Positions 1 to 64,000 of a stretch of 64,000 nt of DNA are shown here, in pieces. The first letter of the stretch is position 1, and each line of letters starts with the position of its first letter. The position numbers were made by a program, and so were the translations under genes. Origin of the DNA: Synechococcus sp. RS9909 (GTDB taxonomy: Bacteria > Cyanobacteriota > Cyanobacteriia > PCC-6307 > Cyanobiaceae); assembly GCF_014279595.1 (NCBI RefSeq), contig NZ_CP047943.1, positions 2,168,422-2,232,421 of the forward strand, given 5' to 3'. The notes under the pieces were generated by a model that was not told the DNA's origin, did not search any database, and saw only the letters and a program-made list of their open reading frames with translations.

Positions 1-144
1 AAGGTCCGTCATCTCACCGAAGAAATTCAGTCGCTTGAGGAGTACAAAGAGCACCATCCCGGCGACAACCACGACCCCACGTCGTTGGAGGTATATTGCG
101 ACGCCAATCCGGATGCTCCTGAGTGCCGGGTGTATGACGACTGA
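1..144 (+). CDS. cp12: CP12 Calvin-cycle regulatory protein, 3' end only
   Basis: Only the last 47 codons are inside the window; the frame is open at base 1 and stops with TGA at 142-144. The C-terminal end CDANPDAPECRVYDD carries the paired cysteines and the ECRVYDD ending typical of CP12. CP12 is a small, disordered, redox-controlled linker that ties phosphoribulokinase and GAPDH into an inactive complex in the dark. A strong hairpin terminator follows at 189-215. The start lies outside the window. Confidence 0.93.
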   Translation, partial: KVRHLTEEIQSLEEYKEHHPGDNHDPTSLEVYCDANPDAPECRVYDD

Positions 145-188
145 GTCGGCTCCCTGCCAGCACCAGCGTTGCGGACGCTGAACCCAGG

Positions 189-215
189 GCCTGCAGGCAA
201 GACCTGCAGGCTTTT
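189..215 (+). terminator. Rho-independent terminator after cp12
   Basis: A perfect 9-bp stem (189-197 with 203-211, arm GCCTGCAGG) with a 5-base loop is followed by TTTT and a T-rich run. It sits 45 bases after the cp12 stop and should end that transcript. It could also act on the convergent small gene ending at 231. Confidence 0.85.
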
Positions 216-230
216 GTTGTGGTCCGACGC

Positions 231-413
231 TCAGAGCTCCTCGTCAAATTCAGACGGGCTGCCGGTGAGGGAACACACCACCGCCTCCTCATCTTTCATG
301 GCACGCACCTCGGCGATCGGGCGCCCCATGCGGCGCAGTTCGTCGATCTGCTCTTCGGTCTGACAGCGGGCGATCACCGCACCCTGGGCATCGAAACAGG
401 TGAAGAAAGTCAT
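231..413 (-). CDS. Conserved small hypothetical protein (60 aa)
   Basis: A 60-residue acidic soluble protein starting MTFFTCFDAQGAVIARC, with a hydrophobic-helical middle (EEQIDELRRMGRPIAEVRAM). The start ATG at 413 is preferred over an in-frame start 51 bases upstream because the extra residues look non-conserved. No signal peptide, membrane segment or catalytic motif is visible and I do not recognise a family. It converges with cp12. Confidence 0.6.
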   Translation of the reverse strand: MTFFTCFDAQGAVIARCQTEEQIDELRRMGRPIAEVRAMKDEEAVVCSLTGSPSEFDEEL

Positions 414-506
414 CCGTTCAGGACTCACTGCTCCCGTTATCGCCCTGAAAACGATGGCCCACAAGCGGGGATGTGAGCCGGAACACCGCCAAGAGAGGCT
501 GCCGAC

Positions 507-1496
507 TCAGACCCCGAGCTCCTGCCAGACCCGATCCAGCAAACGATCCAGCCCCTGGCCCATCGCTGCGGAGATAAGCAGCACCGGCCGACCGCTGGCC
601 TGCTCCAAACGCATCACCTGCTCGTCGCGACCGGCCTCATCCAGCAACTCCAGTTTGTTGAGCACCAGCAGTCGGGGCCGCTCCACCAGGCCATGGCCGT
701 AGGCCGCAAGCTCCTTCTCCACCACCCGCAGATCGCTGACGGGATCCTCTGAGCCACCGTCCACCAGGTGAATGAGCAATCGCGTGCGCTCGATATGCCG
801 CAGAAAATCATGCCCGAGCCCCGCCCCCTGGGCTGCCCCGGCGATCAGGCCTGGAATATCGGCAAACACGGTGCCATCACCGGTGGGGCGGCGCACGACG
901 CCGAGGTTGGGCACCAGGGTGGTGAAGGGGTAATCAGCGATCTTGGGCCTGGCGGCCGAGAGCACACTGATGAGGGTGCTCTTGCCGGCATTCGGCAAGC
1001 CGATGATCCCCACCTCGGCCAACAGCTTGAGTTCGAGCTGCAGCGGCCACTCCTCCCCATCGCGACCCTCCGTGCATTTCTCCGGAGCGCGGTTGCGATT
1101 GCTCAGGTAATGGGCATTGCCGAGGCCGCCACGGCCACCGAAAGCCACCACCAGCTGCTCACCCGGGTCCGTGAGATCGCCGAGCAGGATGCCGGTCGTG
1201 AGGTGGCGCACCTCCGTGCCGCAGGGCACCCGGATCACCAGATCCATGCCGGAGGCACCCGTGCAGCGATTCGGACCGCCGCGGCGACCATCCGCTGCAG
1301 GGAAGAGGCGCTTGTATTTGAAGTCGAGCAGGGTCTGCAGGTTGGCGTCAGCCTCGAGAATCACGTTGCCGCCATGGCCACCATCTCCCCCTGAGGGTCC
1401 TCCGGCCGGCACATATTTCTCGCGCCGGAACGCCACGATCCCATCGCCGCCGCGGCCCGCACGAACCGTGATGCGCGCCTGATCGATGAACTGCAC
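507..1496 (-). CDS. obgE: Obg-family GTPase ObgE/CgtA
   Basis: A 329-residue GTPase of the Obg family, involved in late 50S ribosome assembly and stress control. The glycine-rich Obg fold covers about residues 1-158 ([17 protein letters not shown] and repeated GG motifs). The G domain has G1 GLPNAGKST at about 166-174, G3 DIPG at about 213 and a G4 motif read as NKLE at 280-283, where NKxD is usual. GTG at 1496 is chosen because [11 protein letters not shown] matches the usual Obg N-terminus. The open frame continues to 2261, but that extension runs antisense through the neighbouring ABC gene and has no Obg character. Confidence 0.95.
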
Positions 1497-1556
1497 AGGG
1501 AGCCTCGGGCGTGGCCAACCATCAACCCTAGGATCGCGGCGAACGGGACAAGAGCA

Positions 1557-2786
1557 GTGGCCGGGGTTCGCTTCGAGGCGCTCAGCAAGACCTACCCGGC
1601 GCGCGCCGGCGGAGAGCCGGTTCCGGTGATCCGCAGCCTCGATCTGGCGATCGATGACGGTGAATTTCTGGTGCTCGTGGGCCCGTCTGGCTGTGGCAAA
1701 AGCACCCTGCTCAGGCTGCTGGCCGGACTCGACACGCCCAGCGCCGGCGAAATCCTTGTCGGAGACAGACCGGTGAGCCTGCTCAGACCGGCGCAGCGCG
1801 ATGTGGCCATGGTGTTTCAGAGTTACGCGCTGTACCCCCATCTCAGCGTGCGCGACAACATCGGCTTCGGCCTGCGACGCAGCCACCCCCGCACGTTCTG
1901 GCAACAGCTGCGGGATCAGGGGCATCGCAGCACCCGTCACCTGCCCAGCCCGCTGCGGCTGTCGTCCCCACGCGAACACCGCATCGAGGCACGCACCAGG
2001 GACGTGGCCCGAGCCCTGGAGCTGGAGCCTCTGCTCAATCGCCGCCCCAAGGAACTCTCCGGCGGGCAGAAACAACGGGTGGCGCTCGGACGGGCGATGG
2101 CGCGCCAACCGGCCGTGTTTCTGATGGATGAGCCCCTCAGCAACCTCGATGCCAAGCTGCGCGCCAGCACCCGCACCCAGATCGTGGATCTGCAGCGGCA
2201 ACTGGGCACCACCACGCTGTACGTCACCCACGATCAGGTGGAAGCGATGACGATGGGCCACCGGATTGCGGTGCTCAACCAGGGGCGCCTGCAGCAGCTG
2301 GGCACCCCGATGGAGCTCTACCGCTGGCCATCCAACCTGTTCGTGGCCCAGTTCATCGGCAGCCCGCCCATGAACGTGCTGCCGATCCGCGTGGCTTCAG
2401 GCAACACTTTGCTCCTGGGAGAACGTCGCCTCAGCCTCGAAGGCCCCCTCAGTGCCGCCCTGCCCGCTCTGGAGGGGCAGCAGCTCTCCGCTGGTCTTCG
2501 TCCTGAGCAGCTGCGCCTGGCCCCGGCCACCAACCGCAATCTGCCAGCGGAAGTGAGCCACAGCGAAGTGCTGGGCAACGAACAACTGCTCACCTGCCGC
2601 CTGCTCGATGGCCAGCATCTCGTGCAGGTGCGGGCCGATCCGGATCTGACGGTGCGCAGCGGCAGCCGGGTCCACCTCGAACCCGATCCAAACGGCTGGC
2701 GCCTTTTCGATCAGCACGGTGAAGCGATCCCGGTGCCTGACACCGCCCCACCAGCCCCCCGTGAACCCACCCTGCCGGAGCTGTAG
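1557..2786 (+). CDS. Sugar-type ABC transporter ATP-binding protein (MalK/UgpC/GgtA-like)
   Basis: A 409-residue cytoplasmic ATPase that would power a carbohydrate or compatible-solute importer. Walker [10 protein letters not shown] is at 42-50, Q-loop VFQSY at about 86, signature LSGGQ at 167-171, Walker B VFLMDEP at 187-193 and the H-loop His at about 225. A C-terminal TOBE-like region follows the [16 protein letters not shown] segment. An extra stretch of about 35-40 basic residues sits at about 108-146, between the Q-loop and the signature, where MalK proteins are normally short. The start is GTG at 1557. No permease or binding-protein gene is adjacent, so it probably serves membrane subunits encoded elsewhere; GgtA (glucosylglycerol uptake) is possible but not shown. 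Confidence 0.88.
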
Positions 2787-2803
2787 GCCCCAGGCATGAG
2801 CCC

Positions 2804-5200
2804 TCAGCGAGGCCAGACCACACTGCAACCGGCACCGCCGTCTCCCTGCTCGGCATCACACACCTTCTCCACATAGGGCACGGTGCCCAGCCAGGCACGC
2901 AGGCCCCGTTTGAGGCGGCCACTGCCGACGCCATGGATCACCCAGACCGGCCCAGAGGCACTGCGCAGCACCTCCTCCACCGCCGACTCGGCTTCATGCA
3001 CGCGCATGCCGCGCACATCGACGGTGTTGCGGGAGGTGCGCACCTGGGCGCCACCCCCCCCGGCACGGGCCTTGACCTTCACCACAGGCGGTGGCGGCGC
3101 GGGGCGACGGCCATCCAGGCTTTCCACCGCCGCCAGATCCACTGTGCTGCGCAGCACCCCGCAGCGGACGCTGAGCTGACAACCATCGTCGGAAATGGCG
3201 AGCACTTCGGCCGCTTTGCCCAGGGACAGCAAGCGGATCCGCTCCCCCACCTCAGGGCGCCAATCGCGATGCTCACGCCGTTCCGGGCGGGGTTTGTGGT
3301 CGGCCTCCAGACGCCGCAGGCGTTGACCCGCCTGCCGCGCTGTTTCACCATCCGCCTTGCCGTCGCGCAGCCGCCGGATCAACCGCCGCACCTCCTTCTG
3401 ACCATCACGAATCGAGGTCTCCAGGCGCTGGCGGCCCTGCTCCTGGCGCTGAGAAGACTCCTGCCGCTGCCGTTCCCAGCGCGCCAGCAGTTCTTCATGC
3501 AGCAATTCCGTGCGGGCCAACAGGGCTGCCGCGTCCTCCGCCGCCGCCTGCTGGCGCTGACGCTGATCCTCCAGCCCGCGGATCACAGCATTCACATCCC
3601 CCTCGGCACGAGGGGCCAGAAGCTCCTGCGCCTGCGCGATCACGTCAGCATCCAGACCCAGGCGCGTGGCGATCGCCAGGGCATTGCTGCGACCGGGAAT
3701 GCCCCAGAGGAGGCGATATGTGGGTGAGAGGGTGTCGCTGTCGAAGGCGACCGAAGCGTTCTCGAAGCGGGGATCGCTGTATTTGAGTGCCTTCAGTTCC
3801 CCGAAGTGGGTGGTGGCGATCGTGAGACGGGCCCGATCGGCGAGGCTGCGCAGCAGCGCAGTCGCCAAGGCGGTGCCTTCGCTGGGATCGGTGCCGGCCC
3901 CCACCTCATCGAGCAGCACAAGCGCCGGTGCCGCTCCGCTGTGGAGCGCCTCGAGGATCCGCCCGATCCGCTTCACATGGCCACTGAACGTGGACAGGCT
4001 CTGCTGCAGCGACTGCTCATCACCGATGTCGGCCAGCACCTGGGCACACCAAGGCAACGAGGGGCGGCCGGAACAGGGCAGCCACAGACCGGCTCGGGCC
4101 ATCAGAGCCGCCAGGCCAATGCTCTTCAGGGTGACGGTCTTGCCGCCGGTGTTGGGGCCTGTGATCGCCACCACCCGCAGGTGGCTCGACACCTCCACGC
4201 TGATCGGCACCACGGCACCACCGCCTGCGCGGCGCTCCTGCCACACCAGCAGGGGATGGCGCAGGTCGTGGAGCACCAGGGGCGCCTCCGGGTCGGCCTC
4301 CAGCTGCGGCGGCACGGCGCCGAGCCACTGGCCATAGCGAGCCCGCGTCAGGCTCAGGTCCAACACCAGCAACACCGCACCGAGGCGGGTCAGCGCCTCC
4401 CCCTCCGCCGCGACAGCGGCGCTGAGCTCGGCGAGCACCCTCTGCTCCTCCTCCCGAATCCGTCCCTCCAGGTCGGCGAGGCGATTGCCGAGATCCACCA
4501 CCTGACGGGGTTCCACAAACACCGTGCTGCCGGAAGCGGAGCTGTCATGCACCATGCCGGGGCATTGGGCCACAGCCCCCGCCTTCACCGCCAGGACCGG
4601 CCGACCATGCCGCTCGGCGATCACCGTGTCCTGGAGCTGGGATGCCCAGCGACGGATCACCTCCTGCAGCCGATCGCGACGCTGCTGGCGCACGGTCTGC
4701 CACTGGCCCCGCAGACCCGCCAACACCGCACTGGCGCGATCGGCCACCCGCCCCCCCTCTTCAAGGGAAAACTTCAGGCGCTGCTCGAGATCGGGAAGGG
4801 TGGCCACATCCTTCAGCAGCGCCGTGCAGCGGGGACGCAGCTCCGGGTCATCGATCTGACGCCGCAGGCGCCGAGCCGCCGCCAGGGTGTCGGCGACCGC
4901 CAGGAGCGCCTCACCATCCGCGGTGCCCCCCTTGCAACAACGCAGCAGCACCGGCTCGAGATCATGCACCCCCTGAAAACTGAGGCCCCCGTCCACCACC
5001 CCATCCAGACCAGCCAACTCGATGCTGCGCGCCAGGCGCTCCCGGCTCTCGCGCAGGTCGGATGGCAGCGGCTCATCCAGGCATCGCCGTTGCCCGGCTG
5101 CCGTGCTGGCGAACTGGGCGAGGTGCTGACAGAGGCGGGGCCACTCGAGCAGCTCCAGGGTGTCGTGCCACAGATCAACGCGGCGATCAGGCCCGCTCAA
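2804..5200 (-). CDS. mutS2: MutS2 family DNA/ribosome-associated ATPase with Smr nuclease domain
   Basis: A 798-residue MutS2 protein. The core and clamp region is followed by the MutS ATPase with Walker A GPNTGGKT at about 347 and LVLLDEVGAGTDPSEG as Walker B. A long charged coiled-coil (EDQRQRQQAAAEDAAALLARTE) comes next, and a C-terminal Smr domain covers about 724-798 (VDVRGMRVHEAE, HGVGSGRLKRGLRAWL). It lacks the MutS mismatch-recognition domain, as the family does. MutS2 proteins act in suppressing recombination or in rescuing collided ribosomes. The TTG start at 5200 overlaps the stop of the upstream glyoxalase-like gene by 4 bases, so the two are probably co-transcribed. It converges with the ABC ATPase gene, 17 bases away. 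Confidence 0.94.
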   Translation of the reverse strand: MSGPDRRVDLWHDTLELLEWPRLCQHLAQFASTAAGQRRCLDEPLPSDLRESRERLARSIELAGLDGVVDGGLSFQGVHDLEPVLLRCCKGGTADGEALLAVADTLAAARRLRRQIDDPELRPRCTALLKDVATLPDLEQRLKFSLEEGGRVADRASAVLAGLRGQWQTVRQQRRDRLQEVIRRWASQLQDTVIAERHGRPVLAVKAGAVAQCPGMVHDSSASGSTVFVEPRQVVDLGNRLADLEGRIREEEQRVLAELSAAVAAEGEALTRLGAVLLVLDLSLTRARYGQWLGAVPPQLEADPEAPLVLHDLRHPLLVWQERRAGGGAVVPISVEVSSHLRVVAITGPNTGGKTVTLKSIGLAALMARAGLWLPCSGRPSLPWCAQVLADIGDEQSLQQSLSTFSGHVKRIGRILEALHSGAAPALVLLDEVGAGTDPSEGTALATALLRSLADRARLTIATTHFGELKALKYSDPRFENASVAFDSDTLSPTYRLLWGIPGRSNALAIATRLGLDADVIAQAQELLAPRAEGDVNAVIRGLEDQRQRQQAAAEDAAALLARTELLHEELLARWERQRQESSQRQEQGRQRLETSIRDGQKEVRRLIRRLRDGKADGETARQAGQRLRRLEADHKPRPERREHRDWRPEVGERIRLLSLGKAAEVLAISDDGCQLSVRCGVLRSTVDLAAVESLDGRRPAPPPPVVKVKARAGGGGAQVRTSRNTVDVRGMRVHEAESAVEEVLRSASGPVWVIHGVGSGRLKRGLRAWLGTVPYVEKVCDAEQGDGGAGCSVVWPR

Positions 5201-5583
5201 CAGCCGATCCCCCCCGGCGGTTCGTAGAGCATTTCCAGCCAGTTCCCCTCGGGATCCTGCAGATAAAAAGAGGCTGTGCCATCGCGGTGATCATGCACGG
5301 CGCCAACCGACACGCCAGCGGCCTGGAGCCGGTCGTGCACCGCATCCACCTCAGCCCGATCGCGGAAGTGGAAGGCGAAATGGGGACCGGCGGCCCTGTA
5401 CTCCGGACTCAGCAAGGCGATTCCAGCCGATCGGTCGGGCCACTGGAGATAACACCAATCGGCTGCATCCCAACTCAGCGTCAAGCCGAGCTGCTGATAA
5501 AAGGCCTTGGCCCGAGCCATGTCCTCGACCCGCACCGCCACGTGCCCGAGGCGATGCACCGCCTCCATTGGACTCTCAGCCAT
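5197..5583 (-). CDS. VOC/glyoxalase I-like protein
   Basis: A vicinal-oxygen-chelate fold protein of about 128 residues: LGHVAVRVEDMARAKAFYQQ opens the first beta-alpha-beta module and FYLQDPEGNWLEMLYEP closes the second. The His near the N-terminus and the Glu in WLEML are the expected metal ligands. The substrate cannot be told: it may be a true lactoylglutathione lyase or another VOC enzyme. Starts at 5610, 5583 or 5568 are all possible; 5583 is a compromise. The stop overlaps the mutS2 start. Confidence 0.85.
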   Translation of the reverse strand: MAESPMEAVHRLGHVAVRVEDMARAKAFYQQLGLTLSWDAADWCYLQWPDRSAGIALLSPEYRAAGPHFAFHFRDRAEVDAVHDRLQAAGVSVGAVHDHRDGTASFYLQDPEGNWLEMLYEPPGGIGC

Positions 5584-5696
5584 CGGCTCGCTGAACGATC
5601 GCCGATCCATTCTCGGGCCTGGCCATCGCATTCCGGGGCCTCCCGCCTGCACGACAGAGTGTTTTGCGGGAAGATGGCTCAAGCCGAACGACTACG

Positions 5697-7004
5697 GTGA
5701 CCAGCGGCGGCCTCAAGAGCTGGCTAATCGAACAATCGCAGGACAGCTACGGTCAGGTGCGCCTAAGCCTGATCGGCCTCTGGAGCCTCACCGGCCTCTG
5801 GGCTTTGTTCTGGCCGGTCCCCACCGAAGTCACCGGCCGCGGCGTGATGATCGTTCCCGGCGGCGCCACCCTGATCGACAGCCGGGCTGAAGGGCAAATC
5901 CGTCAGCTGAATGTCTCGGTGGGCGATGCCGTGCGCCGTGGCGATGTGCTGATGGTGCTGGATCAACCGGCACTCGAACAACAGCTGCAGCTGCAGAAAA
6001 AAGACCTGCGCGAGCTGATCCAGATCAATGCCGACCTCAATCGCCAGGACGCCATCCGGCTCACTGATGCCCGTCTGGTTCGTGACACCGCCCTGCGGCA
6101 GCTGGATCGCGAACAAGCACAACTGGAGCAACTGCAGGCCACCTACGCCCAGAAGCAAGCCGATTTTGCCCATCTGGCCCAGCGCGAGGTAGTGGCGCCT
6201 CTGGCCAAGGAGGTGGTGGCCACCTCGGATCGCAACACCCAGCTCACCGTGGACCTCGACAACCTCGCCATCCGGCGCAAGGAGGTGGTGAATGCCTACA
6301 GCAAGGTGCAGCTGGCGATCGACACCGAACAACAGCAGCGGCGCTTCCGCATCGACAATCTGCGCCGGGAGATCACCGTCACTGAGGCCAAGCTGCGATA
6401 CCAAGCCGACTTGATCGCCAAACGGGACGGCACCGTGATCGACCTGCAGGTGATCCAGGGCCAGACCGTCAAACCAGGGCAGCGGCTCGGCACGATCAGC
6501 AATACCGCCGCAGAGCGGACTGGCCAATCCCCTGAGTTGCAGGCTGTGGCCTACTTCCACCCGGCCGATGCCCGTCGCCTCCAACCGGGGCTGGGAGTGG
6601 AGGTGGTTCCCGACTGGCAGCAGCGCGGCCGCTTCGGGGGGATCCGTGGTCGGGTCAGCCGGGTGAGCCTGCTGCCCGCCACCCCGGAAGACATCAACAC
6701 CACCGTCGGCAATCCGCCCCTGGCTGAATCGCTGGTGTCAAAAGGCCCGGTGATCCGCACGGAGATCGACCTGGGCACCAGTGCCAGCAGCTTTGACGGC
6801 TACCGCTGGACCCTGTCCAAAGGCAGCAGCGTCTTCCCGATCCGTGAAGGCCTCACGCTCAAGGCCCATTCCTACGTGGAGTGGCGCACCCCCGTGAGCT
6901 ATGCGCTGCCGATCCTGCGGGACCTCACCGGCTCCTACCGCACACCCCGCCTCGATCAACAACAGGATCAACCGGACAGACGCCAGCGGGGGACCCTGCC
7001 ATGA
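5697..7004 (+). CDS. HlyD-family membrane fusion protein, NHLM bacteriocin-export type
   Basis: A periplasmic adaptor of about 435 residues. One N-terminal membrane helix (LSLIGLWSLTGLWALFW) is followed by a lipoyl-like half-motif (GRGVMIVPGGATLIDSRAEG), a long coiled-coil hairpin (about 90-220) rich in Q, L and E, the second lipoyl half (AKRDGTVIDLQVIQGQTV) and a C-terminal beta-barrel. The V-T-G-x-G-x-x-I-x-P-G-G start of the periplasmic part resembles the membrane fusion proteins of NHLP/Nif11 peptide export systems. GTG at 5697 is preferred; TTG at 5664 is possible. It overlaps the next small gene by ATGA and faces a convergent TolC-like gene. No ABC exporter is in the window. Confidence 0.85.
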   Translation: MTSGGLKSWLIEQSQDSYGQVRLSLIGLWSLTGLWALFWPVPTEVTGRGVMIVPGGATLIDSRAEGQIRQLNVSVGDAVRRGDVLMVLDQPALEQQLQLQKKDLRELIQINADLNRQDAIRLTDARLVRDTALRQLDREQAQLEQLQATYAQKQADFAHLAQREVVAPLAKEVVATSDRNTQLTVDLDNLAIRRKEVVNAYSKVQLAIDTEQQQRRFRIDNLRREITVTEAKLRYQADLIAKRDGTVIDLQVIQGQTVKPGQRLGTISNTAAERTGQSPELQAVAYFHPADARRLQPGLGVEVVPDWQQRGRFGGIRGRVSRVSLLPATPEDINTTVGNPPLAESLVSKGPVIRTEIDLGTSASSFDGYRWTLSKGSSVFPIREGLTLKAHSYVEWRTPVSYALPILRDLTGSYRTPRLDQQQDQPDRRQRGTLP

Positions 7005-7237
7005 GACGGGAATGGCCCTTTCTCGCCCTCGCCCTGGTGCTGCTAGTGGTGCTGCTTCAGGCCGATGCCCCCGAGGTTTGGTTCTGGTTCATCGCCCTGC
7101 TCGTGCTGCTCACCTGGCGCACGCTCAACCTCCGCTACCGGACACGGCTGCGTCAGATGGCGGAGCGACGGAAGAAGCGGGTCGAGGCGCAGAAAGAGGA
7201 AGCGCGGATGCATCATCAGGGCCGCTCGGCAGAGTGA
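7001..7237 (+). CDS. Small two-helix membrane protein downstream of the HlyD-like gene
   Basis: 78 residues. Two hydrophobic segments (LALALVLLVVLLQ and VWFWFIALLVLLTW) are followed by a highly basic, helical tail (RTRLRQMAERRKKRVEAQKEE). The ATGA overlap with the HlyD-like gene argues for translational coupling and a shared role, perhaps as an accessory membrane subunit of the exporter. Its last 113 bases overlap the 3' end of the TolC-like gene on the other strand. The family is not recognised. Confidence 0.7.
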   Translation: MRREWPFLALALVLLVVLLQADAPEVWFWFIALLVLLTWRTLNLRYRTRLRQMAERRKKRVEAQKEEARMHHQGRSAE

Positions 7238-8858
7238 TCGAGACCGAGGGCGTTGCGGCGACCGGCTGGAGCTGCCGCAACATGCGGGCGTAGCTGATGT
7301 TGGAGAGGGTCATCGACTCAGCGATCCCCTCCATCGACGCCGTCAGCAGAGTGATCGTGTCGCTGACATCGGTGTAATCAGCCAGACCGAGTTCATAACG
7401 GGCCCTGGCATCGCGGAACGCCTCTCTGGCCGCCTGGTAGGAGGCTTCCGCCGCCACCAGCTGACTGAGCGACGCGCGGTAGTCGTAGAAGGCGGTTTCC
7501 AGCTCCTGACGGATGCGATTGCGTTCCGCCGCCAGCTGCTGCAGCACCGCCTCCGCAGCCGAACGGCTGGCTGTCGCTTCCGCCGAGGCGGTGCCTGCAT
7601 CAAAAAAGCGCCAGTGCAGGCGCAATCCCGCGATCCAATCGGCGCGCTGACTGGACATCTGGGGGGTGTTCATCGCTTTGCAGCAGCCCTCCAGATCGAT
7701 CACCGGCTTGGTGAGCAGATCGGTACCGCCGCCGCCTGACGCGAACAGTTCCAGACGGGGCAGCAGGCGGGCCTGGCGTCGCTCCGCCTGGTTCAGCAGG
7801 GCCAGCCGCTCGGAGGCCAGCGTCTCCAGGGCCGGATTGGCGGTGAGACCATCCACAACCGTGCGTTCCAGATCCAGGGGCCAGGCGGGCTGAAGGTCCA
7901 CCTGCAGGCGGGCGGTGAGCTCGGTGCCGAAGGCGACGTTGAGGCGATTGGTGAGGGCCTGACGGCGGCTGAGCTGGAGCGCCTCTGCCTGTTCCAGGCG
8001 GAAGCGGCTCTGCTGCAGCGCAGCCTGGGCGCGCAGCAGATCCAGGCGGGGCACCAGACCGGAGCGCTTCAAGGCCTCCACTTGCTGCAGCAGGAGCTGG
8101 TCGTTGCGCACCACGGCGGCACGGATGCGCCTGAGCTGACCGGCCAGCTGCAGGTTGTAATACGCCTCGCTCACCTCCAGTTGCAGGGCCCGCAGACCAT
8201 TGGCATAGGCCTCGCTTGCCGCCTGCAGGCGCTGATCCTCCTCCGCCAGGGCGGCACCACGCTCAAAGCTGATCAGCTCCCAACCCAGCTCCAGTCCGGC
8301 CCAGGCTGTGCCCAGATTGGCCTGGATCCGATTCCAGCCATCGGTGTCCACCAGGAAGGGCGAACCCGGCGGATAAATGCCGGTGTTGCCCTCCAGCACC
8401 TTGTTGTAGATGCTGGCCTGGGAAAAGGCCCCACCAAGGGAGAGCCCCAGACGCGGCCAATAGCGGCCCTCCACAGCGCGCACGAGGCCCAGACGCTCCT
8501 GAATGCGCGCTCGCTGCGCCGCCAGCTCCGGATTGTTGGCGATCGCCACCGCAATCGCCTCCTTGAGGCTGAGCACCAGCAGCTGGCGTTGCTGCTGCTG
8601 GGCCGGGGTGGCGGGGCGCGCCTGGGGGGCGGGAGCCTGAAGGGCGGGCTGCTGCAGATCCGCCGGCGGAACGGTCTCGGCCGCCCCCCGCAGGGCCCCA
8701 TCGAGCAGCAGCAGGTCGCGATCAAAAGCCGCAAGCGAGCGCAGGAGCCCGGGAGAGGGTGGCAGGGAAGCCGAGGCCGCCTGGGGAGACGCTGCCCCAG
8801 GGGCTGCGAACAGCGGGCTGGCCATGGCAAGCGTGGCCGCAACGACAAACCGCTTCAT
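7125..8858 (-). CDS. TolC-family outer membrane efflux protein
   Basis: A 577-residue outer-membrane channel subunit. The N-terminal signal peptide (MKRFVVAATLAMASPLFAAP) precedes a low-complexity Ala/Pro/Gln linker (about 30-90). Two homologous OEP repeats follow: the first near LKEAIAVAIANNPELAAQRARIQ, the second near VVDGLTANPALETLASERLALLNQ. The long amphipathic helices form the periplasmic alpha-barrel. It would pair with an inner-membrane exporter through a membrane fusion protein such as the convergent HlyD-like gene. Its ATG overlaps the stop of the upstream small gene by 4 bases. Confidence 0.92.
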   Translation of the reverse strand: MKRFVVAATLAMASPLFAAPGAASPQAASASLPPSPGLLRSLAAFDRDLLLLDGALRGAAETVPPADLQQPALQAPAPQARPATPAQQQQRQLLVLSLKEAIAVAIANNPELAAQRARIQERLGLVRAVEGRYWPRLGLSLGGAFSQASIYNKVLEGNTGIYPPGSPFLVDTDGWNRIQANLGTAWAGLELGWELISFERGAALAEEDQRLQAASEAYANGLRALQLEVSEAYYNLQLAGQLRRIRAAVVRNDQLLLQQVEALKRSGLVPRLDLLRAQAALQQSRFRLEQAEALQLSRRQALTNRLNVAFGTELTARLQVDLQPAWPLDLERTVVDGLTANPALETLASERLALLNQAERRQARLLPRLELFASGGGGTDLLTKPVIDLEGCCKAMNTPQMSSQRADWIAGLRLHWRFFDAGTASAEATASRSAAEAVLQQLAAERNRIRQELETAFYDYRASLSQLVAAEASYQAAREAFRDARARYELGLADYTDVSDTITLLTASMEGIAESMTLSNISYARMLRQLQPVAATPSVSITLPSGPDDASALPLSAPRPASSVAPPSDAAVSGSGG

Positions 8859-9097
8859 GACGACCGTTGCTGGTTCTGGGCGGCCTGGGCCTGCAGCCGC
8901 TTGGCCCGCTGGGCCATGTCATGCAGACCAACGCTGGTGCGGGCCAGACAACCGATCGAGAAACAGATGCAAGCGCTTCCCAGCAGACCCCAGTGCACCC
9001 GGTTGGCATCCGCATGCAGTTTGGTCACCATCAACAGCACGACCACTGCCGCCGCCCAGGGCAAGCCGATGATCAGCAGCACGGTGGAACGAGACAT
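8855..9097 (-). CDS. Small two-TM membrane protein, paralog of its upstream neighbour
   Basis: 80 residues: MSRSTVLLIIGLPWAAAVVVLL as first membrane helix, then the block WGLLGSACICFSIGC as second, then a Gln/Arg-rich tail. The block WGLLGSA-C-I-C-F-S-I-G-C is nearly identical in the gene just upstream (9109-9354), so the two arose by tandem duplication. The stop overlaps the tolC-like start by ATGA, suggesting a three-gene operon. Function unknown. Confidence 0.72.
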   Translation of the reverse strand: MSRSTVLLIIGLPWAAAVVVLLMVTKLHADANRVHWGLLGSACICFSIGCLARTSVGLHDMAQRAKRLQAQAAQNQQRSS

Positions 9098-9108
9098 CGG
9101 GCCGACTC

Positions 9109-9354
9109 TCAGTGCAGCATCAGATGCTCGATCTGGCGCTGGGCAGCACTGCGGCGTCGGTTGAGCTGGGACAGCACCCACGACACCTTGCAGACACAAC
9201 CGATCGAGAAACAGATCGAGGCGCTGCCCAACAGACCCCAGCCATGACCATGCAGACCGAAATCCTCAGCCATCAGCAGACGCAGGGCCAGGATCACCAT
9301 CAGGGAGGAGGCGATCCAGGGACCGTGCACCCAGAGCAGGAGATAGCGCGCCAT
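9109..9354 (-). CDS. Small two-TM membrane protein, first of a tandem paralog pair
   Basis: 81 residues with helix 1 at about 12-28 (IASSLMVILALRLLM) and helix 2 in WGLLGSASICFSIGCVC, followed by a basic tail. It shares the WGLLGSA-I-C-F-S-I-G-C core and overall layout with the gene 11 bases downstream. It is the likely first gene of the small protein-small protein-TolC operon. No known family recognised; the conserved cysteines in the second helix are notable. Confidence 0.7.
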   Translation of the reverse strand: MARYLLLWVHGPWIASSLMVILALRLLMAEDFGLHGHGWGLLGSASICFSIGCVCKVSWVLSQLNRRRSAAQRQIEHLMLH

Positions 9355-9430
9355 GGACAGGCCTCAGATGCCAGCGATGCTGCAGGATGACAGTGAACCC
9401 GACGGCTGCCAAGCCGAAAGGAGGTGGACC

Positions 9431-10432
9431 TCAGCCCTGACGCAACCAGCTGGCGGCATCGCAGGCGTGATAGGTGAGGATCAGGTCAGCACCGGCGCGT
9501 TTGAAACTGAGCAGCGTCTCGAGCACCACGGCGCGCTCATCAATCCAGCCCCGCTCCGCCGCCGCCTTCACCATCGCGTATTCACCGCTCACGTTGTAAG
9601 CTGCGATCGGCAGCTCGGTCTCCTGGCGCAGGCGCTGGATGATGTCGAGATAGGCCAGGCCTGGTTTCACCATCATGATGTCGGCGCCTTCCTGCTCATC
9701 GAGCTGGGCCTCGGTGATCGCCTCGCGGGCATTGGCCGGATCCATCTGATAGGTGGCTTTGTCTTTGGGGATCGGCTTGCCGCTGGACGTCCGCGGCGCT
9801 GAATCCAGGGCTTCGCGGAACGGTCCGTAATAGGCCGAGGAGTATTTGGCCGTGTAGCTGATGATGCCCACATGGGCGTAACCAGCGTCATCCAGAGCTT
9901 CCCGGATCGCGCCGACCCGCCCATCCATCATGTCGCTGGGTCCGATCAGATCAGCGCCGGCCTCGGCCTGCATCACAGCCTGCCTGCAGAGCTGCTCAAT
10001 CGTTTCATCATTCAGCACCACGCCCTCGGCACTGACGATGCCGTCATGGCCATCGCAGGAATAGGGATCGAGGGCCACGTCGGTCATGATCGCCATCTCG
10101 GGGAGCTCCTGCTTGAGCTGGCGAATGGCCCGCGGAATCAGACCATGGTCGTTGAAGCACTCGGCGCCATCCTCCGTTTTGAGCCCCTCCGCCACCTTCG
10201 GGAACAGCACCACGCAGCGGATGCCCAGATCCCAGGCCCGCTGCACCTCGCCGGTGAGCTGATCGAGACTCCAGCGATTAGCCCCCGGCATGGCGCCGAT
10301 CGGCTCCACCTGTGTGCCTTCATGCACAAACAGGGGATAGATGAAATCAGCCGCCTGCAGGTGATGTTCACGCACCATGGCGCGCAGAGCCGGGGTGCGG
10401 CGCAGACGGCGCGGGCGGTAGGGGAGATCCAT
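9431..10432 (-). CDS. hemB: Delta-aminolevulinic acid dehydratase (porphobilinogen synthase)
   Basis: A 333-residue enzyme joining two 5-aminolevulinate molecules into porphobilinogen, the first common pyrrole of chlorophyll, heme and bilins. Schiff-base lysines are visible in YTAKYSS and MVKPGL. The metal site reads ALDPYSCDGHDG, the aspartate-rich form found in plastid and cyanobacterial Mg-dependent enzymes rather than the cysteine-rich zinc form. ATG at 10432 (MDLPYRPRRLR) is chosen over a frame open to 10594. Confidence 0.96.
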   Translation of the reverse strand: MDLPYRPRRLRRTPALRAMVREHHLQAADFIYPLFVHEGTQVEPIGAMPGANRWSLDQLTGEVQRAWDLGIRCVVLFPKVAEGLKTEDGAECFNDHGLIPRAIRQLKQELPEMAIMTDVALDPYSCDGHDGIVSAEGVVLNDETIEQLCRQAVMQAEAGADLIGPSDMMDGRVGAIREALDDAGYAHVGIISYTAKYSSAYYGPFREALDSAPRTSSGKPIPKDKATYQMDPANAREAITEAQLDEQEGADIMMVKPGLAYLDIIQRLRQETELPIAAYNVSGEYAMVKAAAERGWIDERAVVLETLLSFKRAGADLILTYHACDAASWLRQG

Positions 10433-10488
10433 CGAGGCGCGGTGGACGGGGGCTGAAAGGTTAGGCCCTGCCTCGGCCGCGACCTGGC

Positions 10489-11463
10489 TCAGAGGCGCGC
10501 CGATGACAACCAGTTGCGACGCGGATCCTGAGCGCGGGCCTGGCGCAGTTGGTCGAGCAGCTGCCGCTCCTCGGCCGACCAGGATTCCGGCCACTGCAGG
10601 CTGAGGGTCAGCAACAAATCGCCGCGGCCTGATTTCAGGGGCCAGCCCTTGCCCTTCAACCGCAGACTGCGCCCAGGTGCGGTGCCGGCGGGAATGGTCA
10701 CGTCCGCCTCGCCATCCGGAGTCATCACGGTGATCGTGCCACCGAGGGTCAGCTCATCCAAAGCAACCGGCAGCTCAGCGCGCAACTGGTCGCCATCGAG
10801 CCGCCACACCGGATGGGGCTGGACCTCAAGATTGAGGTAGAGATCACCGCGTCGCCCGGTGCCAGGCTGCGAGTTGCCCTTGCCCTTGAGACGCAGGCGC
10901 GACCCATTTTTCACACCCGCCGGAATCCGCACCTGCACGCGCTCGTCATTCACCGACAGGGTGCGCTCACTGCCGCGGAACGCTTCAGCAAAGCTGACTT
11001 TGACGCTGGCTTCGGCATCCAGATTGATCGGCTGACGCTGTTGGGCTCCGCGAGGGAAGCCACCACCTGGAAATCCCGACCCGCCGCCAAACCCACCGGG
11101 GAAGCCAGCGCCACCACCAGCACCTCCGAAACGGCCGAGCAGGTCATTGATGAAATCGTCGAAGTTGCCGTAACGGCCGAAATCCACATCAAAACCAGCC
11201 CCGCCGGCACCTGGGGCACCACCGCCAACCTGATTCCAGTACTGGCCGAACTGCTCATAGCGGCGCCGTTTTTCCGGATCGGAGAGCACCTCATAGGCCT
11301 CGCTCACCTCCTTGAATTTGGCCTCAGCCGTTGCGTCACCGGGATTCACATCCGGGTGATACTGGCGCGCCAATTTGCGAAACGCCCGCTTGATCGCATC
11401 AGCATCGGCGCTGCGATCAACCCCGAGCACCTTGAAGTAATCGCGGTAGCCACTGCCGGCCAT
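10489..11463 (-). CDS. DnaJ-type (CbpA-like) co-chaperone
   Basis: 324 residues. The J domain covers 5-70 (YFKVLGVDRSADADAIKRAF) with the HPD motif inside RQYHPDVNPG. A long Gly/Phe-rich linker (about 78-132, GGFGGGSGFPGGGFPRG) and the two C-terminal substrate-binding beta domains follow. The cysteine-rich zinc-finger repeats of classical DnaJ are absent, placing it with DnaJ2/CbpA types that stimulate Hsp70. It ends 57 bases before the hemB start on the same strand. Confidence 0.9.
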   Translation of the reverse strand: MAGSGYRDYFKVLGVDRSADADAIKRAFRKLARQYHPDVNPGDATAEAKFKEVSEAYEVLSDPEKRRRYEQFGQYWNQVGGGAPGAGGAGFDVDFGRYGNFDDFINDLLGRFGGAGGGAGFPGGFGGGSGFPGGGFPRGAQQRQPINLDAEASVKVSFAEAFRGSERTLSVNDERVQVRIPAGVKNGSRLRLKGKGNSQPGTGRRGDLYLNLEVQPHPVWRLDGDQLRAELPVALDELTLGGTITVMTPDGEADVTIPAGTAPGRSLRLKGKGWPLKSGRGDLLLTLSLQWPESWSAEERQLLDQLRQARAQDPRRNWLSSARL

Positions 11464-11598
11464 GACGGTTCCAATGGCCCTTGGCCTGATGCGTGTCTCA
11501 TCGTCTCAGGAAACATGACGTGCTGAGCAGGCACGGATGGAGGGAAGCCCGAACGCCAGTGTCCCCTGCTTACGATTCGGCTCTCTCACGCTGGCCTG

Positions 11599-11973
11599 AT
11601 GCGCACTGTGCTCTTCTCCAGCCTCGGCGGACTGGCGCTGATGCTGGCTCCTGCGCTGGCAGCCTCCAACCCGTCAGGCCCCAATCCAGTGAGCCTGGCG
11701 GAGCGTCTCAGCGAAGCCAAGGTGGTGTATTACGGCTCCTGGCGCTGCCCGGCCTGTCAGGCCCAGACGCGACTGTTCGGCGAAGAAGCCGCTCCAAGCC
11801 TGCCCTATGTGGAGTGCGCCAAGCCGAAGGAGCTACCGGATCAGGCGAAAGCCTGCGTCGCCGCAGGCATCCGGGCCTATCCCACCTGGATCCTGCCCAG
11901 TGGGGAACGGCGCGAAGGCGTGCAGAGCCTGGAGGAGTTGGAGGTCTGGATCAGCCAGCCGAACCAATCCTGA
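11599..11973 (+). CDS. Exported thioredoxin-like protein (CPAC)
   Basis: 124 residues with a signal peptide (MRTVLFSSLGGLALMLAPALA) and a short thioredoxin-like domain. The redox motif CPAC is at 50-53 (YYGSWRCPACQAQ) and the cis-Pro region reads RAYPTWIL. It resembles the thioredoxin-like C-terminal domain that cyanobacteria fuse to VKOR. Probably a lumenal or periplasmic disulfide oxidant or reductase; no VKOR or DsbD gene is adjacent. Confidence 0.8.
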   Translation: MRTVLFSSLGGLALMLAPALAASNPSGPNPVSLAERLSEAKVVYYGSWRCPACQAQTRLFGEEAAPSLPYVECAKPKELPDQAKACVAAGIRAYPTWILPSGERREGVQSLEELEVWISQPNQS

Positions 11974-12055
11974 GCTATCCACCGGCTGTATCCCGCCACA
12001 GGGCGATGTCAGCGGTCTGAATCCTGCAAAGAATGGCTACAGCGGTGCTTGAACC

Positions 12056-13720
12056 ATGGCAGCCCGGTGGCGAGGCCTCAGCATCCATGGCCTCGACCCA
12101 AGCCAGTGGCGTGGTGATCTGCTCGGAGGCCTGACGGCCGCGGTGGTGGCGTTGCCTCTGGCCCTCGCCTTCGGCAATGCGGCCCTCGGGCCTGGGGGGG
12201 CGATCTCCGGCCTCTACGGCGCCATCGTCACCGGGTTCCTGGCGGCGCTCTTCGGAGGCACGCCGGCTCAGGTGAGCGGCCCGACCGGCCCGATGAGTGT
12301 GACCGTCGCCGGTGTGGTGGGAAGCCTGGCGGCCGTGGGCGTCTCCCGGGAGCTGGGCGGTGGTGCACTGCTGCCGTTGGTCATGGCGGCCGTCGTGATG
12401 GGCGGCCTGGTGCAGATCCTGATCGGGCTGCTGGGCCTGGGTCGCTACATCACCCTGGTGCCCTACTCGGTGGTGTCGGGCTTCATGTCGGGCATCGGCG
12501 TGATCATCCTGTTGCTGCAGATCGGCCCTTTGCTGGGCATCGCCAGCAGTGGCGGGGTGGTGCAGGCCCTCAGCCAGGTCGCCGGCGCATTCCACCCCAA
12601 TCCGGCAGCGCTGACAATCGGAGCCATCACCCTGCTGGTGGTGTTGTTCACACCCGCCTCCCTGAGCCGCTGGCTGCCCTCTCCCCTGCTGGCCCTGGTG
12701 TTGGTCACGCCCCTGTCGCTGCTGCTGTTCGGGAAAGACCAGCTGCCGCGGATCGGCGCCATTCCCGAAGGCGGGCTGCAGATGGCCTGGCCCGACTGGC
12801 ATCAGCATCTGCCCGTGCTCGTGCAGGCGGGCGTGATGCTGGCGCTGCTCGGCTCGATCGACTCCCTGCTCACCTCCCTGGTGGCCGACAACCTGACCCG
12901 CAGCCGCCACCGCTCCAACCGGGAGCTGATCGGCCAGGGGATCGCCAACACCGTGGCGGGACTCTGCAGTGGCCTGCCGGGGGCAGGCGCCACGATGCGC
13001 ACGGTGATCAATATCAAATCCGGCGGGCGCACACCGCTCTCGGGCATGACCCACTCGCTGGTGCTGCTGGTGGTGCTCCTGGGGGCAGGACCACTGGCCG
13101 CAGGCATACCCACGGCACTGCTGGCCGCGATCCTGATCAAGGTGGGGCTGGACATCATCGACTGGGGCTTTCTGCTGCGGGCCCATCGCCTCTCGCGCAA
13201 GACCGCGCTGGTTATGTGGGGCGTGTTGTTGATGACCGTGTTCTGGGATCTGATCGGCGCGGTGCTGGTGGGCATGTTTGTGGCCAATCTGCTCACGATT
13301 GAGTCGCTCACCGCCCATCAACTGGAGGGCATGGCCGTGGGTGGAGAGGATCTCGATCTGGAGGAAGCCCGGTTGATGGAGCACTGTGGCGACGACCTGC
13401 TGTTGTTCAGCCTGCAAGGCCCCCTGAGCTTCGGTGCCGCCAAGGGCATCAGCGAACGGATGATGCTGGTGCGCCATTACAGGATGCTGATTCTCGACAT
13501 CGGCAAAGTGCCCCACCTGGGTGTGACCGCCGCCCTGGCCCTGGAACGGATGGTGGAGGAAGCGCGCCAGCATGGCCGCACCGTGCTGGTGTCGGGGGCC
13601 TCGGGCAAGGTGCGGCAACGCCTGCGGGAATTCGGAATCCACGACCTGGTGAGCAGCCGTCGCGAGGCGCTGCGACGGGCAGCCGATCAGCTGGGCGGGG
13701 ATAACGCATCCTTTAGCTGA
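12056..13720 (+). CDS. SulP-family anion transporter with STAS domain (BicA-like)
   Basis: 554 residues. The N-terminal motif GDLLGGLTAAVVALPLALAFG and the following GGTPAQVSGPTGPMSVTV are the SulP signature shared with the cyanobacterial sodium/bicarbonate transporter BicA. About 10-14 membrane segments fill residues 20-420, and a cytoplasmic STAS domain covers about 430-545 (LILDIGKVPHLGVTAALALERM). Likely substrates are bicarbonate or sulfate; sequence alone does not decide. A bicarbonate role would fit a carboxysome-bearing organism. Single gene, ATG at 12056. Confidence 0.9.
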   Translation: MAARWRGLSIHGLDPSQWRGDLLGGLTAAVVALPLALAFGNAALGPGGAISGLYGAIVTGFLAALFGGTPAQVSGPTGPMSVTVAGVVGSLAAVGVSRELGGGALLPLVMAAVVMGGLVQILIGLLGLGRYITLVPYSVVSGFMSGIGVIILLLQIGPLLGIASSGGVVQALSQVAGAFHPNPAALTIGAITLLVVLFTPASLSRWLPSPLLALVLVTPLSLLLFGKDQLPRIGAIPEGGLQMAWPDWHQHLPVLVQAGVMLALLGSIDSLLTSLVADNLTRSRHRSNRELIGQGIANTVAGLCSGLPGAGATMRTVINIKSGGRTPLSGMTHSLVLLVVLLGAGPLAAGIPTALLAAILIKVGLDIIDWGFLLRAHRLSRKTALVMWGVLLMTVFWDLIGAVLVGMFVANLLTIESLTAHQLEGMAVGGEDLDLEEARLMEHCGDDLLLFSLQGPLSFGAAKGISERMMLVRHYRMLILDIGKVPHLGVTAALALERMVEEARQHGRTVLVSGASGKVRQRLREFGIHDLVSSRREALRRAADQLGGDNASFS

Positions 13721-13761
13721 AGCCCCAAAGATGGAGTTCCAACCCATTTGTGGGCATCGTC

Positions 13762-14019
13762 ATGAGTCAGCAGAATCTGGACCGTTTTCTGAAGCAGGCC
13801 GCCTCTGATCCCAGCCTCACCGCCAAAGTGCAGGCGGCCAGAACGCCGGAGGAACTGATTCAGGTGGCCGCCGACCATGGCCATGAGCTGCATCACGCCA
13901 CGGTGGTGCGTCACAACCTGCACAACATGGCCGGCATGAGCGACGAGGAGATCACCGCCATGGGGAACAAGATCTTCGAGCAGAACTTCGGCGACGTGTT
14001 CATCGGTCGCTTCATCTGA
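13762..14019 (+). CDS. Nif11-like leader-peptide family protein
   Basis: 85 residues starting MSQQNLDRFLKQAASDPSL. The pattern of a short helix, DPSLTAKVQAA, a helix (EELIQVAADHGHEL) and a MSDEEI segment is the Nif11 domain used as leader in proteusin and prochlorosin-type peptide precursors of picocyanobacteria. Unlike those, it has no Cys and no Gly-Gly cleavage site, so a modified core peptide is not evident; it may be an ancestral stand-alone Nif11 protein. An in-frame GTG lies 12 bases upstream at 13750. Its end overlaps the convergent small gene by 8 bases. Confidence 0.75.
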   Translation: MSQQNLDRFLKQAASDPSLTAKVQAARTPEELIQVAADHGHELHHATVVRHNLHNMAGMSDEEITAMGNKIFEQNFGDVFIGRFI

Positions 14020-14173
14020 GCGGATCGCCGGGCGAGCGCAGCGCCTTGGACTCGCCCGCTTCCAACTGGTCTTTGCAGCTCGAGCAGAGCAGATGGCCCT
14101 TGTTGCGCCAGAAGCTGCGGGTGGAGCGCTCAATGTCCTTGCCGCAGATCAGGCAGCGGAACAAAGGGCTCAT
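14012..14173 (-). CDS. Small zinc-ribbon-like protein (53 aa)
   Basis: 53 residues with two CxxC knuckles (CLICGKDIERST and LLCSSCKDQ) spaced as in a zinc ribbon, then an acidic/basic tail. The ATG at 14173 is the only plausible start giving a compact zinc-binding protein. No enzyme motif is present; it could be a nucleic-acid or protein-interaction module. It lies between the Nif11-like gene and ssrA. Confidence 0.6.
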   Translation of the reverse strand: MSPLFRCLICGKDIERSTRSFWRNKGHLLCSSCKDQLEAGESKALRSPGDPLR

Positions 14174-14257
14174 GGGAATCGAGGCGAAACCAACACCCTG
14201 AATCTGCAGAGCCGGGCCCAACCCAGCGGTGCCTGCCGTTACCGATCCAAGAGTTGA

Positions 14258-14275
14258 GGGGGCCTTCCAGCCCCC
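14258..14275 (-). terminator. Hairpin at the 3' end of ssrA
   Basis: A 6-bp GC stem (GGGGGC/GCCCCC) with a 6-base loop, followed on the minus strand by TCAACTCTT. There is no long T run, so it may be a processing boundary rather than a true terminator. Confidence 0.55.
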
Positions 14276-14325
14276 GCGAGTCATTTGGGTGATAAGGCTG
14301 ACCTCACCCCATCTCCCTTATTGGG

Positions 14326-14376
14326 TCAGGCAGCCACAGGGGCGGTCTGACGGGAGAAACGAACGATGTTGTTCGC
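14326..14376 (-). other. tmRNA proteolysis-tag reading frame
   Basis: The internal frame starting at the GCG resume codon encodes ANNIVRFSRQTAPVAA and stops with TGA. The ANNIVRFSRQ start and APVAA end match the picocyanobacterial tag type; the hydrophobic VAA end is the ClpXP degradation signal. Confidence 0.92.
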
Positions 14377-14613
14377 AGTTACGGGTTTGCTCTCACCGAG
14401 CAGGCTTCAGTCACCCTCCTCATGCCCCGTCGAAACCATTGCAGCCCCGGGAAGGGGGAATGGAGCTGAGCGGAATCGAACCGCTGTCCGAAACACTGGT
14501 GTGGATCACCTAGTCCGATCAAGATCGGACCTTGTCATTGTGACAGCAGTGGTGACGGAGAGCACAGGATCGTGGGGAGGGAGAACCGTCCTGGGCACCA
14601 GAGGATCCCCGCC

Positions 14614-15729
14614 GTGGCAGTGCTGCCCCAGGGACTCGAGGAAGCGGGAGCCCAGGAGCTGATCGACCTGGGGGCCAAGGCCGTGAGACCGCTGCGCCGC
14701 GCCGCAGCCTTCGAAGCCGAGTTGGCCTGCCTCTATCGGCTGCACCTGCAGTGTCGGCTGCCCTTCAGGCTGCTTCGAGAGCTGAGCCGCTTCCCCTGTG
14801 ATGGCCGCGACTCGCTGTATCACGGCGTTCAGAACAGCGTCGACTGGGAGCGCTGGCTGCATCCCTCCATGAGCTTTCGGGTGGATGCCACCGGCAGCGC
14901 CCAAGGGCTTAACCACAGCCACTACAGCGCCCTGCAAGTGAAGAACGCGATCGTGGATCGCCAACGGGAGTTGTGGGGCGAACGCTCCTCCATCGACCTG
15001 GAGGAGCCCGACCTCCATCTCCACCTGCACCTCGGCAGGGGCGACGCTGTGCTCAGCCTCGATGGCTGCGGCGGCAGCTTGCACAGGCGTGGCTACCGGG
15101 CGGCCATGGGTGCCGCACCGCTCAAGGAAAACCTGGCCGCTGGGCTGATCCGGCTCACGGGCTGGGACGGCACCACGCCCCTGGTGGATCCGCTCTGTGG
15201 TTCCGGAACCCTGCTGATCGAAGCCGCGTGCTTGGCCCAGCAACGGGCTCCGGGACTGAACCGCAGCTTTGCCCTCGAAGGCTGGGCCGATTTCGATGCT
15301 GAGCTCTGGCGCGACGAATGCGAGCGGGCCCGGAGACGCAGCCAGCCCCAGCAGCCACTAGCGCCCATTCTGGGCTGGGAACAGGATGCCGCCATTGCCG
15401 AGCAGGCCCGCAGCAACGTGGCTGCCGCCGGTCTCGAGGAGTCGATCCGCATCCACACCGGTGATTTCCGTGCGCTGTCCGTCCCGGCGGGGCCTGGAAC
15501 GCTGGTGTGCAATCCGCCCTATGGCGAACGCATCGGCGCTGGTGACGATCTGGAAAGCCTGTATGCCGACTTTGGCCAGGTGGTGAAACGGGAAGCCTCC
15601 GGCTGGGAGCTCTGGCTGTTGAGCGGAAACCCGCAACTCACCGGCGCTCTCCGCATGAAGGCATCGCGGCGGATCCCCATCAGCAATGGCGGGCTCGACT
15701 GCCGCTGGTTGCACTACGCCATTCGCTGA
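14614..15729 (+). CDS. THUMP-domain RNA/N6-adenine methyltransferase (RlmL/YcbY-N-like)
   Basis: About 371 residues. The N-terminal THUMP-like RNA-binding region (about 1-150) is followed by a class I SAM methyltransferase. The SAM loop is DPLCGSGTLLIEAA and the catalytic motif IV is NPPYGERI, typical of N6-adenine or N2-guanine base methylation. Bacterial relatives modify 23S rRNA (RlmL, G2445) or other RNAs. GTG at 14614 gives the usual VAVLPQGLEEAGAQEL start; GTG at 14572 is possible. It is divergent from ssrA. Confidence 0.88.
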   Translation: MAVLPQGLEEAGAQELIDLGAKAVRPLRRAAAFEAELACLYRLHLQCRLPFRLLRELSRFPCDGRDSLYHGVQNSVDWERWLHPSMSFRVDATGSAQGLNHSHYSALQVKNAIVDRQRELWGERSSIDLEEPDLHLHLHLGRGDAVLSLDGCGGSLHRRGYRAAMGAAPLKENLAAGLIRLTGWDGTTPLVDPLCGSGTLLIEAACLAQQRAPGLNRSFALEGWADFDAELWRDECERARRRSQPQQPLAPILGWEQDAAIAEQARSNVAAAGLEESIRIHTGDFRALSVPAGPGTLVCNPPYGERIGAGDDLESLYADFGQVVKREASGWELWLLSGNPQLTGALRMKASRRIPISNGGLDCRWLHYAIR

Positions 15730-15751
15730 GACCCTCCGCTGACAACCGAGA

Positions 15752-15970
15752 ATGCGCAGCGGAGCCGTGCCCTTGGCGCTCTCTTTCAATGTGGACAATG
15801 CGATCCCCAACCTCAAAGGACTGGATCCAGGTCTTGCCGTTCAGCTGGCCCAGAACTGTCAGAGCATCGTGTTCATCGCCGTGATCCTGAATCTGCTGCT
15901 GCAGGGGCTATCACTGCCACCGATCTGTCGATGGCTCAACGGCCCACCAAGGCCCGAGTGGTCTTCATGA
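15752..15970 (+). pseudogene. C-terminal remnant of a CPA1-type Na+/H+ antiporter
   Basis: The 72-codon frame reads RSGAVPLALS, then a loop, then SIVFIAVILNLLLQGLSLPP. This matches the conserved (R)GAVPLALS helix and last membrane helix (VVxxNLLxQGLSLPP) of CPA1 antiporters. A stop lies three codons upstream of the ATG and nothing antiporter-like precedes it, so at least 300 N-terminal residues are missing. Its 3' end overlaps the end of the membrane-protein gene on the other strand. Confidence 0.5.
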
Positions 15971-16352
15971 GGCCGGCCATCGTTTCCTGGAGATAGGGCC
16001 CCTTGGTATAGACCCCACCCAACCGCAGCAGCACGCCGCTGATCACCAGATTGGCTGCCGCGAAAGCGAGCATGGCGGACACCCAAGTCCATCCCTGCAC
16101 CAACACCAACCACAGCAGCAACGCAATCTCGGCCGACACCAGCGCGGTGAGCAGGGAGGCCAGGCCAGCGGCGAGCAACACCAGTCCGATGATCAGGCGC
16201 CGTTTTTCGCGATCCACCTCCTTCAGGGCGATCCGCACATGCAGATCGAGCAGGGAGCCGGCGAGAGCCGTCATGCGGGCGGCCGCGCCGAGACGTCTGG
16301 AGCGGGGGCTGTCGGTGGCGGAGCCACCACCATCGGCTGGGAACGAGGTCAT
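15936..16352 (-). CDS. Phage-holin superfamily III / DUF1469-type membrane protein
   Basis: 138 residues: a hydrophilic N-terminus, an amphipathic helix (LLDLHVRIALKEVDREKRRL), two long membrane helices (about 55-75 and 80-108) and a short tail. The layout matches the putative Actinobacteriophage-holin superfamily III group, common in non-phage contexts. Its ATG overlaps the upstream gene stop by 4 bases; such pairs with DUF883-like proteins are common stress-type membrane modules. Confidence 0.75.
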   Translation of the reverse strand: MTSFPADGGGSATDSPRSRRLGAAARMTALAGSLLDLHVRIALKEVDREKRRLIIGLVLLAAGLASLLTALVSAEIALLLWLVLVQGWTWVSAMLAFAAANLVISGVLLRLGGVYTKGPYLQETMAGLMKTTRALVGR

Positions 16353-16828
16353 GCCGAGCGTCGACCACCGGTGAGCAGGGAGCCCAGCAGCATGCCGACA
16401 CCGGCAGCAACCGCCAGGGCGAGCAGGGGCCGCTCACGAACGGGACGCTCGATCCGAGGACGAAGGGTCTGATTCAACTCATCGAGCAGCTGTTCCAGCT
16501 GGCGCTCCAGAGGCTCCAGGCTGTCGGCCAGATTGCGTCCACGCTCACCGGCCACATGCAGCATCTCCTCGAGCTGGGGCCTCACCACGGAAGTAGCCCG
16601 TCCGGTTTGCTCCGCAATCACCCGCGCCGCCTCATCCAGGCTGCCCCGGGTGGCTTCGAGCGCATGGCTGGCCACCTCAGGCCAGCGCCGCTGGATCTCC
16701 GGTATCAAACTGTCGAAGCGATCGCGGAAGCGTTGAGCCAGGCTCTCCTGCGACGTCGGCGACTCCGTTGCATCCGGCGCCGGGGCCTGGGAGCTCGAAT
16801 TCTGTGCGGTGGCGTCTGACGATTCCAT
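16349..16828 (-). CDS. DUF883/ElaB-like tail-anchored protein
   Basis: 159 residues. A Ser/Ala/Thr-rich disordered start (1-30) and a long charged helical region (about 35-130, LEEMLHVAGERGRNLADSLE) are followed by a single C-terminal membrane helix with glycine zipper (LALAVAAGVGMLLGSLLTGG). This is the plan of ElaB/YqjD proteins that tether ribosomes to the inner membrane in stationary phase. Function here is inferred. First gene of a two-gene operon. Confidence 0.75.
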   Translation of the reverse strand: MESSDATAQNSSSQAPAPDATESPTSQESLAQRFRDRFDSLIPEIQRRWPEVASHALEATRGSLDEAARVIAEQTGRATSVVRPQLEEMLHVAGERGRNLADSLEPLERQLEQLLDELNQTLRPRIERPVRERPLLALAVAAGVGMLLGSLLTGGRRSA

Positions 16829-16928
16829 CGTTGTCCCTCGCGTCGTCCGCAGAATAGGGGTGATGGAACAGTCTTGAGCTTTTTCAGGGGTCCGCTACTT
16901 TTGAATCGCTGACAGCCCTGTTGTCCTG

Positions 16929-19900
16929 TTGGTTCACATCAATCAGGTCGGGTTGACGCACTTCAAGTCCTTCGGGGGGACGATGTCGATCCCCCTGGAA
17001 CCGGGCTTCACGGTGGTGACCGGCCCGAACGGTTCGGGGAAGAGCAACATCCTGGACGGGGTGCTCTTCTGCCTCGGCCTCGCCACCAGTCGCGGCATGC
17101 GCGCCGACCGCCTTCCCGATCTGGTCAACAGCGGCGTTCTCAAAGCCGGCAAATCGGCCGAAACCAGCGTGAGCGTGCGCTTTGACCTCTCCGACTGGCA
17201 GCCCGATGCCGCCGAGGAGGGGCTTGAGCCTCCGGCCGAAGGTCCCTGGATCCGTGCTGATCAGAGGGAATGGACCGTGACGCGCAAACTGCGCGTGATG
17301 CCAGGCGGTTCCTACAGCAGCAGCTACAGCGCCGACGGGGAACCCTGCAATCTCCAGCAGCTGCAGACCCAACTGCGCCGCCTGCGGATCGATCCGGAAG
17401 GGAGCAATGTGGTGATGCAGGGCGATGTGACCCGCATTGTGTCGATGAGCAACCGCGAGCGCCGCGGTCTGATCGATGAGCTGGCCGGCGTCGCCCTCTT
17501 CGACAATCGGATCGAACAGACCCGCCGCAAACTCGACGATGTGCAGGAACGGCAGGACCGCTGCCGGATCGTGGAGCAGGAACTGCTGAGCGCCCGCCAG
17601 CGCCTCGAAAGGGATTGCGCCAAGGCCCGCACCTATCAGTCGCTGCGCCAGCAACTCCAACTCGGACGCCAACAGGAACAGGTGCTCAGCTTTGAGGCTT
17701 CAAAGCAGGACCTGGAGCAGCAACGGGAACGGCAGCAGCAGCTCGGAGAGCAGCTGATCCGCGACCGCGAGGCCCTGGAACGCGGTGAGGCCGAACTGCA
17801 GGAGGCCGCCCGTGCTCTGCAGACCCTTCAGGAGAGCGTCAAGGCGCTGGGGGAAGACCAGTTGCTCGGTGTGCAGGCGGAGCTGGCAGGTCTGGAGACC
17901 ACCGGCCGGGAGCTGGAGCGACAGGCGCAGCAGCAGCAACAGGAGGGGGAACGGCTGCAGGGGCTGCGTCATGACCTCGCCAATCGACGCCAGCGCCTGC
18001 GGGACGACGCCAGAGAAGCCTCCCAGGGGACCGACACACAGGCCCTGGACGAGGCCGAACAGGTGTGTCGCGATGCGGAAGCGGCAGTGGAGGTGTCGCG
18101 TCGACGCCTCGGTGACGTGGCCGGGCGGTCCGGACACTGGATCGAGGAGCAGCGGCAACGCAGTGGACGTCGCCTGGAGCTGCAGAACCAGCTCACGCCC
18201 CTACAGCGGGAGCAGCAACAACTGCTGGAGCGCTCACTCCAGGACGAGGAGCGGCTGAGCGAACTGCAGGCGGAGCTGGACAGCGATGGCGCCGAAGACC
18301 GGCGGGTGCAGGACGCCCTGGAGCAGCTGGATCGGGAATGGCAGGCCCTGCTTCAGGACCTGCAGGCGGGCCAACAGCAGGTGCAGGCCCTGGTGGACGC
18401 GCTGGCGGTGCAACAACGCACCCGCGCACGGCTCGAGCAGGAACAGGGCAGGCTCGAACGGGAGATCGCCCGACTGGACAGCCGCCGGGAAGCCCTGCAG
18501 GAGAGCCGCGGCACCGGCGCCCTGCGCCTGTTGCTGGAGGCGGGGCTCGATGGCATCCACGGACCGGTGGCGCAGCTGGGGGAGGTGGAGGAGCGACACC
18601 GGCTGGCTCTGGAGGTGGCCGCCGGCGCCCGTCTCGGCCAGGTGGTGGTGGATGACGATCGGATCGCCGCCCGCGCCATCGAGCTGCTCAAGAGTCGCCG
18701 GGCCGGGCGGCTCACCTTCCTGCCCCTCAACAAAATCCGTGCTCCTGGCGGCGGCAGTGGTGGAGCGGCCATGGCCCGGGCCCGCCGCCCCGATGGCGCC
18801 CTGGGGGGAGCCGGCCTGATCGGCCGGGCCGTGGAGCTGGTACGTTTCGAGCCGATCTATGCCGATGTGTTCGCCTATGTGTTCGGCGACACGCAGGTGT
18901 TCTCCGACCTGACCAGCGCCCGCCAGCAGCTCGGGCGGCAACGCGCCGTGACGCTGGATGGCGAGCTGCTGGAAAAGAGTGGTGCCATGACGGGTGGCAG
19001 CGTCTCCCAGCGCAGCGGCGGCCTCAGTTTCGGTGTGAGCAGCGACAGCGACGACGCCGCTCCCCTGCGGCAACGCCTGCTCGAGCTCGGTGAAGCTCAG
19101 GTGGCCAGTCAGCGGGAGGAGCAACGGCTTGTGGCGGCCCTGGAGAGCGCCAGACCCCAGCTCCGCGAACGGGAGCAACGCCAGGCTGCGCTCGAGGCGG
19201 AGCGAAGCGCCGCTCGACGTGCCCATGCCCCCCTGCTGGAACGCACCCGTCAGCGTCATCAGCGTCAGGAGACGCTGCGCAGCAACCAGGCCGGGCTTCA
19301 GGAACGGCTTGGCGTTCTGCAGGCCACGATCACACCCCTGCAGGAGGAACTGGACAAGCTCCTTCAGCTGGAACAGGAGGCACAGAGCCAGGGTGACGCC
19401 GGCAACTGGCAGCAGTTGCAACACGACCTGGAGGCGGCCGATGCGGCACTGGCGGCGGCACGACAGCGGCGGGATGGCCTGCTGCAACAGCAACGGGAAC
19501 GCCAGCTCGCGATCGAACGGCTGGCCGATCAGGAGCAGGTGCTGGCGGCTGAGGAACAACGGCTGCAGGAGGCGGTGCAGGCCCTGCAGGTGACCCACCA
19601 GCGCTGGAAGGGCGAGCAACAGGAGCTCCATGAGCGCCGCCAGGTGCTGGAACAGCGCCAACAGGAGCTGCAGACCCGCTTCGGGGAACAGCGCCGGGCC
19701 CGCGATGAAGCGGAAGCCGCGGTGGCGGAACAACGCCAACGCCTGCAACAGACCCGTTGGGAGCTGGAGCGGCTCCAGGAGGAGCAGCAGTCGCTGGCGG
19801 AACACCTGCGCAGCGGCGCGATCCGCCTGCAGGAACTGGAGGCCGCCCTGCCGGATCCCAGGCCCGAGATCCCCGATGCGCTGCGTGCCGCCGGACTGGA

Positions 19901-20540
19901 GCTGCTTCAGGCCAGTCTGCAGCAGCTCCAACAGCGCATGGAAGCGCTCGAGCCGGTCAACATGCTGGCGCTGGAGGAGCTCGCCGAGCTGGAACAGCGC
20001 CTCGGCGACCTGGGGGAACGGCTGGATGTGCTCAGCCAGGAGCGGGAGGAACTGCTGCTGCGGATCGAAACCGTCACCACCCTGCGACAGGAGGCCTTCA
20101 TGGAAGCCTTCACCGCCGTGGATGGCCATTTCCGTGAGATCTTCGCCAGCCTCTCTGATGGCGATGGCCACCTGCAGCTTGACAATCACGAGGATCCGCT
20201 GGAGGGAGGCCTGACCCTGGTGGCCCACCCGAAGGGCAAGGCCGTGCGGCGCCTGGCGGCGATGTCGGGAGGAGAAAAATCCCTCACCGCCCTCAGCTTC
20301 CTGTTCGCGCTGCAGCGGTTTCGGCCGTCACCGTTCTATGCCCTTGATGAGGTCGACAGTTTTCTCGATGGCGTGAACGTGGAACGGCTCGCCAGCCTGA
20401 TCGCTCGCCAGGCGGAACAGGCGCAGTTTCTGGTGGTCAGTCACCGTCGACCGATGATCGGCGCCTCCCAGCGCACGATCGGCGTGACCCAGGCCCGCGG
20501 TGCCCACACCCAGGTGGTGGGTCTGCCGGATGCGGCCTGA
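16929..20540 (+). CDS. smc: Chromosome segregation ATPase SMC
   Basis: 1203 residues, full length for bacterial SMC. N-terminal ATPase half: LTHFKSFGG and Walker A GPNGSGKSN at 32-40. Coiled-coil arm 1 covers about 170-500, the hinge about 520-680 (GLDGIHGPVAQLGEVEERH to GGSVSQRSGG) and arm 2 about 690-1030. C-terminal half: signature MSGGEKSLTALS at about 1115 and Walker B FYALDEVDSFLD at about 1137. SMC with ScpA/ScpB compacts and segregates the chromosome; no scp gene is adjacent. The start is TTG at 16929, since MVHINQVGLTHF is the expected N-terminus. Confidence 0.96.
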   Translation: MVHINQVGLTHFKSFGGTMSIPLEPGFTVVTGPNGSGKSNILDGVLFCLGLATSRGMRADRLPDLVNSGVLKAGKSAETSVSVRFDLSDWQPDAAEEGLEPPAEGPWIRADQREWTVTRKLRVMPGGSYSSSYSADGEPCNLQQLQTQLRRLRIDPEGSNVVMQGDVTRIVSMSNRERRGLIDELAGVALFDNRIEQTRRKLDDVQERQDRCRIVEQELLSARQRLERDCAKARTYQSLRQQLQLGRQQEQVLSFEASKQDLEQQRERQQQLGEQLIRDREALERGEAELQEAARALQTLQESVKALGEDQLLGVQAELAGLETTGRELERQAQQQQQEGERLQGLRHDLANRRQRLRDDAREASQGTDTQALDEAEQVCRDAEAAVEVSRRRLGDVAGRSGHWIEEQRQRSGRRLELQNQLTPLQREQQQLLERSLQDEERLSELQAELDSDGAEDRRVQDALEQLDREWQALLQDLQAGQQQVQALVDALAVQQRTRARLEQEQGRLEREIARLDSRREALQESRGTGALRLLLEAGLDGIHGPVAQLGEVEERHRLALEVAAGARLGQVVVDDDRIAARAIELLKSRRAGRLTFLPLNKIRAPGGGSGGAAMARARRPDGALGGAGLIGRAVELVRFEPIYADVFAYVFGDTQVFSDLTSARQQLGRQRAVTLDGELLEKSGAMTGGSVSQRSGGLSFGVSSDSDDAAPLRQRLLELGEAQVASQREEQRLVAALESARPQLREREQRQAALEAERSAARRAHAPLLERTRQRHQRQETLRSNQAGLQERLGVLQATITPLQEELDKLLQLEQEAQSQGDAGNWQQLQHDLEAADAALAAARQRRDGLLQQQRERQLAIERLADQEQVLAAEEQRLQEAVQALQVTHQRWKGEQQELHERRQVLEQRQQELQTRFGEQRRARDEAEAAVAEQRQRLQQTRWELERLQEEQQSLAEHLRSGAIRLQELEAALPDPRPEIPDALRAAGLELLQASLQQLQQRMEALEPVNMLALEELAELEQRLGDLGERLDVLSQEREELLLRIETVTTLRQEAFMEAFTAVDGHFREIFASLSDGDGHLQLDNHEDPLEGGLTLVAHPKGKAVRRLAAMSGGEKSLTALSFLFALQRFRPSPFYALDEVDSFLDGVNVERLASLIARQAEQAQFLVVSHRRPMIGASQRTIGVTQARGAHTQVVGLPDAA

Positions 20541-20602
20541 ACCCCTGAACGCGACGCCTTGCGTCAAAATGGTTGGATTGCAAGCCACGGCTGGGCCAGG
20601 AT

Positions 20603-21655
20603 TTGAGCGCGTCCCCCTCCACGAACGACCCCCTGGCCACGGTGCCAAGCGACAGGCTGTGGCTCCGCTCCGAGCTGATGGGCACCCAGGTGATCACCCG
20701 CGACACAGGCCGTCGCCTCGGCGTGGTGGGCGAAGTGATCGTTGACATCGACGGGCGGGAAGTGGTGGCGCTCGGCCTGCGCGACAACCCCTTAACCCGC
20801 TTCCTGCCGGGCCTTCCCCGATGGATGCTGCTCGATCGGATCCGCCAGGTGGGCGACGTGATCCTGGTGGACTCCGTCGATTCGCTGAGTGAATCCTTCA
20901 ACCCGGAGCGCTACAGCCGGGTGATCAACTGCCAGGTGATCACCGAATCCGGCCAGCAGCTCGGCCGCGTGCTCGGATTTTCCTTCGATATCGAAACCGG
21001 CGAACTCACCACCCTGGTGATGGGTGCCCTGGGCGTTCCCCTGCTGGGCGAAGGGGTGCTGAGCACCTGGGAGATTCCCGTTGATGAAATCGTCAGCAGC
21101 GGCGCTGATCGGATCATCGTGTATGAAGGCGCGGAGGAGAAGCTCAAACAACTCAACAGCGGCTTCCTCGAAAAGCTTGGCGTCGGCGGACCGAGCTGGG
21201 AAGAGCAGGAGCGGGAGCGTTATCGGGTCAACGTGGTGCCGGTGGAAAATCAACTCAGCTCAGGGCAGCCAAGCGAACAGGAGCAACGCCGGCTTCAGGC
21301 CTCCACCGCCGAACCTCTGGCCATGGAAGAGGAACTGGACTATGTGGAGCTGGAGGAGCGACGCGTTGAACGGGCTCCGCGCCAGCGCTATCTCGACGAG
21401 CTTCCGGAGCCATTCCCCGAGCCGGCCGCTGCCCGTTTTGATGACCGCCCCGATCCCTACGACGATCGCCGCTGGAATCAGGATGAACCGCTGCGATCGC
21501 TGGAGCGGGAGCCGGAACGGCGACCGGAGCCGGAGCCGGATCGCTTCTCAGCGCGCCCCCGACCAGCGGCACGGCGGCCGGTGGAACCGGTGGGCGATCC
21601 CCTCGATGTGGAACCGCTGGATGACACCAGGGAGATTCTCGACGATCCCTGGTGA
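20603..21655 (+). CDS. PRC-barrel domain protein
   Basis: About 350 residues. Two PRC-barrel modules cover about 20-90 (RSELMGTQVITRDTGRRLG) and about 105-180 (INCQVITESGQQLGRVLGF). A long Arg/Glu/Pro-rich, presumably disordered C-terminus (about 215-350, PEPEPDRFSARPRPAARR) follows. PRC-barrels occur in photosynthetic reaction-centre H subunits and RimM-type RNA-processing factors; this cyanobacterial form has no assigned function. TTG at 20603 is preferred over TTG at 20573. It follows smc on the same strand. Confidence 0.82.
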   Translation: MSASPSTNDPLATVPSDRLWLRSELMGTQVITRDTGRRLGVVGEVIVDIDGREVVALGLRDNPLTRFLPGLPRWMLLDRIRQVGDVILVDSVDSLSESFNPERYSRVINCQVITESGQQLGRVLGFSFDIETGELTTLVMGALGVPLLGEGVLSTWEIPVDEIVSSGADRIIVYEGAEEKLKQLNSGFLEKLGVGGPSWEEQERERYRVNVVPVENQLSSGQPSEQEQRRLQASTAEPLAMEEELDYVELEERRVERAPRQRYLDELPEPFPEPAAARFDDRPDPYDDRRWNQDEPLRSLEREPERRPEPEPDRFSARPRPAARRPVEPVGDPLDVEPLDDTREILDDPW

Positions 21656-21658
21656 CGA

Positions 21659-22063
21659 TCAGGAGCGTTCCCTGAACTGCAACGAGGCGCTGTTGACGCA
21701 ATAGCGCTGCCCGGTGGGAGCAGGGCCATCGCTGAAGACATGGCCGAGATGGGCGTCACAGCGGGCGCAGTTGATCTCGGTGCGCACCATGCCGTGACTG
21801 CGGTCTTCGCGGGTGGTGATCGCCCCGGCACTCACCCCATCCCAGAAGCTGGGCCAGCCGGTACCGGAATCAAATTTGGTGTCGGAACTGAACAACGGCG
21901 CGTCACAACAGATGCAGTGATAGAAGCCATCGCCTTTGTGATTCCAATAGGCACCGGTGAAGGCCCGCTCCGTTCCTCCCAGACGCGCCACCTGAAACTG
22001 CTCTGGCGTCAGCTGGGACTGCCACTCCTCCGGTTGACGCTCCACACGCTCTTCCGCTGGCAT
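21659..22063 (-). CDS. msrB: Peptide-methionine (R)-S-oxide reductase
   Basis: 134 residues. Two zinc CxxC pairs (CICC and CARC), the family block [23 protein letters not shown], and the catalytic Cys in [11 protein letters not shown]. MsrB reduces methionine-R-sulfoxide in oxidised proteins. ATG at 22063 gives the usual length; the frame upstream overlaps the neighbouring gene. It follows the LpxB-like gene by 28 bases on the same strand and converges with the PRC-barrel gene, 3 bases apart. Confidence 0.95.
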
Positions 22064-22091
22064 CGGGTCTGGATCGGTTGCGGCCCGGACC

Positions 22092-23390
22092 CTAGTCGGA
22101 AAGGGCCCGCGGCAGCAGCGCTCGGATTTCACCGGCCAGAGCGGCGACCGCTCCGGGTTGGCCGCGCAAGCTACGCAGGTCGTCGCGCATGCCCTGAAGG
22201 CGGTCGGGAGCCGATAACCAGGCCTCGGCTTCGGCGGCGATCGCCTCGGGCGTGATCGCCCCCACACGCTCCGGCACCACCATCCGCCCAGAAGAGATGT
22301 TGGGCCAGGCCAGAAAGCCGTGATGGCGCAGCCGCCAGGCGCTCAGCAGCACGCCGATGCACCAGCGCAATCCAGGCAGTCGGGCGATCAACCCCAACCA
22401 GCCATCCCAGGCCTGCATCACCCCGAGGTGCTGGGTCGGCACCAACACGATCATCGGAACCCCCAGGGCCCCGAGCTCCGCCGTGTTCGCGCCCACCGTG
22501 GTGAGGGCCAGGGCGCACTGACTCAAGGCCCCGTGAGCCGGTGGGTCTTCCTGCAGTTCGATCACGGTGCCTGCCCGCGTGATCAGGCGCCGACCGGAAC
22601 CGTCAGCTGCAGGAGCTGCCAGGGCGTCCACCGCCGCTTGATACCCCGCCGCGATCGGATTGGCCCGGCCGGCATAGCGCACCAATTCCTCGGCGCTGGT
22701 GGTGGGCGCCACGGGCAGCAGAAAGCGACACTCGGGGCGTCGCGCCGCCAGACGGTCGGCCGTCTCCAGGAGGAACGGCACGCCAACGCAGAGCTTGGCC
22801 CGCTTCGAGCCCGGCAGCAACGCCACCCATTCACCCTTGGGCAACGGGGACGACTGCCGCGCATGACTGGAGAGATCGGCCATCAGATCGCCGATGACAC
22901 GACATCGGGGCTGAAAACGGCTGGGCAACTGGTCACGCACAGCGGCCCCCATGGCTGCAACCCGATCATTCCAGCGAGGCCAACGGGCCACCCATTCGGC
23001 GTAGGTGATGTGGCGGTAACGGAGCCGGGCCGACAGCAGCACGCTCCAGAACTGATCACCGCCGAGAAACACCACCACACCGCGACTGGGCCAGGCGCCG
23101 TAGCGGCCGGGTCGCAGCAACAGGGGCCAGAACTGCTCTGCGGCGGTGATGCGATCAAACAAGCCCCAGCGGCTGGCCACCTGCGCTTCGGTGCCGGTGG
23201 CATTGGGGCAGGGCACCAACACCAGGCGCAGGCTGATCGGCGACCACGGCGCCCGGGGCCTCAGCACCAGGGAGCGGTGCAGCGCATCGGCCAGGGGGCG
23301 CACCCAGGTAGCCAGTTCTCCAGGACCATTAGACACCAGCACGATGCTCAAGGCTGCATCCCCAGGTCTCAACTGAGGGAACGACTGCAA
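22092..23390 (-). CDS. Lipid-A-disaccharide-synthase-related protein (LpxB-like)
   Basis: 432 residues of a glycosyltransferase-like fold: [22 protein letters not shown] at the N-terminus, a middle nucleotide-sugar region ([13 protein letters not shown]) and a C-terminal part with [24 protein letters not shown] that parallels LpxB. Cyanobacteria carry this LpxB-related family besides, or in place of, true LpxB; the acceptor is unknown. Likely a cytoplasmic or peripheral membrane glycosyltransferase. Confidence 0.8.
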
Positions 23391-23416
23391 CGGCCTGAAT
23401 GGGTTGTGAATAGAAA

Positions 23417-23498
23417 TGCGGATGGCGAGACTTGAACTCGCAAGGCCGAAGCCACACGCCCCTCAAACGTGCGTGTCTACCAATTCCACCACATCCGC
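23417..23498 (-). tRNA. tRNA-Leu (anticodon GAG)
   Basis: On the minus strand the acceptor GCGGATG pairs with CATCCGC, followed by discriminator A; CCA is not encoded. The D-arm reads TGGTGGAATTGGTAGAC. The anticodon stem CACGT/GCGTG holds loop TTGAGGG, giving anticodon GAG for CUC/CUU. A class II variable arm with TTCG loop and the T-arm GAGTTCAAGTCTC complete the cloverleaf. Confidence 0.95.
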
Positions 23499-23608
23499 GT
23501 GGCTGACGTGATCGCGCGGATCGCGTCGATGAAGGATCATACCGGCTCGGGGTTCAGGGCCCTGGCCACCAGCGCTGATACGATCCGCGCTGGCCTGGAT
23601 GCTGCGGG

Positions 23609-24952
23609 ATGCCCATCGGCAAAGTGCTGATCGCCAACCGCGGCGAGATTGCCCTCCGGATTCTGCGGAGCTGCAGAGAGCTGGGAATCGCCACTGTGGC
23701 CGTGTACAGCACAGTGGATCGGAACGCGTTGCATGTGCAACTCGCCGATGAAGCCGTGTGCGTGGGTGAGCCGGCCAGCAGCAAGAGCTATCTGAATATC
23801 CCGAACATCCTCGCGGCAGCGACGTCACGCGGCGTGGATGCGATCCACCCCGGCTATGGCTTCCTCGCCGAAAACGATCGCTTCGCGGAAATCTGTCGCG
23901 ATCACGGCATCACCTTCGTGGGCCCGTCCCCCCATGCGATTCGTTCCATGGGTGACAAAGCCACGGCCAAAAGCACCATGCAACGGGTTGGCGTGCCGAC
24001 CGTGCCAGGCAGCGAGGGCCTGCTGGCCACGCCGGAGGAGGCCGCCGAACTCGCCGCCGAGATGGGGTATCCGGTGATGATCAAGGCCACCGCCGGGGGC
24101 GGCGGCCGGGGGATGCGACTGGTGCCGGGCCCCAACCAGTTGCAGAGCCTGTTCAAGGCAGCCCAGGGGGAGGCGGAAGCGGCCTTCGGCAACCCGGGGC
24201 TCTACATGGAAAAATTCATCGATCGGCCCCGTCACGTCGAGGTGCAAGTGCTGGCCGATCGCCACGGCAACGTGGTGCACCTTGGTGAACGGGACTGCTC
24301 GATTCAACGCCGTCACCAGAAGCTGCTGGAGGAAGCCCCCAGTCCAGCCCTCGATCCGGAACTGCGTCGCCGCATGGGCGAAGCCGCCGTTGCCGCCGCA
24401 CGCAGCATCCAATACGAGGGAGCCGGAACGGTGGAGTTCCTGCTCGATCGCAACGGCGGCTTTTACTTCATGGAGATGAACACACGCATCCAGGTGGAGC
24501 ATCCCGTGACTGAGATGGTCACCGGCATCGACCTGATCGCTGAGCAGCTGCGCATCGCTGGCGGTGAAGCGATCAGCGTCCGCCAGGACGCCATCGTCCT
24601 GCGGGGCCATGCGATCGAATGCCGGATCAATGCCGAAGACGCCAGCCATAACTTCCGACCCGCACCAGGACGGATCACCGGTTGGCTTCCCCCCGGTGGC
24701 CCTGGCGTCCGCGTCGACAGCCATGTGTATACCGGTTACGACATCCCTCCCTTCTACGACTCCCTGATCGGCAAGCTGATCATCTGGGCTCCCGATCGCG
24801 ACAGCGCCTTGAAACGCATGCGTCGCGCCCTCAATGAATGTGCCATCACCGGGATTCCCACCACCGTGGACTTCCACCTGCGCCTGCTGGATCGGCCTGA
24901 ATTCCAGCGAGGTGATGTGCACACGAAATTTGTGGAGCAGGAGATGCTCTGA
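23609..24952 (+). CDS. accC: Acetyl-CoA carboxylase, biotin carboxylase subunit
   Basis: 447 residues. The biotin-carboxylase N-lobe starts [16 protein letters not shown]; the ATP-grasp domain has the glycine loop [12 protein letters not shown] and the catalytic/metal stretch [14 protein letters not shown], followed by ECRINAED and the C-terminal lobe. AccC carboxylates biotin on AccB with bicarbonate and ATP, the first step of malonyl-CoA formation for fatty acids. Single gene, ATG at 23609; converges with yggT. Confidence 0.97.
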
Positions 24953-24961
24953 CGATCCAGC

Positions 24962-25291
24962 TCAGGCCACAGCCATCGATCGCAGCATCCATTGCGAGAT
25001 CAGCCCCTGCTGACCCACCAGCAGTTCACGCACGAGGCTGAGCAGCCCCACCCAGATCACCGGCGTCACATCCACGCCACCGATGGGCGCCACGAGGCGA
25101 CGCGTCGGCACGAGCAGCGGCTCGGTGGGCCAGGCCACAATGGCCCAGAAGCCGGAATGCCAGTCCACCTGGGGATACCAGGTGAGCACGATGCGCACAA
25201 TGAAGCAGAGGGACCAGGCCGCGAGCAGCAAGCCGAGCACCAGGTGCAACAGGGGCAGCGGGGCAAGCGACACAGGCGTCACAAAGCTCAA
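24962..25291 (-). CDS. YggT/Ycf19-family membrane protein
   Basis: 109 residues. Helix 1 (LLHLVLGLLLAAWSLCFIVRIVL) leads into the family motif TWYPQVDWHS and WPTEPLLVPTRRLVAPIGGVDVTPVI, then helix 2. YggT/Ycf19 proteins occur in cyanobacteria and plastids and are linked to thylakoid organisation and cell division. The start is TTG at 25291 or GTG at 25282. It is divergent from psbX. Confidence 0.88.
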   Translation of the reverse strand: MSFVTPVSLAPLPLLHLVLGLLLAAWSLCFIVRIVLTWYPQVDWHSGFWAIVAWPTEPLLVPTRRLVAPIGGVDVTPVIWVGLLSLVRELLVGQQGLISQWMLRSMAVA

Positions 25292-25368
25292 AGCAGGAGA
25301 GCGTTCATCGTAGAAAGTCGCCCATGATCTCTAGGATCGCCATTGCAAGGCCTCCACGCCGCCCCGAC

Positions 25369-25491
25369 ATGACACCCTCCCTCGCCAACTTTCTGAGCAG
25401 CCTCGTGTGGGGCACCGTGATCGTGGTCATTCCTGCCGGCATCGGCCTTTTCCTGCTGAGCCAGACCGACCAGGTCGACCGCAAGCTCTGA
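25369..25491 (+). CDS. psbX: Photosystem II protein PsbX
   Basis: 40 residues with one membrane helix (GTVIVVIPAGIGLFLLSQTD) and the PsbX ending QTDQVDRKL. PsbX is a low-mass subunit near the QB-plastoquinone channel of photosystem II. The sequence starts MTPSLANFLSSLVWG from the ATG at 25369. It is followed 81 bases later by ycf66 on the same strand. Confidence 0.95.
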   Translation: MTPSLANFLSSLVWGTVIVVIPAGIGLFLLSQTDQVDRKL

Positions 25492-25572
25492 TCCCCCCTG
25501 ACGCGGTTCGTAGACTGAGACGAATCCGACTGCTTGGCAGTCTGAAGACAGCCGTCGCCAGGGGGCACATCT

Positions 25573-26469
25573 GTGGTTAATGCCAGTCTGAACTGGGCCA
25601 GCATCGTTGGGATCGTGCTGGCCGTTGGCGGCGCGATGCTCTATTTCATGCGCAGCTTCAAGCCAGCGCTGGCGAGGGACTACGACGTGTTCTTTGCCGC
25701 CATCGGACTGCTCTGCGGTGGAATCCTCTTCTTCCAGGGCTGGCGCCTGGACCCGATCCTGCAGTTCGGTCAGTTCCTTCTGGCCGGCACCACCGTGTTC
25801 TTCGCCTACGAAAGTGTGCGTCTGCGCGGCGTCTCGACGGAACAGGCCCGACGCTCTGCCTACTTCGAGGACGAGCCGGCGCCGCCGCGCAGTCCGGCGG
25901 GTGGCCTCGGGGGAGAATGGAACTCTCCCTACGACCGCTTCGATGAGGCGCCGCCCCTGCGCCGCCGTTTCCGCGGTGTGGACGATGAGCAGGAGGATGA
26001 AGAAGCGCCAGAACGGGACTTCTACCGACCCCGGCGTGCCTCCCGGGCGGCCATTCCTGAGCAGGCGGCTAGTCGCCGCCGTGGCCGCGATGAATCGGAA
26101 TCCAGCTGGGGGGACGAGTCGGAGCGGGAACGGCGCATGGCCCGCTTCGGCCGCAACGATTCCGACCCGGCAGCGGAGCGATCCAACTTCGGCGAGCGGC
26201 GCAATCTCCGCAAGGATCAACGTCGGGGCAGTCGTCCCACGTCATCCAGCAGCACCAGCGCACGCGGACGGCGCGAACCGGAAGACGCCAGTTTTTCCCC
26301 CAGCTCCAGCCGCCGCACAGTGAGTGATCGGCCGACACCATCGATCGATCGGCAGCCCAGCAGCGAGGGCAAACCCAGCCGAGCTTCATCCGCAGCTGCT
26401 GCTCCCTCCGAGCGGCCCACGCCCCGCAGCTCTCGGCCCCGCGACAACAGCTCCCGTTTTGACGACTGA
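25573..26469 (+). CDS. ycf66: Ycf66-family protein
   Basis: 298 residues from GTG at 25573. Three hydrophobic segments occupy about 8-95 (WASIVGIVLAVGGAMLYF, DVFFAAIGLLCGGILFF, FGQFLLAGTTVFFAYE), matching the Ycf66 core. A long Arg/Ser/Glu-rich disordered tail follows from about 105 to the end. Ycf66 is found in cyanobacteria and some plastids; its function is unknown, and the position next to psbX suggests a thylakoid role. Confidence 0.85.
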   Translation: MVNASLNWASIVGIVLAVGGAMLYFMRSFKPALARDYDVFFAAIGLLCGGILFFQGWRLDPILQFGQFLLAGTTVFFAYESVRLRGVSTEQARRSAYFEDEPAPPRSPAGGLGGEWNSPYDRFDEAPPLRRRFRGVDDEQEDEEAPERDFYRPRRASRAAIPEQAASRRRGRDESESSWGDESERERRMARFGRNDSDPAAERSNFGERRNLRKDQRRGSRPTSSSSTSARGRREPEDASFSPSSSRRTVSDRPTPSIDRQPSSEGKPSRASSAAAAPSERPTPRSSRPRDNSSRFDD

Positions 26470-26499
26470 CGCTCACGCACAGCCCACGGCACACATCCC

Positions 26500-27054
26500 G
26501 TGCGGCGCCTGAAGAGGAGCTGTCAGCCCTACGGCGCACTCGCACTGTTTGCCGCACTCCTGGGCCTCATGGGATGCACGCCTCGGGTCCAAAGGCTTCC
26601 CGGCGGTGGAGTCGAACGCTCTCAGCAGGAGCCGGCCTTGAGTGGCAATGGCCGACTGCTGGCCACCGTGACGGAGCGACGGGGACGACCCACCGTGCAA
26701 CTGCGTGATCTGCGCAGCGGCGCCGTCCTGCCCTTGCGTCATCTCAGCCGCCACCAACCCCACAGTTCCCCCTCCCTGAGCTGGACTGGGCGCTATCTGG
26801 CTGCAATCACCCAGCGCGGCCAGCGCCGCCTCGCCCTGATCGAAGACCGCCTCACGGGCCGTGCCCATCCGATCCGCCTCCCGAGCGACCGCGAGCCGGC
26901 ACGACTCAGCCTGTCGCCGGATGCCCGAACCCTGGCCCTCCAGGTGGCCGTGCAAGGGCGGTGGCGACTGGAGCTGATCGATCTGGGCGCCATCCTCGAA
27001 CCGGACCGATCGGCGGGGGAGCGTTTCAGCGGCCCCCTCCAGCCGACGCCATGA
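26500..27054 (+). CDS. TolB-like lipoprotein, first of a tandem pair
   Basis: 184 residues. A lipoprotein signal ends at LMGC (about 23-26), and beta-propeller-like repeats follow (GNGRLLATVTERRGRPTVQL, SPDARTLALQVAVQGRWRL), as in TolB. With about 150 mature residues it holds only part of a propeller. The start is GTG at 26500; the stop overlaps the next, related gene by ATGA. Probably a periplasmic lipoprotein. Confidence 0.75.
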   Translation: MRRLKRSCQPYGALALFAALLGLMGCTPRVQRLPGGGVERSQQEPALSGNGRLLATVTERRGRPTVQLRDLRSGAVLPLRHLSRHQPHSSPSLSWTGRYLAAITQRGQRRLALIEDRLTGRAHPIRLPSDREPARLSLSPDARTLALQVAVQGRWRLELIDLGAILEPDRSAGERFSGPLQPTP

Positions 27055-27539
27055 AGACAACCACAAGTCTTGGCGGCAGCCTGTTGTTGATCCTGACCCT
27101 GAGTGGCTGTGGCGGGGACTCCATCCGGCCCTTGCACAGCCTGAACAGCCGTTTGGCCGAAAGCGCCGAGACCCGACGGGATCCAAGCCTGGGGCAAGGA
27201 TGGTTAGCGAGCCTGAGCAGTCGCGGCGGGCGGGAACGGCTCGAGCTGATCGACCTGCGCAACGGTCAACCGGTGCCGGTGCCGGGCCTGAATCGCGCCG
27301 ATGCCCAACCGATCAGCCTCAGCGTCAGCGGCGATGGAGAGCGTCTCGCCCTCGTGCATCAGCGCGGCGACAGCACCGAGCTGATGCTGTATCGCCGCTC
27401 TGTCGGCATCCTGCAGCGACTGGAACTGAACCCAGCCGGGGTTCCCCGCGCCGTGAGTCTGGATGGGCCCGGACGCCAGTTGGCTGTGCAGGTGAGCCGC
27501 AACGGCCGCTGGGAAGTTGATCTGATCCAACTGCCCTGA
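27051..27539 (+). CDS. TolB-like lipoprotein, second of a tandem pair
   Basis: 162 residues. A lipoprotein signal peptide with lipobox LSGC (about 17-20) precedes repeats such as SVSGDGERLALVHQRGDSTEL and a last strand WEVDLIQLP. The layout parallels the upstream gene (WRLELIDLG), so they are diverged duplicates that may assemble together. ATG at 27051 overlaps the upstream stop. Confidence 0.75.
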   Translation: MKTTTSLGGSLLLILTLSGCGGDSIRPLHSLNSRLAESAETRRDPSLGQGWLASLSSRGGRERLELIDLRNGQPVPVPGLNRADAQPISLSVSGDGERLALVHQRGDSTELMLYRRSVGILQRLELNPAGVPRAVSLDGPGRQLAVQVSRNGRWEVDLIQLP

Positions 27540-27579
27540 GCACAGCCTGGCGGGATCTGACCGCCTCTGACGGCCTCAG

Positions 27580-27777
27580 TCAGGGCACCAGGCCAGCCCA
27601 GTGCAAAAAGGTGTCGTGGCTGATCGCCTCCACGATCAAAACCGCCAGGAAGCCGATCATGGCGAACCGTCCGTTGATCCGTTCCGCATAGGCGCTCCAA
27701 CCAAAGGCAGGCACATCGGTTGTGGTGGCGCTGGTGCCGGTGTCTGCGGTTGTGGCTGAATCGCTGTTCAAGGTCAT
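27580..27777 (-). CDS. hli: High-light-inducible protein (Hlip/Scp, CAB-ELIP family)
   Basis: 65 residues. A hydrophilic Thr/Ser/Asp-rich N-terminus and one membrane helix carrying the chlorophyll-binding motif ERINGRFAMIGF. Hlips bind chlorophyll and carotenoids in the thylakoid, protect photosystem II assembly intermediates and dissipate light energy. It lies 9 bases after the stop of the ABC exporter on the same strand. Confidence 0.95.
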   Translation of the reverse strand: MTLNSDSATTADTGTSATTTDVPAFGWSAYAERINGRFAMIGFLAVLIVEAISHDTFLHWAGLVP

Positions 27778-27786
27778 CCCACCGGA

Positions 27787-29778
27787 TCAGGAACGGGTCA
27801 CGTCATAGCTGGCCGTGGGCATTATGCGCCAGTCGCCATTGCCGATCAGCTCCAGCACCGTGTCGTGAAAGCTGACCAGGGTGGGTCGGTGACCGACGCT
27901 GATGAAGGCAAGATCACGATCCAGCAACAGCTCATAGAGATGCTGCTCGGTCTTGACATCCAGGGCACTGGTGGCCTCATCGAGCACCACAAAACGCGGC
28001 GCATTGAGCAGCAGCCGACCGAAGGCCAGGCGCTGCTGTTCTCCAAGGGAAAGAATGCGTTGCCAGTCTTGCTTCACATCAAGATCGGGGTAACGACTCA
28101 CCAGCTGAGGCAGACACACCTGCTCGAGCACGGCTCGAAGCTGGTCATCGCTGAAGCGACCCTCATCGGCGGGATAGCAGAGCTGCTCGCGCAGAGAGCC
28201 CAACAACATGTAAGGCTTCTGAGGAATGAACAGCAGATCGCCGGTGGGTGGGCGCTCCACACTGCCCTGCTCGGGCGACCAGAGACCACTCACCATGCGC
28301 AACAGGGAGGTTTTGCCGCAACCGGAAGGTCCCACCACCAGCAGCTTGTCGGACTCGCCCACACTGAGGGTGAGATCACGGATGATCGGCTGCGACCCAC
28401 CCGGTGGCACGAGATCAGCGTGATCCACCAGGATTGAATCGCGCTCACTGATCCGAGCCAGACCACTGGTGGGCGCCAGCAAGCTGACCTGCTCAACCTT
28501 GGACTGGAAGCCTTCAAGGCGACTGATCCCAGCGGTGAACTGAGCCAACTCCTCGATCTGGTTGACAACAAAGAACAGGGATGACTCCACCATCCCAAAG
28601 GCGAAGTTCGCCTGAATGAAACTGCCATAATCAATCTCACCAGCGAAGTAAGGCGCCGCCAACACCAGATAAGGGAAAAAATTACTGGCATAGCCGATCG
28701 ATCGACGCATCACATCGATCACCACCCGCCAGATGATCAACAGATTGAAGTTCTGCACCACCGAGCCCAGACGGCGCTGAGACTCTTCCTGCTCCGGCTT
28801 CTCACCGGCGTAAAACGCAATCGATTCGGCATTATCGCGCACATGCACGAGGCCGTAGCGGAAGTCAGCCTCGTAACGGAGTTGATCAAAGTTGATTTTC
28901 ACAAGCTTGCGACCCGCTACCACCAGAACGGTGGTCGCAAAAGCGGCATAGGCAAACAGGGAGAAGGTGAGGGTTGTGCTGATACTCCAAAGAATCAGGA
29001 TATTGAGCGAAAACGTCAGCAGCGCATCAAAAATTCCGAGCGTGAACTGCAAGCTCTGAGCCGTGAACGCCCTTGTATCGTCGGTGATCCGCTGATCAGG
29101 ATTATCGATATCAGTGGCTTGCTCATCATTGGGATTGAGCACGTAATAAGCCCGATTGCTCATGTAATCAGCAATCAGACTGCGAGAGAGCCAGTCACGC
29201 CAGATGATGCCCAGCTTGAGGGTGAAAAAGATCTGAGACACCCTGATCGGCAGGGCCACCACAAAACAGCTGGCGTAAATAATCAGAATCCGATAGAAGC
29301 CATCCTGCTGCTTGGCCACCAACGCATTGGTGAGATCCCGAGCGATGAAACTGATGCCCGCATTGATGCCATTCACCGCGAGCAGCATCAGCACGATCAC
29401 GGCCAGGAGCAACCAGTGCAACCAGCGACGGTTGCGCAGCTGCTGGCGCATGGCCAGGAAACTGGCCGCACCGATCAGGAACAGGGCGCCGAACACCCAG
29501 CCCCACCAACCACCCCAGATGGTGCTCAGCGTTCCCAACACCCCACCGAAATACTTTTCGGTGATCACCGGTTGCAGCTGATTCAGCAGCTGCATCAAGC
29601 CGGTGAGCAGCAGCAGCACAATGCCGCCGACACAGAACAGCAACGAGACCAGCAACCAGATGAACTGGCCACCGGAAGCCTGGTCGAGCGGAAGGAAGAA
29701 AGGCTGTGCCAGGTGGCGCAGCTTGGCCAACTGGCGGCGCAACCCCTCAAAGGGGGCCGAACGGGGGGACGTCGTCAT
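27787..29778 (-). CDS. ABC exporter, fused membrane/ATPase (SbmA-BacA / ABCD type)
   Basis: 663 residues. Cytoplasmic N-terminus, then about six membrane segments (two at 40-115, others at 135-330) with the SbmA/YddA-type block WRDWLSRSLIADYMSNRAYYVL. The ATPase domain has Walker A GPSGCGKTSL, signature LSLGEQQRLAFGR and Walker B FVVLDEATSALD. The LSLGE signature and long linker are typical of the ABCD/SbmA group, which moves peptides, vitamins or fatty acyl compounds; the substrate is unknown. ATG at 29778 is chosen. The hli gene directly downstream suggests co-expression under light stress. Confidence 0.9.
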   Translation of the reverse strand: MTTSPRSAPFEGLRRQLAKLRHLAQPFFLPLDQASGGQFIWLLVSLLFCVGGIVLLLLTGLMQLLNQLQPVITEKYFGGVLGTLSTIWGGWWGWVFGALFLIGAASFLAMRQQLRNRRWLHWLLLAVIVLMLLAVNGINAGISFIARDLTNALVAKQQDGFYRILIIYASCFVVALPIRVSQIFFTLKLGIIWRDWLSRSLIADYMSNRAYYVLNPNDEQATDIDNPDQRITDDTRAFTAQSLQFTLGIFDALLTFSLNILILWSISTTLTFSLFAYAAFATTVLVVAGRKLVKINFDQLRYEADFRYGLVHVRDNAESIAFYAGEKPEQEESQRRLGSVVQNFNLLIIWRVVIDVMRRSIGYASNFFPYLVLAAPYFAGEIDYGSFIQANFAFGMVESSLFFVVNQIEELAQFTAGISRLEGFQSKVEQVSLLAPTSGLARISERDSILVDHADLVPPGGSQPIIRDLTLSVGESDKLLVVGPSGCGKTSLLRMVSGLWSPEQGSVERPPTGDLLFIPQKPYMLLGSLREQLCYPADEGRFSDDQLRAVLEQVCLPQLVSRYPDLDVKQDWQRILSLGEQQRLAFGRLLLNAPRFVVLDEATSALDVKTEQHLYELLLDRDLAFISVGHRPTLVSFHDTVLELIGNGDWRIMPTASYDVTRS

Positions 29779-29803
29779 GACGACATTCTCACGGAGCCTG
29801 AGC

Positions 29804-30145
29804 TCAGCCGGGAGGCCAGGCCAGGGGACGGCCACCGATCACGTGCACATGGAGATGAAACACGGTCTGGCCAGCCTCGGCGCCGCTGTTGATCACCGTG
29901 CGCCAGTCCTCCAGGCCCTCCTGCTTGGCCACCTTGGCCGCCACGAGCAACAGGTGCCCGAGCAGGGCGGCATCGCTCTCGGTCGCCTCGCGCAGGCTCT
30001 CGATCGGTTGACGCGGAATCACGAGCACATGCACCGGCGCCTGGGGCGCGATATCGCGGAAGGCCAGGCAATGGTCGTCGCCATACACCTCATCGCAGGG
30101 AATCTCGCCCCGCAGGATCCGGGCAAAAATCGTGTCCTCAGCCAT
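29804..30145 (-). CDS. HIT-family nucleotide-binding protein
   Basis: 113 residues. IFARILRGEIPCDEVYGDD is the usual HIT start, and the catalytic histidine triad reads HLHVHVIGG at the C-terminus. HIT proteins hydrolyse nucleoside phosphoramidates or dinucleoside polyphosphates. ATG at 30145 (MAEDTIFARIL) is preferred over the longer open frame. It lies 25 bases upstream of the ABC exporter on the same strand and is divergent from comM. Confidence 0.92.
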   Translation of the reverse strand: MAEDTIFARILRGEIPCDEVYGDDHCLAFRDIAPQAPVHVLVIPRQPIESLREATESDAALLGHLLLVAAKVAKQEGLEDWRTVINSGAEAGQTVFHLHVHVIGGRPLAWPPG

Positions 30146-30246
30146 GGTGTTGCGGTGACATGGGGTGGGATTGAGATGGTGTTGCGACGGCTCAGGGCAG
30201 GGGGTGTGACAGGCGGGGCATCCAATCCCTGCACCGCTTTCCCTCA

Positions 30247-31782
30247 ATGCTGGCACGCTGCCTGAGCGCATCCATCGTCGGCCTCGACGCCCGTCCAGTG
30301 ACCGTGGAGGTGGATCTGGCGCCAGGCCTGCCGGGCCTGCAGCTGGTGGGGTTACCTGATGCGGCGATTCAGGAATCCCGCGAACGGGTGCGCGCTGCAC
30401 TGCGCAACAGCGGCTTCCGGGGCCCTCTGGTGCGCGTGGTGGTGAATCTGGCGCCGGCGGATCTACGCAAGGAGGGACCGGCCTTCGACCTGCCGATCGC
30501 CCTGGCTCTGCTCGTGTCCAGCGGCCAACTCGATGCCCCCCTGCTGCACAACCTCTGGTGCGCCGGCGAGTTAGGCCTCGATGGCAGCCTGAGGCCCTGC
30601 CGGGGCATCCTCGCTGTGGCCAGCCTTGCCGCCACCCGGGGAGCCAGAGCCCTGGTGGTGCCAGCAGCGAACGCGGCAGAAGCGGCCCTGGTGCCAGGTT
30701 TGCGGTTGCTGTGTGCCGAGTCGTTGGCCAACACCGTGGCCATGCTCAGGGGCGAGCAGCCCTGGCACGATCGACCACAACCGCTGCAGGTGCCCGGTGT
30801 GCAGCCAGCTCCAGCGGCTACACCCGCTCCGGTGGTTGGCCAGGCTGTGGCTCAGCACGCCCTGGCCCTCGCGGCCGCCGGGGGCCATCACCTCCTGATG
30901 GTGGGGCCGCCGGGGTGCGGCAAGACGCTGCTGGCTCGCCACCTGCCCCAGCTGCTCCCCCCTCTGACGGAGCAGGAATCGCTCGAGATCACGCGCCTGC
31001 ACTCGATTGCAGGGGTGCTGCCGGAACCGATCACTCTGTTGCAGCGTCGACCGTTCCGCGCTCCCCACCACAGCTGCTCCGTGGCCGCGCTGCTCGGGGG
31101 CGGCAGCAATCCGAAACCAGGGGAATTGAGCCTCGCCCATGGTGGCGTGCTGTTTCTTGATGAACTGGCCGAATTCCCGCGGGCCCTGCTCGATCAGCTG
31201 CGCCAACCGATCGAAGAGGGTGTGCTGTGGCTGAGCCGCGCCCGACTGAAATGCGCGTTTCCCTGCCGGCTGACCCTGGTGGCGGCCACCAACCCCTGTC
31301 CATGCGGCTGGGATGGTGATGCCGCCCACCCCTGCCGCTGCCGCCCCACGGAGCGGCAGCGCTACTGGAACCGCCTGTCGGGCCCACTGCTCGACCGACT
31401 CGATCTGCAACTGAGGCTGCATCGCCTCCCCGCTCGGGATCTGCGACGCAGCCTGGACATGCCGGAGCCTGAAGACTCGGAGGTGCTGCAGCCGGAGAGA
31501 ATCCAACGGGCCCGGCAACGCATGCAGCAGCGCAATCCTGCGGGCTGTCTCAACAGCAGCCTGAGTAGCGCAGCACTCGGGCGCATCGGCCAACTCTCCA
31601 CGCAGGCCGTGGAGTGCTGGGAACAGATCGTGAGCCAACGCCAACTCTCCGCCCGCAGCGGCTTACGTCTGCTGCGGGTGGCCCGAACCCTCGCCGACCT
31701 CGAAGACAAAGACGCTGTGGGCAAGGGCCACCTTGCGGAAGCCCTCTGCTTCCGCAGTTTTGATCAGTTGATCAAGACCTGA
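30247..31782 (+). CDS. comM: Mg-chelatase-like AAA+ ATPase ComM/YifB
   Basis: 511 residues. The N-terminal ChlI-fold/Lon-protease-like domain (about 1-165: VEVDLAPGLPGLQLVGLPDAAIQESRERV) is followed by the AAA+ core: Walker A GPPGCGKTLL, Walker B LFLDELAEF, and RPFRAPHHSCS. The C-terminal lid completes it. ComM is a bidirectional DNA helicase that extends branch migration during natural transformation. A Cys-rich stretch (NPCPCGWDGDAAHPCRC) is family-typical. Confidence 0.93.
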   Translation: MLARCLSASIVGLDARPVTVEVDLAPGLPGLQLVGLPDAAIQESRERVRAALRNSGFRGPLVRVVVNLAPADLRKEGPAFDLPIALALLVSSGQLDAPLLHNLWCAGELGLDGSLRPCRGILAVASLAATRGARALVVPAANAAEAALVPGLRLLCAESLANTVAMLRGEQPWHDRPQPLQVPGVQPAPAATPAPVVGQAVAQHALALAAAGGHHLLMVGPPGCGKTLLARHLPQLLPPLTEQESLEITRLHSIAGVLPEPITLLQRRPFRAPHHSCSVAALLGGGSNPKPGELSLAHGGVLFLDELAEFPRALLDQLRQPIEEGVLWLSRARLKCAFPCRLTLVAATNPCPCGWDGDAAHPCRCRPTERQRYWNRLSGPLLDRLDLQLRLHRLPARDLRRSLDMPEPEDSEVLQPERIQRARQRMQQRNPAGCLNSSLSSAALGRIGQLSTQAVECWEQIVSQRQLSARSGLRLLRVARTLADLEDKDAVGKGHLAEALCFRSFDQLIKT

Positions 31783-31787
31783 AGGCC

Positions 31788-31925
31788 TTAACGCTTAGGA
31801 GCGTCGCGATAGGGCTGGGCGCCGATCGGGGGAGGCTGATGCTGCTTCTCCTCCCGGGGATTCCCCAGAGCATGCGAGAGGCTGTCGCCGAACCAATGGC
31901 GTAGGCCTTTGAGTGTGAAATCCAT
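31788..31925 (-). CDS. Small conserved protein (45 aa) with strong ribosome-binding site
   Basis: The frame reads MDFTLKGLRHWFGDSLSHAL and continues to a Pro-rich basic end (PYRDAPKR). An ideal GGAGGTGATC Shine-Dalgarno abuts the ATG, which is unusual for this genome and supports translation. Just upstream a CAGACT/AGTCTG hairpin precedes the SD. An amphipathic N-terminal helix is followed by a disordered tail. It is too small for a fold assignment; similar small proteins may exist in related picocyanobacteria. Converges with comM, 5 bases apart. Confidence 0.6.
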   Translation of the reverse strand: MDFTLKGLRHWFGDSLSHALGNPREEKQHQPPPIGAQPYRDAPKR

Positions 31926-32031
31926 GATCACCTCCCAGACTGCGTAGCTTCAGTCTGGAAGTTTTGTCAGCGGACGCCAACAGGTGATCATGCGCATTTC
32001 CGACCGCCGCAAGCCTTGCATTCAGGCTTGA

Positions 32032-32202
32032 TCAGCGACGGCGGCGACGCTGCTGTGCCTTGCGCTTGTACTTCTCAATCGGGGTCTCGTGATGACGCAG
32101 ACGCTTGAGGTCGGCAAAGATTCCGGCCTTGGACACCTGACGCTTGAAGCGACGCAGCGCTGATTCGATGCCTTCGTTTTCTCCGACCGTGACCTGAGTC
32201 AT
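32032..32202 (-). CDS. rpsU: 30S ribosomal protein S21
   Basis: 56 residues, start [20 protein letters not shown], end in a poly-Arg run ([10 protein letters not shown]). S21 binds the 30S head and helps initiation. The basic tail and the E-x-x-LRRFKRQ helix are family markers. The ATG at 32202 is in the expected place; the open frame upstream is not S21. Confidence 0.97.
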
Positions 32203-32251
32203 GCAATAAGCAAGGTTGTCCAGCCAATCAATGTAGCAACCAGCCGGAGGT

Positions 32252-32869
32252 TCACGGATTGGCTGGCGGCATGGGTTCAGCAGCCGCCGGGGCTGGCTCA
32301 GCGTCGGCACCGGGCCAGGACTCGCGGTAGACATACAGATGGCCAAGGGTTTTCTTGCCGTACTGACGACGACGCAACGACCAGCCCGGCTCCATCACCA
32401 GTTGCAGGAAGTCGCTGCCGGGGCCACCGGTACGGGCGATCAACAGGGTGGGCTGGGAGGGATCACGGGTGGGCACCGCCAACAGCTCCACATCGGAGCC
32501 CGTCTTCACCACCGACAACCGATATCGGGTTCCCAGGTCATCAGCGCCGATCCGCAGGGAGTAGCCGTTGCCATCGATGTAGCGGTTGCAGATTCCCGTG
32601 AAGTCAAAGGTGGCCAGCAGCGGATCCACCACGGCAGGCGAAGAGCCGGAGACGGCGTAACAGGGTCGTTTGCTGCTGCGCTGCTCGTAGATGTTGAGCT
32701 GCGCCGATTCCCCCTTGCCGATCGGGGCGGCCACCAGGATGAAGCGGGTCTCCTCCACGGGAACGGCCGTGAACAACGATCCCTGCGCCCGCACCGATGG
32801 GCTGGCGACCATCGCCAGAGAACCGGCGGCCAAAGCGGAAGCGAGGGCTGTGGAGAAAAAACGGACCAT
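32252..32869 (-). CDS. DUF3747-type exported protein
   Basis: 205 residues with a signal peptide ([23 protein letters not shown], cleavage near VRAQG). A single beta-rich domain ([62 protein letters not shown]) matches the cyanobacterial DUF3747 group; the two Cys may form a disulfide. A Pro/Ala tail ends the protein. Role unknown; periplasmic or cell-wall location is inferred. Confidence 0.8.
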
Positions 32870-32934
32870 CCGGTAGGGGAAGGAACTGGACTGGACCGGA
32901 TCGTAAAAGTCAGGGCAAGAAAGAGCGATGCCGC

Positions 32935-33132
32935 TCAGGCCGGTTTGTTGAGACGAATCGCAACCAGAAGGGAGCCCACGGTGGCTGGAGCGCTGACGCC
33001 CAGAATCCAACCGGTGGTGACCTGACCCAGCTCCGGGTTGCCATAGGCCAGCTCGAACACCGATCCGGTGGCGGCGATGCCCAGCACACAGGCCAGGGCG
33101 AGAAAAACGCCGGCAAGAGGTTTCATCGGCAT
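32935..33132 (-). CDS. Small two-helix membrane protein downstream of def
   Basis: 65 residues (or 63 from the ATG at 33126). Two hydrophobic helices (LAGVFLALACVLGIAATGSVFEL and VTTGWILGVSAPATVGSLLVAI) enclose a short loop YGNPELGQ. The ATG lies 3 bases after the def stop, so it is likely co-transcribed with def. Family not recognised. Confidence 0.7.
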   Translation of the reverse strand: MPMKPLAGVFLALACVLGIAATGSVFELAYGNPELGQVTTGWILGVSAPATVGSLLVAIRLNKPA

Positions 33133-33135
33133 GAC

Positions 33136-33741
33136 TCAGGCCAGCGGGCGAACATCAACAGCCTTGAACCCATGCTCGTTGAGCTCCCGGTTGCGATTGC
33201 CTTCATCGGTGACGCGATCCACGAACAGCACCCCCTTGAGATGGTCCATCTCGTGCTGAATGCAGCGGGCCATCAAGCCATCGGCCTTCATGGTGCGGGG
33301 GCGGCCCATTTCATCCCGGTAGCTGAGCTGGATGGCGCTGGGACGCACCACATCCAGGTACACCCCGGGGATACTGAGGCAACCCTCTTCATAGGTGTCG
33401 ACGGAGGCACTGGCGCTGGTGATCTCAGGGTTGATCAGCACCAGCGGAGGCGCAGCGGCATTTTCGATATCCAGATCGATCACCAGCAGCTGTTTGTGCA
33501 CACCCACCTGCGGCGCGGCCAGGCCGATGCCCCGGGCGGTGTACATGCTGCGCAGCATGTCGCGGGCCAGATCCCGAACCGCTGCATCCACCTTGCTGAT
33601 GCGCTTGGCAGGTTGACGCAGCACCCGATCGCCAAGGGTGTGGATCTCAAGCGGAGGCACGTCCAGAGGTTCCTTGGTCACCGCGACGGCAGTGCCACTG
33701 CGTTCGGCTGTCCGGGCCAGCTGGGCGAAGCTTCGAGCCAA
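33136..33741 (-). CDS. def: Peptide deformylase
   Basis: 201 residues. All three deformylase motifs are present: GIGLAAPQVG, EEGCLSIPG and QHEMDHLKG (metal ligands Cys and the two His). The enzyme removes the formyl group from nascent proteins. An N-terminal extension of about 25 residues precedes the catalytic domain. Confidence 0.97.
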   Translation of the reverse strand: MARSFAQLARTAERSGTAVAVTKEPLDVPPLEIHTLGDRVLRQPAKRISKVDAAVRDLARDMLRSMYTARGIGLAAPQVGVHKQLLVIDLDIENAAAPPLVLINPEITSASASVDTYEEGCLSIPGVYLDVVRPSAIQLSYRDEMGRPRTMKADGLMARCIQHEMDHLKGVLFVDRVTDEGNRNRELNEHGFKAVDVRPLA

Positions 33742-33833
33742 GATTCCGTTCTCCGCGGGTCGTGAGCGTGGCTTGATCTTAGGCAGCTCAGCCGGTCAGC
33801 CTCAGGGCTAAAGCCGCCACCGCAGCGCCCGCC

Positions 33834-35810
33834 ATGCCCACCCCCCTGGCCGCCCGGATCGCCCTGGGCCGATCACCGGTTCTGCGGGAGCCCCGCCTGA
33901 TCGGCGACTGGGTGCTCTGGCTCGAGCAACGCCCCCAGGACAGGGGGCGCACCACCGCCCTGATCCGCCGCTGGGGTGCCGATCCCCAGGCCATGCAGGA
34001 ACTGACACCAGCGCCGATCAACCTGCGCAGCCGCGTGCACGATTACGGCGGCGGCGTTCTGGCCGCATCCAGCGATGGCGATCAGTTGCTGCTGGTGTGG
34101 ATCGATGATCAGGACGGCTGTCTGTGGAGCCAGAGCTGGTGCGGCCTGACCGCAGCGGAGGCCATGACCCTGACCGCCCTGGGGCCAGCCCGCCGTCTCA
34201 GTCGGCCCGGCGCCGTGCTGGCCGATGGTCAGATCGATGCCGGCCGCCGGCGCTGGCTGGGGATCGGCGAACGAGATGGTCGGGACTGGCTGGTGAGCGT
34301 CGCTCTCGATGCCGAGGAGCAGGAACCGGAGGTGGTGCACCAAGCGCAGGATTTCGCGGGCTACGCCTGCTTGAGCCCGGGCGGTGATCGCCTCGCCTGG
34401 GTGGAATGGCAGCAACCGGCCATGCCGTGGGACGCCAGCCAGCTCTGGGTCTCGGAGCTCGATAGCGAAGGCCGGATCATCGAGCCGGTCCTGATGGCGG
34501 GAAGCCGCAGCGACGCTGGTGGGCAGCCTGTGTCGGTGTTTCAACCGCTGTGGCTCCCGGATGGACGGCTGGTGGTGAGCGACGACAGCAGCGGTTGGTG
34601 GAATCTGATCCACACAGAACCAACGCCGGATCTGCACGCACCGCAATGGCAGCGACCCTGGCCGATGCGGGCGGAGACCGCCATGCCCCAGTGGGTGTAT
34701 GGCATGCGCACCACCGCCTGGGATGGGGAGCAGCTGCTGGCCACGGTCTGCAGCGAGGGGACGTGGGCTCTGAAACGACTGGACGACAACGGTGAGGTGG
34801 GCACCATCGCGCAACCGTTCGACGACCTGGCCGGCCTGCAGGCCCATGAGGGACGGGCCGTGGCGATTGCCAGCAACAGCCGCACGGGGCAAGGATTGCT
34901 GGAACTTGATCTGGCCAGCGGCCACTGGCGCCACCTGCCGGCGATGGAGGCGGTGCTGCCCGCTGAGGCGATCAGCGTGGCCAAGCCGCTGTGGTTCAAC
35001 GGGGCCGGCGGTGAACGCACCCATGCCTGGTACTACCCACCCAGCACGAGCACCGACGGCGCGGCTCCCCTGCTCGTGAAGAGCCACAGCGGCCCCACCG
35101 CCATGGCCCGCCGCGGCCTCAGCCTGGGCATCCAGTTCTGGACGTCACGCGGCTGGGGCGTGGTGGATGTGAACTACGGCGGCTCCACCGGATTTGGACG
35201 CGCCTACCGGGAGCGGCTGAAGGGAGGCTGGGGCGTGGTGGATGTGGAAGACTGCGCCGCCGCCGCTCGGGCCCTGATCGCCTCCGGTGCAGCCCATCCC
35301 GATCAGATCGCGATCGAAGGCGGCAGTGCCGGCGGCTACACCACCCTGGCCTGTCTCTGCTTCACCGAGGTGTTCGGCGTGGGGGCCTGCCGTTATGCCG
35401 TAAGCGACCTCAATGCCATGGCCAGCGACACGCATCGCTTCGAAGCGCGCTATCTCGATGGTCTGGTGGGTACCTGGCCAGAGGAGCGGAGCCGTTATGA
35501 CGCCCGCTCACCCCTGCAACACGCCGAACAGATCCGCTGCCCGGTGATCTTCTTCCAGGGTTTGAAGGATCGGGTGGTGCCACCGGAGCAGACGGAGCGC
35601 ATGGCAGCGGCGCTGCGAGCCAATGGGGTGCCGGTGGAGGTGCACACCTTCGCGGCGGAGGGGCATGGCTTCCGCGACAGCCAGGTGCAGATCGACGTGC
35701 TGGACGCAACGGAACGGTTCTTCCGCACCCATCTCAGGCTTCCGGATCCGTCTGGCCGTAGTGCAAACCGCGGAACTGAGCATGCACCGCCGCCATCTGG
35801 GCGGCCGTGA
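33834..35810 (+). CDS. Prolyl-oligopeptidase-family serine peptidase (S9C-like)
   Basis: 658 residues. The N-terminal beta-propeller (about 1-390) with TolB/WD-type repeats is followed by an alpha/beta hydrolase domain. The catalytic Ser is in GGSAGGY at about 497, Asp in GLKDRVVPP, and His in AEGHGF near 630. The oxyanion tyrosine region reads VDVNYGGSTGFGRAYRE. Cytoplasmic, no signal peptide. Likely an acylaminoacyl- or dipeptidyl-type peptidase. Its last 77 bases overlap the end of mtnB on the other strand. Confidence 0.92.
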   Translation: MPTPLAARIALGRSPVLREPRLIGDWVLWLEQRPQDRGRTTALIRRWGADPQAMQELTPAPINLRSRVHDYGGGVLAASSDGDQLLLVWIDDQDGCLWSQSWCGLTAAEAMTLTALGPARRLSRPGAVLADGQIDAGRRRWLGIGERDGRDWLVSVALDAEEQEPEVVHQAQDFAGYACLSPGGDRLAWVEWQQPAMPWDASQLWVSELDSEGRIIEPVLMAGSRSDAGGQPVSVFQPLWLPDGRLVVSDDSSGWWNLIHTEPTPDLHAPQWQRPWPMRAETAMPQWVYGMRTTAWDGEQLLATVCSEGTWALKRLDDNGEVGTIAQPFDDLAGLQAHEGRAVAIASNSRTGQGLLELDLASGHWRHLPAMEAVLPAEAISVAKPLWFNGAGGERTHAWYYPPSTSTDGAAPLLVKSHSGPTAMARRGLSLGIQFWTSRGWGVVDVNYGGSTGFGRAYRERLKGGWGVVDVEDCAAAARALIASGAAHPDQIAIEGGSAGGYTTLACLCFTEVFGVGACRYAVSDLNAMASDTHRFEARYLDGLVGTWPEERSRYDARSPLQHAEQIRCPVIFFQGLKDRVVPPEQTERMAAALRANGVPVEVHTFAAEGHGFRDSQVQIDVLDATERFFRTHLRLPDPSGRSANRGTEHAPPPSGRP

Positions 35811-36411
35811 GCTGGGGAGGTTCGCCGAGCTGCAACGCCTGGAGATACATCCGCGCCAGGGTTTCCACCTCGATGGCGACCCGCAGCGCCTGATCGAGAT
35901 CGGATCCCAGGCTCACCAAACCATGACGGGCCAGCAGACAGGCCTGACGATGGCGCAGGGCCTCCACCGCATGGCTGGACAGCTCCGCCGTACCGAAGGT
36001 GGCATAGGGGGCACAGCGAACGTCATCGCCCCCCGCCACAGCCACCATGTAATGAAACGGGGGAATCGGCCGGTCATGACAGGCCAGGGCGGTGGCATGC
36101 ACGGGATGGCAATGGAGCACGGCCATCGCCTCCAAACGGGACGCCAGCACATCCGCATGCAGCCGCCACTCCGAGGACGGGCGCCGTTGCGGCTGGTCGG
36201 GCTGCAGCGGCTGGCCCGCCAGATCCAGGGCCACCAGATCGCCCGGCTCCATCTGCTCATAGGGCAGGGAGCTGGGGGTGATCAGCATGCCGCCGGGAAG
36301 GCGCAGCGAGAGATTGCCGGAAGTGCCCTGGTTGATGCCGCTGGCCTGCATGCGCCGCGCCACAGTCACCAGCTGCTCGCGCAGCTCCTGTTCGCTCATG
36401 GAGGTCAGCAT
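35734..36411 (-). CDS. mtnB: Class II aldolase/adducin family, probable methylthioribulose-1-phosphate dehydratase
   Basis: 225 residues. ARRMQASGINQGTSGNLSLRL and HCHPVHATALACH (zinc histidines) are typical of class II aldolases; a third His lies in ARHGLVSLG. The start ATG at 36411 overlaps the mtnA stop by one base (TGATG), and pairing with mtnA points to methionine salvage, converting methylthioribulose-1-phosphate to the diketo form. A fuculose-phosphate-aldolase role remains possible. An alternative ATG is at 36399. Confidence 0.82.
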   Translation of the reverse strand: MLTSMSEQELREQLVTVARRMQASGINQGTSGNLSLRLPGGMLITPSSLPYEQMEPGDLVALDLAGQPLQPDQPQRRPSSEWRLHADVLASRLEAMAVLHCHPVHATALACHDRPIPPFHYMVAVAGGDDVRCAPYATFGTAELSSHAVEALRHRQACLLARHGLVSLGSDLDQALRVAIEVETLARMYLQALQLGEPPQLTAAQMAAVHAQFRGLHYGQTDPEA

Positions 36412-37517
36412 CAGGCGTAGAGATTGCGCAGGCCTTCTTCACTGGCGGGTGCCACGCCCCGTTCGGTGATCAGCGCCGTCACCAGGCAGGCTGGGGTCAC
36501 GTCAAAGGCGGGATTGAAGCCCTCGCTGCCATCGGGGCTGAGTTGCACGGTGGCCAGCTCACCGGAGGCCGGCCCGCCATCGACGCGCCCCTGGATGTGG
36601 GTCACCTCCCGGGCACTGCGGGCTTCGATCGGGATTTCCGCCACACCGTCGTCGATCGTCCAGTCGATGGTGGAGGCGGGCAGGGCCACATAGAAAGGAA
36701 CGTGGTTGTCGTGGGCGGCGAGGGCCTTGAGATAGGTGCCGATCTTGTTGCAGACATCGCCGCGGCGGGTGGTGCGATCGGTGCCCACGATCACCGCATC
36801 CACCTGACCGTGCTGCATCAGGTGGCCACCGGCGTTATCGACGATCACGGTGTGGGGCACCCCCTCCCGGCCCAGTTCGTAAACGGTGAGGGAGGCACCC
36901 TGATTGCGCGGCCGGGTCTCATCCACCCAGACGTGGATCTTCAGGCCGGCGCGATGCGCTTTGTAGATCGGCGCCAGAGCCGTTCCCCAATCGACCGTGG
37001 CCAGCCAGCCGGCATTGCAGTGGGTGAGCACCTGGAAGGGCTGATCCTGCCGCTCCGGCGGACGGGCCGCCGCTAGCTGTTTGAAGATCTCCAGGCCGTG
37101 CTCGCCGATGGCCTCGCACATGGCCACGTCTTCCTCGGCGATGGCCGCAGCTTCTGCCTTGGCCGCCTCGGCCCGCTCGGCCGGCGGCAACGGCGCCACA
37201 CGATCACGCACCCGCTCCAGAGCCCAGCGCAGGTTCACCGCCGTGGGCCGAGTGGCATTGAGCTGCTCAAACGCGGCCGCCAACGCCGTATCGCTCGGAT
37301 CCACCTGCAGGGCCAGCATCAGCCCATAGGCACCGGTCACGCCGATCAGGGGCGCGCCACGCACCACCATCGTGCGAATCGCCTCAGCCGCTTCATCGCA
37401 GCTGCGCAGGGTGCGGGTGGTGAACTGATGCGGCAACTGGGTCTGATCGATCACCCCGATCGAGCCGCCATCGGGCTCCAGCCAGATCGTGCGCCAGGGC
37501 TTGCCGTCGATCTTCAT
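36411..37517 (-). CDS. mtnA: S-methyl-5-thioribose-1-phosphate isomerase
   Basis: 368 residues of the eIF-2B-like isomerase family. Markers: RTMVVRGAPLIGVTGAYG, NLRWALERV, LTHCNAGWLAT and the VIVGTDRTTRRGDVCNKIGTYL stretch containing the catalytic Asp. MtnA converts methylthioribose-1-phosphate to methylthioribulose-1-phosphate in methionine salvage. First gene of a two-gene operon with the class II aldolase-like gene. Confidence 0.95.
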   Translation of the reverse strand: MKIDGKPWRTIWLEPDGGSIGVIDQTQLPHQFTTRTLRSCDEAAEAIRTMVVRGAPLIGVTGAYGLMLALQVDPSDTALAAAFEQLNATRPTAVNLRWALERVRDRVAPLPPAERAEAAKAEAAAIAEEDVAMCEAIGEHGLEIFKQLAAARPPERQDQPFQVLTHCNAGWLATVDWGTALAPIYKAHRAGLKIHVWVDETRPRNQGASLTVYELGREGVPHTVIVDNAGGHLMQHGQVDAVIVGTDRTTRRGDVCNKIGTYLKALAAHDNHVPFYVALPASTIDWTIDDGVAEIPIEARSAREVTHIQGRVDGGPASGELATVQLSPDGSEGFNPAFDVTPACLVTALITERGVAPASEEGLRNLYA

Positions 37518-37582
37518 GGGGTGCGCTGCCGGGGCGAATGCTCCATGCTGCCCGTCAACCGCACCAGTCGCCCGTCAGCCCC

Positions 37583-38602
37583 ATGCCCCTGCGCCGCCGC
37601 CAGCTGCTCCAGCTCGCCGCCGCCGGCGCGGGCAGCGGTGCCTGGTGGCTGCTCGGGCAACAACAGCAGCCAGCCACGGCGGCCCCCAACCGCACCCCTG
37701 ATCTGCGCCTCGGCCTGATCAGCGACCTCAACGCCAGCTACGGCTCCAGCAGCTACATCCCGCAGGTGAACCAGGGTCTCCGGCAGCTGCTGGCACTGCA
37801 ACCGGCCCTGGTGGTGTGCGCCGGCGACATGGTGGCCGGCCAGAAGCGTGGCCTGAGCGCCGGCCAGCTGGATGGGATGTGGGAGGGCTTTGCCCGCACG
37901 GTGCTGGCGCCAATCCGCCAGGCCGGCCTGCCCTTCCTGCCGGCCGTCGGCAACCACGATGGCTCCCCCGGCTTTGAGGCCGATCGGGCAGCGGTGCGCC
38001 GCTTCTGGACGCCGCGGCGCCAGGCCCTCGGCCTGCGGTTTGTGGATGCGGGCGATTTTCCCTTTCACTACAGCGCCCTGCAGAGTGATGTGTTCTGGCT
38101 GGTGTGGGATGCCAGCGCCAGCCGCATCCCCGCCAGCCAGCTCAGCTGGGCCCGCCAGCAGTTGACCAGCCCGGAAGCGCGCCAGGCACGGCTGCGGCTG
38201 GTGGTGGGCCACCTGCCCCTGGTGGGTGTGAGCCAGGGGCGCGACCGTGCCGGCGAAACCCTGGATCAGGCCGCAGCCGTGCAGAGCCTGCTGGAGCAGG
38301 GCCGCGTGCAGGCCTACATCAGCGGCCACCAGCACGCCTGGTTCCCCGCCCGGCGCGGCCAGCTGGATCTGATCCATCTGGGGGCGATGGGCAGCGGCCC
38401 CAGACGGCTCCTCCAGGGGAACATTCCTCCCCAGCAGACCTACACCACCCTCGACATCCACTGGGGCAACAGCTCCCTGGTGGAGACCACCTACGCCGTG
38501 ACCAGCGGCCAGCCCGTGGCCTGGAGCCGCCTACCCGCCACCTTGATGGGCCGCGCCGGCGGCCTCAACCGCAACGTTCAGGTGCGATCGATCCGCCGGT
38601 AG
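37583..38602 (+). CDS. Tat-exported metallophosphoesterase
   Basis: 339 residues. The N-terminus MPLRRRQLLQLAAAGAG with a hydrophobic stretch is a twin-arginine signal. A calcineurin-like phosphoesterase domain follows: GLISDLNASYG (metal Asp), VCAGDMV, VGNHDG, and the C-terminal GHLPLVG and SGHQHAW. It probably hydrolyses phosphoesters in the periplasm; the substrate is unknown. The ATG at 37583 is chosen so the twin-Arg motif sits at the N-terminus. Confidence 0.88.
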   Translation: MPLRRRQLLQLAAAGAGSGAWWLLGQQQQPATAAPNRTPDLRLGLISDLNASYGSSSYIPQVNQGLRQLLALQPALVVCAGDMVAGQKRGLSAGQLDGMWEGFARTVLAPIRQAGLPFLPAVGNHDGSPGFEADRAAVRRFWTPRRQALGLRFVDAGDFPFHYSALQSDVFWLVWDASASRIPASQLSWARQQLTSPEARQARLRLVVGHLPLVGVSQGRDRAGETLDQAAAVQSLLEQGRVQAYISGHQHAWFPARRGQLDLIHLGAMGSGPRRLLQGNIPPQQTYTTLDIHWGNSSLVETTYAVTSGQPVAWSRLPATLMGRAGGLNRNVQVRSIRR

Positions 38603-38647
38603 CCGAACGAATCCGGCACCTGGGGCTGGCTGAACCCAGCGATCCGT

Positions 38648-39949
38648 TCAGCTGTGCTCCCGCAGAAAACGGATCGTGCCCTGCAGCTCCTCGGCGAAGC
38701 GATCGATTTCCGCCAACGTGGTGGTGAAGCTGAGACTGGCCCGGGCCGATGCCGTGACGCCGTAAAGGCGATGCAGGGGCTGGCAGCAGTGGTGGCCACT
38801 GCGAATGCAGATGCCACTGCAATCGAGCAGCGCGGCGATGTCGTTGGCATGCACCCCATCCACCAAGAAAGTGGCGAGAGCGCCACGACCAGGCTGCTGC
38901 TCCGGGGTGGGGCCGAGGATGCGCACACCGTCGATCGCCTCGAGCCGGCGGAACAGATGGCGGGTGAGCTGGGCCTCCCAGGCCTGAATCGTCTCCAGCC
39001 CCAGGCTCTGCAGGTAGGTGATCGCCGCCCCCATGCCGATCGCCTCACCAATCGCCGGCGTCCCGGCTTCAAATTTGTGGGGGAGCTCCGCCCAGGTGCT
39101 GTGATCCAGGAACACGTCCTGGATCATCTCGCCACCACCAAGGAAGGGGGGCATCGCCTCCAGCAGGGCCTCCGACGCCCAGAGAAATCCCATGCCGGTG
39201 GGGCCGCAGAGCTTGTGGGAGGAGCCCACAAGGAAATCAACGCCAAGGGCGCCCACGTTCAGCGGCTGATGTGCCAGGCTCTGACAGGCGTCGAGGAGCA
39301 CCTTCGCGCCCTGCTGCCGGGCCAGAGACACCACCTCCGGAACGGGATTGCAGCAGCCGAGGGTGTTGCTGATGTGCACCAGCGAAACCAGCCGGGTGCG
39401 CGCGCTGAGCTTGGTGCGCAGATCCTCCAGATCAAGGCGGCCGGATTCGGTGAGGCCCACATGGCGCAACACACAGCCGGTGCGCTGCGCCAGCAACTGC
39501 CAGGGCACCAGGTTGCTGTGGTGCTCCATCACGGTGAGGAGCACTTCATCGCCCTCTTTGAGATTGGCGTCTCCCCAGGAGCGCGCCACCAGGTTGATCG
39601 CCTCACTGGCATTGCGCGTGAAGACGATCTCGTGGGAGCTGGCGGCGGCAATGAAACGCGCGGTGATCGTGCGCGCCGCCTCAAACGATTCGGTCGCCCG
39701 GGCGCTGAGCTGATGGGCGCCGCGGTGCACATTGGCATTATCAGCGCTGTAGAAGTGCTGCAGGGTCTCGAGCACCACCCGGGGCTTCTGACTGGTGGCG
39801 GCGTGATCGAGGTAGATCAGGGGCGTCCCATCCGGGGTGGCCTGGGCCAGGATCGGGAAATCGGGGCGCGTGCGCTCGGCCAGATCGATCACCGGAGCCA
39901 CCCGCTGCGCCGAGGCATCGACACCAGAACGATCGGCGCTGGCAATCAT
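38648..39949 (-). CDS. sufS: Cysteine desulfurase SufS
   Basis: 433 residues of the class V aminotransferase fold. The PLP lysine is in GSSHKLCGPTG, and the catalytic loop reads SGHHCCQPLHR, with two adjacent Cys where most SufS have one. YLDHAATSQKP and HRGAHQLSARAT are group II (SufS) markers. It supplies persulfide sulfur for Fe-S cluster assembly. Its start overlaps the sufD stop by 4 bases; last gene of the ftrC-suf operon. Confidence 0.95.
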   Translation of the reverse strand: MIASADRSGVDASAQRVAPVIDLAERTRPDFPILAQATPDGTPLIYLDHAATSQKPRVVLETLQHFYSADNANVHRGAHQLSARATESFEAARTITARFIAAASSHEIVFTRNASEAINLVARSWGDANLKEGDEVLLTVMEHHSNLVPWQLLAQRTGCVLRHVGLTESGRLDLEDLRTKLSARTRLVSLVHISNTLGCCNPVPEVVSLARQQGAKVLLDACQSLAHQPLNVGALGVDFLVGSSHKLCGPTGMGFLWASEALLEAMPPFLGGGEMIQDVFLDHSTWAELPHKFEAGTPAIGEAIGMGAAITYLQSLGLETIQAWEAQLTRHLFRRLEAIDGVRILGPTPEQQPGRGALATFLVDGVHANDIAALLDCSGICIRSGHHCCQPLHRLYGVTASARASLSFTTTLAEIDRFAEELQGTIRFLREHS

Positions 39950-41124
39950 GACGTCACCTCCGCCAGCAGACCATCCATCACCCGCCAGACGGAGGCCGTG
40001 GCCGGCAGTTGATCCACCACCTCCTGGCAGTAACCGCGCAGGAGCAGGCCAGCCGCATCAGCAGCCGCAATCCCTCGGCTCTGCAGATAGAACAGCTCGT
40101 CGTCCTGCAACTGCGACACGGTGGCGCCATGGGCGCAACGCACGTCGTCGGCAACGATCTCGAGTTCGGGCTTGGTGTCGATCCGGGCCCGATCCGACAC
40201 CAGCAGATTGCGACTGAGCTGGGCCGCATCGGTGCGCTGAGCCTCGCGGGGCACCTGAATCGCCCCGTTGAAGATGGCGTGGGAGCGACCACCGGCCAGG
40301 CACTTGTGCAACTGATCAAGGCCGCCATCCGGCCCGTTGAAACGCACGGCCGAATGGGTGGCCAGCTGCTGATCCCCACTGGTGACCGCCAGGCCGCGCA
40401 GGGTGGTGCTTGCGGCTCCATCCACCTGCACCACACGGGGTTCCAACCGGGCGAACGTCCAGCCCTTGACCACGGAAGTAAGGGAATAGGAGCTGCGCGG
40501 CTCCTGCTCGACAGCGCAGTGGACGAGCAGGGAGGGGTGGCCATCGGCACAGGCGATCAGGCCGTGCCGCAAGGTCGCTTCCTGACCGAGATGCACCTCG
40601 AGCAGATGGCTGTGGGCCGTGGCTCCCGCCCCGGGACAGACCTGCAGCAGTTCCAGCTCGGCTTTCTCTTCCAGCAAGAGCAGCACCCGGGTCGCGGTGA
40701 GGCCATCGCCACCGGCCATCACCAGCTCCAGGGGCGGTACGGCTCCACGAATGCCCAGAGCGAGCACCTGCCGGGCCGAAGCGTGATTGAACTCCACCGG
40801 CCAGTCAGCCGCGCAGGCACAGCGATCGAGCGTGTGGCCAAGGGCCTGCTCCAGCTCAGCCGGTTGGAGAACCCGCACGCCCTCCGGCAGGGACACCCCT
40901 TCGAGTGGATCGCCCACGCCATCGAGAACCAGCCGCAACACCGACGGTGCCGGGTCAGGCCAAGCTGTTGGGGTGGGGGTGGCACTGAGGGGCAGGTGGG
41001 TCAACGCCTCCAACCGCTTCAGGTCGGTGAGTCGCCAGGCCTCCTCACGTCGGGTGGGGAGCCCCATCCGTGCGAGGGCCTCCCTGCCCCGCTGCTGCAC
41101 CGGCGCGAGCACTGTGCGCGTCAT
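39946..41124 (-). CDS. sufD: Fe-S cluster assembly protein SufD
   Basis: 392 residues. An N-terminal helical region (REALARMGLPTRREEAWRLTDL) is followed by a right-handed beta-helix with the SufBD core ([19 protein letters not shown]). SufD forms the SufBC2D scaffold and is needed for iron entry. It lies 2 bases after sufC and overlaps sufS. Confidence 0.95.
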   Translation of the reverse strand: MTRTVLAPVQQRGREALARMGLPTRREEAWRLTDLKRLEALTHLPLSATPTPTAWPDPAPSVLRLVLDGVGDPLEGVSLPEGVRVLQPAELEQALGHTLDRCACAADWPVEFNHASARQVLALGIRGAVPPLELVMAGGDGLTATRVLLLLEEKAELELLQVCPGAGATAHSHLLEVHLGQEATLRHGLIACADGHPSLLVHCAVEQEPRSSYSLTSVVKGWTFARLEPRVVQVDGAASTTLRGLAVTSGDQQLATHSAVRFNGPDGGLDQLHKCLAGGRSHAIFNGAIQVPREAQRTDAAQLSRNLLVSDRARIDTKPELEIVADDVRCAHGATVSQLQDDELFYLQSRGIAAADAAGLLLRGYCQEVVDQLPATASVWRVMDGLLAEVTS

Positions 41125-41126
41125 CG

Positions 41127-41915
41127 TCAGGCCACCCCCTGTGCGGCCAATTCCCGGTCGACCCAGTCGTAACCGGTCTGTTCCAACTCCAGGGCCAGCT
41201 CCCGACCACCGGTGCGGAGGATCCGCCCAGCCGCCATCACATGGACGTAGTCGGGGGTGATTTCATCCAGCAAACGCTGGTAGTGGGTGATCAACAGCGT
41301 GGCGTTATCAGGACCGGCCAGCTGATTGACTCCAGCCGCCACAATGCGGAGCGCATCGATGTCCAGGCCGGAATCCGTTTCATCGAGAATGGCCACCACC
41401 GGCTCCAACAAAGCCATCTGAAGGATTTCATTGCGCTTCTTCTCTCCGCCGGAGAAGCCTTCATTGACGCTGCGCTCCAGGAAGGCGGGATCCATCTGCA
41501 CCACCTGGAGCTTTTCGCGCACATGGTCTTCAAACTCGAAGGTGTCGAGCTCATCCAGCTCCCGGCATTGACGCCGGGCGTTGGTGGCCACCCGCAGAAA
41601 TTCCAGGTTGCTCACACCGGCGATCTCCACTGGGTATTGGAAGCCGAGAAAGACCCCCAATCGGGCGCGTTCTTCCGGCTCCAGTTCAAACAGATCGCGG
41701 CCGCGATAGCGCACCGTTCCAGCGGTGACCCGGTAGGCGGGATGGCCTGCCAGCACTTTGGACAGGGTGCTCTTGCCGCTGCCATTGCGACCCATCACGG
41801 CATGGATCTCACCAGCACGCACCTGCAGATTGACGCCCTTAAGGATCGGCTGATCCTCCACGGAGGCGTGAAGATCGGAGATCTCGAGAAGCAACTCAGC
41901 GTCGGGTCGGATCAC
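41127..41915 (-). CDS. sufC: Fe-S cluster assembly ATPase SufC
   Basis: 262 residues from GTG at 41915. Walker [10 protein letters not shown], signature [11 protein letters not shown] and Walker [13 protein letters not shown] are the SufC forms of the ABC motifs. SufC ATPase activity drives shape changes in SufBC2D. The open frame runs to 41966, but the conserved start is [15 protein letters not shown]. Confidence 0.95.
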
Positions 41916-41984
41916 GTCGGGGAAGCAGAAAACTGGAGGGACTGATAGGGAAGCAATGGAGAACAAGTGGTTTCAGGCCAAGCC

Positions 41985-43427
41985 TCAACCCACCGAACCC
42001 TCGAGCTTGAGAGCGAGCAGCTTGTCGGCCTCAGCGGCGAATTCCATCGGCAGCTGATTGAAGACATCGCGGCAGAAGCCACTCACCATCATCGACACCG
42101 CCTCTTCAAAGCCGATGCCACGGCTCTGCAGATAAAACAGCTGGTCTTCTGAAATTCTGCAGGTGCTGGCCTCATGCTCAATCGCCGCCTGGGGCTGCTG
42201 CGAGCGGATGTAGGGATAGGTGTTGGCTGCCGCCTGGTCGCCGATCAACATCGAATCGCACTGGCTGTAATTGCGAGCCCCCTTGGCCGAGGGGGCCATC
42301 TGCACCAGGCCGCGGTAGCTGTTGCTGGAGCGACCAGCGCTGATGCCTTTGCTCACGATCGTGGAACGTGTGCGCGGCCCCACGTGAACCATCTTGGTGC
42401 CGGTATCCGCTTGCTGGCAGTTGTTGGTGAGCGCCACGGAGTAAAACTCGCCAACGGAGTCGGCACCCTGCAACACACAACTGGGATATTTCCAGGTAAT
42501 GGCTGATCCAGTTTCCACCTGGGTCCAACTGATGCGACTGCGCGCACCTCGACACTGCCCGCGTTTGGTCACAAAGTTGTAAATACCGCCCACACCATTC
42601 TCATCACCGGCGTACCAGTTTTGAACGGTGGAATATTTGATGGAAGCGTCATCGAGGGCGACAAGCTCCACCACAGCCGCGTGCAGTTGGTTGGTGTCGA
42701 ACATCGGCGCGGTGCAACCCTCGAGATAACTCACCGATGCACCTTCTTCGGCCACGATCAGGGTGCGCTCGAACTGACCGGTATCGCCGGAATTGATCCG
42801 AAAATAAGTGGAGAGCTCCATCGGGCACTCCACGCCCTTCGGAATGAACACAAAGGAGCCGTCACTGAAAACAGCGGAATTGAGCGCCGCAAAATAGTTG
42901 TCGTTACTGGACACGACGGTGCCCAGATAGCGTTCAATCAACTCCGGATGTTCTTTCACGGCTTCCGCAAAGGAACAGAACACAACACCGTGCTCCGCCA
43001 GCTTCTCTTTATAGGTAGTGGCGATCGACACACTGTCGAACACCGCATCCACGGCCACATTGCTGAGGCGCTTTTGCTCATTGAGAGGAATGCCGAGCTT
43101 CTCGAAGGTTTCAAGAAGCTTCGGATCCACTTCATCGAGGCTGCTTTTCTTCTCCTGAGGCTGCTTCGGCGCCGCGTAATAAATGATGTCTTGATAGTTG
43201 ATCGGCGGGTATCCCAGCGCTGCCCAGTCGGGCTCCTCGAGGGTCAGCCAGTGGCGGTAGGCCTTGAGCCGGAAATTGAGCAAAAACTCCGGCTCGCCTT
43301 TCTTGGCCGAGATGAGGCGCACCACATCTTCACTGAGGCCCTTGGCGATTTTGTCAGTGGCAATATCAGTGACAAAACCGTATTTATACGGCTGACTGAC
43401 GAGATCGCGAGTGGAGACACTGGTCAT
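41985..43427 (-). CDS. sufB: Fe-S cluster assembly scaffold SufB
   Basis: 480 residues. Markers: [59 protein letters not shown], and C-terminal [21 protein letters not shown] with the conserved Cys/Glu. SufB is the scaffold on which nascent clusters form. It is 5 bases after ftrC and is followed by sufC, sufD and sufS. Confidence 0.97.
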
Positions 43428-43432
43428 GGTGA

Positions 43433-43792
43433 TTATCCCGCTGAAGCGTGGATCTCCTCGGTGCTGATGGTCTGGGCATCACCGCGGAAAGGGTTGTCTT
43501 CGGTGAGGAAGAGCATGCAGTGGCACTCCTTGCGTTCCCGCATCGGCACACAGGGGCAGTTCCAGAAGGCCTGCGACACCTCCGCTTCCTTGTCTTCGTA
43601 GTGACGGCAGGGGCAGAGAGCACCGCCAAGCTCGTCCTTGTGCCGGGCAAGACCCTTGAGCACCACAGCGGTCACACCTGGATCACTGCAGAAATAAGTG
43701 CCGGTGCGCTGGGCATAGGTTTCGGCGAATTTCCGGATCACCTCAAGGCTTTCGGCCGTGGGTTCCGGGTTTCCAGCGGACGGGTCGGTCAT
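43433..43792 (-). CDS. ftrC: Ferredoxin-thioredoxin reductase, catalytic chain
   Basis: 119 residues. The 4Fe-4S and disulfide cysteines occur as CPCRHY, NCPCVP and ECHCML, the FTR signature. FtrC passes electrons from ferredoxin to thioredoxin, linking light to enzyme activation (for example CP12 and the Calvin cycle). ATG at 43792 ([11 protein letters not shown]). The 5-base gap to sufB makes it the first gene of the ftrC-sufBCDS operon, sensible because it needs a 4Fe-4S cluster. Confidence 0.95.
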
Positions 43793-43869
43793 GAGGCTCG
43801 AACGGGAATGCGGATGGCTGGGGCAGAACCAAAACGATGGAGGCGGAGACGATCGACCGGCCAACAAAT

Positions 43870-43889
43870 ACGAAACGTTCGTGTTTCGT
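43870..43889. promoter_or_regulatory. Inverted repeat, candidate SufR operator for ftrC-suf
   Basis: A perfect 7-bp inverted repeat ACGAAAC-N6-GTTTCGT lies in the 256-base divergent region between ftrC-suf and the aldolase gene, 78 bases before the ftrC start. SufR operators in cyanobacteria are described as short inverted repeats with 6-base spacing, and sufR itself is 1.3 kb away. Binding is inference. Confidence 0.45.
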
Positions 43890-44048
43890 TTCTGGAGCCT
43901 AGGGCAAAGGTCCGTCCACCGACGGCTCGCGCCATTCTCACCCGTGGTCCGCCGCCGTGTGGCCCGGTGCGCGGGCCCATGTCGTCTGGGCACTGACGGA
44001 ACAGAACAACGTTTCTAGGTTTCGGCGTGAACGCCCAAGACTGACCCC

Positions 44049-45122
44049 ATGGCTATCGCGAACCGTTCCGCTGCGGAGTGGCTCGGCCCCGAGGCCGAGC
44101 TGATCCTGCAGGCTCCCGCCAGGGTCGATCAGCAACGCCTCCATCTTCCCGGCCCCGACGTCGTCGATCGCTTCGCCCTCTCCGATCGCAGCCCCCAGGT
44201 GCTGCGCAGCCTGCAGCAGCTCTATGGCAGTGGCCGCCTGGCGAACACCGGTTACCTCTCGATCCTGCCGGTGGATCAGGGCATCGAGCATTCCGCCGCC
44301 CACTCCTTCGCCCCGAATCCCGACTACTTCGACAGCGAGGCGATTGTGGAGCTGGCCGTGGAGGCAGGCTGCAACTCCGTTTGTTCCACGCTGGGGGTGC
44401 TGGGTTCGGTGGCGCGGCGCTGGGCCCATCGCATCCCCTTCATGGTGAAGCTGAACCACAACCAGCTGCTCACGGCTCCGAACGTGCACGAGCAGATTCT
44501 GTTCGCCTCCGTCGACCAGGCCTGGGACATGGGCGCCGTGGCCGTGGGTGCCACCATTTATTTCGGCAGCGACGACTGCAACCGGGAGCTGCAGCAGATC
44601 GCCGCCCTGTTCGAGCACGCCCACGACAGGGGCCTGGCCACAGTGCTCTGGTGTTACCTGCGCAATCCGATCTTCAAACAGCCTGAGGCGGACTACCACC
44701 TTTCCGCTGACCTCACCGGCCAGGCGGTGCATCTGGGCGTCACCATCGGCGCCGACATCATCAAACAGAAATTGCCCGCCAACAACGGCGGCTACCCGGC
44801 CGTCGCCAAGGCCCTGGGCCAGTCGTTCGGCATGACCGACGATCGGATCTACAGCGAGCTCTGCAGCGACAACCCGGTGGATCTCTGCCGCTACCAGGTG
44901 CTCAATTGCTACGCCGGCCGGATCGGGTTGATCAACAGTGGTGGCGCCTCCGGCAGCGATGACCTGCATGAAGCGATCCGCACCGCCGTGATCAACAAGC
45001 GCGCCGGTGGCAGCGGTCTGATCATGGGCCGCAAAGCCTTCCAGAAACCGCGCGCTGAAGGCGTCAGCCTGATCCAGGCGGTTCAGGACGTGTATCTGAG
45101 CCCCGAGGTCACCATCGCCTGA
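44049..45122 (+). CDS. fbaB: Class I fructose-bisphosphate aldolase (DhnA/FbaB type)
   Basis: 357 residues. Markers: GYLSILPVDQGIEHS, GCNSVCSTLGVLG, MVKLNHNQ, and the Schiff-base region GADIIKQKLP with the catalytic Lys. The enzyme splits or forms fructose-1,6-bisphosphate in glycolysis and the Calvin cycle without a metal. The start is ATG at 44049; it is divergent from the suf operon and 67 bases before sufR. Confidence 0.93.
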   Translation: MAIANRSAAEWLGPEAELILQAPARVDQQRLHLPGPDVVDRFALSDRSPQVLRSLQQLYGSGRLANTGYLSILPVDQGIEHSAAHSFAPNPDYFDSEAIVELAVEAGCNSVCSTLGVLGSVARRWAHRIPFMVKLNHNQLLTAPNVHEQILFASVDQAWDMGAVAVGATIYFGSDDCNRELQQIAALFEHAHDRGLATVLWCYLRNPIFKQPEADYHLSADLTGQAVHLGVTIGADIIKQKLPANNGGYPAVAKALGQSFGMTDDRIYSELCSDNPVDLCRYQVLNCYAGRIGLINSGGASGSDDLHEAIRTAVINKRAGGSGLIMGRKAFQKPRAEGVSLIQAVQDVYLSPEVTIA

Positions 45123-45189
45123 TCCAACCATGACTGGACCCGTCAACCGCCGAAATGGCGTGGCATCGTGTGAGCACGACGCTTGACCC

Positions 45190-45831
45190 ATGGGCGCACA
45201 CGCTCAGGTTCCCACCCGTGAAACCACCCTCACCCTGCTGTTGCGGCAGGGTGAGATGAGTGCGGCCGATCTTGCGGAGCAGCTTGGGATTTCGGTGCAG
45301 GCGATGCGCCGCCACCTGCGCAGCCTTGAGGACGACGGCCTGGTGGAGTCGAAACCGATGCCGGTGGGTCCTGGTCGCCCCTCCAACCTCTGGTGCCTCA
45401 CCAGCCGCGGCCGGCAGCATTTCCCCGATGGCAGCGAACACTTCGCCCTCGGTCTGCTCAATTCCATGGCGGCCACCCTTTCGCCAGAAGCGATGGCGTC
45501 CCTGCTCAGCCAGCAGACGCTCGAAAAGGCGAGTCGCTACCGGCAGCGGGTCGGTTCCGGTCCGCTGCAGGACCGGATTGCAGCCCTTGCAGACCTGCGG
45601 CGCCAGGAGGGCTACGTCACCGAGCTCAGCCGCGATCCCGACAGCCAGGGTTGGTTGCTGAGCGAATTCCACTGCTCCGTGCAACGCATCGCTGAGGAAT
45701 ATCCGGCGCTGTGCGACCAGGAGCTCCAGCTGATCCGCCACACCTTCCCCGACTGCCGGGTGGAACGGGTGCACTGGCGACTGGAAAAGGGCCATTCCTG
45801 CGGTTTCCGCATCACTCCGCACCATGGCTGA
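45190..45831 (+). CDS. sufR: Fe-S cluster regulator SufR
   Basis: 213 residues. The N-terminal winged helix (about 8-65: TLTLLLRQGEMSAADLAEQLG, AMRRHLRSLEDDGLVESK) precedes a C-terminal domain with conserved cysteines (FHCSVQ, LCDQEL, PDCRVE, SCGF) that bind a 4Fe-4S cluster. Holo-SufR represses the suf operon in cyanobacteria. Here sufR is separated from sufB by ftrC and the aldolase gene. Its stop overlaps the next gene by 8 bases. Confidence 0.93.
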   Translation: MGAHAQVPTRETTLTLLLRQGEMSAADLAEQLGISVQAMRRHLRSLEDDGLVESKPMPVGPGRPSNLWCLTSRGRQHFPDGSEHFALGLLNSMAATLSPEAMASLLSQQTLEKASRYRQRVGSGPLQDRIAALADLRRQEGYVTELSRDPDSQGWLLSEFHCSVQRIAEEYPALCDQELQLIRHTFPDCRVERVHWRLEKGHSCGFRITPHHG

Positions 45832-46201
45832 TGCGGAAACCGCAGGAACAACCAGTCCTCTCGATGGCGACGCGATCGCCCGAATCGATGCCACCCAGCT
45901 ACCGATGCGGGAGCGCCATCACCTGCGGCTGATCGCCCATTGCCTCGCCAGTTTTCAACACATGGCCGGCGCCGCGCCACGGGGACCGCTGCCCTCGGCC
46001 GAGCAACAACAAACCTGGATCCAACGCCAACCGCCCCTGCTGGGTGATCCCGGCTTCGCGCAGCTGCTGCTCAAGCAGTTCGCCAGCGCCGCCCGTCAAC
46101 TCGAGCAACTGGCGGAGCAGCGTCAGTGCACACCCCTGGAGCTGACCCTGGAGGATCTGATCTCCGAAGCGGAACGCCACCACCGGCTGCGATCATCCTG
46201 A
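45824..46201 (+). CDS. Conserved hypothetical protein downstream of sufR
   Basis: 125 residues, mostly helical, hydrophilic; contains MRERHHLRLIAHCLASFQHM and a C-terminal helical stretch (QLLLKQFASAARQLEQLAEQ). No signal peptide, membrane segment or metal motif. The 8-base overlap with sufR suggests co-translation, but no function can be assigned. Confidence 0.7.
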   Translation: MADAETAGTTSPLDGDAIARIDATQLPMRERHHLRLIAHCLASFQHMAGAAPRGPLPSAEQQQTWIQRQPPLLGDPGFAQLLLKQFASAARQLEQLAEQRQCTPLELTLEDLISEAERHHRLRSS

Positions 46202-46231
46202 ATTGGCCGAGACGCCCGTCCGCGACGCTCC

Positions 46232-46852
46232 ATGACCCTCGTCATCCCCGACGCCCTCAGCTTCTTTCAGCGGAGCAGTGGCCGCTGGCGCTCCCAGCGC
46301 AGCGTGCATCACCTGCTCCATCGCCGCGCCGAGGCGGGCGGCTCGCTGATCGTGGTGGACGACCTCAGCGCCGATGATCCCCGCCTGCGCACCATGGCGG
46401 CACAACAAGGGCAGGATCCCGACCGGCTGGTGGGTGGCAGCCGGGTGCGCTGGAGCGCCTCAATGGCCTGGGATCAGGAGGGTGAGGCCCACGACGGCGA
46501 AAGCGTGATCGGCCTGATCCCCGACGGGGCCGATGGACGCTCCGGTGTGTTGCTCAGGGATCTGGGCTACGCGGAGAAAGCCCCGGCCACCTCCCGCTTC
46601 TGGATGGACGAGCTGGACGGCCTGCTCTTGAGCACCGACTACGAAACGATGAGCGTGTGGGAGCGCTTCAGCTTTGCCGGCCCGGATGTGCGCCTGCGCT
46701 CGAGCACGGTGGAGGGGCTCTCCAACAACGCCTCCTTCTGCCTGGAGCTGCGGGTCAGCGACAGCGATCCGGCCGACACGCGCGCTGATGAAGCTGCAGG
46801 GAGTGAAGCGACGACCACGACGTCGGCAGCGCTCTCACCCCTGGGCTGGTGA
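46232..46852 (+). CDS. cpcS: CpcS/CpeS-type phycobiliprotein bilin lyase
   Basis: 206 residues. The start LSFFQRSSGRWRSQRSVHHL is the CpcS/CpeS signature, followed by a lipocalin-like beta barrel (YETMSVWERFSFAGPDVRLR). CpcS-type lyases attach bilins to the Cys-82 site of phycobiliprotein beta and allophycocyanin subunits. A Ser/Thr/Ala tail ends the protein. It lies directly upstream of the linker gene cpcG, supporting a phycobilisome role. CpcS versus CpeS cannot be settled here. Confidence 0.87.
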   Translation: MTLVIPDALSFFQRSSGRWRSQRSVHHLLHRRAEAGGSLIVVDDLSADDPRLRTMAAQQGQDPDRLVGGSRVRWSASMAWDQEGEAHDGESVIGLIPDGADGRSGVLLRDLGYAEKAPATSRFWMDELDGLLLSTDYETMSVWERFSFAGPDVRLRSSTVEGLSNNASFCLELRVSDSDPADTRADEAAGSEATTTTSAALSPLGW

Positions 46853-46966
46853 GCCCAACCTGTCGCCACGGCGACGACTATTACGGACTGTGAGTGCTGC
46901 GCGCTCCAGCCAGGGCCTCCCCAAGCCCTACTTCTACGATCGCCAACGACGGTTGCTGTAGCTCGC

Positions 46967-47728
46967 GTGGCCCTTCCCCTTCTGAAGTACGCGCCCACAA
47001 CGCAGAACTCCCGCGTGGAGGCCTATCGCGTGGGTTCGGACGAGGATCCCAAGGCCGTGTCCATGGACAAGGCCATGGACCGGGAAGATCAGAATTTCGT
47101 GATCGAGGCCGCCTACCGCCAGATCTTCTTCCACGCCTTCAAAGTGGATCGGGATCGGACGCTGGAATCCCAGCTGCGCACAGGGCAGATCACCGTGCGT
47201 GACTTCATCCGCTCCCTCTGCCTCTCGGACACCTTCAACCGCAGCTTCTACAACCTCAACAGCAACTACAAGGTGGCACGCCATCTGGTGGAGAAGCTTC
47301 TGGGCCGCACCACCCATGGCCAGTCGGAGGAGATCGCCTGGTCAGCCGTGCTGATGACCCGGGGTGTGCGGGGCATGGTCGACGACATCCTCAACAGTGA
47401 GGAATACATGGAGGCCTTCGGTTACGACACCGTGCCGTATCACCGCAACCGGGTGGTGGGCTCCCGTGAGGTGGGTGAAACCCCCTTCAACATCACCTCG
47501 CCCCGCTACGACGCCTACTACCGCGGCATCCTCGGCTTCCCCCAGATCGTTTACACCGGCTCGGCCAAGTCGCTGCCCGCCCGCGCAGCCCAGCGCCGCG
47601 GCGGCTACCCCGAGGACTACATGGCCTGGGTGCGCAGCCTCCCCGCCATGCGCACCAGCTCGTCCGCTGCCTCCTCAGCCAGCATCGACTACATGGCCAA
47701 AGTGCCGTACCGCAGCGTCGGCCGCTGA
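46967..47728 (+). CDS. cpcG: Phycobilisome rod-core linker polypeptide
   Basis: 253 residues. The N-terminal linker (Pfam PBS_linker) domain covers about 15-185 (VIEAAYRQIFFHAFKVDRDRT, VRDFIRSLCLSDTFNRSFYN, NSEEYMEAFG). A short C-terminal part without the large hydrophobic segment of CpcG2 follows, ending YMAKVPYRSVGR. It joins phycocyanin rods to the allophycocyanin core. The start is GTG at 46967. Followed by a strong terminator. Confidence 0.93.
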   Translation: MALPLLKYAPTTQNSRVEAYRVGSDEDPKAVSMDKAMDREDQNFVIEAAYRQIFFHAFKVDRDRTLESQLRTGQITVRDFIRSLCLSDTFNRSFYNLNSNYKVARHLVEKLLGRTTHGQSEEIAWSAVLMTRGVRGMVDDILNSEEYMEAFGYDTVPYHRNRVVGSREVGETPFNITSPRYDAYYRGILGFPQIVYTGSAKSLPARAAQRRGGYPEDYMAWVRSLPAMRTSSSAASSASIDYMAKVPYRSVGR

Positions 47729-47748
47729 TCGGCGCAACCATGGCATTC

Positions 47749-47775
47749 GCGGGGGCCCAGACCCCCGCTTTTTTT
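47749..47775 (+). terminator. Rho-independent terminator after cpcG
   Basis: A 7-bp stem GCGGGGG/CCCCCGC with a 6-base loop is followed by seven Ts (47769-47775), 20 bases after the cpcG stop. It ends the cpcS-cpcG unit. Confidence 0.9.
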
Positions 47776-47889
47776 GGCATCAGCGCCGCAGACCAGGTGG
47801 TCAGAAGATGCTGACCGCAAGGGAATGCGGTGAACGCAATCCGGATCTTTGCCGCAAACTGATCCCAAAGAAACCTGGAGATTCTCTCC

Positions 47890-48960
47890 GTGACGCAAGC
47901 CCTCTCCTCCCTGGCCCGCCTGACGCTGCGTCAACTGCGCCAGATGGCCAGCGATCTCGGGGTGACCCTTTACAGCCGCAAGAGCAAGGAAGACCTGGTG
48001 TCGGCCATTGCCGAAAAGCAGGAGCGTCGCGGCGGTGACCTCAAGGCGATCGAAGCCGAGCTCCATGCGCCCTCCAAGCCGGAGTCGAACACCCGGGTGG
48101 TGTTCCTGCCCCGCGATCCCCAGTGGGCCTATGTGTTCTGGGAGATCTCCGACAGCGACCGCCGCCGCGCCCAGAGCGACGGTGCCGCCCACCTGAGCCT
48201 GCGGCTCGCCGATGTGACGGGCATTCAGGACGGCAGCGCCCATCCCCACACCCTGCAGGAAGTGCCGGTCGACAGCCACAGCACCGAGTGGTATTTGCCA
48301 GTTCCTCTCTGCGATCGCGACTACCGCGTCGAGCTGGGCTACCGCCAGGGCAGCACCTGGATCTCCCTCGCCTTCTCCTCAGTGGCCCGGGTGCCCGCTC
48401 TGCACCCCAGCGATCAGATTCTTGATCAGTTCGTGCCCTTCAGCCTCGATGCCACCCCTGTGGCCCAGCCGACGCCGGTGGCACCAATCGAGCCGAGCGA
48501 CAGCGGCCTGCATGAACGTCTGTACCAGAGCGCCACAACCCACTTCCGCAGCCGTCGTGTCGGTTCCGAGGTGCTGCACGAGCGCGATCGCAACGAAGCC
48601 GATCAGTACGGACTCAACGCATCCGGCGCCGGCCTGTGGGCCAGCGGCCGCAACGACTCCGGTCTGGGCGGCGTCGCCCCGCGTCAGCGTGCCTTCTGGC
48701 TCGTGGCCGATGCGGAACTGATTGTGTATGGCGCCACCGATCCCTCAGCCCGCCTGACCATCGGCGGTGAAGACGTGCCCCTGTCCAGCGACGGCACCTT
48801 CCGCATCCAGGTGCCCTTCCGTGATGGCGAGCAGGTGTATGCGATCGAAGCCACCGCAGCCGATGGTGAGCAGAAGCGCAACATCACCCTCAACTTTGAG
48901 CGCGTCACCCCGGAAGACAACAGCAACCCCGCCAGCGAAGCCAAAGCCGAGTGGTTCTGA
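47890..48960 (+). CDS. DUF4912-domain protein with Rho-N-like head
   Basis: 356 residues from GTG at 47890. A SAP/Rho-N-like helix pair covers about 8-45 (LTLRQLRQMASDLGVTLYSR). The DUF4912 domain spans about 65-170 (RVVFLPRDPQWAYVFWEISD, EWYLPVPLCDRDYRVELGY). A long linker leads to a small beta domain at about 270-340 (LIVYGATDPSARLTIGGEDV). Carbohydrate-binding-like features have been suggested for DUF4912, but function is unknown. Confidence 0.8.
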   Translation: MTQALSSLARLTLRQLRQMASDLGVTLYSRKSKEDLVSAIAEKQERRGGDLKAIEAELHAPSKPESNTRVVFLPRDPQWAYVFWEISDSDRRRAQSDGAAHLSLRLADVTGIQDGSAHPHTLQEVPVDSHSTEWYLPVPLCDRDYRVELGYRQGSTWISLAFSSVARVPALHPSDQILDQFVPFSLDATPVAQPTPVAPIEPSDSGLHERLYQSATTHFRSRRVGSEVLHERDRNEADQYGLNASGAGLWASGRNDSGLGGVAPRQRAFWLVADAELIVYGATDPSARLTIGGEDVPLSSDGTFRIQVPFRDGEQVYAIEATAADGEQKRNITLNFERVTPEDNSNPASEAKAEWF

Positions 48961-48970
48961 CGCGGTGGGC

Positions 48971-49156
48971 ATGAACTCAACCACAGCCCTGCGCTGGTTC
49001 GTGGCCATCACCCCCCTAGCGGGGGCGATGGCTTTTCCCATCGTGGTGCCCCTCACCATGGCCCGGGTCGGCATCGGCGCCGGCGTGGCCGTGGCGTTGG
49101 TGCTGAGCAGCCTCTGGTTCGTGGCGATGTTGCGCACCGCTGAGATGCCCCACTGA
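48971..49156 (+). CDS. Small two-helix membrane protein
   Basis: 61 residues. Helices are at about 8-30 (WFVAITPLAGAMAFPIVVPL) and about 35-53 (AGVAVALVLSSLWFVAMLR). It starts 10 bases after the DUF4912 stop and may be co-transcribed. Not recognised. Confidence 0.6.
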   Translation: MNSTTALRWFVAITPLAGAMAFPIVVPLTMARVGIGAGVAVALVLSSLWFVAMLRTAEMPH

Positions 49157-49221
49157 GCATCACTCCAGCCAAGGAGCACCAGCGGGCAGGGGAATCCTTC
49201 CTGTAGAGCGCGCTGGCTTGC

Positions 49222-50640
49222 ATGGGATGGCTGAACCGGAACCTGATGGGAGGCCTCGGCGCGGTGGGCTTGGCGCTGCTCACGGCCAGCTGCAGTCAGC
49301 CGGGGCAGCTGCTGGGCCAGACACCGCCGGAACCACCGCTGCCGCCGGGCATCAACGTGGCCTTTAACCATCGCGATGGCGCCCGCTACCGCAGCCCGCT
49401 CACGGGCCAATGGCGCAACGGCGACAACCTGGAGCAGCTGGTGATCAAGGCGGTGGAGACGGCCCGCTCGGAGATCCTGGTGGCGGTGCAGGAGCTGTCG
49501 CTGCCGAGGATCGCCCAGGCCCTGGTGGCGGCCCAGGCGCGGGGCGTGCGGGTGCAGGTGGTGCTGGAAAACACCTACAGCACGCCCTGGAGCGAACAGC
49601 ACCTGGCCGACCTGCCGCCCCATGGCCGTCACCGGCTGGAACAGCTGGAGGCCCTGGCCGATCGCAACGGTGATGGGGTGCTCAGCGCCGAAGAACGCCA
49701 CAACGGCGATGCGGTGGCGATCCTGACGCGGGCCGGGGTGCCCCTGATCGATGACACTGAAGACGGCAGCAAGGGCAGCGGCCTGATGCACCACAAAGTT
49801 GTGGTGATCGACCGGGCGGTGGTGCTCACCGGCAGCGCCAACTTCACCAGTTCCGGCCTGCATGGCGATGCCGGTGCTGCGAGCACACGCGGCAATGTGA
49901 ACCACCTGCTGCAAATTGAGAGCCCGCAACTGGCAGCGGTGTTTGCAGCGGAATTCGCGCGGATGTGGGGCGATGGGCCCGGTGGTGGTCAGGACAGCCG
50001 CTTCGGGCGCGGCAAAGACAGCGGCGGTGTGGAGACGGTGCAAGTGGGCGCCACCCGGATTGAGGTGCTCTTCGCCCCCCACGCCAAAGCCGATCCCCAC
50101 CACGGCCTGCGGCTGATCGGGGCGCAACTGGCGGCAGCGCAACGGAGCATCGCCATGGCCCTGTTTGTGTTTTCAGCCCAGGAGTTGGCGGATGTGCTGC
50201 GGGAGCGGGTGGAGCAGGGGGTGGAGGTGCGCCTGCTGGCGGATCCGGGCTTCGCCAGCCGCTCCTTTTCGGAAGTGCTCGACCTGCTCGGCGTGGCCCT
50301 GCCCGATCGCTTCTGCAAGCTAGAGGCCGGCAACCAACCGTTCGAAACGCCACTGCAGGGAGTCGGCACCCCTCGCCTGGCCCGCGGCGACAAGTTGCAC
50401 CACAAGTTCGCCGTGATCGACAACACAACCGTGATCACGGGCAGCTTCAACTGGTCACCCTCGGCAGCGCACCAGAACGACGAGACCCTGCTGCTGATCC
50501 ACTCACCCATGCTGGCCGCGCATTTCAGCCGAGAGATCGATCGCATGTGGCGGGGCGCCGAACTGGGGATCACGGCGCGGATGCAGCGCAAGCTGGACCG
50601 CCAGCGAGCCCGTTGCGGCAGCGGCGAACAGCGGCAGTGA
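49222..50640 (+). CDS. Phospholipase D-like lipoprotein with EF-hand loop
   Basis: 472 residues. A lipoprotein signal with Cys in LLTASCSQPG is followed by two PLD domains: HKD motif 1 reads MHHKVVVIDRAVVLTGSANF and motif 2 LHHKFAVIDNTTVITGSFNW. Between the first domain's strands, DRNGDGVLSAEE is a canonical 12-residue EF-hand calcium loop. Probable periplasmic or outer-membrane phosphodiesterase, possibly calcium-controlled. The C-terminus RARCGSGEQRQ is copied again 1.4 kb downstream (52063-52105). Confidence 0.9.
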   Translation: MGWLNRNLMGGLGAVGLALLTASCSQPGQLLGQTPPEPPLPPGINVAFNHRDGARYRSPLTGQWRNGDNLEQLVIKAVETARSEILVAVQELSLPRIAQALVAAQARGVRVQVVLENTYSTPWSEQHLADLPPHGRHRLEQLEALADRNGDGVLSAEERHNGDAVAILTRAGVPLIDDTEDGSKGSGLMHHKVVVIDRAVVLTGSANFTSSGLHGDAGAASTRGNVNHLLQIESPQLAAVFAAEFARMWGDGPGGGQDSRFGRGKDSGGVETVQVGATRIEVLFAPHAKADPHHGLRLIGAQLAAAQRSIAMALFVFSAQELADVLRERVEQGVEVRLLADPGFASRSFSEVLDLLGVALPDRFCKLEAGNQPFETPLQGVGTPRLARGDKLHHKFAVIDNTTVITGSFNWSPSAAHQNDETLLLIHSPMLAAHFSREIDRMWRGAELGITARMQRKLDRQRARCGSGEQRQ

Positions 50641-50641
50641 G
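50599..50641 (+). repeat. Left copy of a 43-bp imperfect direct repeat
   Basis: The last 42 bases of the PLD gene plus one match 52063-52105 at 36 of 43 positions, aligned by eye. Two toxin-antitoxin modules lie between the copies. Confidence 0.7.
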
Positions 50642-50672
50642 AGGCCGCCCGCCATTGGTCATGATCGGGCCT

Positions 50673-51032
50673 TCAGGCTGGGCTGATTCCCAGGGCGTGC
50701 GCCAGGTCGGCAAGGCGACGGTCCTGCGTCCAGAGGGTGCAGTGGGAGAGTTTTGCTGAGGCGAGGAGCTGGGCATCCACAAAGCCAATACCACGTCCCA
50801 TCAACTCGTGTTGCTCGATCAGGATCAGCACTTCCGCCGGGCTGGCCACGCGGGCAGCCGGCAGGCCCTGGAGGAGTGTGAGTACGCGGCTGCGATCGCG
50901 AAGGTTCCCGCAGGCGAGTTCACCGATCACCCAGGGATGGATCAACACAGCATTCTCCTGGAGGGCTGCCATGAGCTGCGGCATGCCGGAGCGGAGGTGA
51001 TCCACCCAGATGGAGGTGTCCACAAGGATCAA
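50673..51032 (-). CDS. vapC: VapC-type PIN-domain toxin (module 1)
   Basis: 119 residues. The PIN fold starts MILVDTSIWVDHL (first acidic residue), with a second acidic residue in WVIGELACG and the pair in GIGFVDAQLL. PIN toxins cut tRNA or rRNA in the cytoplasm. It overlaps the upstream antitoxin stop by 4 bases. Confidence 0.9.
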   Translation of the reverse strand: MILVDTSIWVDHLRSGMPQLMAALQENAVLIHPWVIGELACGNLRDRSRVLTLLQGLPAARVASPAEVLILIEQHELMGRGIGFVDAQLLASAKLSHCTLWTQDRRLADLAHALGISPA

Positions 51033-51223
51033 GCGGCGCTCCTGCGACGAGGCACCGGCTGCAGATCCGGCTGGCTACCCGCGAGTGCCGCCAGGCGGCG
51101 GGCGCTCTCGCGCTCCACCAGGGCCTGCAGGGCTTCCTTGAGCAGATGCGTGCGCTCGAGATGACCACAGAGCTCCTGGGCCTGCGCGAGCAACTGATCA
51201 TCGAGGTTGACGGTCGTGCGCAC
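51029..51223 (-). CDS. vapB: VapB-type antitoxin (module 1)
   Basis: 64 residues from GTG at 51223. VRTTVNLDDQLLAQAQELCG looks like a ribbon-helix-helix DNA-binding start, and the C-terminus (ALVERESARRL) would bind the toxin. It sits just before the PIN toxin and should repress its own operon. An upstream GTG or TTG is possible. Confidence 0.82.
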   Translation of the reverse strand: MRTTVNLDDQLLAQAQELCGHLERTHLLKEALQALVERESARRLAALAGSQPDLQPVPRRRSAA

Positions 51224-51240
51224 AGGCCTCACTCCAGCCA

Positions 51241-51261
51241 AAGCATCATTTTAAGCATCAT
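51241..51261. promoter_or_regulatory. Tandem repeat, candidate VapB operator
   Basis: AAGCATCAT occurs at 51241-51249 and again at 51253-51261, just upstream of the vapB start and inside the region shared with the divergent module 2. Repeats of this kind often bind RHH antitoxins; binding is inference. Confidence 0.35.
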
Positions 51262-51322
51262 CTGATGAGGCGCGACTTCTGCTGAAACCTCACGGGAGGC
51301 TCCGTGACCGATCCACCTACGC

Positions 51323-51343
51323 TGTACAAATATGATGTACAAA
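51323..51343. promoter_or_regulatory. Repeat TGTACAAA x2, candidate Phd/YefM operator
   Basis: TGTACAAA is at 51323-51330 and 51336-51343, ending 2 bases before the antitoxin ATG. TGTACA is self-complementary, so the pair also forms an inverted repeat, as expected for a dimeric antitoxin repressor. Confidence 0.45.
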
Positions 51344-51345
51344 CC

Positions 51346-51600
51346 ATGATGCAAGTTTCCGTCTCTCACCTGCGCCAGAACCTGCCCGCCTACCTGAAGC
51401 GGGTGCAGGCAGGAGAGGCCATTCAGATCACCTCCCGCGGCAGGGTCATTGCCCGCTTGGAGGCCGAACACGATCCCGCCCAGGCAGCCCGCCAGTGGCT
51501 GGAGGAACTGCAGGGCCGCGTGACGTTGGTGGATGTGGTGTCTCCGCTGGTACCAGACCTGGCTGATGCGGCTTGGAGTGGAGATGCCGACCATCTGTGA
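51346..51600 (+). CDS. Phd/YefM-type antitoxin (module 2)
   Basis: 84 residues. MMQVSVSHLRQNLPAYLKRV and ITSRGRVIARLE form the Phd/YefM DNA-binding domain. ATG at 51346 (or 51349) is chosen because it follows the TGTACAAA repeats. It overlaps the downstream toxin start by 17 bases. Confidence 0.85.
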   Translation: MMQVSVSHLRQNLPAYLKRVQAGEAIQITSRGRVIARLEAEHDPAQAARQWLEELQGRVTLVDVVSPLVPDLADAAWSGDADHL

Positions 51601-51985
51601 CACCCACATCCTGTTGTTCTGGGCCCATGAGCCCCATCGGCTCTCGCCCCCAGCCCGGCAGGCTCTTGAACTGGGTCGCAACAAAAAACAGCTGGCGATC
51701 GCCGACATTTCGCTCTGGGAGCTGGCCCTACTGCATGAACGTGGGCGTCTGGTGCTGCCGGCGGACGTCTCGGCCGACTTCTACGTGAGGCAACTCCTCT
51801 CAGCCCTGCGGCTGGAGGTGCTGCCCATCACTCCTGAGATTGCCCTGCTGTCACGCAGTGACCTGTTTCAGCACGGAGATCCAGCCGATCGCCTGATCGG
51901 CGCAACGGCCTTGCAGCTGGGTTCGCGACTGATCACCGCTGACGCCAAGCTGCGCGAACTGCCGGCATTGGACACGCTTTGGTGA
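51584..51985 (+). CDS. PIN-domain toxin (module 2)
   Basis: 133 residues. MPTICDTHILLFWAHEP gives the first acidic residue, and ADISLWELALLH the second; HGDPADRLIGATALQLG and LITADAKLREL complete the PIN core. ATG at 51584 is preceded by GGAG. Probable RNase toxin paired with the upstream antitoxin. Confidence 0.88.
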   Translation: MPTICDTHILLFWAHEPHRLSPPARQALELGRNKKQLAIADISLWELALLHERGRLVLPADVSADFYVRQLLSALRLEVLPITPEIALLSRSDLFQHGDPADRLIGATALQLGSRLITADAKLRELPALDTLW

Positions 51986-52104
51986 GCACGACGTTCAAGA
52001 CTGAACCACGCAACAGCGACCTGGAGCTGAAACAGGAGCGTGACTGGTGGCGGCCACCGGAACGCCAGCAAGCGCGAAGCGGCAGTGGCGAACAGCGGGG
52101 GTGA
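51982..52104 (+). pseudogene. 40-codon remnant carrying the PLD-lipoprotein C-terminal tail
   Basis: A GTG-started frame overlapping the module-2 toxin stop ends RQQARSGSGEQRG, which parallels the PLD ending RQRARCGSGEQRQ. The rest (FKTEPRNSDLELKQERDWW) shows no domain. It is most likely a duplicated or displaced 3' end, not a working gene. Confidence 0.35.
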
Positions 52105-52105
52105 G
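52063..52105 (+). repeat. Right copy of the 43-bp imperfect direct repeat
   Basis: Matches 50599-50641 at 36 of 43 positions. It bounds the two toxin-antitoxin modules between 50.6 and 52.1 kb and may mark an insertion or duplication event. Confidence 0.7.
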
Positions 52106-52108
52106 GGG

Positions 52109-52123
52109 CCTAGCCTGACTAGG
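52109..52123. promoter_or_regulatory. Inverted repeat CCTAG-N5-CTAGG before module 3
   Basis: A 5-bp inverted repeat with 5-base spacer ends 16 bases before the module-3 antitoxin ATG. A plausible autoregulatory operator; not proven. Confidence 0.35.
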
Positions 52124-52139
52124 TAGACCAGACCAGGAT

Positions 52140-52370
52140 ATGGATCAACGCTGCGTCAACGTTCAGGAGGCCAAAACCCAGCTCTCGGCGCTGTTGGCCA
52201 GGGTCGAGGCCGGCGAGCGCATCGTGCTGGCCCGCCACGGCAAGCCCATCGCCCAGCTGGTGCCCCTTGATCCCAGCCCGCGCCGGCAACTCGGCTTTTT
52301 GGAAGGGCACGTGGATGATGCCTTCTTCGACCCCCTGACCGAGGACGAACTGGAGCGCTGGGGCGTATGA
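52140..52370 (+). CDS. Phd-type antitoxin (module 3)
   Basis: 76 residues. VNVQEAKTQLSALLARVEAG and VLARHGKPIAQLVPL are typical of the Phd/YefM family; the acidic end (FFDPLTEDELERWG) would contact the toxin. The stop overlaps the toxin ATG by 4 bases. Confidence 0.9.
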   Translation: MDQRCVNVQEAKTQLSALLARVEAGERIVLARHGKPIAQLVPLDPSPRRQLGFLEGHVDDAFFDPLTEDELERWGV

Positions 52371-52756
52371 AGCTGCTCCTCGACACCCATGTGCTGCTGT
52401 GGGCCCTGCTGGAACCGCAGAAGCTCTCCTTGACGTTGCGTAACGCTCTGGAAGAGAGCGACAACACCCTCGTTGTGAGCGCAGCATCCGCCTGGGAAAT
52501 TGCGACCAAATGGAGGCTGGGAAAACTGCATCACGCCCGCTCCGTCGTCGAGAACTACGCTATGGCCCTGCATCGCCTGGCAGCGGTCGATCTGCCGATC
52601 AGCACGGCCGTGGCACGGCAAGCCGGCCTTTGGGATGTGCCGCACCGCGATCCCTTCGATCGCCTGCTGGCCGCCCAGGCCATCGCAAACGAACTTGTGC
52701 TGGCCAGCTCCGATCAGGCGTTCGCCCTGTTCGAGGGATTGGTGACCCTGCGATGA
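52367..52756 (+). CDS. PIN-domain toxin (module 3)
   Basis: 129 residues. MKLLLDTHVLLWALLEP and VSAASAWEIATKWRLGKL provide the first two acidic residues, and HRDPFDRLLAAQAI and LVLASSDQAF the rest of the PIN active site. Translationally coupled to the antitoxin. Confidence 0.92.
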   Translation: MKLLLDTHVLLWALLEPQKLSLTLRNALEESDNTLVVSAASAWEIATKWRLGKLHHARSVVENYAMALHRLAAVDLPISTAVARQAGLWDVPHRDPFDRLLAAQAIANELVLASSDQAFALFEGLVTLR

Positions 52757-52785
52757 GCTGCTCTGCAGAAGGCTGCGGGAACGCA

Positions 52786-53505
52786 TCACTCCGCCAATAA
52801 CTCCCGCAAGCGACGGTAGGCGGTAGCACCGATGGCCAGGGGCTGCTCAAAACCGTGAAAGTGGAGCAGATGCAGGGAGCGCGACACCCGCTCAAAGGAT
52901 TGCAAGCGGCGGCTTTGAATGATGGTGGAGCGATCCAGGCGTTGGAAGCTGTCGGCTGGCAGCAGGGCTTCCCATTCGCGGATGGGTCGCCGCAACACGA
53001 TCGGATCGCGATCCTGGAGCTGCAGATGGGTCTGCACCCGCATGCCCACCACCCAGAGCACCTGATCGAACGCCACAAATTCTTTGCCGTGCGCGAGGGA
53101 AGCTTCCAGCCAGAATCCACCTTCTGAAGAGGTGTTGTGCGGCAGCGCTGGCGACTTCTGCAAACGCTCCAGGCAACGCGCCAACCGCTCTGGGCGGATC
53201 GGCTTGAGCAGATAATCACGCACGCCGGCATCAAAAGCTGAAACGGCAAAATCGCTGTAAGCGGTGGTGATCACCACCGCGCAACTGGCCGGCAGCAGAG
53301 GAAGCAGCGCGGAGCCATGGTCCGCACCCAGGCGCAGATCGAGAAACACCAGATCAGGCGTATGAGCGCGAAGGGCCTGAATCGCCTGATTCAGCGAACG
53401 GGCTCTGGCCTGCACACGCACTGAGGGCGAAGCGCCAAGCATCGCCTCAAGGTGCTGCAGGGCACTGGGCTCATCGTCAATCAAGAGTGCGTGGAGGGGG
53501 TGCAC
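52786..53505 (-). CDS. LytTR-family response regulator
   Basis: 239 residues. The receiver domain (1-120) has acidic pocket LLIDDEPSA, phospho-acceptor Asp in LVFLDLRLG and Lys in YLLKPI. The LytTR DNA-binding domain (about 140-239) includes VLWVVGMRVQTHLQLQDRD and RLDRSTIIQSRRLQSFERVS. The start is GTG. It overlaps the upstream histidine kinase gene by 29 bases, so the two form one operon. LytTR regulators often control surface, virulence or natural-product genes. Confidence 0.92.
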   Translation of the reverse strand: MHPLHALLIDDEPSALQHLEAMLGASPSVRVQARARSLNQAIQALRAHTPDLVFLDLRLGADHGSALLPLLPASCAVVITTAYSDFAVSAFDAGVRDYLLKPIRPERLARCLERLQKSPALPHNTSSEGGFWLEASLAHGKEFVAFDQVLWVVGMRVQTHLQLQDRDPIVLRRPIREWEALLPADSFQRLDRSTIIQSRRLQSFERVSRSLHLLHFHGFEQPLAIGATAYRRLRELLAE

Positions 53506-54556
53506 CGGCTTGAATGGGAAGGGAAAGGGTCACCATGACAGAGCCACTCTCGTTGGTCACGGTGAGCTTGGCGGCATCGCCGTAGTGCAGTTGCAGCTGC
53601 CGGCGGATGAACTCCAATCCATAGCCACCGCGGTCGGAGTCTTGCCAAGAACCACTGTTCTTCACCTGCAACAGCATCTGACCGCCCTGCCGTCGACACA
53701 CCACAGACACCTGCAAGGCTTGATCATCGGCAGGGCTGCCGTATTTGAAGGCATTTTCCACCAGGGGCTGGAGCACATTGCGCGGCAGCCGAAGCGGTAA
53801 CAGCTCAGCATCCACTTCCTGCCGGTAGTCCAAACCATCACTAAAACGCAGATCCTGCACGGCGAGATAACTTTCCATGGCGTGCAACTGGCGATGCAAG
53901 GGCTCCAGCGCATCACCCGGCTCGGTGGCATAACGCAAGTAATCCGCCAGCCCCGCTGCCGCATCGAGCACCCGATCTGGATCATGCCGGCAGGCAACGA
54001 TGGCATTCAGCCCATTCATCAGAAAATGGGGCTGAAACGCCTCATGGAGTGAGCGAAACTGCAGCTGCAAGGCAGTGCGCTCCTGCTGATACCGAAGGAG
54101 CTCACTGCGCCGTAAATCACGGATCGCCATCAGGAAGGCATACAGGCTCGCCCACATCAGCAGACGCATGGACATCGACAAAGAATAGAACGAAAATCCA
54201 TACCAGAAAGATGGTCGTGCGACCGAATCAACACCCCACAAAACCCACTGAAGAGCCAAAGAAAAGACGATCGCGAAGACAGCACAGAAGCCCAGCACCA
54301 CAAAGAAGCGCCGCCACCCCCGCAAGCCAGGCCGCAATCCAACCAAGCGGTGCAACCAACTACAGAACAGAAAACCACTGATCAACCGGGCTGCAACAAA
54401 CCAGTCCGGGGGAACAATCTCAGGGCGGAGTGTTTTCAAAAAGGCAGAGAATGCCACCAAGGTGGCAAACCAGTAGGCCAGATTGAACCCAGCGAACCAG
54501 TATCGCCGCAAACGATGAGACCAGCCCAACGAAGCAGTCGCTGAGGGGTCAGACAT
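53477..54556 (-). CDS. LytS/YehU-type membrane histidine kinase
   Basis: 359 residues. About four to five membrane segments occupy about 20-170. The His_kinase (PF06580-type) box FQPHFLMNGLNAIVACR contains the phospho-His, and the HATPase domain has LVENAFKYG (N-box) and GGYGLEFIRRQL (G-box). ATG at 54556 (MSDPSATASLG). It senses an unknown signal and phosphorylates the adjacent LytTR regulator. Divergent from the large exported-protein gene. Confidence 0.92.
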   Translation of the reverse strand: MSDPSATASLGWSHRLRRYWFAGFNLAYWFATLVAFSAFLKTLRPEIVPPDWFVAARLISGFLFCSWLHRLVGLRPGLRGWRRFFVVLGFCAVFAIVFSLALQWVLWGVDSVARPSFWYGFSFYSLSMSMRLLMWASLYAFLMAIRDLRRSELLRYQQERTALQLQFRSLHEAFQPHFLMNGLNAIVACRHDPDRVLDAAAGLADYLRYATEPGDALEPLHRQLHAMESYLAVQDLRFSDGLDYRQEVDAELLPLRLPRNVLQPLVENAFKYGSPADDQALQVSVVCRRQGGQMLLQVKNSGSWQDSDRGGYGLEFIRRQLQLHYGDAAKLTVTNESGSVMVTLSLPIQAGAPPPRTLD

Positions 54557-54573
54557 GGAAGGAGCAACCCAGT

Positions 54574-54774
54574 TTGGCCAATGACAATACGGCCGGATCA
54601 ACGCTTCTGCGGGGGCGCAGGCTGATCAAAAACAGAAGCAACAGAACCAATCCGGAACAGCTGATGCAAGACTGGGAAAAATCACCCCCTGCAGAGCGGG
54701 TAAAAATTGTAAATTTAATTCTACAAAGCAACTCGGGTCGCTCATTTCTCTTCGCAGGAGAACCGCAGGCATGA
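54574..54774 (+). CDS. Small hypothetical protein coupled to the large exported-protein gene
   Basis: 66 residues from TTG at 54574 (an internal ATG is at 54664). Basic N-terminus (LLRGRRLIKNRSNR) then QDWEKSPPAERVKIVNLILQ. The stop overlaps the ATG of the large gene by ATGA, which argues for a real coupled frame, but no family is recognised and the start is uncertain. It fills most of the interval to the kinase gene. Confidence 0.4.
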   Translation: MANDNTAGSTLLRGRRLIKNRSNRTNPEQLMQDWEKSPPAERVKIVNLILQSNSGRSFLFAGEPQA

Positions 54775-57700
54775 CAACCTCCTGGCAGCCACTTGGATCA
54801 ACAACCTTTGATGGAGCAGCCAACAGCGAAGAATTTGGCTCCTCAGTTAGCGTTTCTGCGAATGGTAGCCGCATTGCCATTGGCGCACCTAAAAGAGACA
54901 CGAATGGCAGCAGCGCAGGGGGCTTTGCGCAGGGAAGCGTCGAAATTTACGAGTGGGATGAAGCGAATAGTCAATGGGCAAACATTGGCACTCTCGAAGA
55001 AACAACAAGCCAAGACGAACTAGGAACATCTGTAAGCCTTTCAGCCGACGGCAATTGGCTTGTTGTTGGAGCACCATACAACGACAGCGAAGGGACAAGC
55101 TCAGGACGTATTCGCACTTACCAGTGGAACAATGAAGCGTGGACGCATCGAGGCGATATCCCGGGTGAGACGGGAGCAGAGCGATCTGGGTCATCCGTCA
55201 GCATCGCAGCCAATGGAGATAACATTTATATTGCGATTGGTTCTCCATTCAGCAAGGGGGATTTAAGTAATCAGAAAACGAGCTCAGGGCAAGTCCGCAT
55301 CTTCAAATGGGATGGCAACTCGGCATGGGACCAACTCGGAAATGACATCAATGGCGAATCCAACAGCGATTTCTCAGGAACCTCTGTCAGCCTTTCAGCA
55401 GATGGATCACGAGTCGCCATTGGTGCCCCATCTAACGATGAGAATGGCTCAAATTCTGGGCACGTTCGTATCTACGAATGGGATGGCAACTCGGCATGGG
55501 ACAAACTCGGAAATGACATCAATGGCGAATCCAGCATCGATTACTCAGGAACCTCTGTCAGCCTTTCAGCAGATGGATCACGAGTCGCCATTGGTGCCCC
55601 AAAGAACGATGGGAATGGCTCAAACTCTGGGCACGTTCGTATCTACGAATGGGATGGCAACTCGGCATGGGACCAACTCGGAAATGACATCAATGGCGAA
55701 TCCAGCAGCGATTACTCAGGAACCTCTGTCAGCCTTTCAGCAGATGGATCACGAGTCGCCATTGGAGCCCCAAAGAACGATGGAAACGGCTCAGATTCTG
55801 GGCACGTTCGCATCTACGAATGGAATGGAGGCGAAGAGGCATGGAATTTAGTTGCTGACATTGACGGAAATAATGGCGATCAATTAGGTACTGCAGTCAG
55901 CCTTTCAGAGGACGGCAAAGCCATCGGCGCAGGTGGTATCCAAGCCAATGGTCCTGGGATAGCAAGACTTTATGTATCTCACAACAATGCTCCCGCTGGC
56001 ACCGATAACAACATCACAATTAATGAGGACGGCTCACACACTTTTGCTGCCTCTGATTTCGGTTTTACCGATACAGATGGCAACAACCTGAGCGCTGTCA
56101 TCATCGCCAGCCTCCCGGAAGCTGGCTCCCTCAAACTCAATGGCACCGCGGTCACCGCTAACCAATCCATCACTGCCGCTGACATCACAAGCCTGGTCTT
56201 CTCACCAGCAGCTGATGCCAACGGCACCGGTTACGCCTCCTTCACCTTCCAGGTGCAAGACAACGGCGGCACCGCCAATGGAGGCGTTGATACTGATCCA
56301 TCCCCCAACACCATCACCTTCAACGTCACCGGCGCCAACGATGCTCCGGTGGTCACAGCCATCACCTCCAACAAAACCGAGGACGATACCTCCTACTCCA
56401 TCGATCTCCTCGCTACCGCATCAGACGCTGATTCCTCCGATTCTCTCGCCGTTGCCAACCCATCAGCCGCCGCTGTTGATGGCAACAACAACAGCATCTC
56501 CATTCCTTCTGGCGCTCTCTCACTCTCCGGTCAGAACCTGACCGTTGATCCCAACGCCTTCGATAACCTCGACAACGGTGAATCCGTCGTCATCACCTAC
56601 TCCTACGACGTTTCTGACGGCAACACTTCCACCGCCAATTCAGCCACCATCACCATCACCGGCGTTGATGATCCAGCCGTTATCACTGGCAGTTCGTCTG
56701 ATTCCACGCAGCCCCAGGAAATTCAAGATCCCCAAGCCACGGTCGCCCAAACATCATTCCAAGCCACCCTCGTGTCCACCAATACGGTCACGAATCAACT
56801 TGCAATCCAAGCGGCACTCGCAACCGGCATCAGCTTAAGCAATGTGGCGATTGACTTCGAGCTCACCCTGGAAGAAGGCTTGGATGATGTGAACGCCACG
56901 ATCCCTCTCGCTGAACTCCTTGGCGATCTCACACTCACCAACACCGATGGAAAACGCAATCCCAACAAACACCTCATTTATTACTCCATCGATTCAACGG
57001 GTAACCTCTCACCCCTGTCCTACGACCCTCTCACAGGTGCCGGCGCCCGTTTCTACGACACCAACAATGACGGCATTGCCGATTTACTCTCGTTGAAACT
57101 GATTGATGGCGGCTTCGGCGATAAGGATGGCATCAAAAATGGTGTCATCGTAGATCCATCCACACCAGCTGTTGTAGAGATCAACCCAGCTTTCACACAG
57201 CAAGCCAATGGCTTCCTTCGTGTCAGCGATTCCACCGATGCAGCCCCAGTTGCCTTGGCGCTCAAAGCATCGCTGATCGCCCGCAGCTCCCCTGCCACAA
57301 CAATCGGCTATGTGATCCTCAACGCCGGAGAAGAAGCCTCAATCGTTAACAATCTGAGCGGCTTCAAAGAACGCGCCACCACCTTGTTCACAACGCTCGA
57401 ATCTGACGACGCGATCGCCGATCATGACATGCGCTTTGAACGGGACCTCTTACTCCGCAACGGACAGAGTGTGCGCTTCTTTGCGATCACCGACGGCAGC
57501 CTCGCTGAACTCAGCAGTCTCAGTGATTCGCGCTTTTCCTTCCTCGACAACACCGTTCATGCCGATACCGGCACGGCATCGATCGGCGGTGGCAGCGGAA
57601 GAGTGTCCTTCGAGCTTTCCCTTCAGAGCGATCAGAACCTCAGCGCTCTGATCGCCCAGGAGCAAACTGTGGCTCCCCTGCTCGATTTCACCGCATTCAG

Positions 57701-58160
57701 CGAAACAGACACAATCACCGGAGCCATCATTCAAGCCCGCGAGGCAGAGCATGACGCCATCACCGGCTTCTACCGCGTGCTCAACACCAGCGGCAGCGTG
57801 AGAGCGGCTGATGGCTCCCTACTAACGCCGGGAGATGCCGGCTACGCCGCCGCGGCCCTGCGCGACGCCAATCAGGTCGCGACATTCAGCGACCTTTCCG
57901 TTGCCGATGGTCAATCGACATCGACAGACTTCAGCCTGCAAGACAGCGGCACGTTCGCGCCCTTTGCCCAGGTGAACGGCCACACCTTCTTTGCCTTCGC
58001 TGAAGCCAATGCCGATGGCCTCTCTCACTTCCGCTCCCTCGGCACCAACCTCTTTGGCCTGGAAGACCAACTCGGTGGTGGTGATCTTGATTTCGATGAT
58101 CACATCATCGGCTTCAATATCTCCGGGTTGACTCGCAGCGATCAAGCCGCCGTGGCCTGA
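54771..58160 (+). CDS. Large exported repeat protein: FG-GAP repeats, cadherin-like domains, DUF4114
   Basis: 1129 residues, no N-terminal signal peptide. FG-GAP/integrin-alpha-like beta-propeller repeats cover about 1-400 (consensus GTSVSLSADGSRVAIGAP). A cadherin/Ig-like domain with TINEDGSHTF and VTGANDAPVV spans about 405-525, and a VCBS-like domain about 525-635. An undefined region follows, and a C-terminal DUF4114 domain (HTFFAFAEANADGLSHFRSL, GGGDLDFDDHIIGF) from about 1062. The many Asp/Asn-Gly motifs suggest calcium binding. Such proteins usually leave by type I secretion. The DNA is more A/T-rich than its neighbours and carries 171-bp repeats, pointing to horizontal origin. Confidence 0.9.
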   Translation: MTTSWQPLGSTTFDGAANSEEFGSSVSVSANGSRIAIGAPKRDTNGSSAGGFAQGSVEIYEWDEANSQWANIGTLEETTSQDELGTSVSLSADGNWLVVGAPYNDSEGTSSGRIRTYQWNNEAWTHRGDIPGETGAERSGSSVSIAANGDNIYIAIGSPFSKGDLSNQKTSSGQVRIFKWDGNSAWDQLGNDINGESNSDFSGTSVSLSADGSRVAIGAPSNDENGSNSGHVRIYEWDGNSAWDKLGNDINGESSIDYSGTSVSLSADGSRVAIGAPKNDGNGSNSGHVRIYEWDGNSAWDQLGNDINGESSSDYSGTSVSLSADGSRVAIGAPKNDGNGSDSGHVRIYEWNGGEEAWNLVADIDGNNGDQLGTAVSLSEDGKAIGAGGIQANGPGIARLYVSHNNAPAGTDNNITINEDGSHTFAASDFGFTDTDGNNLSAVIIASLPEAGSLKLNGTAVTANQSITAADITSLVFSPAADANGTGYASFTFQVQDNGGTANGGVDTDPSPNTITFNVTGANDAPVVTAITSNKTEDDTSYSIDLLATASDADSSDSLAVANPSAAAVDGNNNSISIPSGALSLSGQNLTVDPNAFDNLDNGESVVITYSYDVSDGNTSTANSATITITGVDDPAVITGSSSDSTQPQEIQDPQATVAQTSFQATLVSTNTVTNQLAIQAALATGISLSNVAIDFELTLEEGLDDVNATIPLAELLGDLTLTNTDGKRNPNKHLIYYSIDSTGNLSPLSYDPLTGAGARFYDTNNDGIADLLSLKLIDGGFGDKDGIKNGVIVDPSTPAVVEINPAFTQQANGFLRVSDSTDAAPVALALKASLIARSSPATTIGYVILNAGEEASIVNNLSGFKERATTLFTTLESDDAIADHDMRFERDLLLRNGQSVRFFAITDGSLAELSSLSDSRFSFLDNTVHADTGTASIGGGSGRVSFELSLQSDQNLSALIAQEQTVAPLLDFTAFSETDTITGAIIQAREAEHDAITGFYRVLNTSGSVRAADGSLLTPGDAGYAAAALRDANQVATFSDLSVADGQSTSTDFSLQDSGTFAPFAQVNGHTFFAFAEANADGLSHFRSLGTNLFGLEDQLGGGDLDFDDHIIGFNISGLTRSDQAAVA
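55308..55835 (+). repeat. Three 171-bp near-identical tandem repeats inside the large gene
   Basis: Units start at 55377, 55548 and 55719 (exact 171-base spacing, 57 codons each). A partial unit precedes at 55308-55376, and the third unit loses identity after about 55835. Differences are a few substitutions. Each codes one FG-GAP repeat, so copy number can change in frame by recombination. Confidence 0.93.
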
Positions 58161-58210
58161 GCGGTATCCGCGCGGCTTCGGGATACTGCATCAACGCCCC
58201 TCCCGTTGCC

Positions 58211-59191
58211 TTGACCGTTCTCCAGCGCGCCAGTCAGCACGCCCAGCGTGGCGAATGGGCCCAGGCGGAGGCGCTCTGCCGTGAGGTGCTCGCCAGCGGT
58301 GCCGACACCGCTGCGGCCCTGGCCCTGCTCGGCGCCATTCAACACGCCAGCGGGCGCCACCAGGACGCGATCGCCAGCCTCCAACAAGCGCTGCAGCTGA
58401 ACCCCGGCAACGCACTCGCCCTGGGCAACCTTGGCGCCGCCCAGCAGGAGCTGGGCCAGACCGAAGCGGCGATCCACTCCCTGCAGCAGGCCCTGAAGCT
58501 CCGGCCCGATTTCGCGATCGCCCTCACCAACCTCGGCCTCTGCCTGCAGAGCCGCGGCGATCATGAGGCGGCGATGGCCTGCTTCGCGCGCAGCCTCCGG
58601 CTCCGGCCCGGCAATCTCCGGGTGCTGCAGGGGCTGGGTTGGTCTCAGCTGCAGGCCGGCCATCCCGACGCCGCCATCGACACGCTGCAGCAGGTGCTCG
58701 CCCAGGCGCCACACGCTGCCGAAATCCGGCTGATCCTCGCCAGCGCCCAGCGGGAAGCCCGGCAGATCCAGGCCGCCGATCAGAACTTCCGCCGCTGCGC
58801 CACAGAGCCCCATGCCTCGGCCGCCGTGGTGGCGGCAAGCCTGGAGCACTTCACCGTGACGCGCCAGGCCAACGCCCTGGAGCAGCTGCTCGACAGCAGA
58901 GGTCAGGGCGTCAGCGATCCAGTCGCGCAGGTGTATGCGGCAGCCCTGGCCCTGCAGCGCCAGCAGTTCTCCAACGCCCGAGCCATCAGCGACCAGCTCA
59001 ACAGCGACGCGATCACCGCCCTGCCGCCCACCGCCCGGATCCGCCACTGGAGCACGCGCGCCTGGCTGGACGACCACAGCGGCAACATCGACGCGGCCAT
59101 GGAGGCCTTCCTGGCGGCCCAGCAGGATCCGGCCTACGACCCTCTCGATCCGGACGCCCAGCCCAGACGCATCGCCGCCTACCGCCGGTGA
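58211..59191 (+). CDS. TPR protein: 5' part of an IS-split TPR-sulfotransferase
   Basis: 326 residues of TPR repeats (consensus ALALGNLGAAQQELGQTEAA, LTNLGLCLQSRGDHEAAM) over about 1-180, then helical segments ending DAQPRRIAAYRR. A stop lies directly at the left inverted repeat of an IS3-type element. The sulfotransferase domain continues on the far side at 60873. In cyanobacteria TPR and sulfotransferase domains are often one protein, so this is probably a truncated gene; whether the TPR part still works is unknown. The start is TTG at 58211. Confidence 0.85.
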   Translation: MTVLQRASQHAQRGEWAQAEALCREVLASGADTAAALALLGAIQHASGRHQDAIASLQQALQLNPGNALALGNLGAAQQELGQTEAAIHSLQQALKLRPDFAIALTNLGLCLQSRGDHEAAMACFARSLRLRPGNLRVLQGLGWSQLQAGHPDAAIDTLQQVLAQAPHAAEIRLILASAQREARQIQAADQNFRRCATEPHASAAVVAASLEHFTVTRQANALEQLLDSRGQGVSDPVAQVYAAALALQRQQFSNARAISDQLNSDAITALPPTARIRHWSTRAWLDDHSGNIDAAMEAFLAAQQDPAYDPLDPDAQPRRIAAYRR

Positions 59192-59214
59192 CTGCCAGCA
59201 AAGATGACGCCCCT
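59192..59214 (+). repeat. Left terminal inverted repeat of the IS3-type element
   Basis: 23 bases starting CTGCCAGCAAAG; matches the complement of 60850-60872 except at positions 8, 13 and 21. Confidence 0.82.
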
Positions 59215-59222
59215 GCTGCTGT

Positions 59223-60308
59223 TCAAGCAGCCATCCTCAACGTAGCTGGACTGGGGTCAAGTTCTGTTGGTGGTGGATTGATCCAGACCACCTCTGGTTG
59301 ACGCCAGCAGCGTGTGGATCGTGACCACCGGCGTGGGTGTCGCTTGCGCGCTTGCTCGTACACGACAGCGCGATGTCGACAGATCTCGATGGCCTGACCG
59401 CTATGGCGTTGATGGGGCGTCACGAACTTGATGCCGCTGTGGCGGTGCCGATGGTTGTACCAGTCGACAAACGACGCGACCCACTGGCAGGCCTCGTCCT
59501 TGCTGGCAAATGGCCGTCTCGGGTAATCAGGCCGGTACTTCGCTGTGCGGAACAGCGATTCGGAGTAGGGGTTGTCATTGCTGACGCGCGGCCGTGAGAA
59601 CGACCTGAGCACACCCAGTTCTTCCAGCCGGCTTTCCAGCGTCGACGCACGCATGGCATTGCCGTTGTCAGCGTGGAGGATCAGCGGTTGGCGGCGCCTC
59701 TTGCTGATCTTCTCTCTCAAGCAGGCTCTGCTCACCAGATCCGCTGCAATGGCTGGATCCTCGCGCTCGGCGACATCCCAGGCCACAACCTTGCGGCTCC
59801 AGACGTCAATCACCAGGTAGAGGTACAGCCAGATCCCGCGCACGGTGGTGGGCAGGTAGGTGATGTCCCAGCTCCAAACCTCATTTGGACCAGCGGCCCT
59901 CAGCCGTGGCACGGGTCTTGGTTCTTGTGGTGGCCGTGCACGACCCCGCCGGTGAACCTGACCGTGAGCGTGCAGCACCCGGTAAAAGCTGCGTTCCGAA
60001 CCGATATAAAGCCCGCGATCGGCCAGGACCGGCACGATCTGGCCTGGCGGCAGCGCTGCAAATTCAGGTTCGTTGCAGGTGAGCAGGATCCGTTGGCGTT
60101 CCTCCTCACTGAGGCGGTGAGCGACGTGGCGGTGGCTCCCCTTGCGCCGGTCGACGCCATCACCGTCACCAGCAAACTGACGGCGCCAGCGCTGCAGCGT
60201 GGTGAGCCCCACGCCGAGCAGCAAGGCCAGCTCACGGGCTCGGGCACCATTGGCCATGCCCTCATCAAGAATATCCAGGGCCTTCCGGCGATCGTCGGGT
60301 GACGTCAA
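59223..60308 (-). CDS. IS3-family transposase OrfB (rve integrase core)
   Basis: 361 residues. An N-terminal HTH (LALLLGVGLTTLQRWRRQF) precedes the retroviral-type integrase core. The DDE triad is seen as VWSWDITYLP (Asp), LHADNGNAM (Asp) and NPYSESLFR (Glu). The start TTG at 60308 overlaps the orfA stop by 4 bases, so it may be made by coupling or by frameshift. Intact in appearance. Confidence 0.92.
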   Translation of the reverse strand: MTSPDDRRKALDILDEGMANGARARELALLLGVGLTTLQRWRRQFAGDGDGVDRRKGSHRHVAHRLSEEERQRILLTCNEPEFAALPPGQIVPVLADRGLYIGSERSFYRVLHAHGQVHRRGRARPPQEPRPVPRLRAAGPNEVWSWDITYLPTTVRGIWLYLYLVIDVWSRKVVAWDVAEREDPAIAADLVSRACLREKISKRRRQPLILHADNGNAMRASTLESRLEELGVLRSFSRPRVSNDNPYSESLFRTAKYRPDYPRRPFASKDEACQWVASFVDWYNHRHRHSGIKFVTPHQRHSGQAIEICRHRAVVYEQARKRHPRRWSRSTRCWRQPEVVWINPPPTELDPSPATLRMAA

Positions 60309-60811
60309 TCGTCCCCGTCCTCTCCCCAGAAGGCCTGAATCTTTTTTGAGGCGATCAGCAGTGCAGCCGCCTCCGCCAGGGCTTTCTCCTTGCGGCGCAG
60401 CTCCTGCTTGAGCCGCTTGATTTCCTTTTGATCCTGGGCGCGGAGCCGTTCAAGCTCCTTCTGCTCTTTCAAGGTGAGCACTGGTTTTTCGTTGGCATCC
60501 TGCGATGCCTGACGCCAGCGCTCTACCTGCTCCGGGAACAAGCCCCGCTCGCGGCAGTAGGCACTGAGCTCGGTGGCGTTGAGCCCAGCGGTCTCGAGCA
60601 CCACCGTGAACTTATCGGTGGCGCCCCAGCCCTCAGGATCCTTCTCGGATGCCGGCACCACCTCTCCCTGCAACCGCCAGGCCTTCCTCCAGTTGTAGAG
60701 GGTGACCACGTGAATGCCCAGCTCTGCTGAGATCTGGGCCACGCTCTGCCGCATCGGCGGACTCATCCGCCTTCTCACATCAGCCTTGACGGCCTCGCTG
60801 TAGCGACGCAT
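60305..60811 (-). CDS. IS3-family transposase OrfA (HTH protein)
   Basis: 168 residues. MRRYSEAVKADVRRRM and AQISAELGIHVVTLYNWRKAW form the transposase helix-turn-helix; a long charged coiled-coil (LERLRAQDQKEIKRLKQELR) follows. It binds the element ends with OrfB. Confidence 0.9.
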   Translation of the reverse strand: MRRYSEAVKADVRRRMSPPMRQSVAQISAELGIHVVTLYNWRKAWRLQGEVVPASEKDPEGWGATDKFTVVLETAGLNATELSAYCRERGLFPEQVERWRQASQDANEKPVLTLKEQKELERLRAQDQKEIKRLKQELRRKEKALAEAAALLIASKKIQAFWGEDGDD

Positions 60812-60833
60812 TGCTCTGCTCCATCAAGCCCCC

Positions 60834-61727
60834 TTGGTGATCGAAATGGAGAGGCGTCAACTTTCCTGGCAGAGGGGGCGCCAGCTCGCCGAGCAACTCG
60901 CCCAGCGGCGCCTTTCCCGAGGCCAAGCCCCATCCGCCATCGATCCGGGCCGGGAGTCCCAGCGCCGGCCACCGGTATTTCTGATGGGCTTCCCCCGCTC
61001 CGGCACCACCCTGCTCGACACCATCCTGCGCTCCCATCCCGCCATCGATGTGGCGGAAGAAAAGCCGGGGATCGCCGCTCTGGAGATCCACCTGCAGGAG
61101 ACGCGGGGGTGGTCGATCGAGCAATTCGCCCGCCTGGACGAGCACGACCTGCAGGACCTGCAGCAGCTCTACTGGCAGGGCATGGCCCCCTTCTGGGACA
61201 GCTCACAACCGGTGCTGATCGACAAACTGCCGCTGCACATCTGCGCCGTGCCCCTGATCCAGGCCGTGTTCCCCGACGCCACCTTTCTGCTGGCGATCCG
61301 CAACCCGCGCGACACGGTGCTCTCCTGCGTGCAGCAGACCTTCGCCGCCAACGACGCCATGCTGCACCTGCGCTCCCTGCCCGAGGCAGCCCGCTTCTAC
61401 GACCGGGTGATGACGGCCTGGCTGCACGTGCAACGCCAACTCGATCCGGCGGTGCAGGTGATCCGCTACGAGGATCTGATTGCCGACCTACCGGCGACGA
61501 TCCAACCCGTTCTCGACCGCCTCAACCTGCCCTGGGACGAGCGGCTGATCGCCTTTCAACGCACCGCCAGAGACCGGGACCTGATCAACACCCCATCCGC
61601 CGCCCAGGTGGTGCAACCGCTTTACAGCAGTTCCATCAACAAATGGCGCCGTTACCGCCACTACTTGGAACCCTGTGACCGCTTCCTCGCCGCCTGGCTC
61701 GATCACTGGGGTTATGGGTTTGAATGA
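60834..61727 (+). CDS. Sulfotransferase: 3' part of an IS-split TPR-sulfotransferase
   Basis: 297 codons open from TTG 60834 (ATG 60846), of which the first 13 come from the IS end; gene-derived sequence starts at 60873. The PAPS 5'-phosphosulfate loop reads FLMGFPRSGTTLLDTIL, and the 3'-phosphate region FPDATFLLAIRNPRDTVLSC. The Sulfotransfer_3-type domain runs to the end. It may sulfate a polysaccharide or a protein (tyrosine). If translated, it would be a lone catalytic domain without TPRs. Overlaps the next gene by ATGA. Confidence 0.87.
   Translation: MVIEMERRQLSWQRGRQLAEQLAQRRLSRGQAPSAIDPGRESQRRPPVFLMGFPRSGTTLLDTILRSHPAIDVAEEKPGIAALEIHLQETRGWSIEQFARLDEHDLQDLQQLYWQGMAPFWDSSQPVLIDKLPLHICAVPLIQAVFPDATFLLAIRNPRDTVLSCVQQTFAANDAMLHLRSLPEAARFYDRVMTAWLHVQRQLDPAVQVIRYEDLIADLPATIQPVLDRLNLPWDERLIAFQRTARDRDLINTPSAAQVVQPLYSSSINKWRRYRHYLEPCDRFLAAWLDHWGYGFE
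60850..60872 (-). repeat. Right terminal inverted repeat of the IS3-type element
   Basis: 23 bases; read on the minus strand it starts CTGCCAGGAAAG. The downstream sulfotransferase frame reads through this repeat. Confidence 0.82.
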
Positions 61728-62155
61728 GCCGGAGCGAAGGACACCCGTTGCAACTGCGCGCCCCATCCCTGCTGATCGGCCTGTTGCTGGTCGCCCCCCA
61801 GGCGCTGGCGGGGATGGAGCTGGTGCAAGTGGAGTATGTGCCTTTTCCCAGCAAAGATGAACTGCGCACCATCCAGCTCAAGGCCTTCGACTGCTCCAGA
61901 GAGAACAGCGCTGAGCCCTGCGAACGCACCCGCGCTCTCGCCGATCCACTCATGGATCACCCCCGCCTTCCCGCTGCCTGCAAAGACGCGGTGTGGGAAC
62001 TGCTCCAGGTCGCCAAACCGGCAGCGAGCAACAGCTTTCAACGCCGCGACGCGATCGATAAGCCAGCCCGCCGGCTCACCGTGGTCTGTGCCGACCCAGT
62101 GAAGCCGAAACCATCAGCACCGAAACCCGGCGCTCCTAATCCCAGTCAAACGTGA
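61724..62155 (+). CDS. Exported small hypothetical protein
   Basis: 143 residues. A signal peptide (PSLLIGLLLVAPQALAG) is followed by a small domain with four Cys (FDCSRENSAEPCERT, AACKDAVWELL, VVCADPV) that could form disulfides, then a Pro/Lys tail. ATGA overlap with the sulfotransferase stop suggests co-expression. Family not recognised. Confidence 0.72.
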   Translation: MSRSEGHPLQLRAPSLLIGLLLVAPQALAGMELVQVEYVPFPSKDELRTIQLKAFDCSRENSAEPCERTRALADPLMDHPRLPAACKDAVWELLQVAKPAASNSFQRRDAIDKPARRLTVVCADPVKPKPSAPKPGAPNPSQT

Positions 62156-62375
62156 AGCGCTGACCAGGCATCAGCCGGGTCACTTCCGCCTGGATTTCCG
62201 CCATCAGCTGCGTGCTGATCAAAGGGTGGTTCTTGATCTCGCGCACCAGCTCCTGCACATCCTCGGGCGTGAGGCCATGGCTCGACACCATCGCATCGAG
62301 GCGCTGCTTGACGCTCTGCAGCACCAGCAGCTGCTCGTCGCTCAAGGGAGCCGCGTTGGGATGGTCGATCTTCAT
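62136..62375 (-). CDS. Small helical hypothetical protein (79 aa)
   Basis: 79 residues, helical and hydrophilic (LSDEQLLVLQSVKQRLDAMV, PEDVQELVREIKNHPLIS). ATG at 62375; its end overlaps the convergent gene by 20 bases. No motif recognised. Confidence 0.6.
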   Translation of the reverse strand: MKIDHPNAAPLSDEQLLVLQSVKQRLDAMVSSHGLTPEDVQELVREIKNHPLISTQLMAEIQAEVTRLMPGQRFTFDWD

Positions 62376-62460
62376 GGCGTGGGGAGCGGACCTGCCACCG
62401 GCAAGGTAGCTACGACAACTGGTTGCGCCCAACACGACCCCAGCGCCGGATCATGTTTAG

Positions 62461-64000
<1,540 letters not shown>

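What the first reader, a model, noticed from the sequence alone, without database searches (positions are those of the whole stretch)
55308..55835. 171-bp in-frame tandem repeats in the exported protein
Three units at exactly 171-base spacing are almost identical in DNA, while the other FG-GAP repeats of the same protein have diverged. This indicates recent amplification, and copy number could vary between cells by recombination or slippage without breaking the frame.
Basis: seen in the sequence. Interest (0 to 1): 0.55.

Follow-up and report, generated by a model that had tools for sequence, protein, structure and literature searches.

The report
Recently copied blades in bacterial propeller
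A cyanobacterial protein that is probably secreted carries a seven-bladed, ring-shaped binding head in which three neighbouring blades are recent copies of each other; the number of blades is mostly held at seven in related proteins, while a few residues on one face of the ring keep changing, as in some known recognition proteins.

Summary
The repeat is real: 171 bp x 3.2 copies, window 55287-55828, copies 93.6-95.3% identical, in frame, in a 1,129-aa ORF (54771-58160). The units are blades 4, 5 and 6 of a predicted seven-bladed FG-GAP_2 (PF14312) beta-propeller. Recent amplification or homogenisation is supported: the copies are slightly less diverged at synonymous sites than three neighbouring genes are from the nearest relative held. 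Free copy-number variation is not supported: 43 of 49 complete propellers from genus and order have seven blades, and 58 of 69 from other phyla have 7 or 14. What varies is (i) a few residues in the D-A and B-C loops: with columns defined on other genomes, replacement exceeds silent change there in 20 of 22 Synechococcales arrays (20 of 31 in other phyla), while the other columns are conserved; and (ii) the whole N-terminal head: in the closest relative the same locus has an LRR/Ig head on the same DUF4114 tail. Best reading: an exchangeable, diversifying recognition head on a constant tail, beside a LytTR two-component system. Local blade amplification is a known kind; a near-fixed number with face-specific variability, paralleling fungal HNWD receptors, is a new variant. 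In the window alone selection is not significant, no ligand is known, and isolates could not be compared.

The parts
54771..58160 (+). ORF of 1129 aa: FG-GAP_2 propeller, Ig/cadherin-like linker, DUF4114 tail
   Evidence: ATG is the first start codon in the open frame
54783..55325 (+). propeller blades 1-3, diverged
55287..55828 (+). 171-bp tandem array, 3.2 copies
55326..55496 (+). blade 4 (copy 1)
55497..55667 (+). blade 5 (copy 2)
55668..55838 (+). blade 6 (copy 3; homology ends at 55828)
55839..55988 (+). blade 7, diverged; would close the ring
55989..56700 (+). Big_9 / Cadherin_4 linker domains
57732..58160 (+). conserved DUF4114-containing tail, 93% aa identical in the closest relative
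53477..54601 (-). histidine kinase (His_kinase PF06580), divergent neighbour
52786..53505 (-). LytTR response regulator

Best explanation
The three 171-bp units are blades 4, 5 and 6 of a single closed seven-bladed FG-GAP_2 beta-propeller that forms the N-terminal head of a probably secreted protein. They arose by recent local duplication or gene conversion inside the propeller, with the total held at seven because the ring has to close. The head probably binds a ligand through the face formed by the D-A and B-C loops; in the family, replacement changes between copies gather in those loops while the framework is kept, so copying followed by loop change renews the binding face. The head is an exchangeable module on a constant DUF4114 tail and sits beside a LytTR two-component system that may control it. 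Shown: the repeat, the count of seven units, loop-focused change across many relatives, head exchange at the locus, and the recurrent neighbour genes. Predicted: the seven-bladed fold. Inferred: secretion, ligand binding, selection in this particular gene, the closure constraint, and regulation by the neighbour.
For: FG-GAP_2 E 6.1e-30, 103.6 bits against a cut-off of 23. Seven blades by an iterated profile. AlphaFold2 of 54771-56000 without an alignment: pTM 0.81, mean pLDDT 73.6; Foldseek and VIA-align give propellers over the full length, best Z 32.3 (CylK) and many WD40 proteins near 30; an integrin alpha4beta7 chain is at Foldseek rank 22. Blade count seven in 43 of 49 complete arrays of genus and order, 7 or 14 in 58 of 69 from other phyla. 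Variable columns agree between the genus and other genera (Spearman 0.78), and 8 of the top 10 in other phyla are also in the top 10 of the other genera. pN in these columns exceeds pS in 8 of 9 arrays of genus plus window and in 12 of 13 arrays of other genera, with columns defined on the other set; elsewhere pN is below pS in 22 of 22. Of the window's 8 replaced columns, 5 lie in the top 10 defined on other genera (nominal P 0.003), 4 in the top 10 defined on the genus (P 0.027), and 6 in the D-A or B-C loop columns (P 0.019). Head exchange: flanks 94% identical to G018, tail 91% in DNA, no match within the gene upstream of 57014. Kinase and regulator paralogues also stand next to the two closest tail paralogues of the same genome.
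Against: In the window alone the excess of replacements at the variable columns is not significant (8 replacements, 2 silent, P 0.46). For other genera the same test is borderline (97 to 17, P 0.056). In other phyla pN exceeds pS in 20 of 31 arrays only, in viral contigs in 7 of 10. Six of 49 complete arrays do not show seven blades, nor do 11 of 69 in other phyla show 7 or 14, and in viral contigs only 20 of 33 show seven. No ligand, no secretion signal, and no expression data. The fold model was made without an alignment, and its coordinates were not at hand, so that the loops share a face rests on the known topology of propellers.
Confidence: 0.68

Rival explanations
1. Length switch: unit number changes by slippage or recombination and gives cells with different proteins.
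For: In-frame 171-bp units, exact runs of 57-58 bp between copies; five-bladed arrays in one genome where a similar gene of another has seven, and 3, 4, 6 and 7 blades within one giant ORF. A published case of 6 and 9 blades in otherwise identical paralogues is known for VCBS propellers (PMC9218822, section 12 read).
Against: 43 of 49 complete arrays have seven blades, 58 of 69 in other phyla have 7 or 14. Copies differ by 5-6%, so they are not fresh slippage products.
Confidence: 0.12
2. Ordinary structural repeat: the copies are a neutral by-product of recombination in a repetitive surface protein, and loop changes are only relaxed constraint.
For: Loops are expected to be less constrained; the window's own test is not significant and that of other genera is borderline; 11 of 31 arrays of other phyla do not show pN above pS; a general tendency of propellers to amplify blades is published (PMC9218822).
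Against: Relaxation alone should not push replacement above silent change: pN exceeds pS in 20 of 22 Synechococcales arrays with independently defined columns, and alternative codons are 103 to 14 against a neutral share of 0.74 in five groups of the genus (nominal P 3e-4).
Confidence: 0.25
3. A diversity-generating retroelement or similar targeted mutator writes the loop residues.
For: In six genus arrays (five proteins of relatives and the window's) several variable columns often use codons ending in C, and changes of two or three bases within a codon are frequent (77 and 25, against 77 of one base, over seven columns).
Against: No match to the reverse transcriptase domain PF00078 in any of 31 genus genomes, 24 of them at least 90% complete, while the control genomes rang in 3 of 14; third-position C may only reflect base composition. 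Other genera were not searched for it.
Confidence: 0.03
4. Assembly artefact.
For: Repeats of this length can be misassembled; no reads were available.
Against: One contig of 2,603,169 bases; within the array the copies differ at 12 codons; the total fits the ring; the same architecture recurs in many other assemblies.
Confidence: 0.02

Closest known systems
Locally repetitive beta-propellers (Pereira and Lupas 2022, PMC9218822; abstract, section 12 and the first part of section 14 read)
   Same: A few near-identical consecutive blades inside an otherwise diverged propeller; FG-GAP/integrin members make up 2% of their highly repetitive set.
   Different: They report a continuum of blade numbers biased to the family median; here seven is the count in most complete arrays. 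'Hypervariable' does not occur in their main text, and I saw no report of face-specific change.
HNWD / HET-D, HET-E receptors of Podospora anserina (PMC1805685 and PMC2873952; passages read)
   Same: Near-identical propeller blades, concerted evolution, replacement changes in pairs around a conserved residue, one pair in the d-a loop and one in the b-c turn, on the top face.
   Different: WD40 blades with HET and NACHT domains and a variable number of repeats; here FG-GAP_2 blades, probably extracellular, no such domains, number mostly seven.
Integrin-type FG-GAP propellers of bacteria (Chouhan et al. 2011, PMC3192720; passages read)
   Same: Seven blades in one chain, FG-GAP-like units.
   Different: No DxDxDG calcium motif in the blades here (sequence, read by eye), and three near-identical blades.
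Targets of diversity-generating retroelements (recalled)
   Same: Focused replacement changes in surface loops.
   Different: No reverse transcriptase match in 31 genus genomes.

Membership tests
Pfam FG-GAP_2 (PF14312) | profile match above the gathering score | tested here: met
   103.6 bits against 23, six stretches
seven-bladed beta-propeller | seven units closing into a ring | tested here: met
   seven units by profile; model pTM 0.81; full-length structural matches, among them G-protein beta subunits, Z about 30, which are seven-bladed (PMC8023676 passage). Prediction only; closure not measured on coordinates.
locally repetitive propeller | consecutive highly similar blades flanked by less similar blades | tested here: met
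   blades 4-6 at 89-95% DNA identity, pairs with the others 43-61%
integrin-type propeller | DxDxDG calcium motif in the A-B loop | tested here: not met
   none of the seven units listed holds the motif (read by eye; motif from PMC8023676)
HNWD receptor | HET and NACHT domains | tested here: not met
   neither among the families of the Pfam scan of the whole protein
HNWD receptor | hypervariable residues in d-a and b-c loops of near-identical blades | tested here: inconclusive
   found in the family of arrays; for the window alone the columns fit but selection is not significant
DGR target | reverse transcriptase in the genome | tested here: not met
   own genome and 30 others of the genus: 0 of 31 with PF00078
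contingency locus | unit number differs between isolates or cells | not testable with these tools
   one genome per species held; no full-length match to this propeller outside the own genome among 399
DUF4114 proteins | profile match above the gathering score | tested here: met
   30.4 bits against 27 for window 57000-58160 alone; 23.9, below the cut-off, when the whole protein is scanned

The most novel reading that the evidence does not exclude
FG-GAP_2 propellers of marine picocyanobacteria and many other bacteria are a widespread class of probably extracellular recognition rings with a near-fixed blade count, whose binding face is renewed by copying whole blades and then changing the D-A and B-C loop residues under diversifying selection: a bacterial counterpart, by convergence, of the fungal HNWD non-self receptors, perhaps directed at phages, grazers or partner cells.
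Probability: 0.35. Interest if true: 0.72.

Novelty: new variant of a known kind. Interest (0 to 1): 0.48.

Why it matters
If the reading holds, it separates two things often lumped together in repeat proteins: the number of units, which the closed fold holds near seven, and the sequence of the units, which is repeatedly copied and then changed at a handful of face residues. That gives a testable list of residues that should determine what such proteins bind, in picocyanobacteria and in many other bacteria, and a bacterial parallel to fungal recognition receptors. It also warns against reading in-frame tandem repeats as length switches by default.

Tried and rejected
Length switch: rejected as the main reading because of the blade counts. 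DGR: rejected for the genus; not tested in other genera. Donor of the head: none found; the longest match to blades 1-3 in another genus genome is 41% identical over residues 2-179 (shorter matches reach 53%), and in 399 genomes of the order the matches at E up to 1e-50 outside the own genome cover mainly the three copied blades. Tail function: an AlphaFold2 model of 56703-58157 without an alignment failed (mean pLDDT 33, pTM 0.22), so no fold search was made with it. The NCBIfam 'choice-of-anchor U' match to the whole protein is just below its cut-off (31 against 32 bits). Sequence search of solved structures gave one match, to the linker region. No Rfam match in 50000-64000 at gathering scores. 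A first count of blades by regular expression missed many and was replaced by a profile. A first identity matrix was wrong for blades whose ends the aligner trimmed and was replaced. The 'tail' pS/pN value was out of frame and is not used; one search replaces it with identities. The rank correlations with the other-phyla set failed because two columns were empty; only the top-10 comparison is used. First scans of genome contigs and viral contigs with the single protein gave no relative; with alignment A1 they did.

Rows dropped before counts; of 61 arrays of two or more blades, 2 of a different repeat of about 42 aa in G028 and 10 cut by the end of a frame at a contig or locus end were left out, leaving 49; single isolated blades were not counted. 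One of the six exceptions (G178c, six blades) seems by eye to have a seventh, degenerate blade, but is counted as six. The two five-bladed genes of G007 are near-duplicates and both count; one is left out. From (215 relatives, best 80 kept, 79 loci) 8 Synechococcus and Prochlorococcus loci were left out as their genera were already sampled (71 of 79 used), identical arrays were removed for the near-identical-pair tests. The order sample rests on 28 regions from 22 genomes: 21 of the 26 matching genomes outside the genus (37 of 299 genomes matched in all, 11 of them in the genus) and one more contig of G028. The genus arrays come from 17 regions picked from the match list, and the window.

Full report
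OBSERVATION. The window lies in a genome held as a single contig of 2,603,169 bases. One genus member, by its contig length of 378,165 bases, is Synechococcus sp. UW105. The array at 55287-55828 has period 171, 3.2 copies and score 944; the next of the window's 4 rows scores 63.

WHAT IT IS. The ORF holds FG-GAP_2 repeats, Ig/cadherin-like domains and a DUF4114 tail. A profile built from the protein's own units finds seven consecutive units in it. The copied units are blades 4, 5 and 6. They share 89-95% of bases with each other and 49-61% with blades 1, 2, 3 and 7. AlphaFold2 without an alignment gives pTM 0.81 for residues 1-410, and the model matches solved propellers over its full length. 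The homology starts in the last strand of blade 3 and ends in the last strand of blade 6 (55287 and 55828), so the duplicated unit runs from one such strand to the next.

IS THE NUMBER FREE TO VARY? I counted blades in complete arrays. In the genus and a sample of the order, 43 of 49 have seven. The exceptions are two near-duplicate genes in one genome with five, three propellers of 6, 3 and 4 blades in one giant ORF of G094 (which also has three of seven), and one array of six with a degenerate seventh blade by eye. In 71 loci of other phyla, 53 of 69 complete arrays have seven and 5 have fourteen; the other 11 have 2 to 9. In viral contigs 20 of 33 have seven. Seven is strongly preferred but not absolute. 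The window's array sits inside a complete seven. Variation between isolates could not be tested: in 399 genomes of the order no match outside the own genome covers the whole propeller, and the closest relative carries another head.

HOW RECENT? Synonymous divergence among the three copies is pS 0.111. Three neighbouring genes compared with the closest genome (G018) give 0.131, 0.159 and 0.248. The copying, or the last homogenisation, is thus about as old as or slightly younger than that split. It is not a product of the present population. Blades 4-6 form their own clade among 147 blades of 21 genus proteins (support 0.85). Duplication and gene conversion cannot be told apart with these data.

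WHAT DOES VARY. Between near-identical blades of relatives, replacement changes gather in a few of 56 columns: 14, 16, 19, 35, 36, 42, 43 and some neighbours. The genus and other genera agree (Spearman 0.78), and 8 of the top 10 columns in other phyla are in the top 10 of the other genera. By the strand boundaries of the model and the known topology of propellers these columns lie in or beside the D-A and B-C loops, which are on one face; I had no coordinates to measure this. With columns defined on the other set, replacement exceeds silent change in 8 of 9 arrays (genus and window) and 12 of 13 (other genera), and in all 22 the remaining columns show the opposite. In other phyla it is 20 of 31, with the remaining columns opposite in 30 of 31; in viral contigs 7 of 10. 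Counting each alternative codon once per group of near-identical blades gives 103 replacements to 14 silent in five genus groups (P 3e-4), 97 to 17 in five groups of other genera (P 0.056) and 72 to 12 in five of other phyla (P 0.023). These P values are nominal, as blades of one array are not independent. For the window itself the columns fit (5 of 8 replaced columns in the top ten defined on other genera, P 0.003; 4 of 8 with the genus set, P 0.027), but the test for selection is not significant (8 to 2, P 0.46).

THE LOCUS. G018 has the same flanks at 94% identity. Within the gene, identity is 94-95% from about 57800 rightwards, 62-69% at 57014-57600, and there is no match further upstream. 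The tail (57732-58157) is 91% identical in DNA and 93% in protein. In place of the propeller G018 has an LRR_5 and Ig-like head, itself with a 285-bp tandem repeat, and a further ORF before it. The head in the window has 51% G+C; the tail has 58%, the kinase 57%, the regulator 62% and three ORFs further out 65-71%. So the head differs between the two genomes on a conserved tail, most simply by exchange. The two closest tail paralogues in the window's genome begin with DUF4347 before Ig/cadherin-like domains. Both have a paralogous kinase and LytTR regulator beside them, and the two segments are 90% identical to each other over 5.4 kb. G018's two closest other tail genes lack this pair within the fetched stretch. 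In a search of 10 genus genomes the kinase was found only in these two genomes. Control of the protein by the pair is therefore possible but inferred.

MECHANISM. Most likely the protein is secreted without an N-terminal signal (none by hydropathy), perhaps by a type I route, and its ring binds something outside the cell. Copying of a blade spreads a working framework; later changes in the face loops give new contacts; the fold keeps the number at seven. Secretion, binding and selection in this gene are inferred.

COMPARISON. Local blade amplification is published and highly repetitive FG-GAP propellers are known (PMC9218822). The closest working analogy is the HNWD receptor family of Podospora. 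There two pairs of codons, in the d-a loop and the b-c turn, are under positive selection, each pair around a conserved residue (PMC1805685, passages; PMC2873952, passages). Here columns 14 and 16 flank D15, which was invariant in the 30 blades. It is not a member of that family: HET and NACHT are absent. I found no paper that describes this pattern for FG-GAP_2 propellers in the listings of searches of an open-licence library, which misses most subscription journals. A 2020 study of diversifying bacterial conflict systems (PMC7159879, passages) has no occurrence of 'FG-GAP'.

VERDICT. Observation confirmed; interpretation partly supported. A known kind of event with a less familiar pattern: near-fixed number, changing face. 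The window's own copies are a modest example; the strength lies in the relatives.

Noticed in passing
window 58211-61727: An IS element with two reverse-strand ORFs (HTH_Tnp_1 and rve) lies between a TPR ORF and a sulfotransferase ORF; in G018 the two are one intact 606-aa ORF at the same place.
   Followed up: partly
window 50673-52756: Small ORFs of toxin-antitoxin type (one VapC-like below its cut-off, one Phd-family above it; two without an NCBIfam match) between the phospholipase D-like gene and the LytTR regulator; this stretch is missing from G018.
   Followed up: partly
L052 4463-9843 and L053 3586-9011: Two other cassettes of LytTR regulator, kinase and DUF4114-tail protein in the same genome, 90% identical to each other over 5.4 kb: a segmental duplication.
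   Followed up: partly
L039 and L040: Two near-duplicate giant ORFs in G007 with five-bladed FG-GAP_2 propellers, where a similar array in G004 has seven: a difference in unit number between genomes.
   Followed up: partly
L074: One giant ORF in G094 (its contig has the length of a Prochlorococcus AG-402-L23 contig) with six FG-GAP_2 arrays of 6, 7, 3, 7, 7 and 4 blades.
   Followed up: no
L168-L198: 31 loci in viral contigs encode related FG-GAP_2 blades; 10 arrays there hold near-identical copies. Whether these contigs are truly viral was not checked.
   Followed up: no
L045 (ORF G028b_m1_3190): A different repeat family of about 42 aa weakly matches the blade profile.
   Followed up: no
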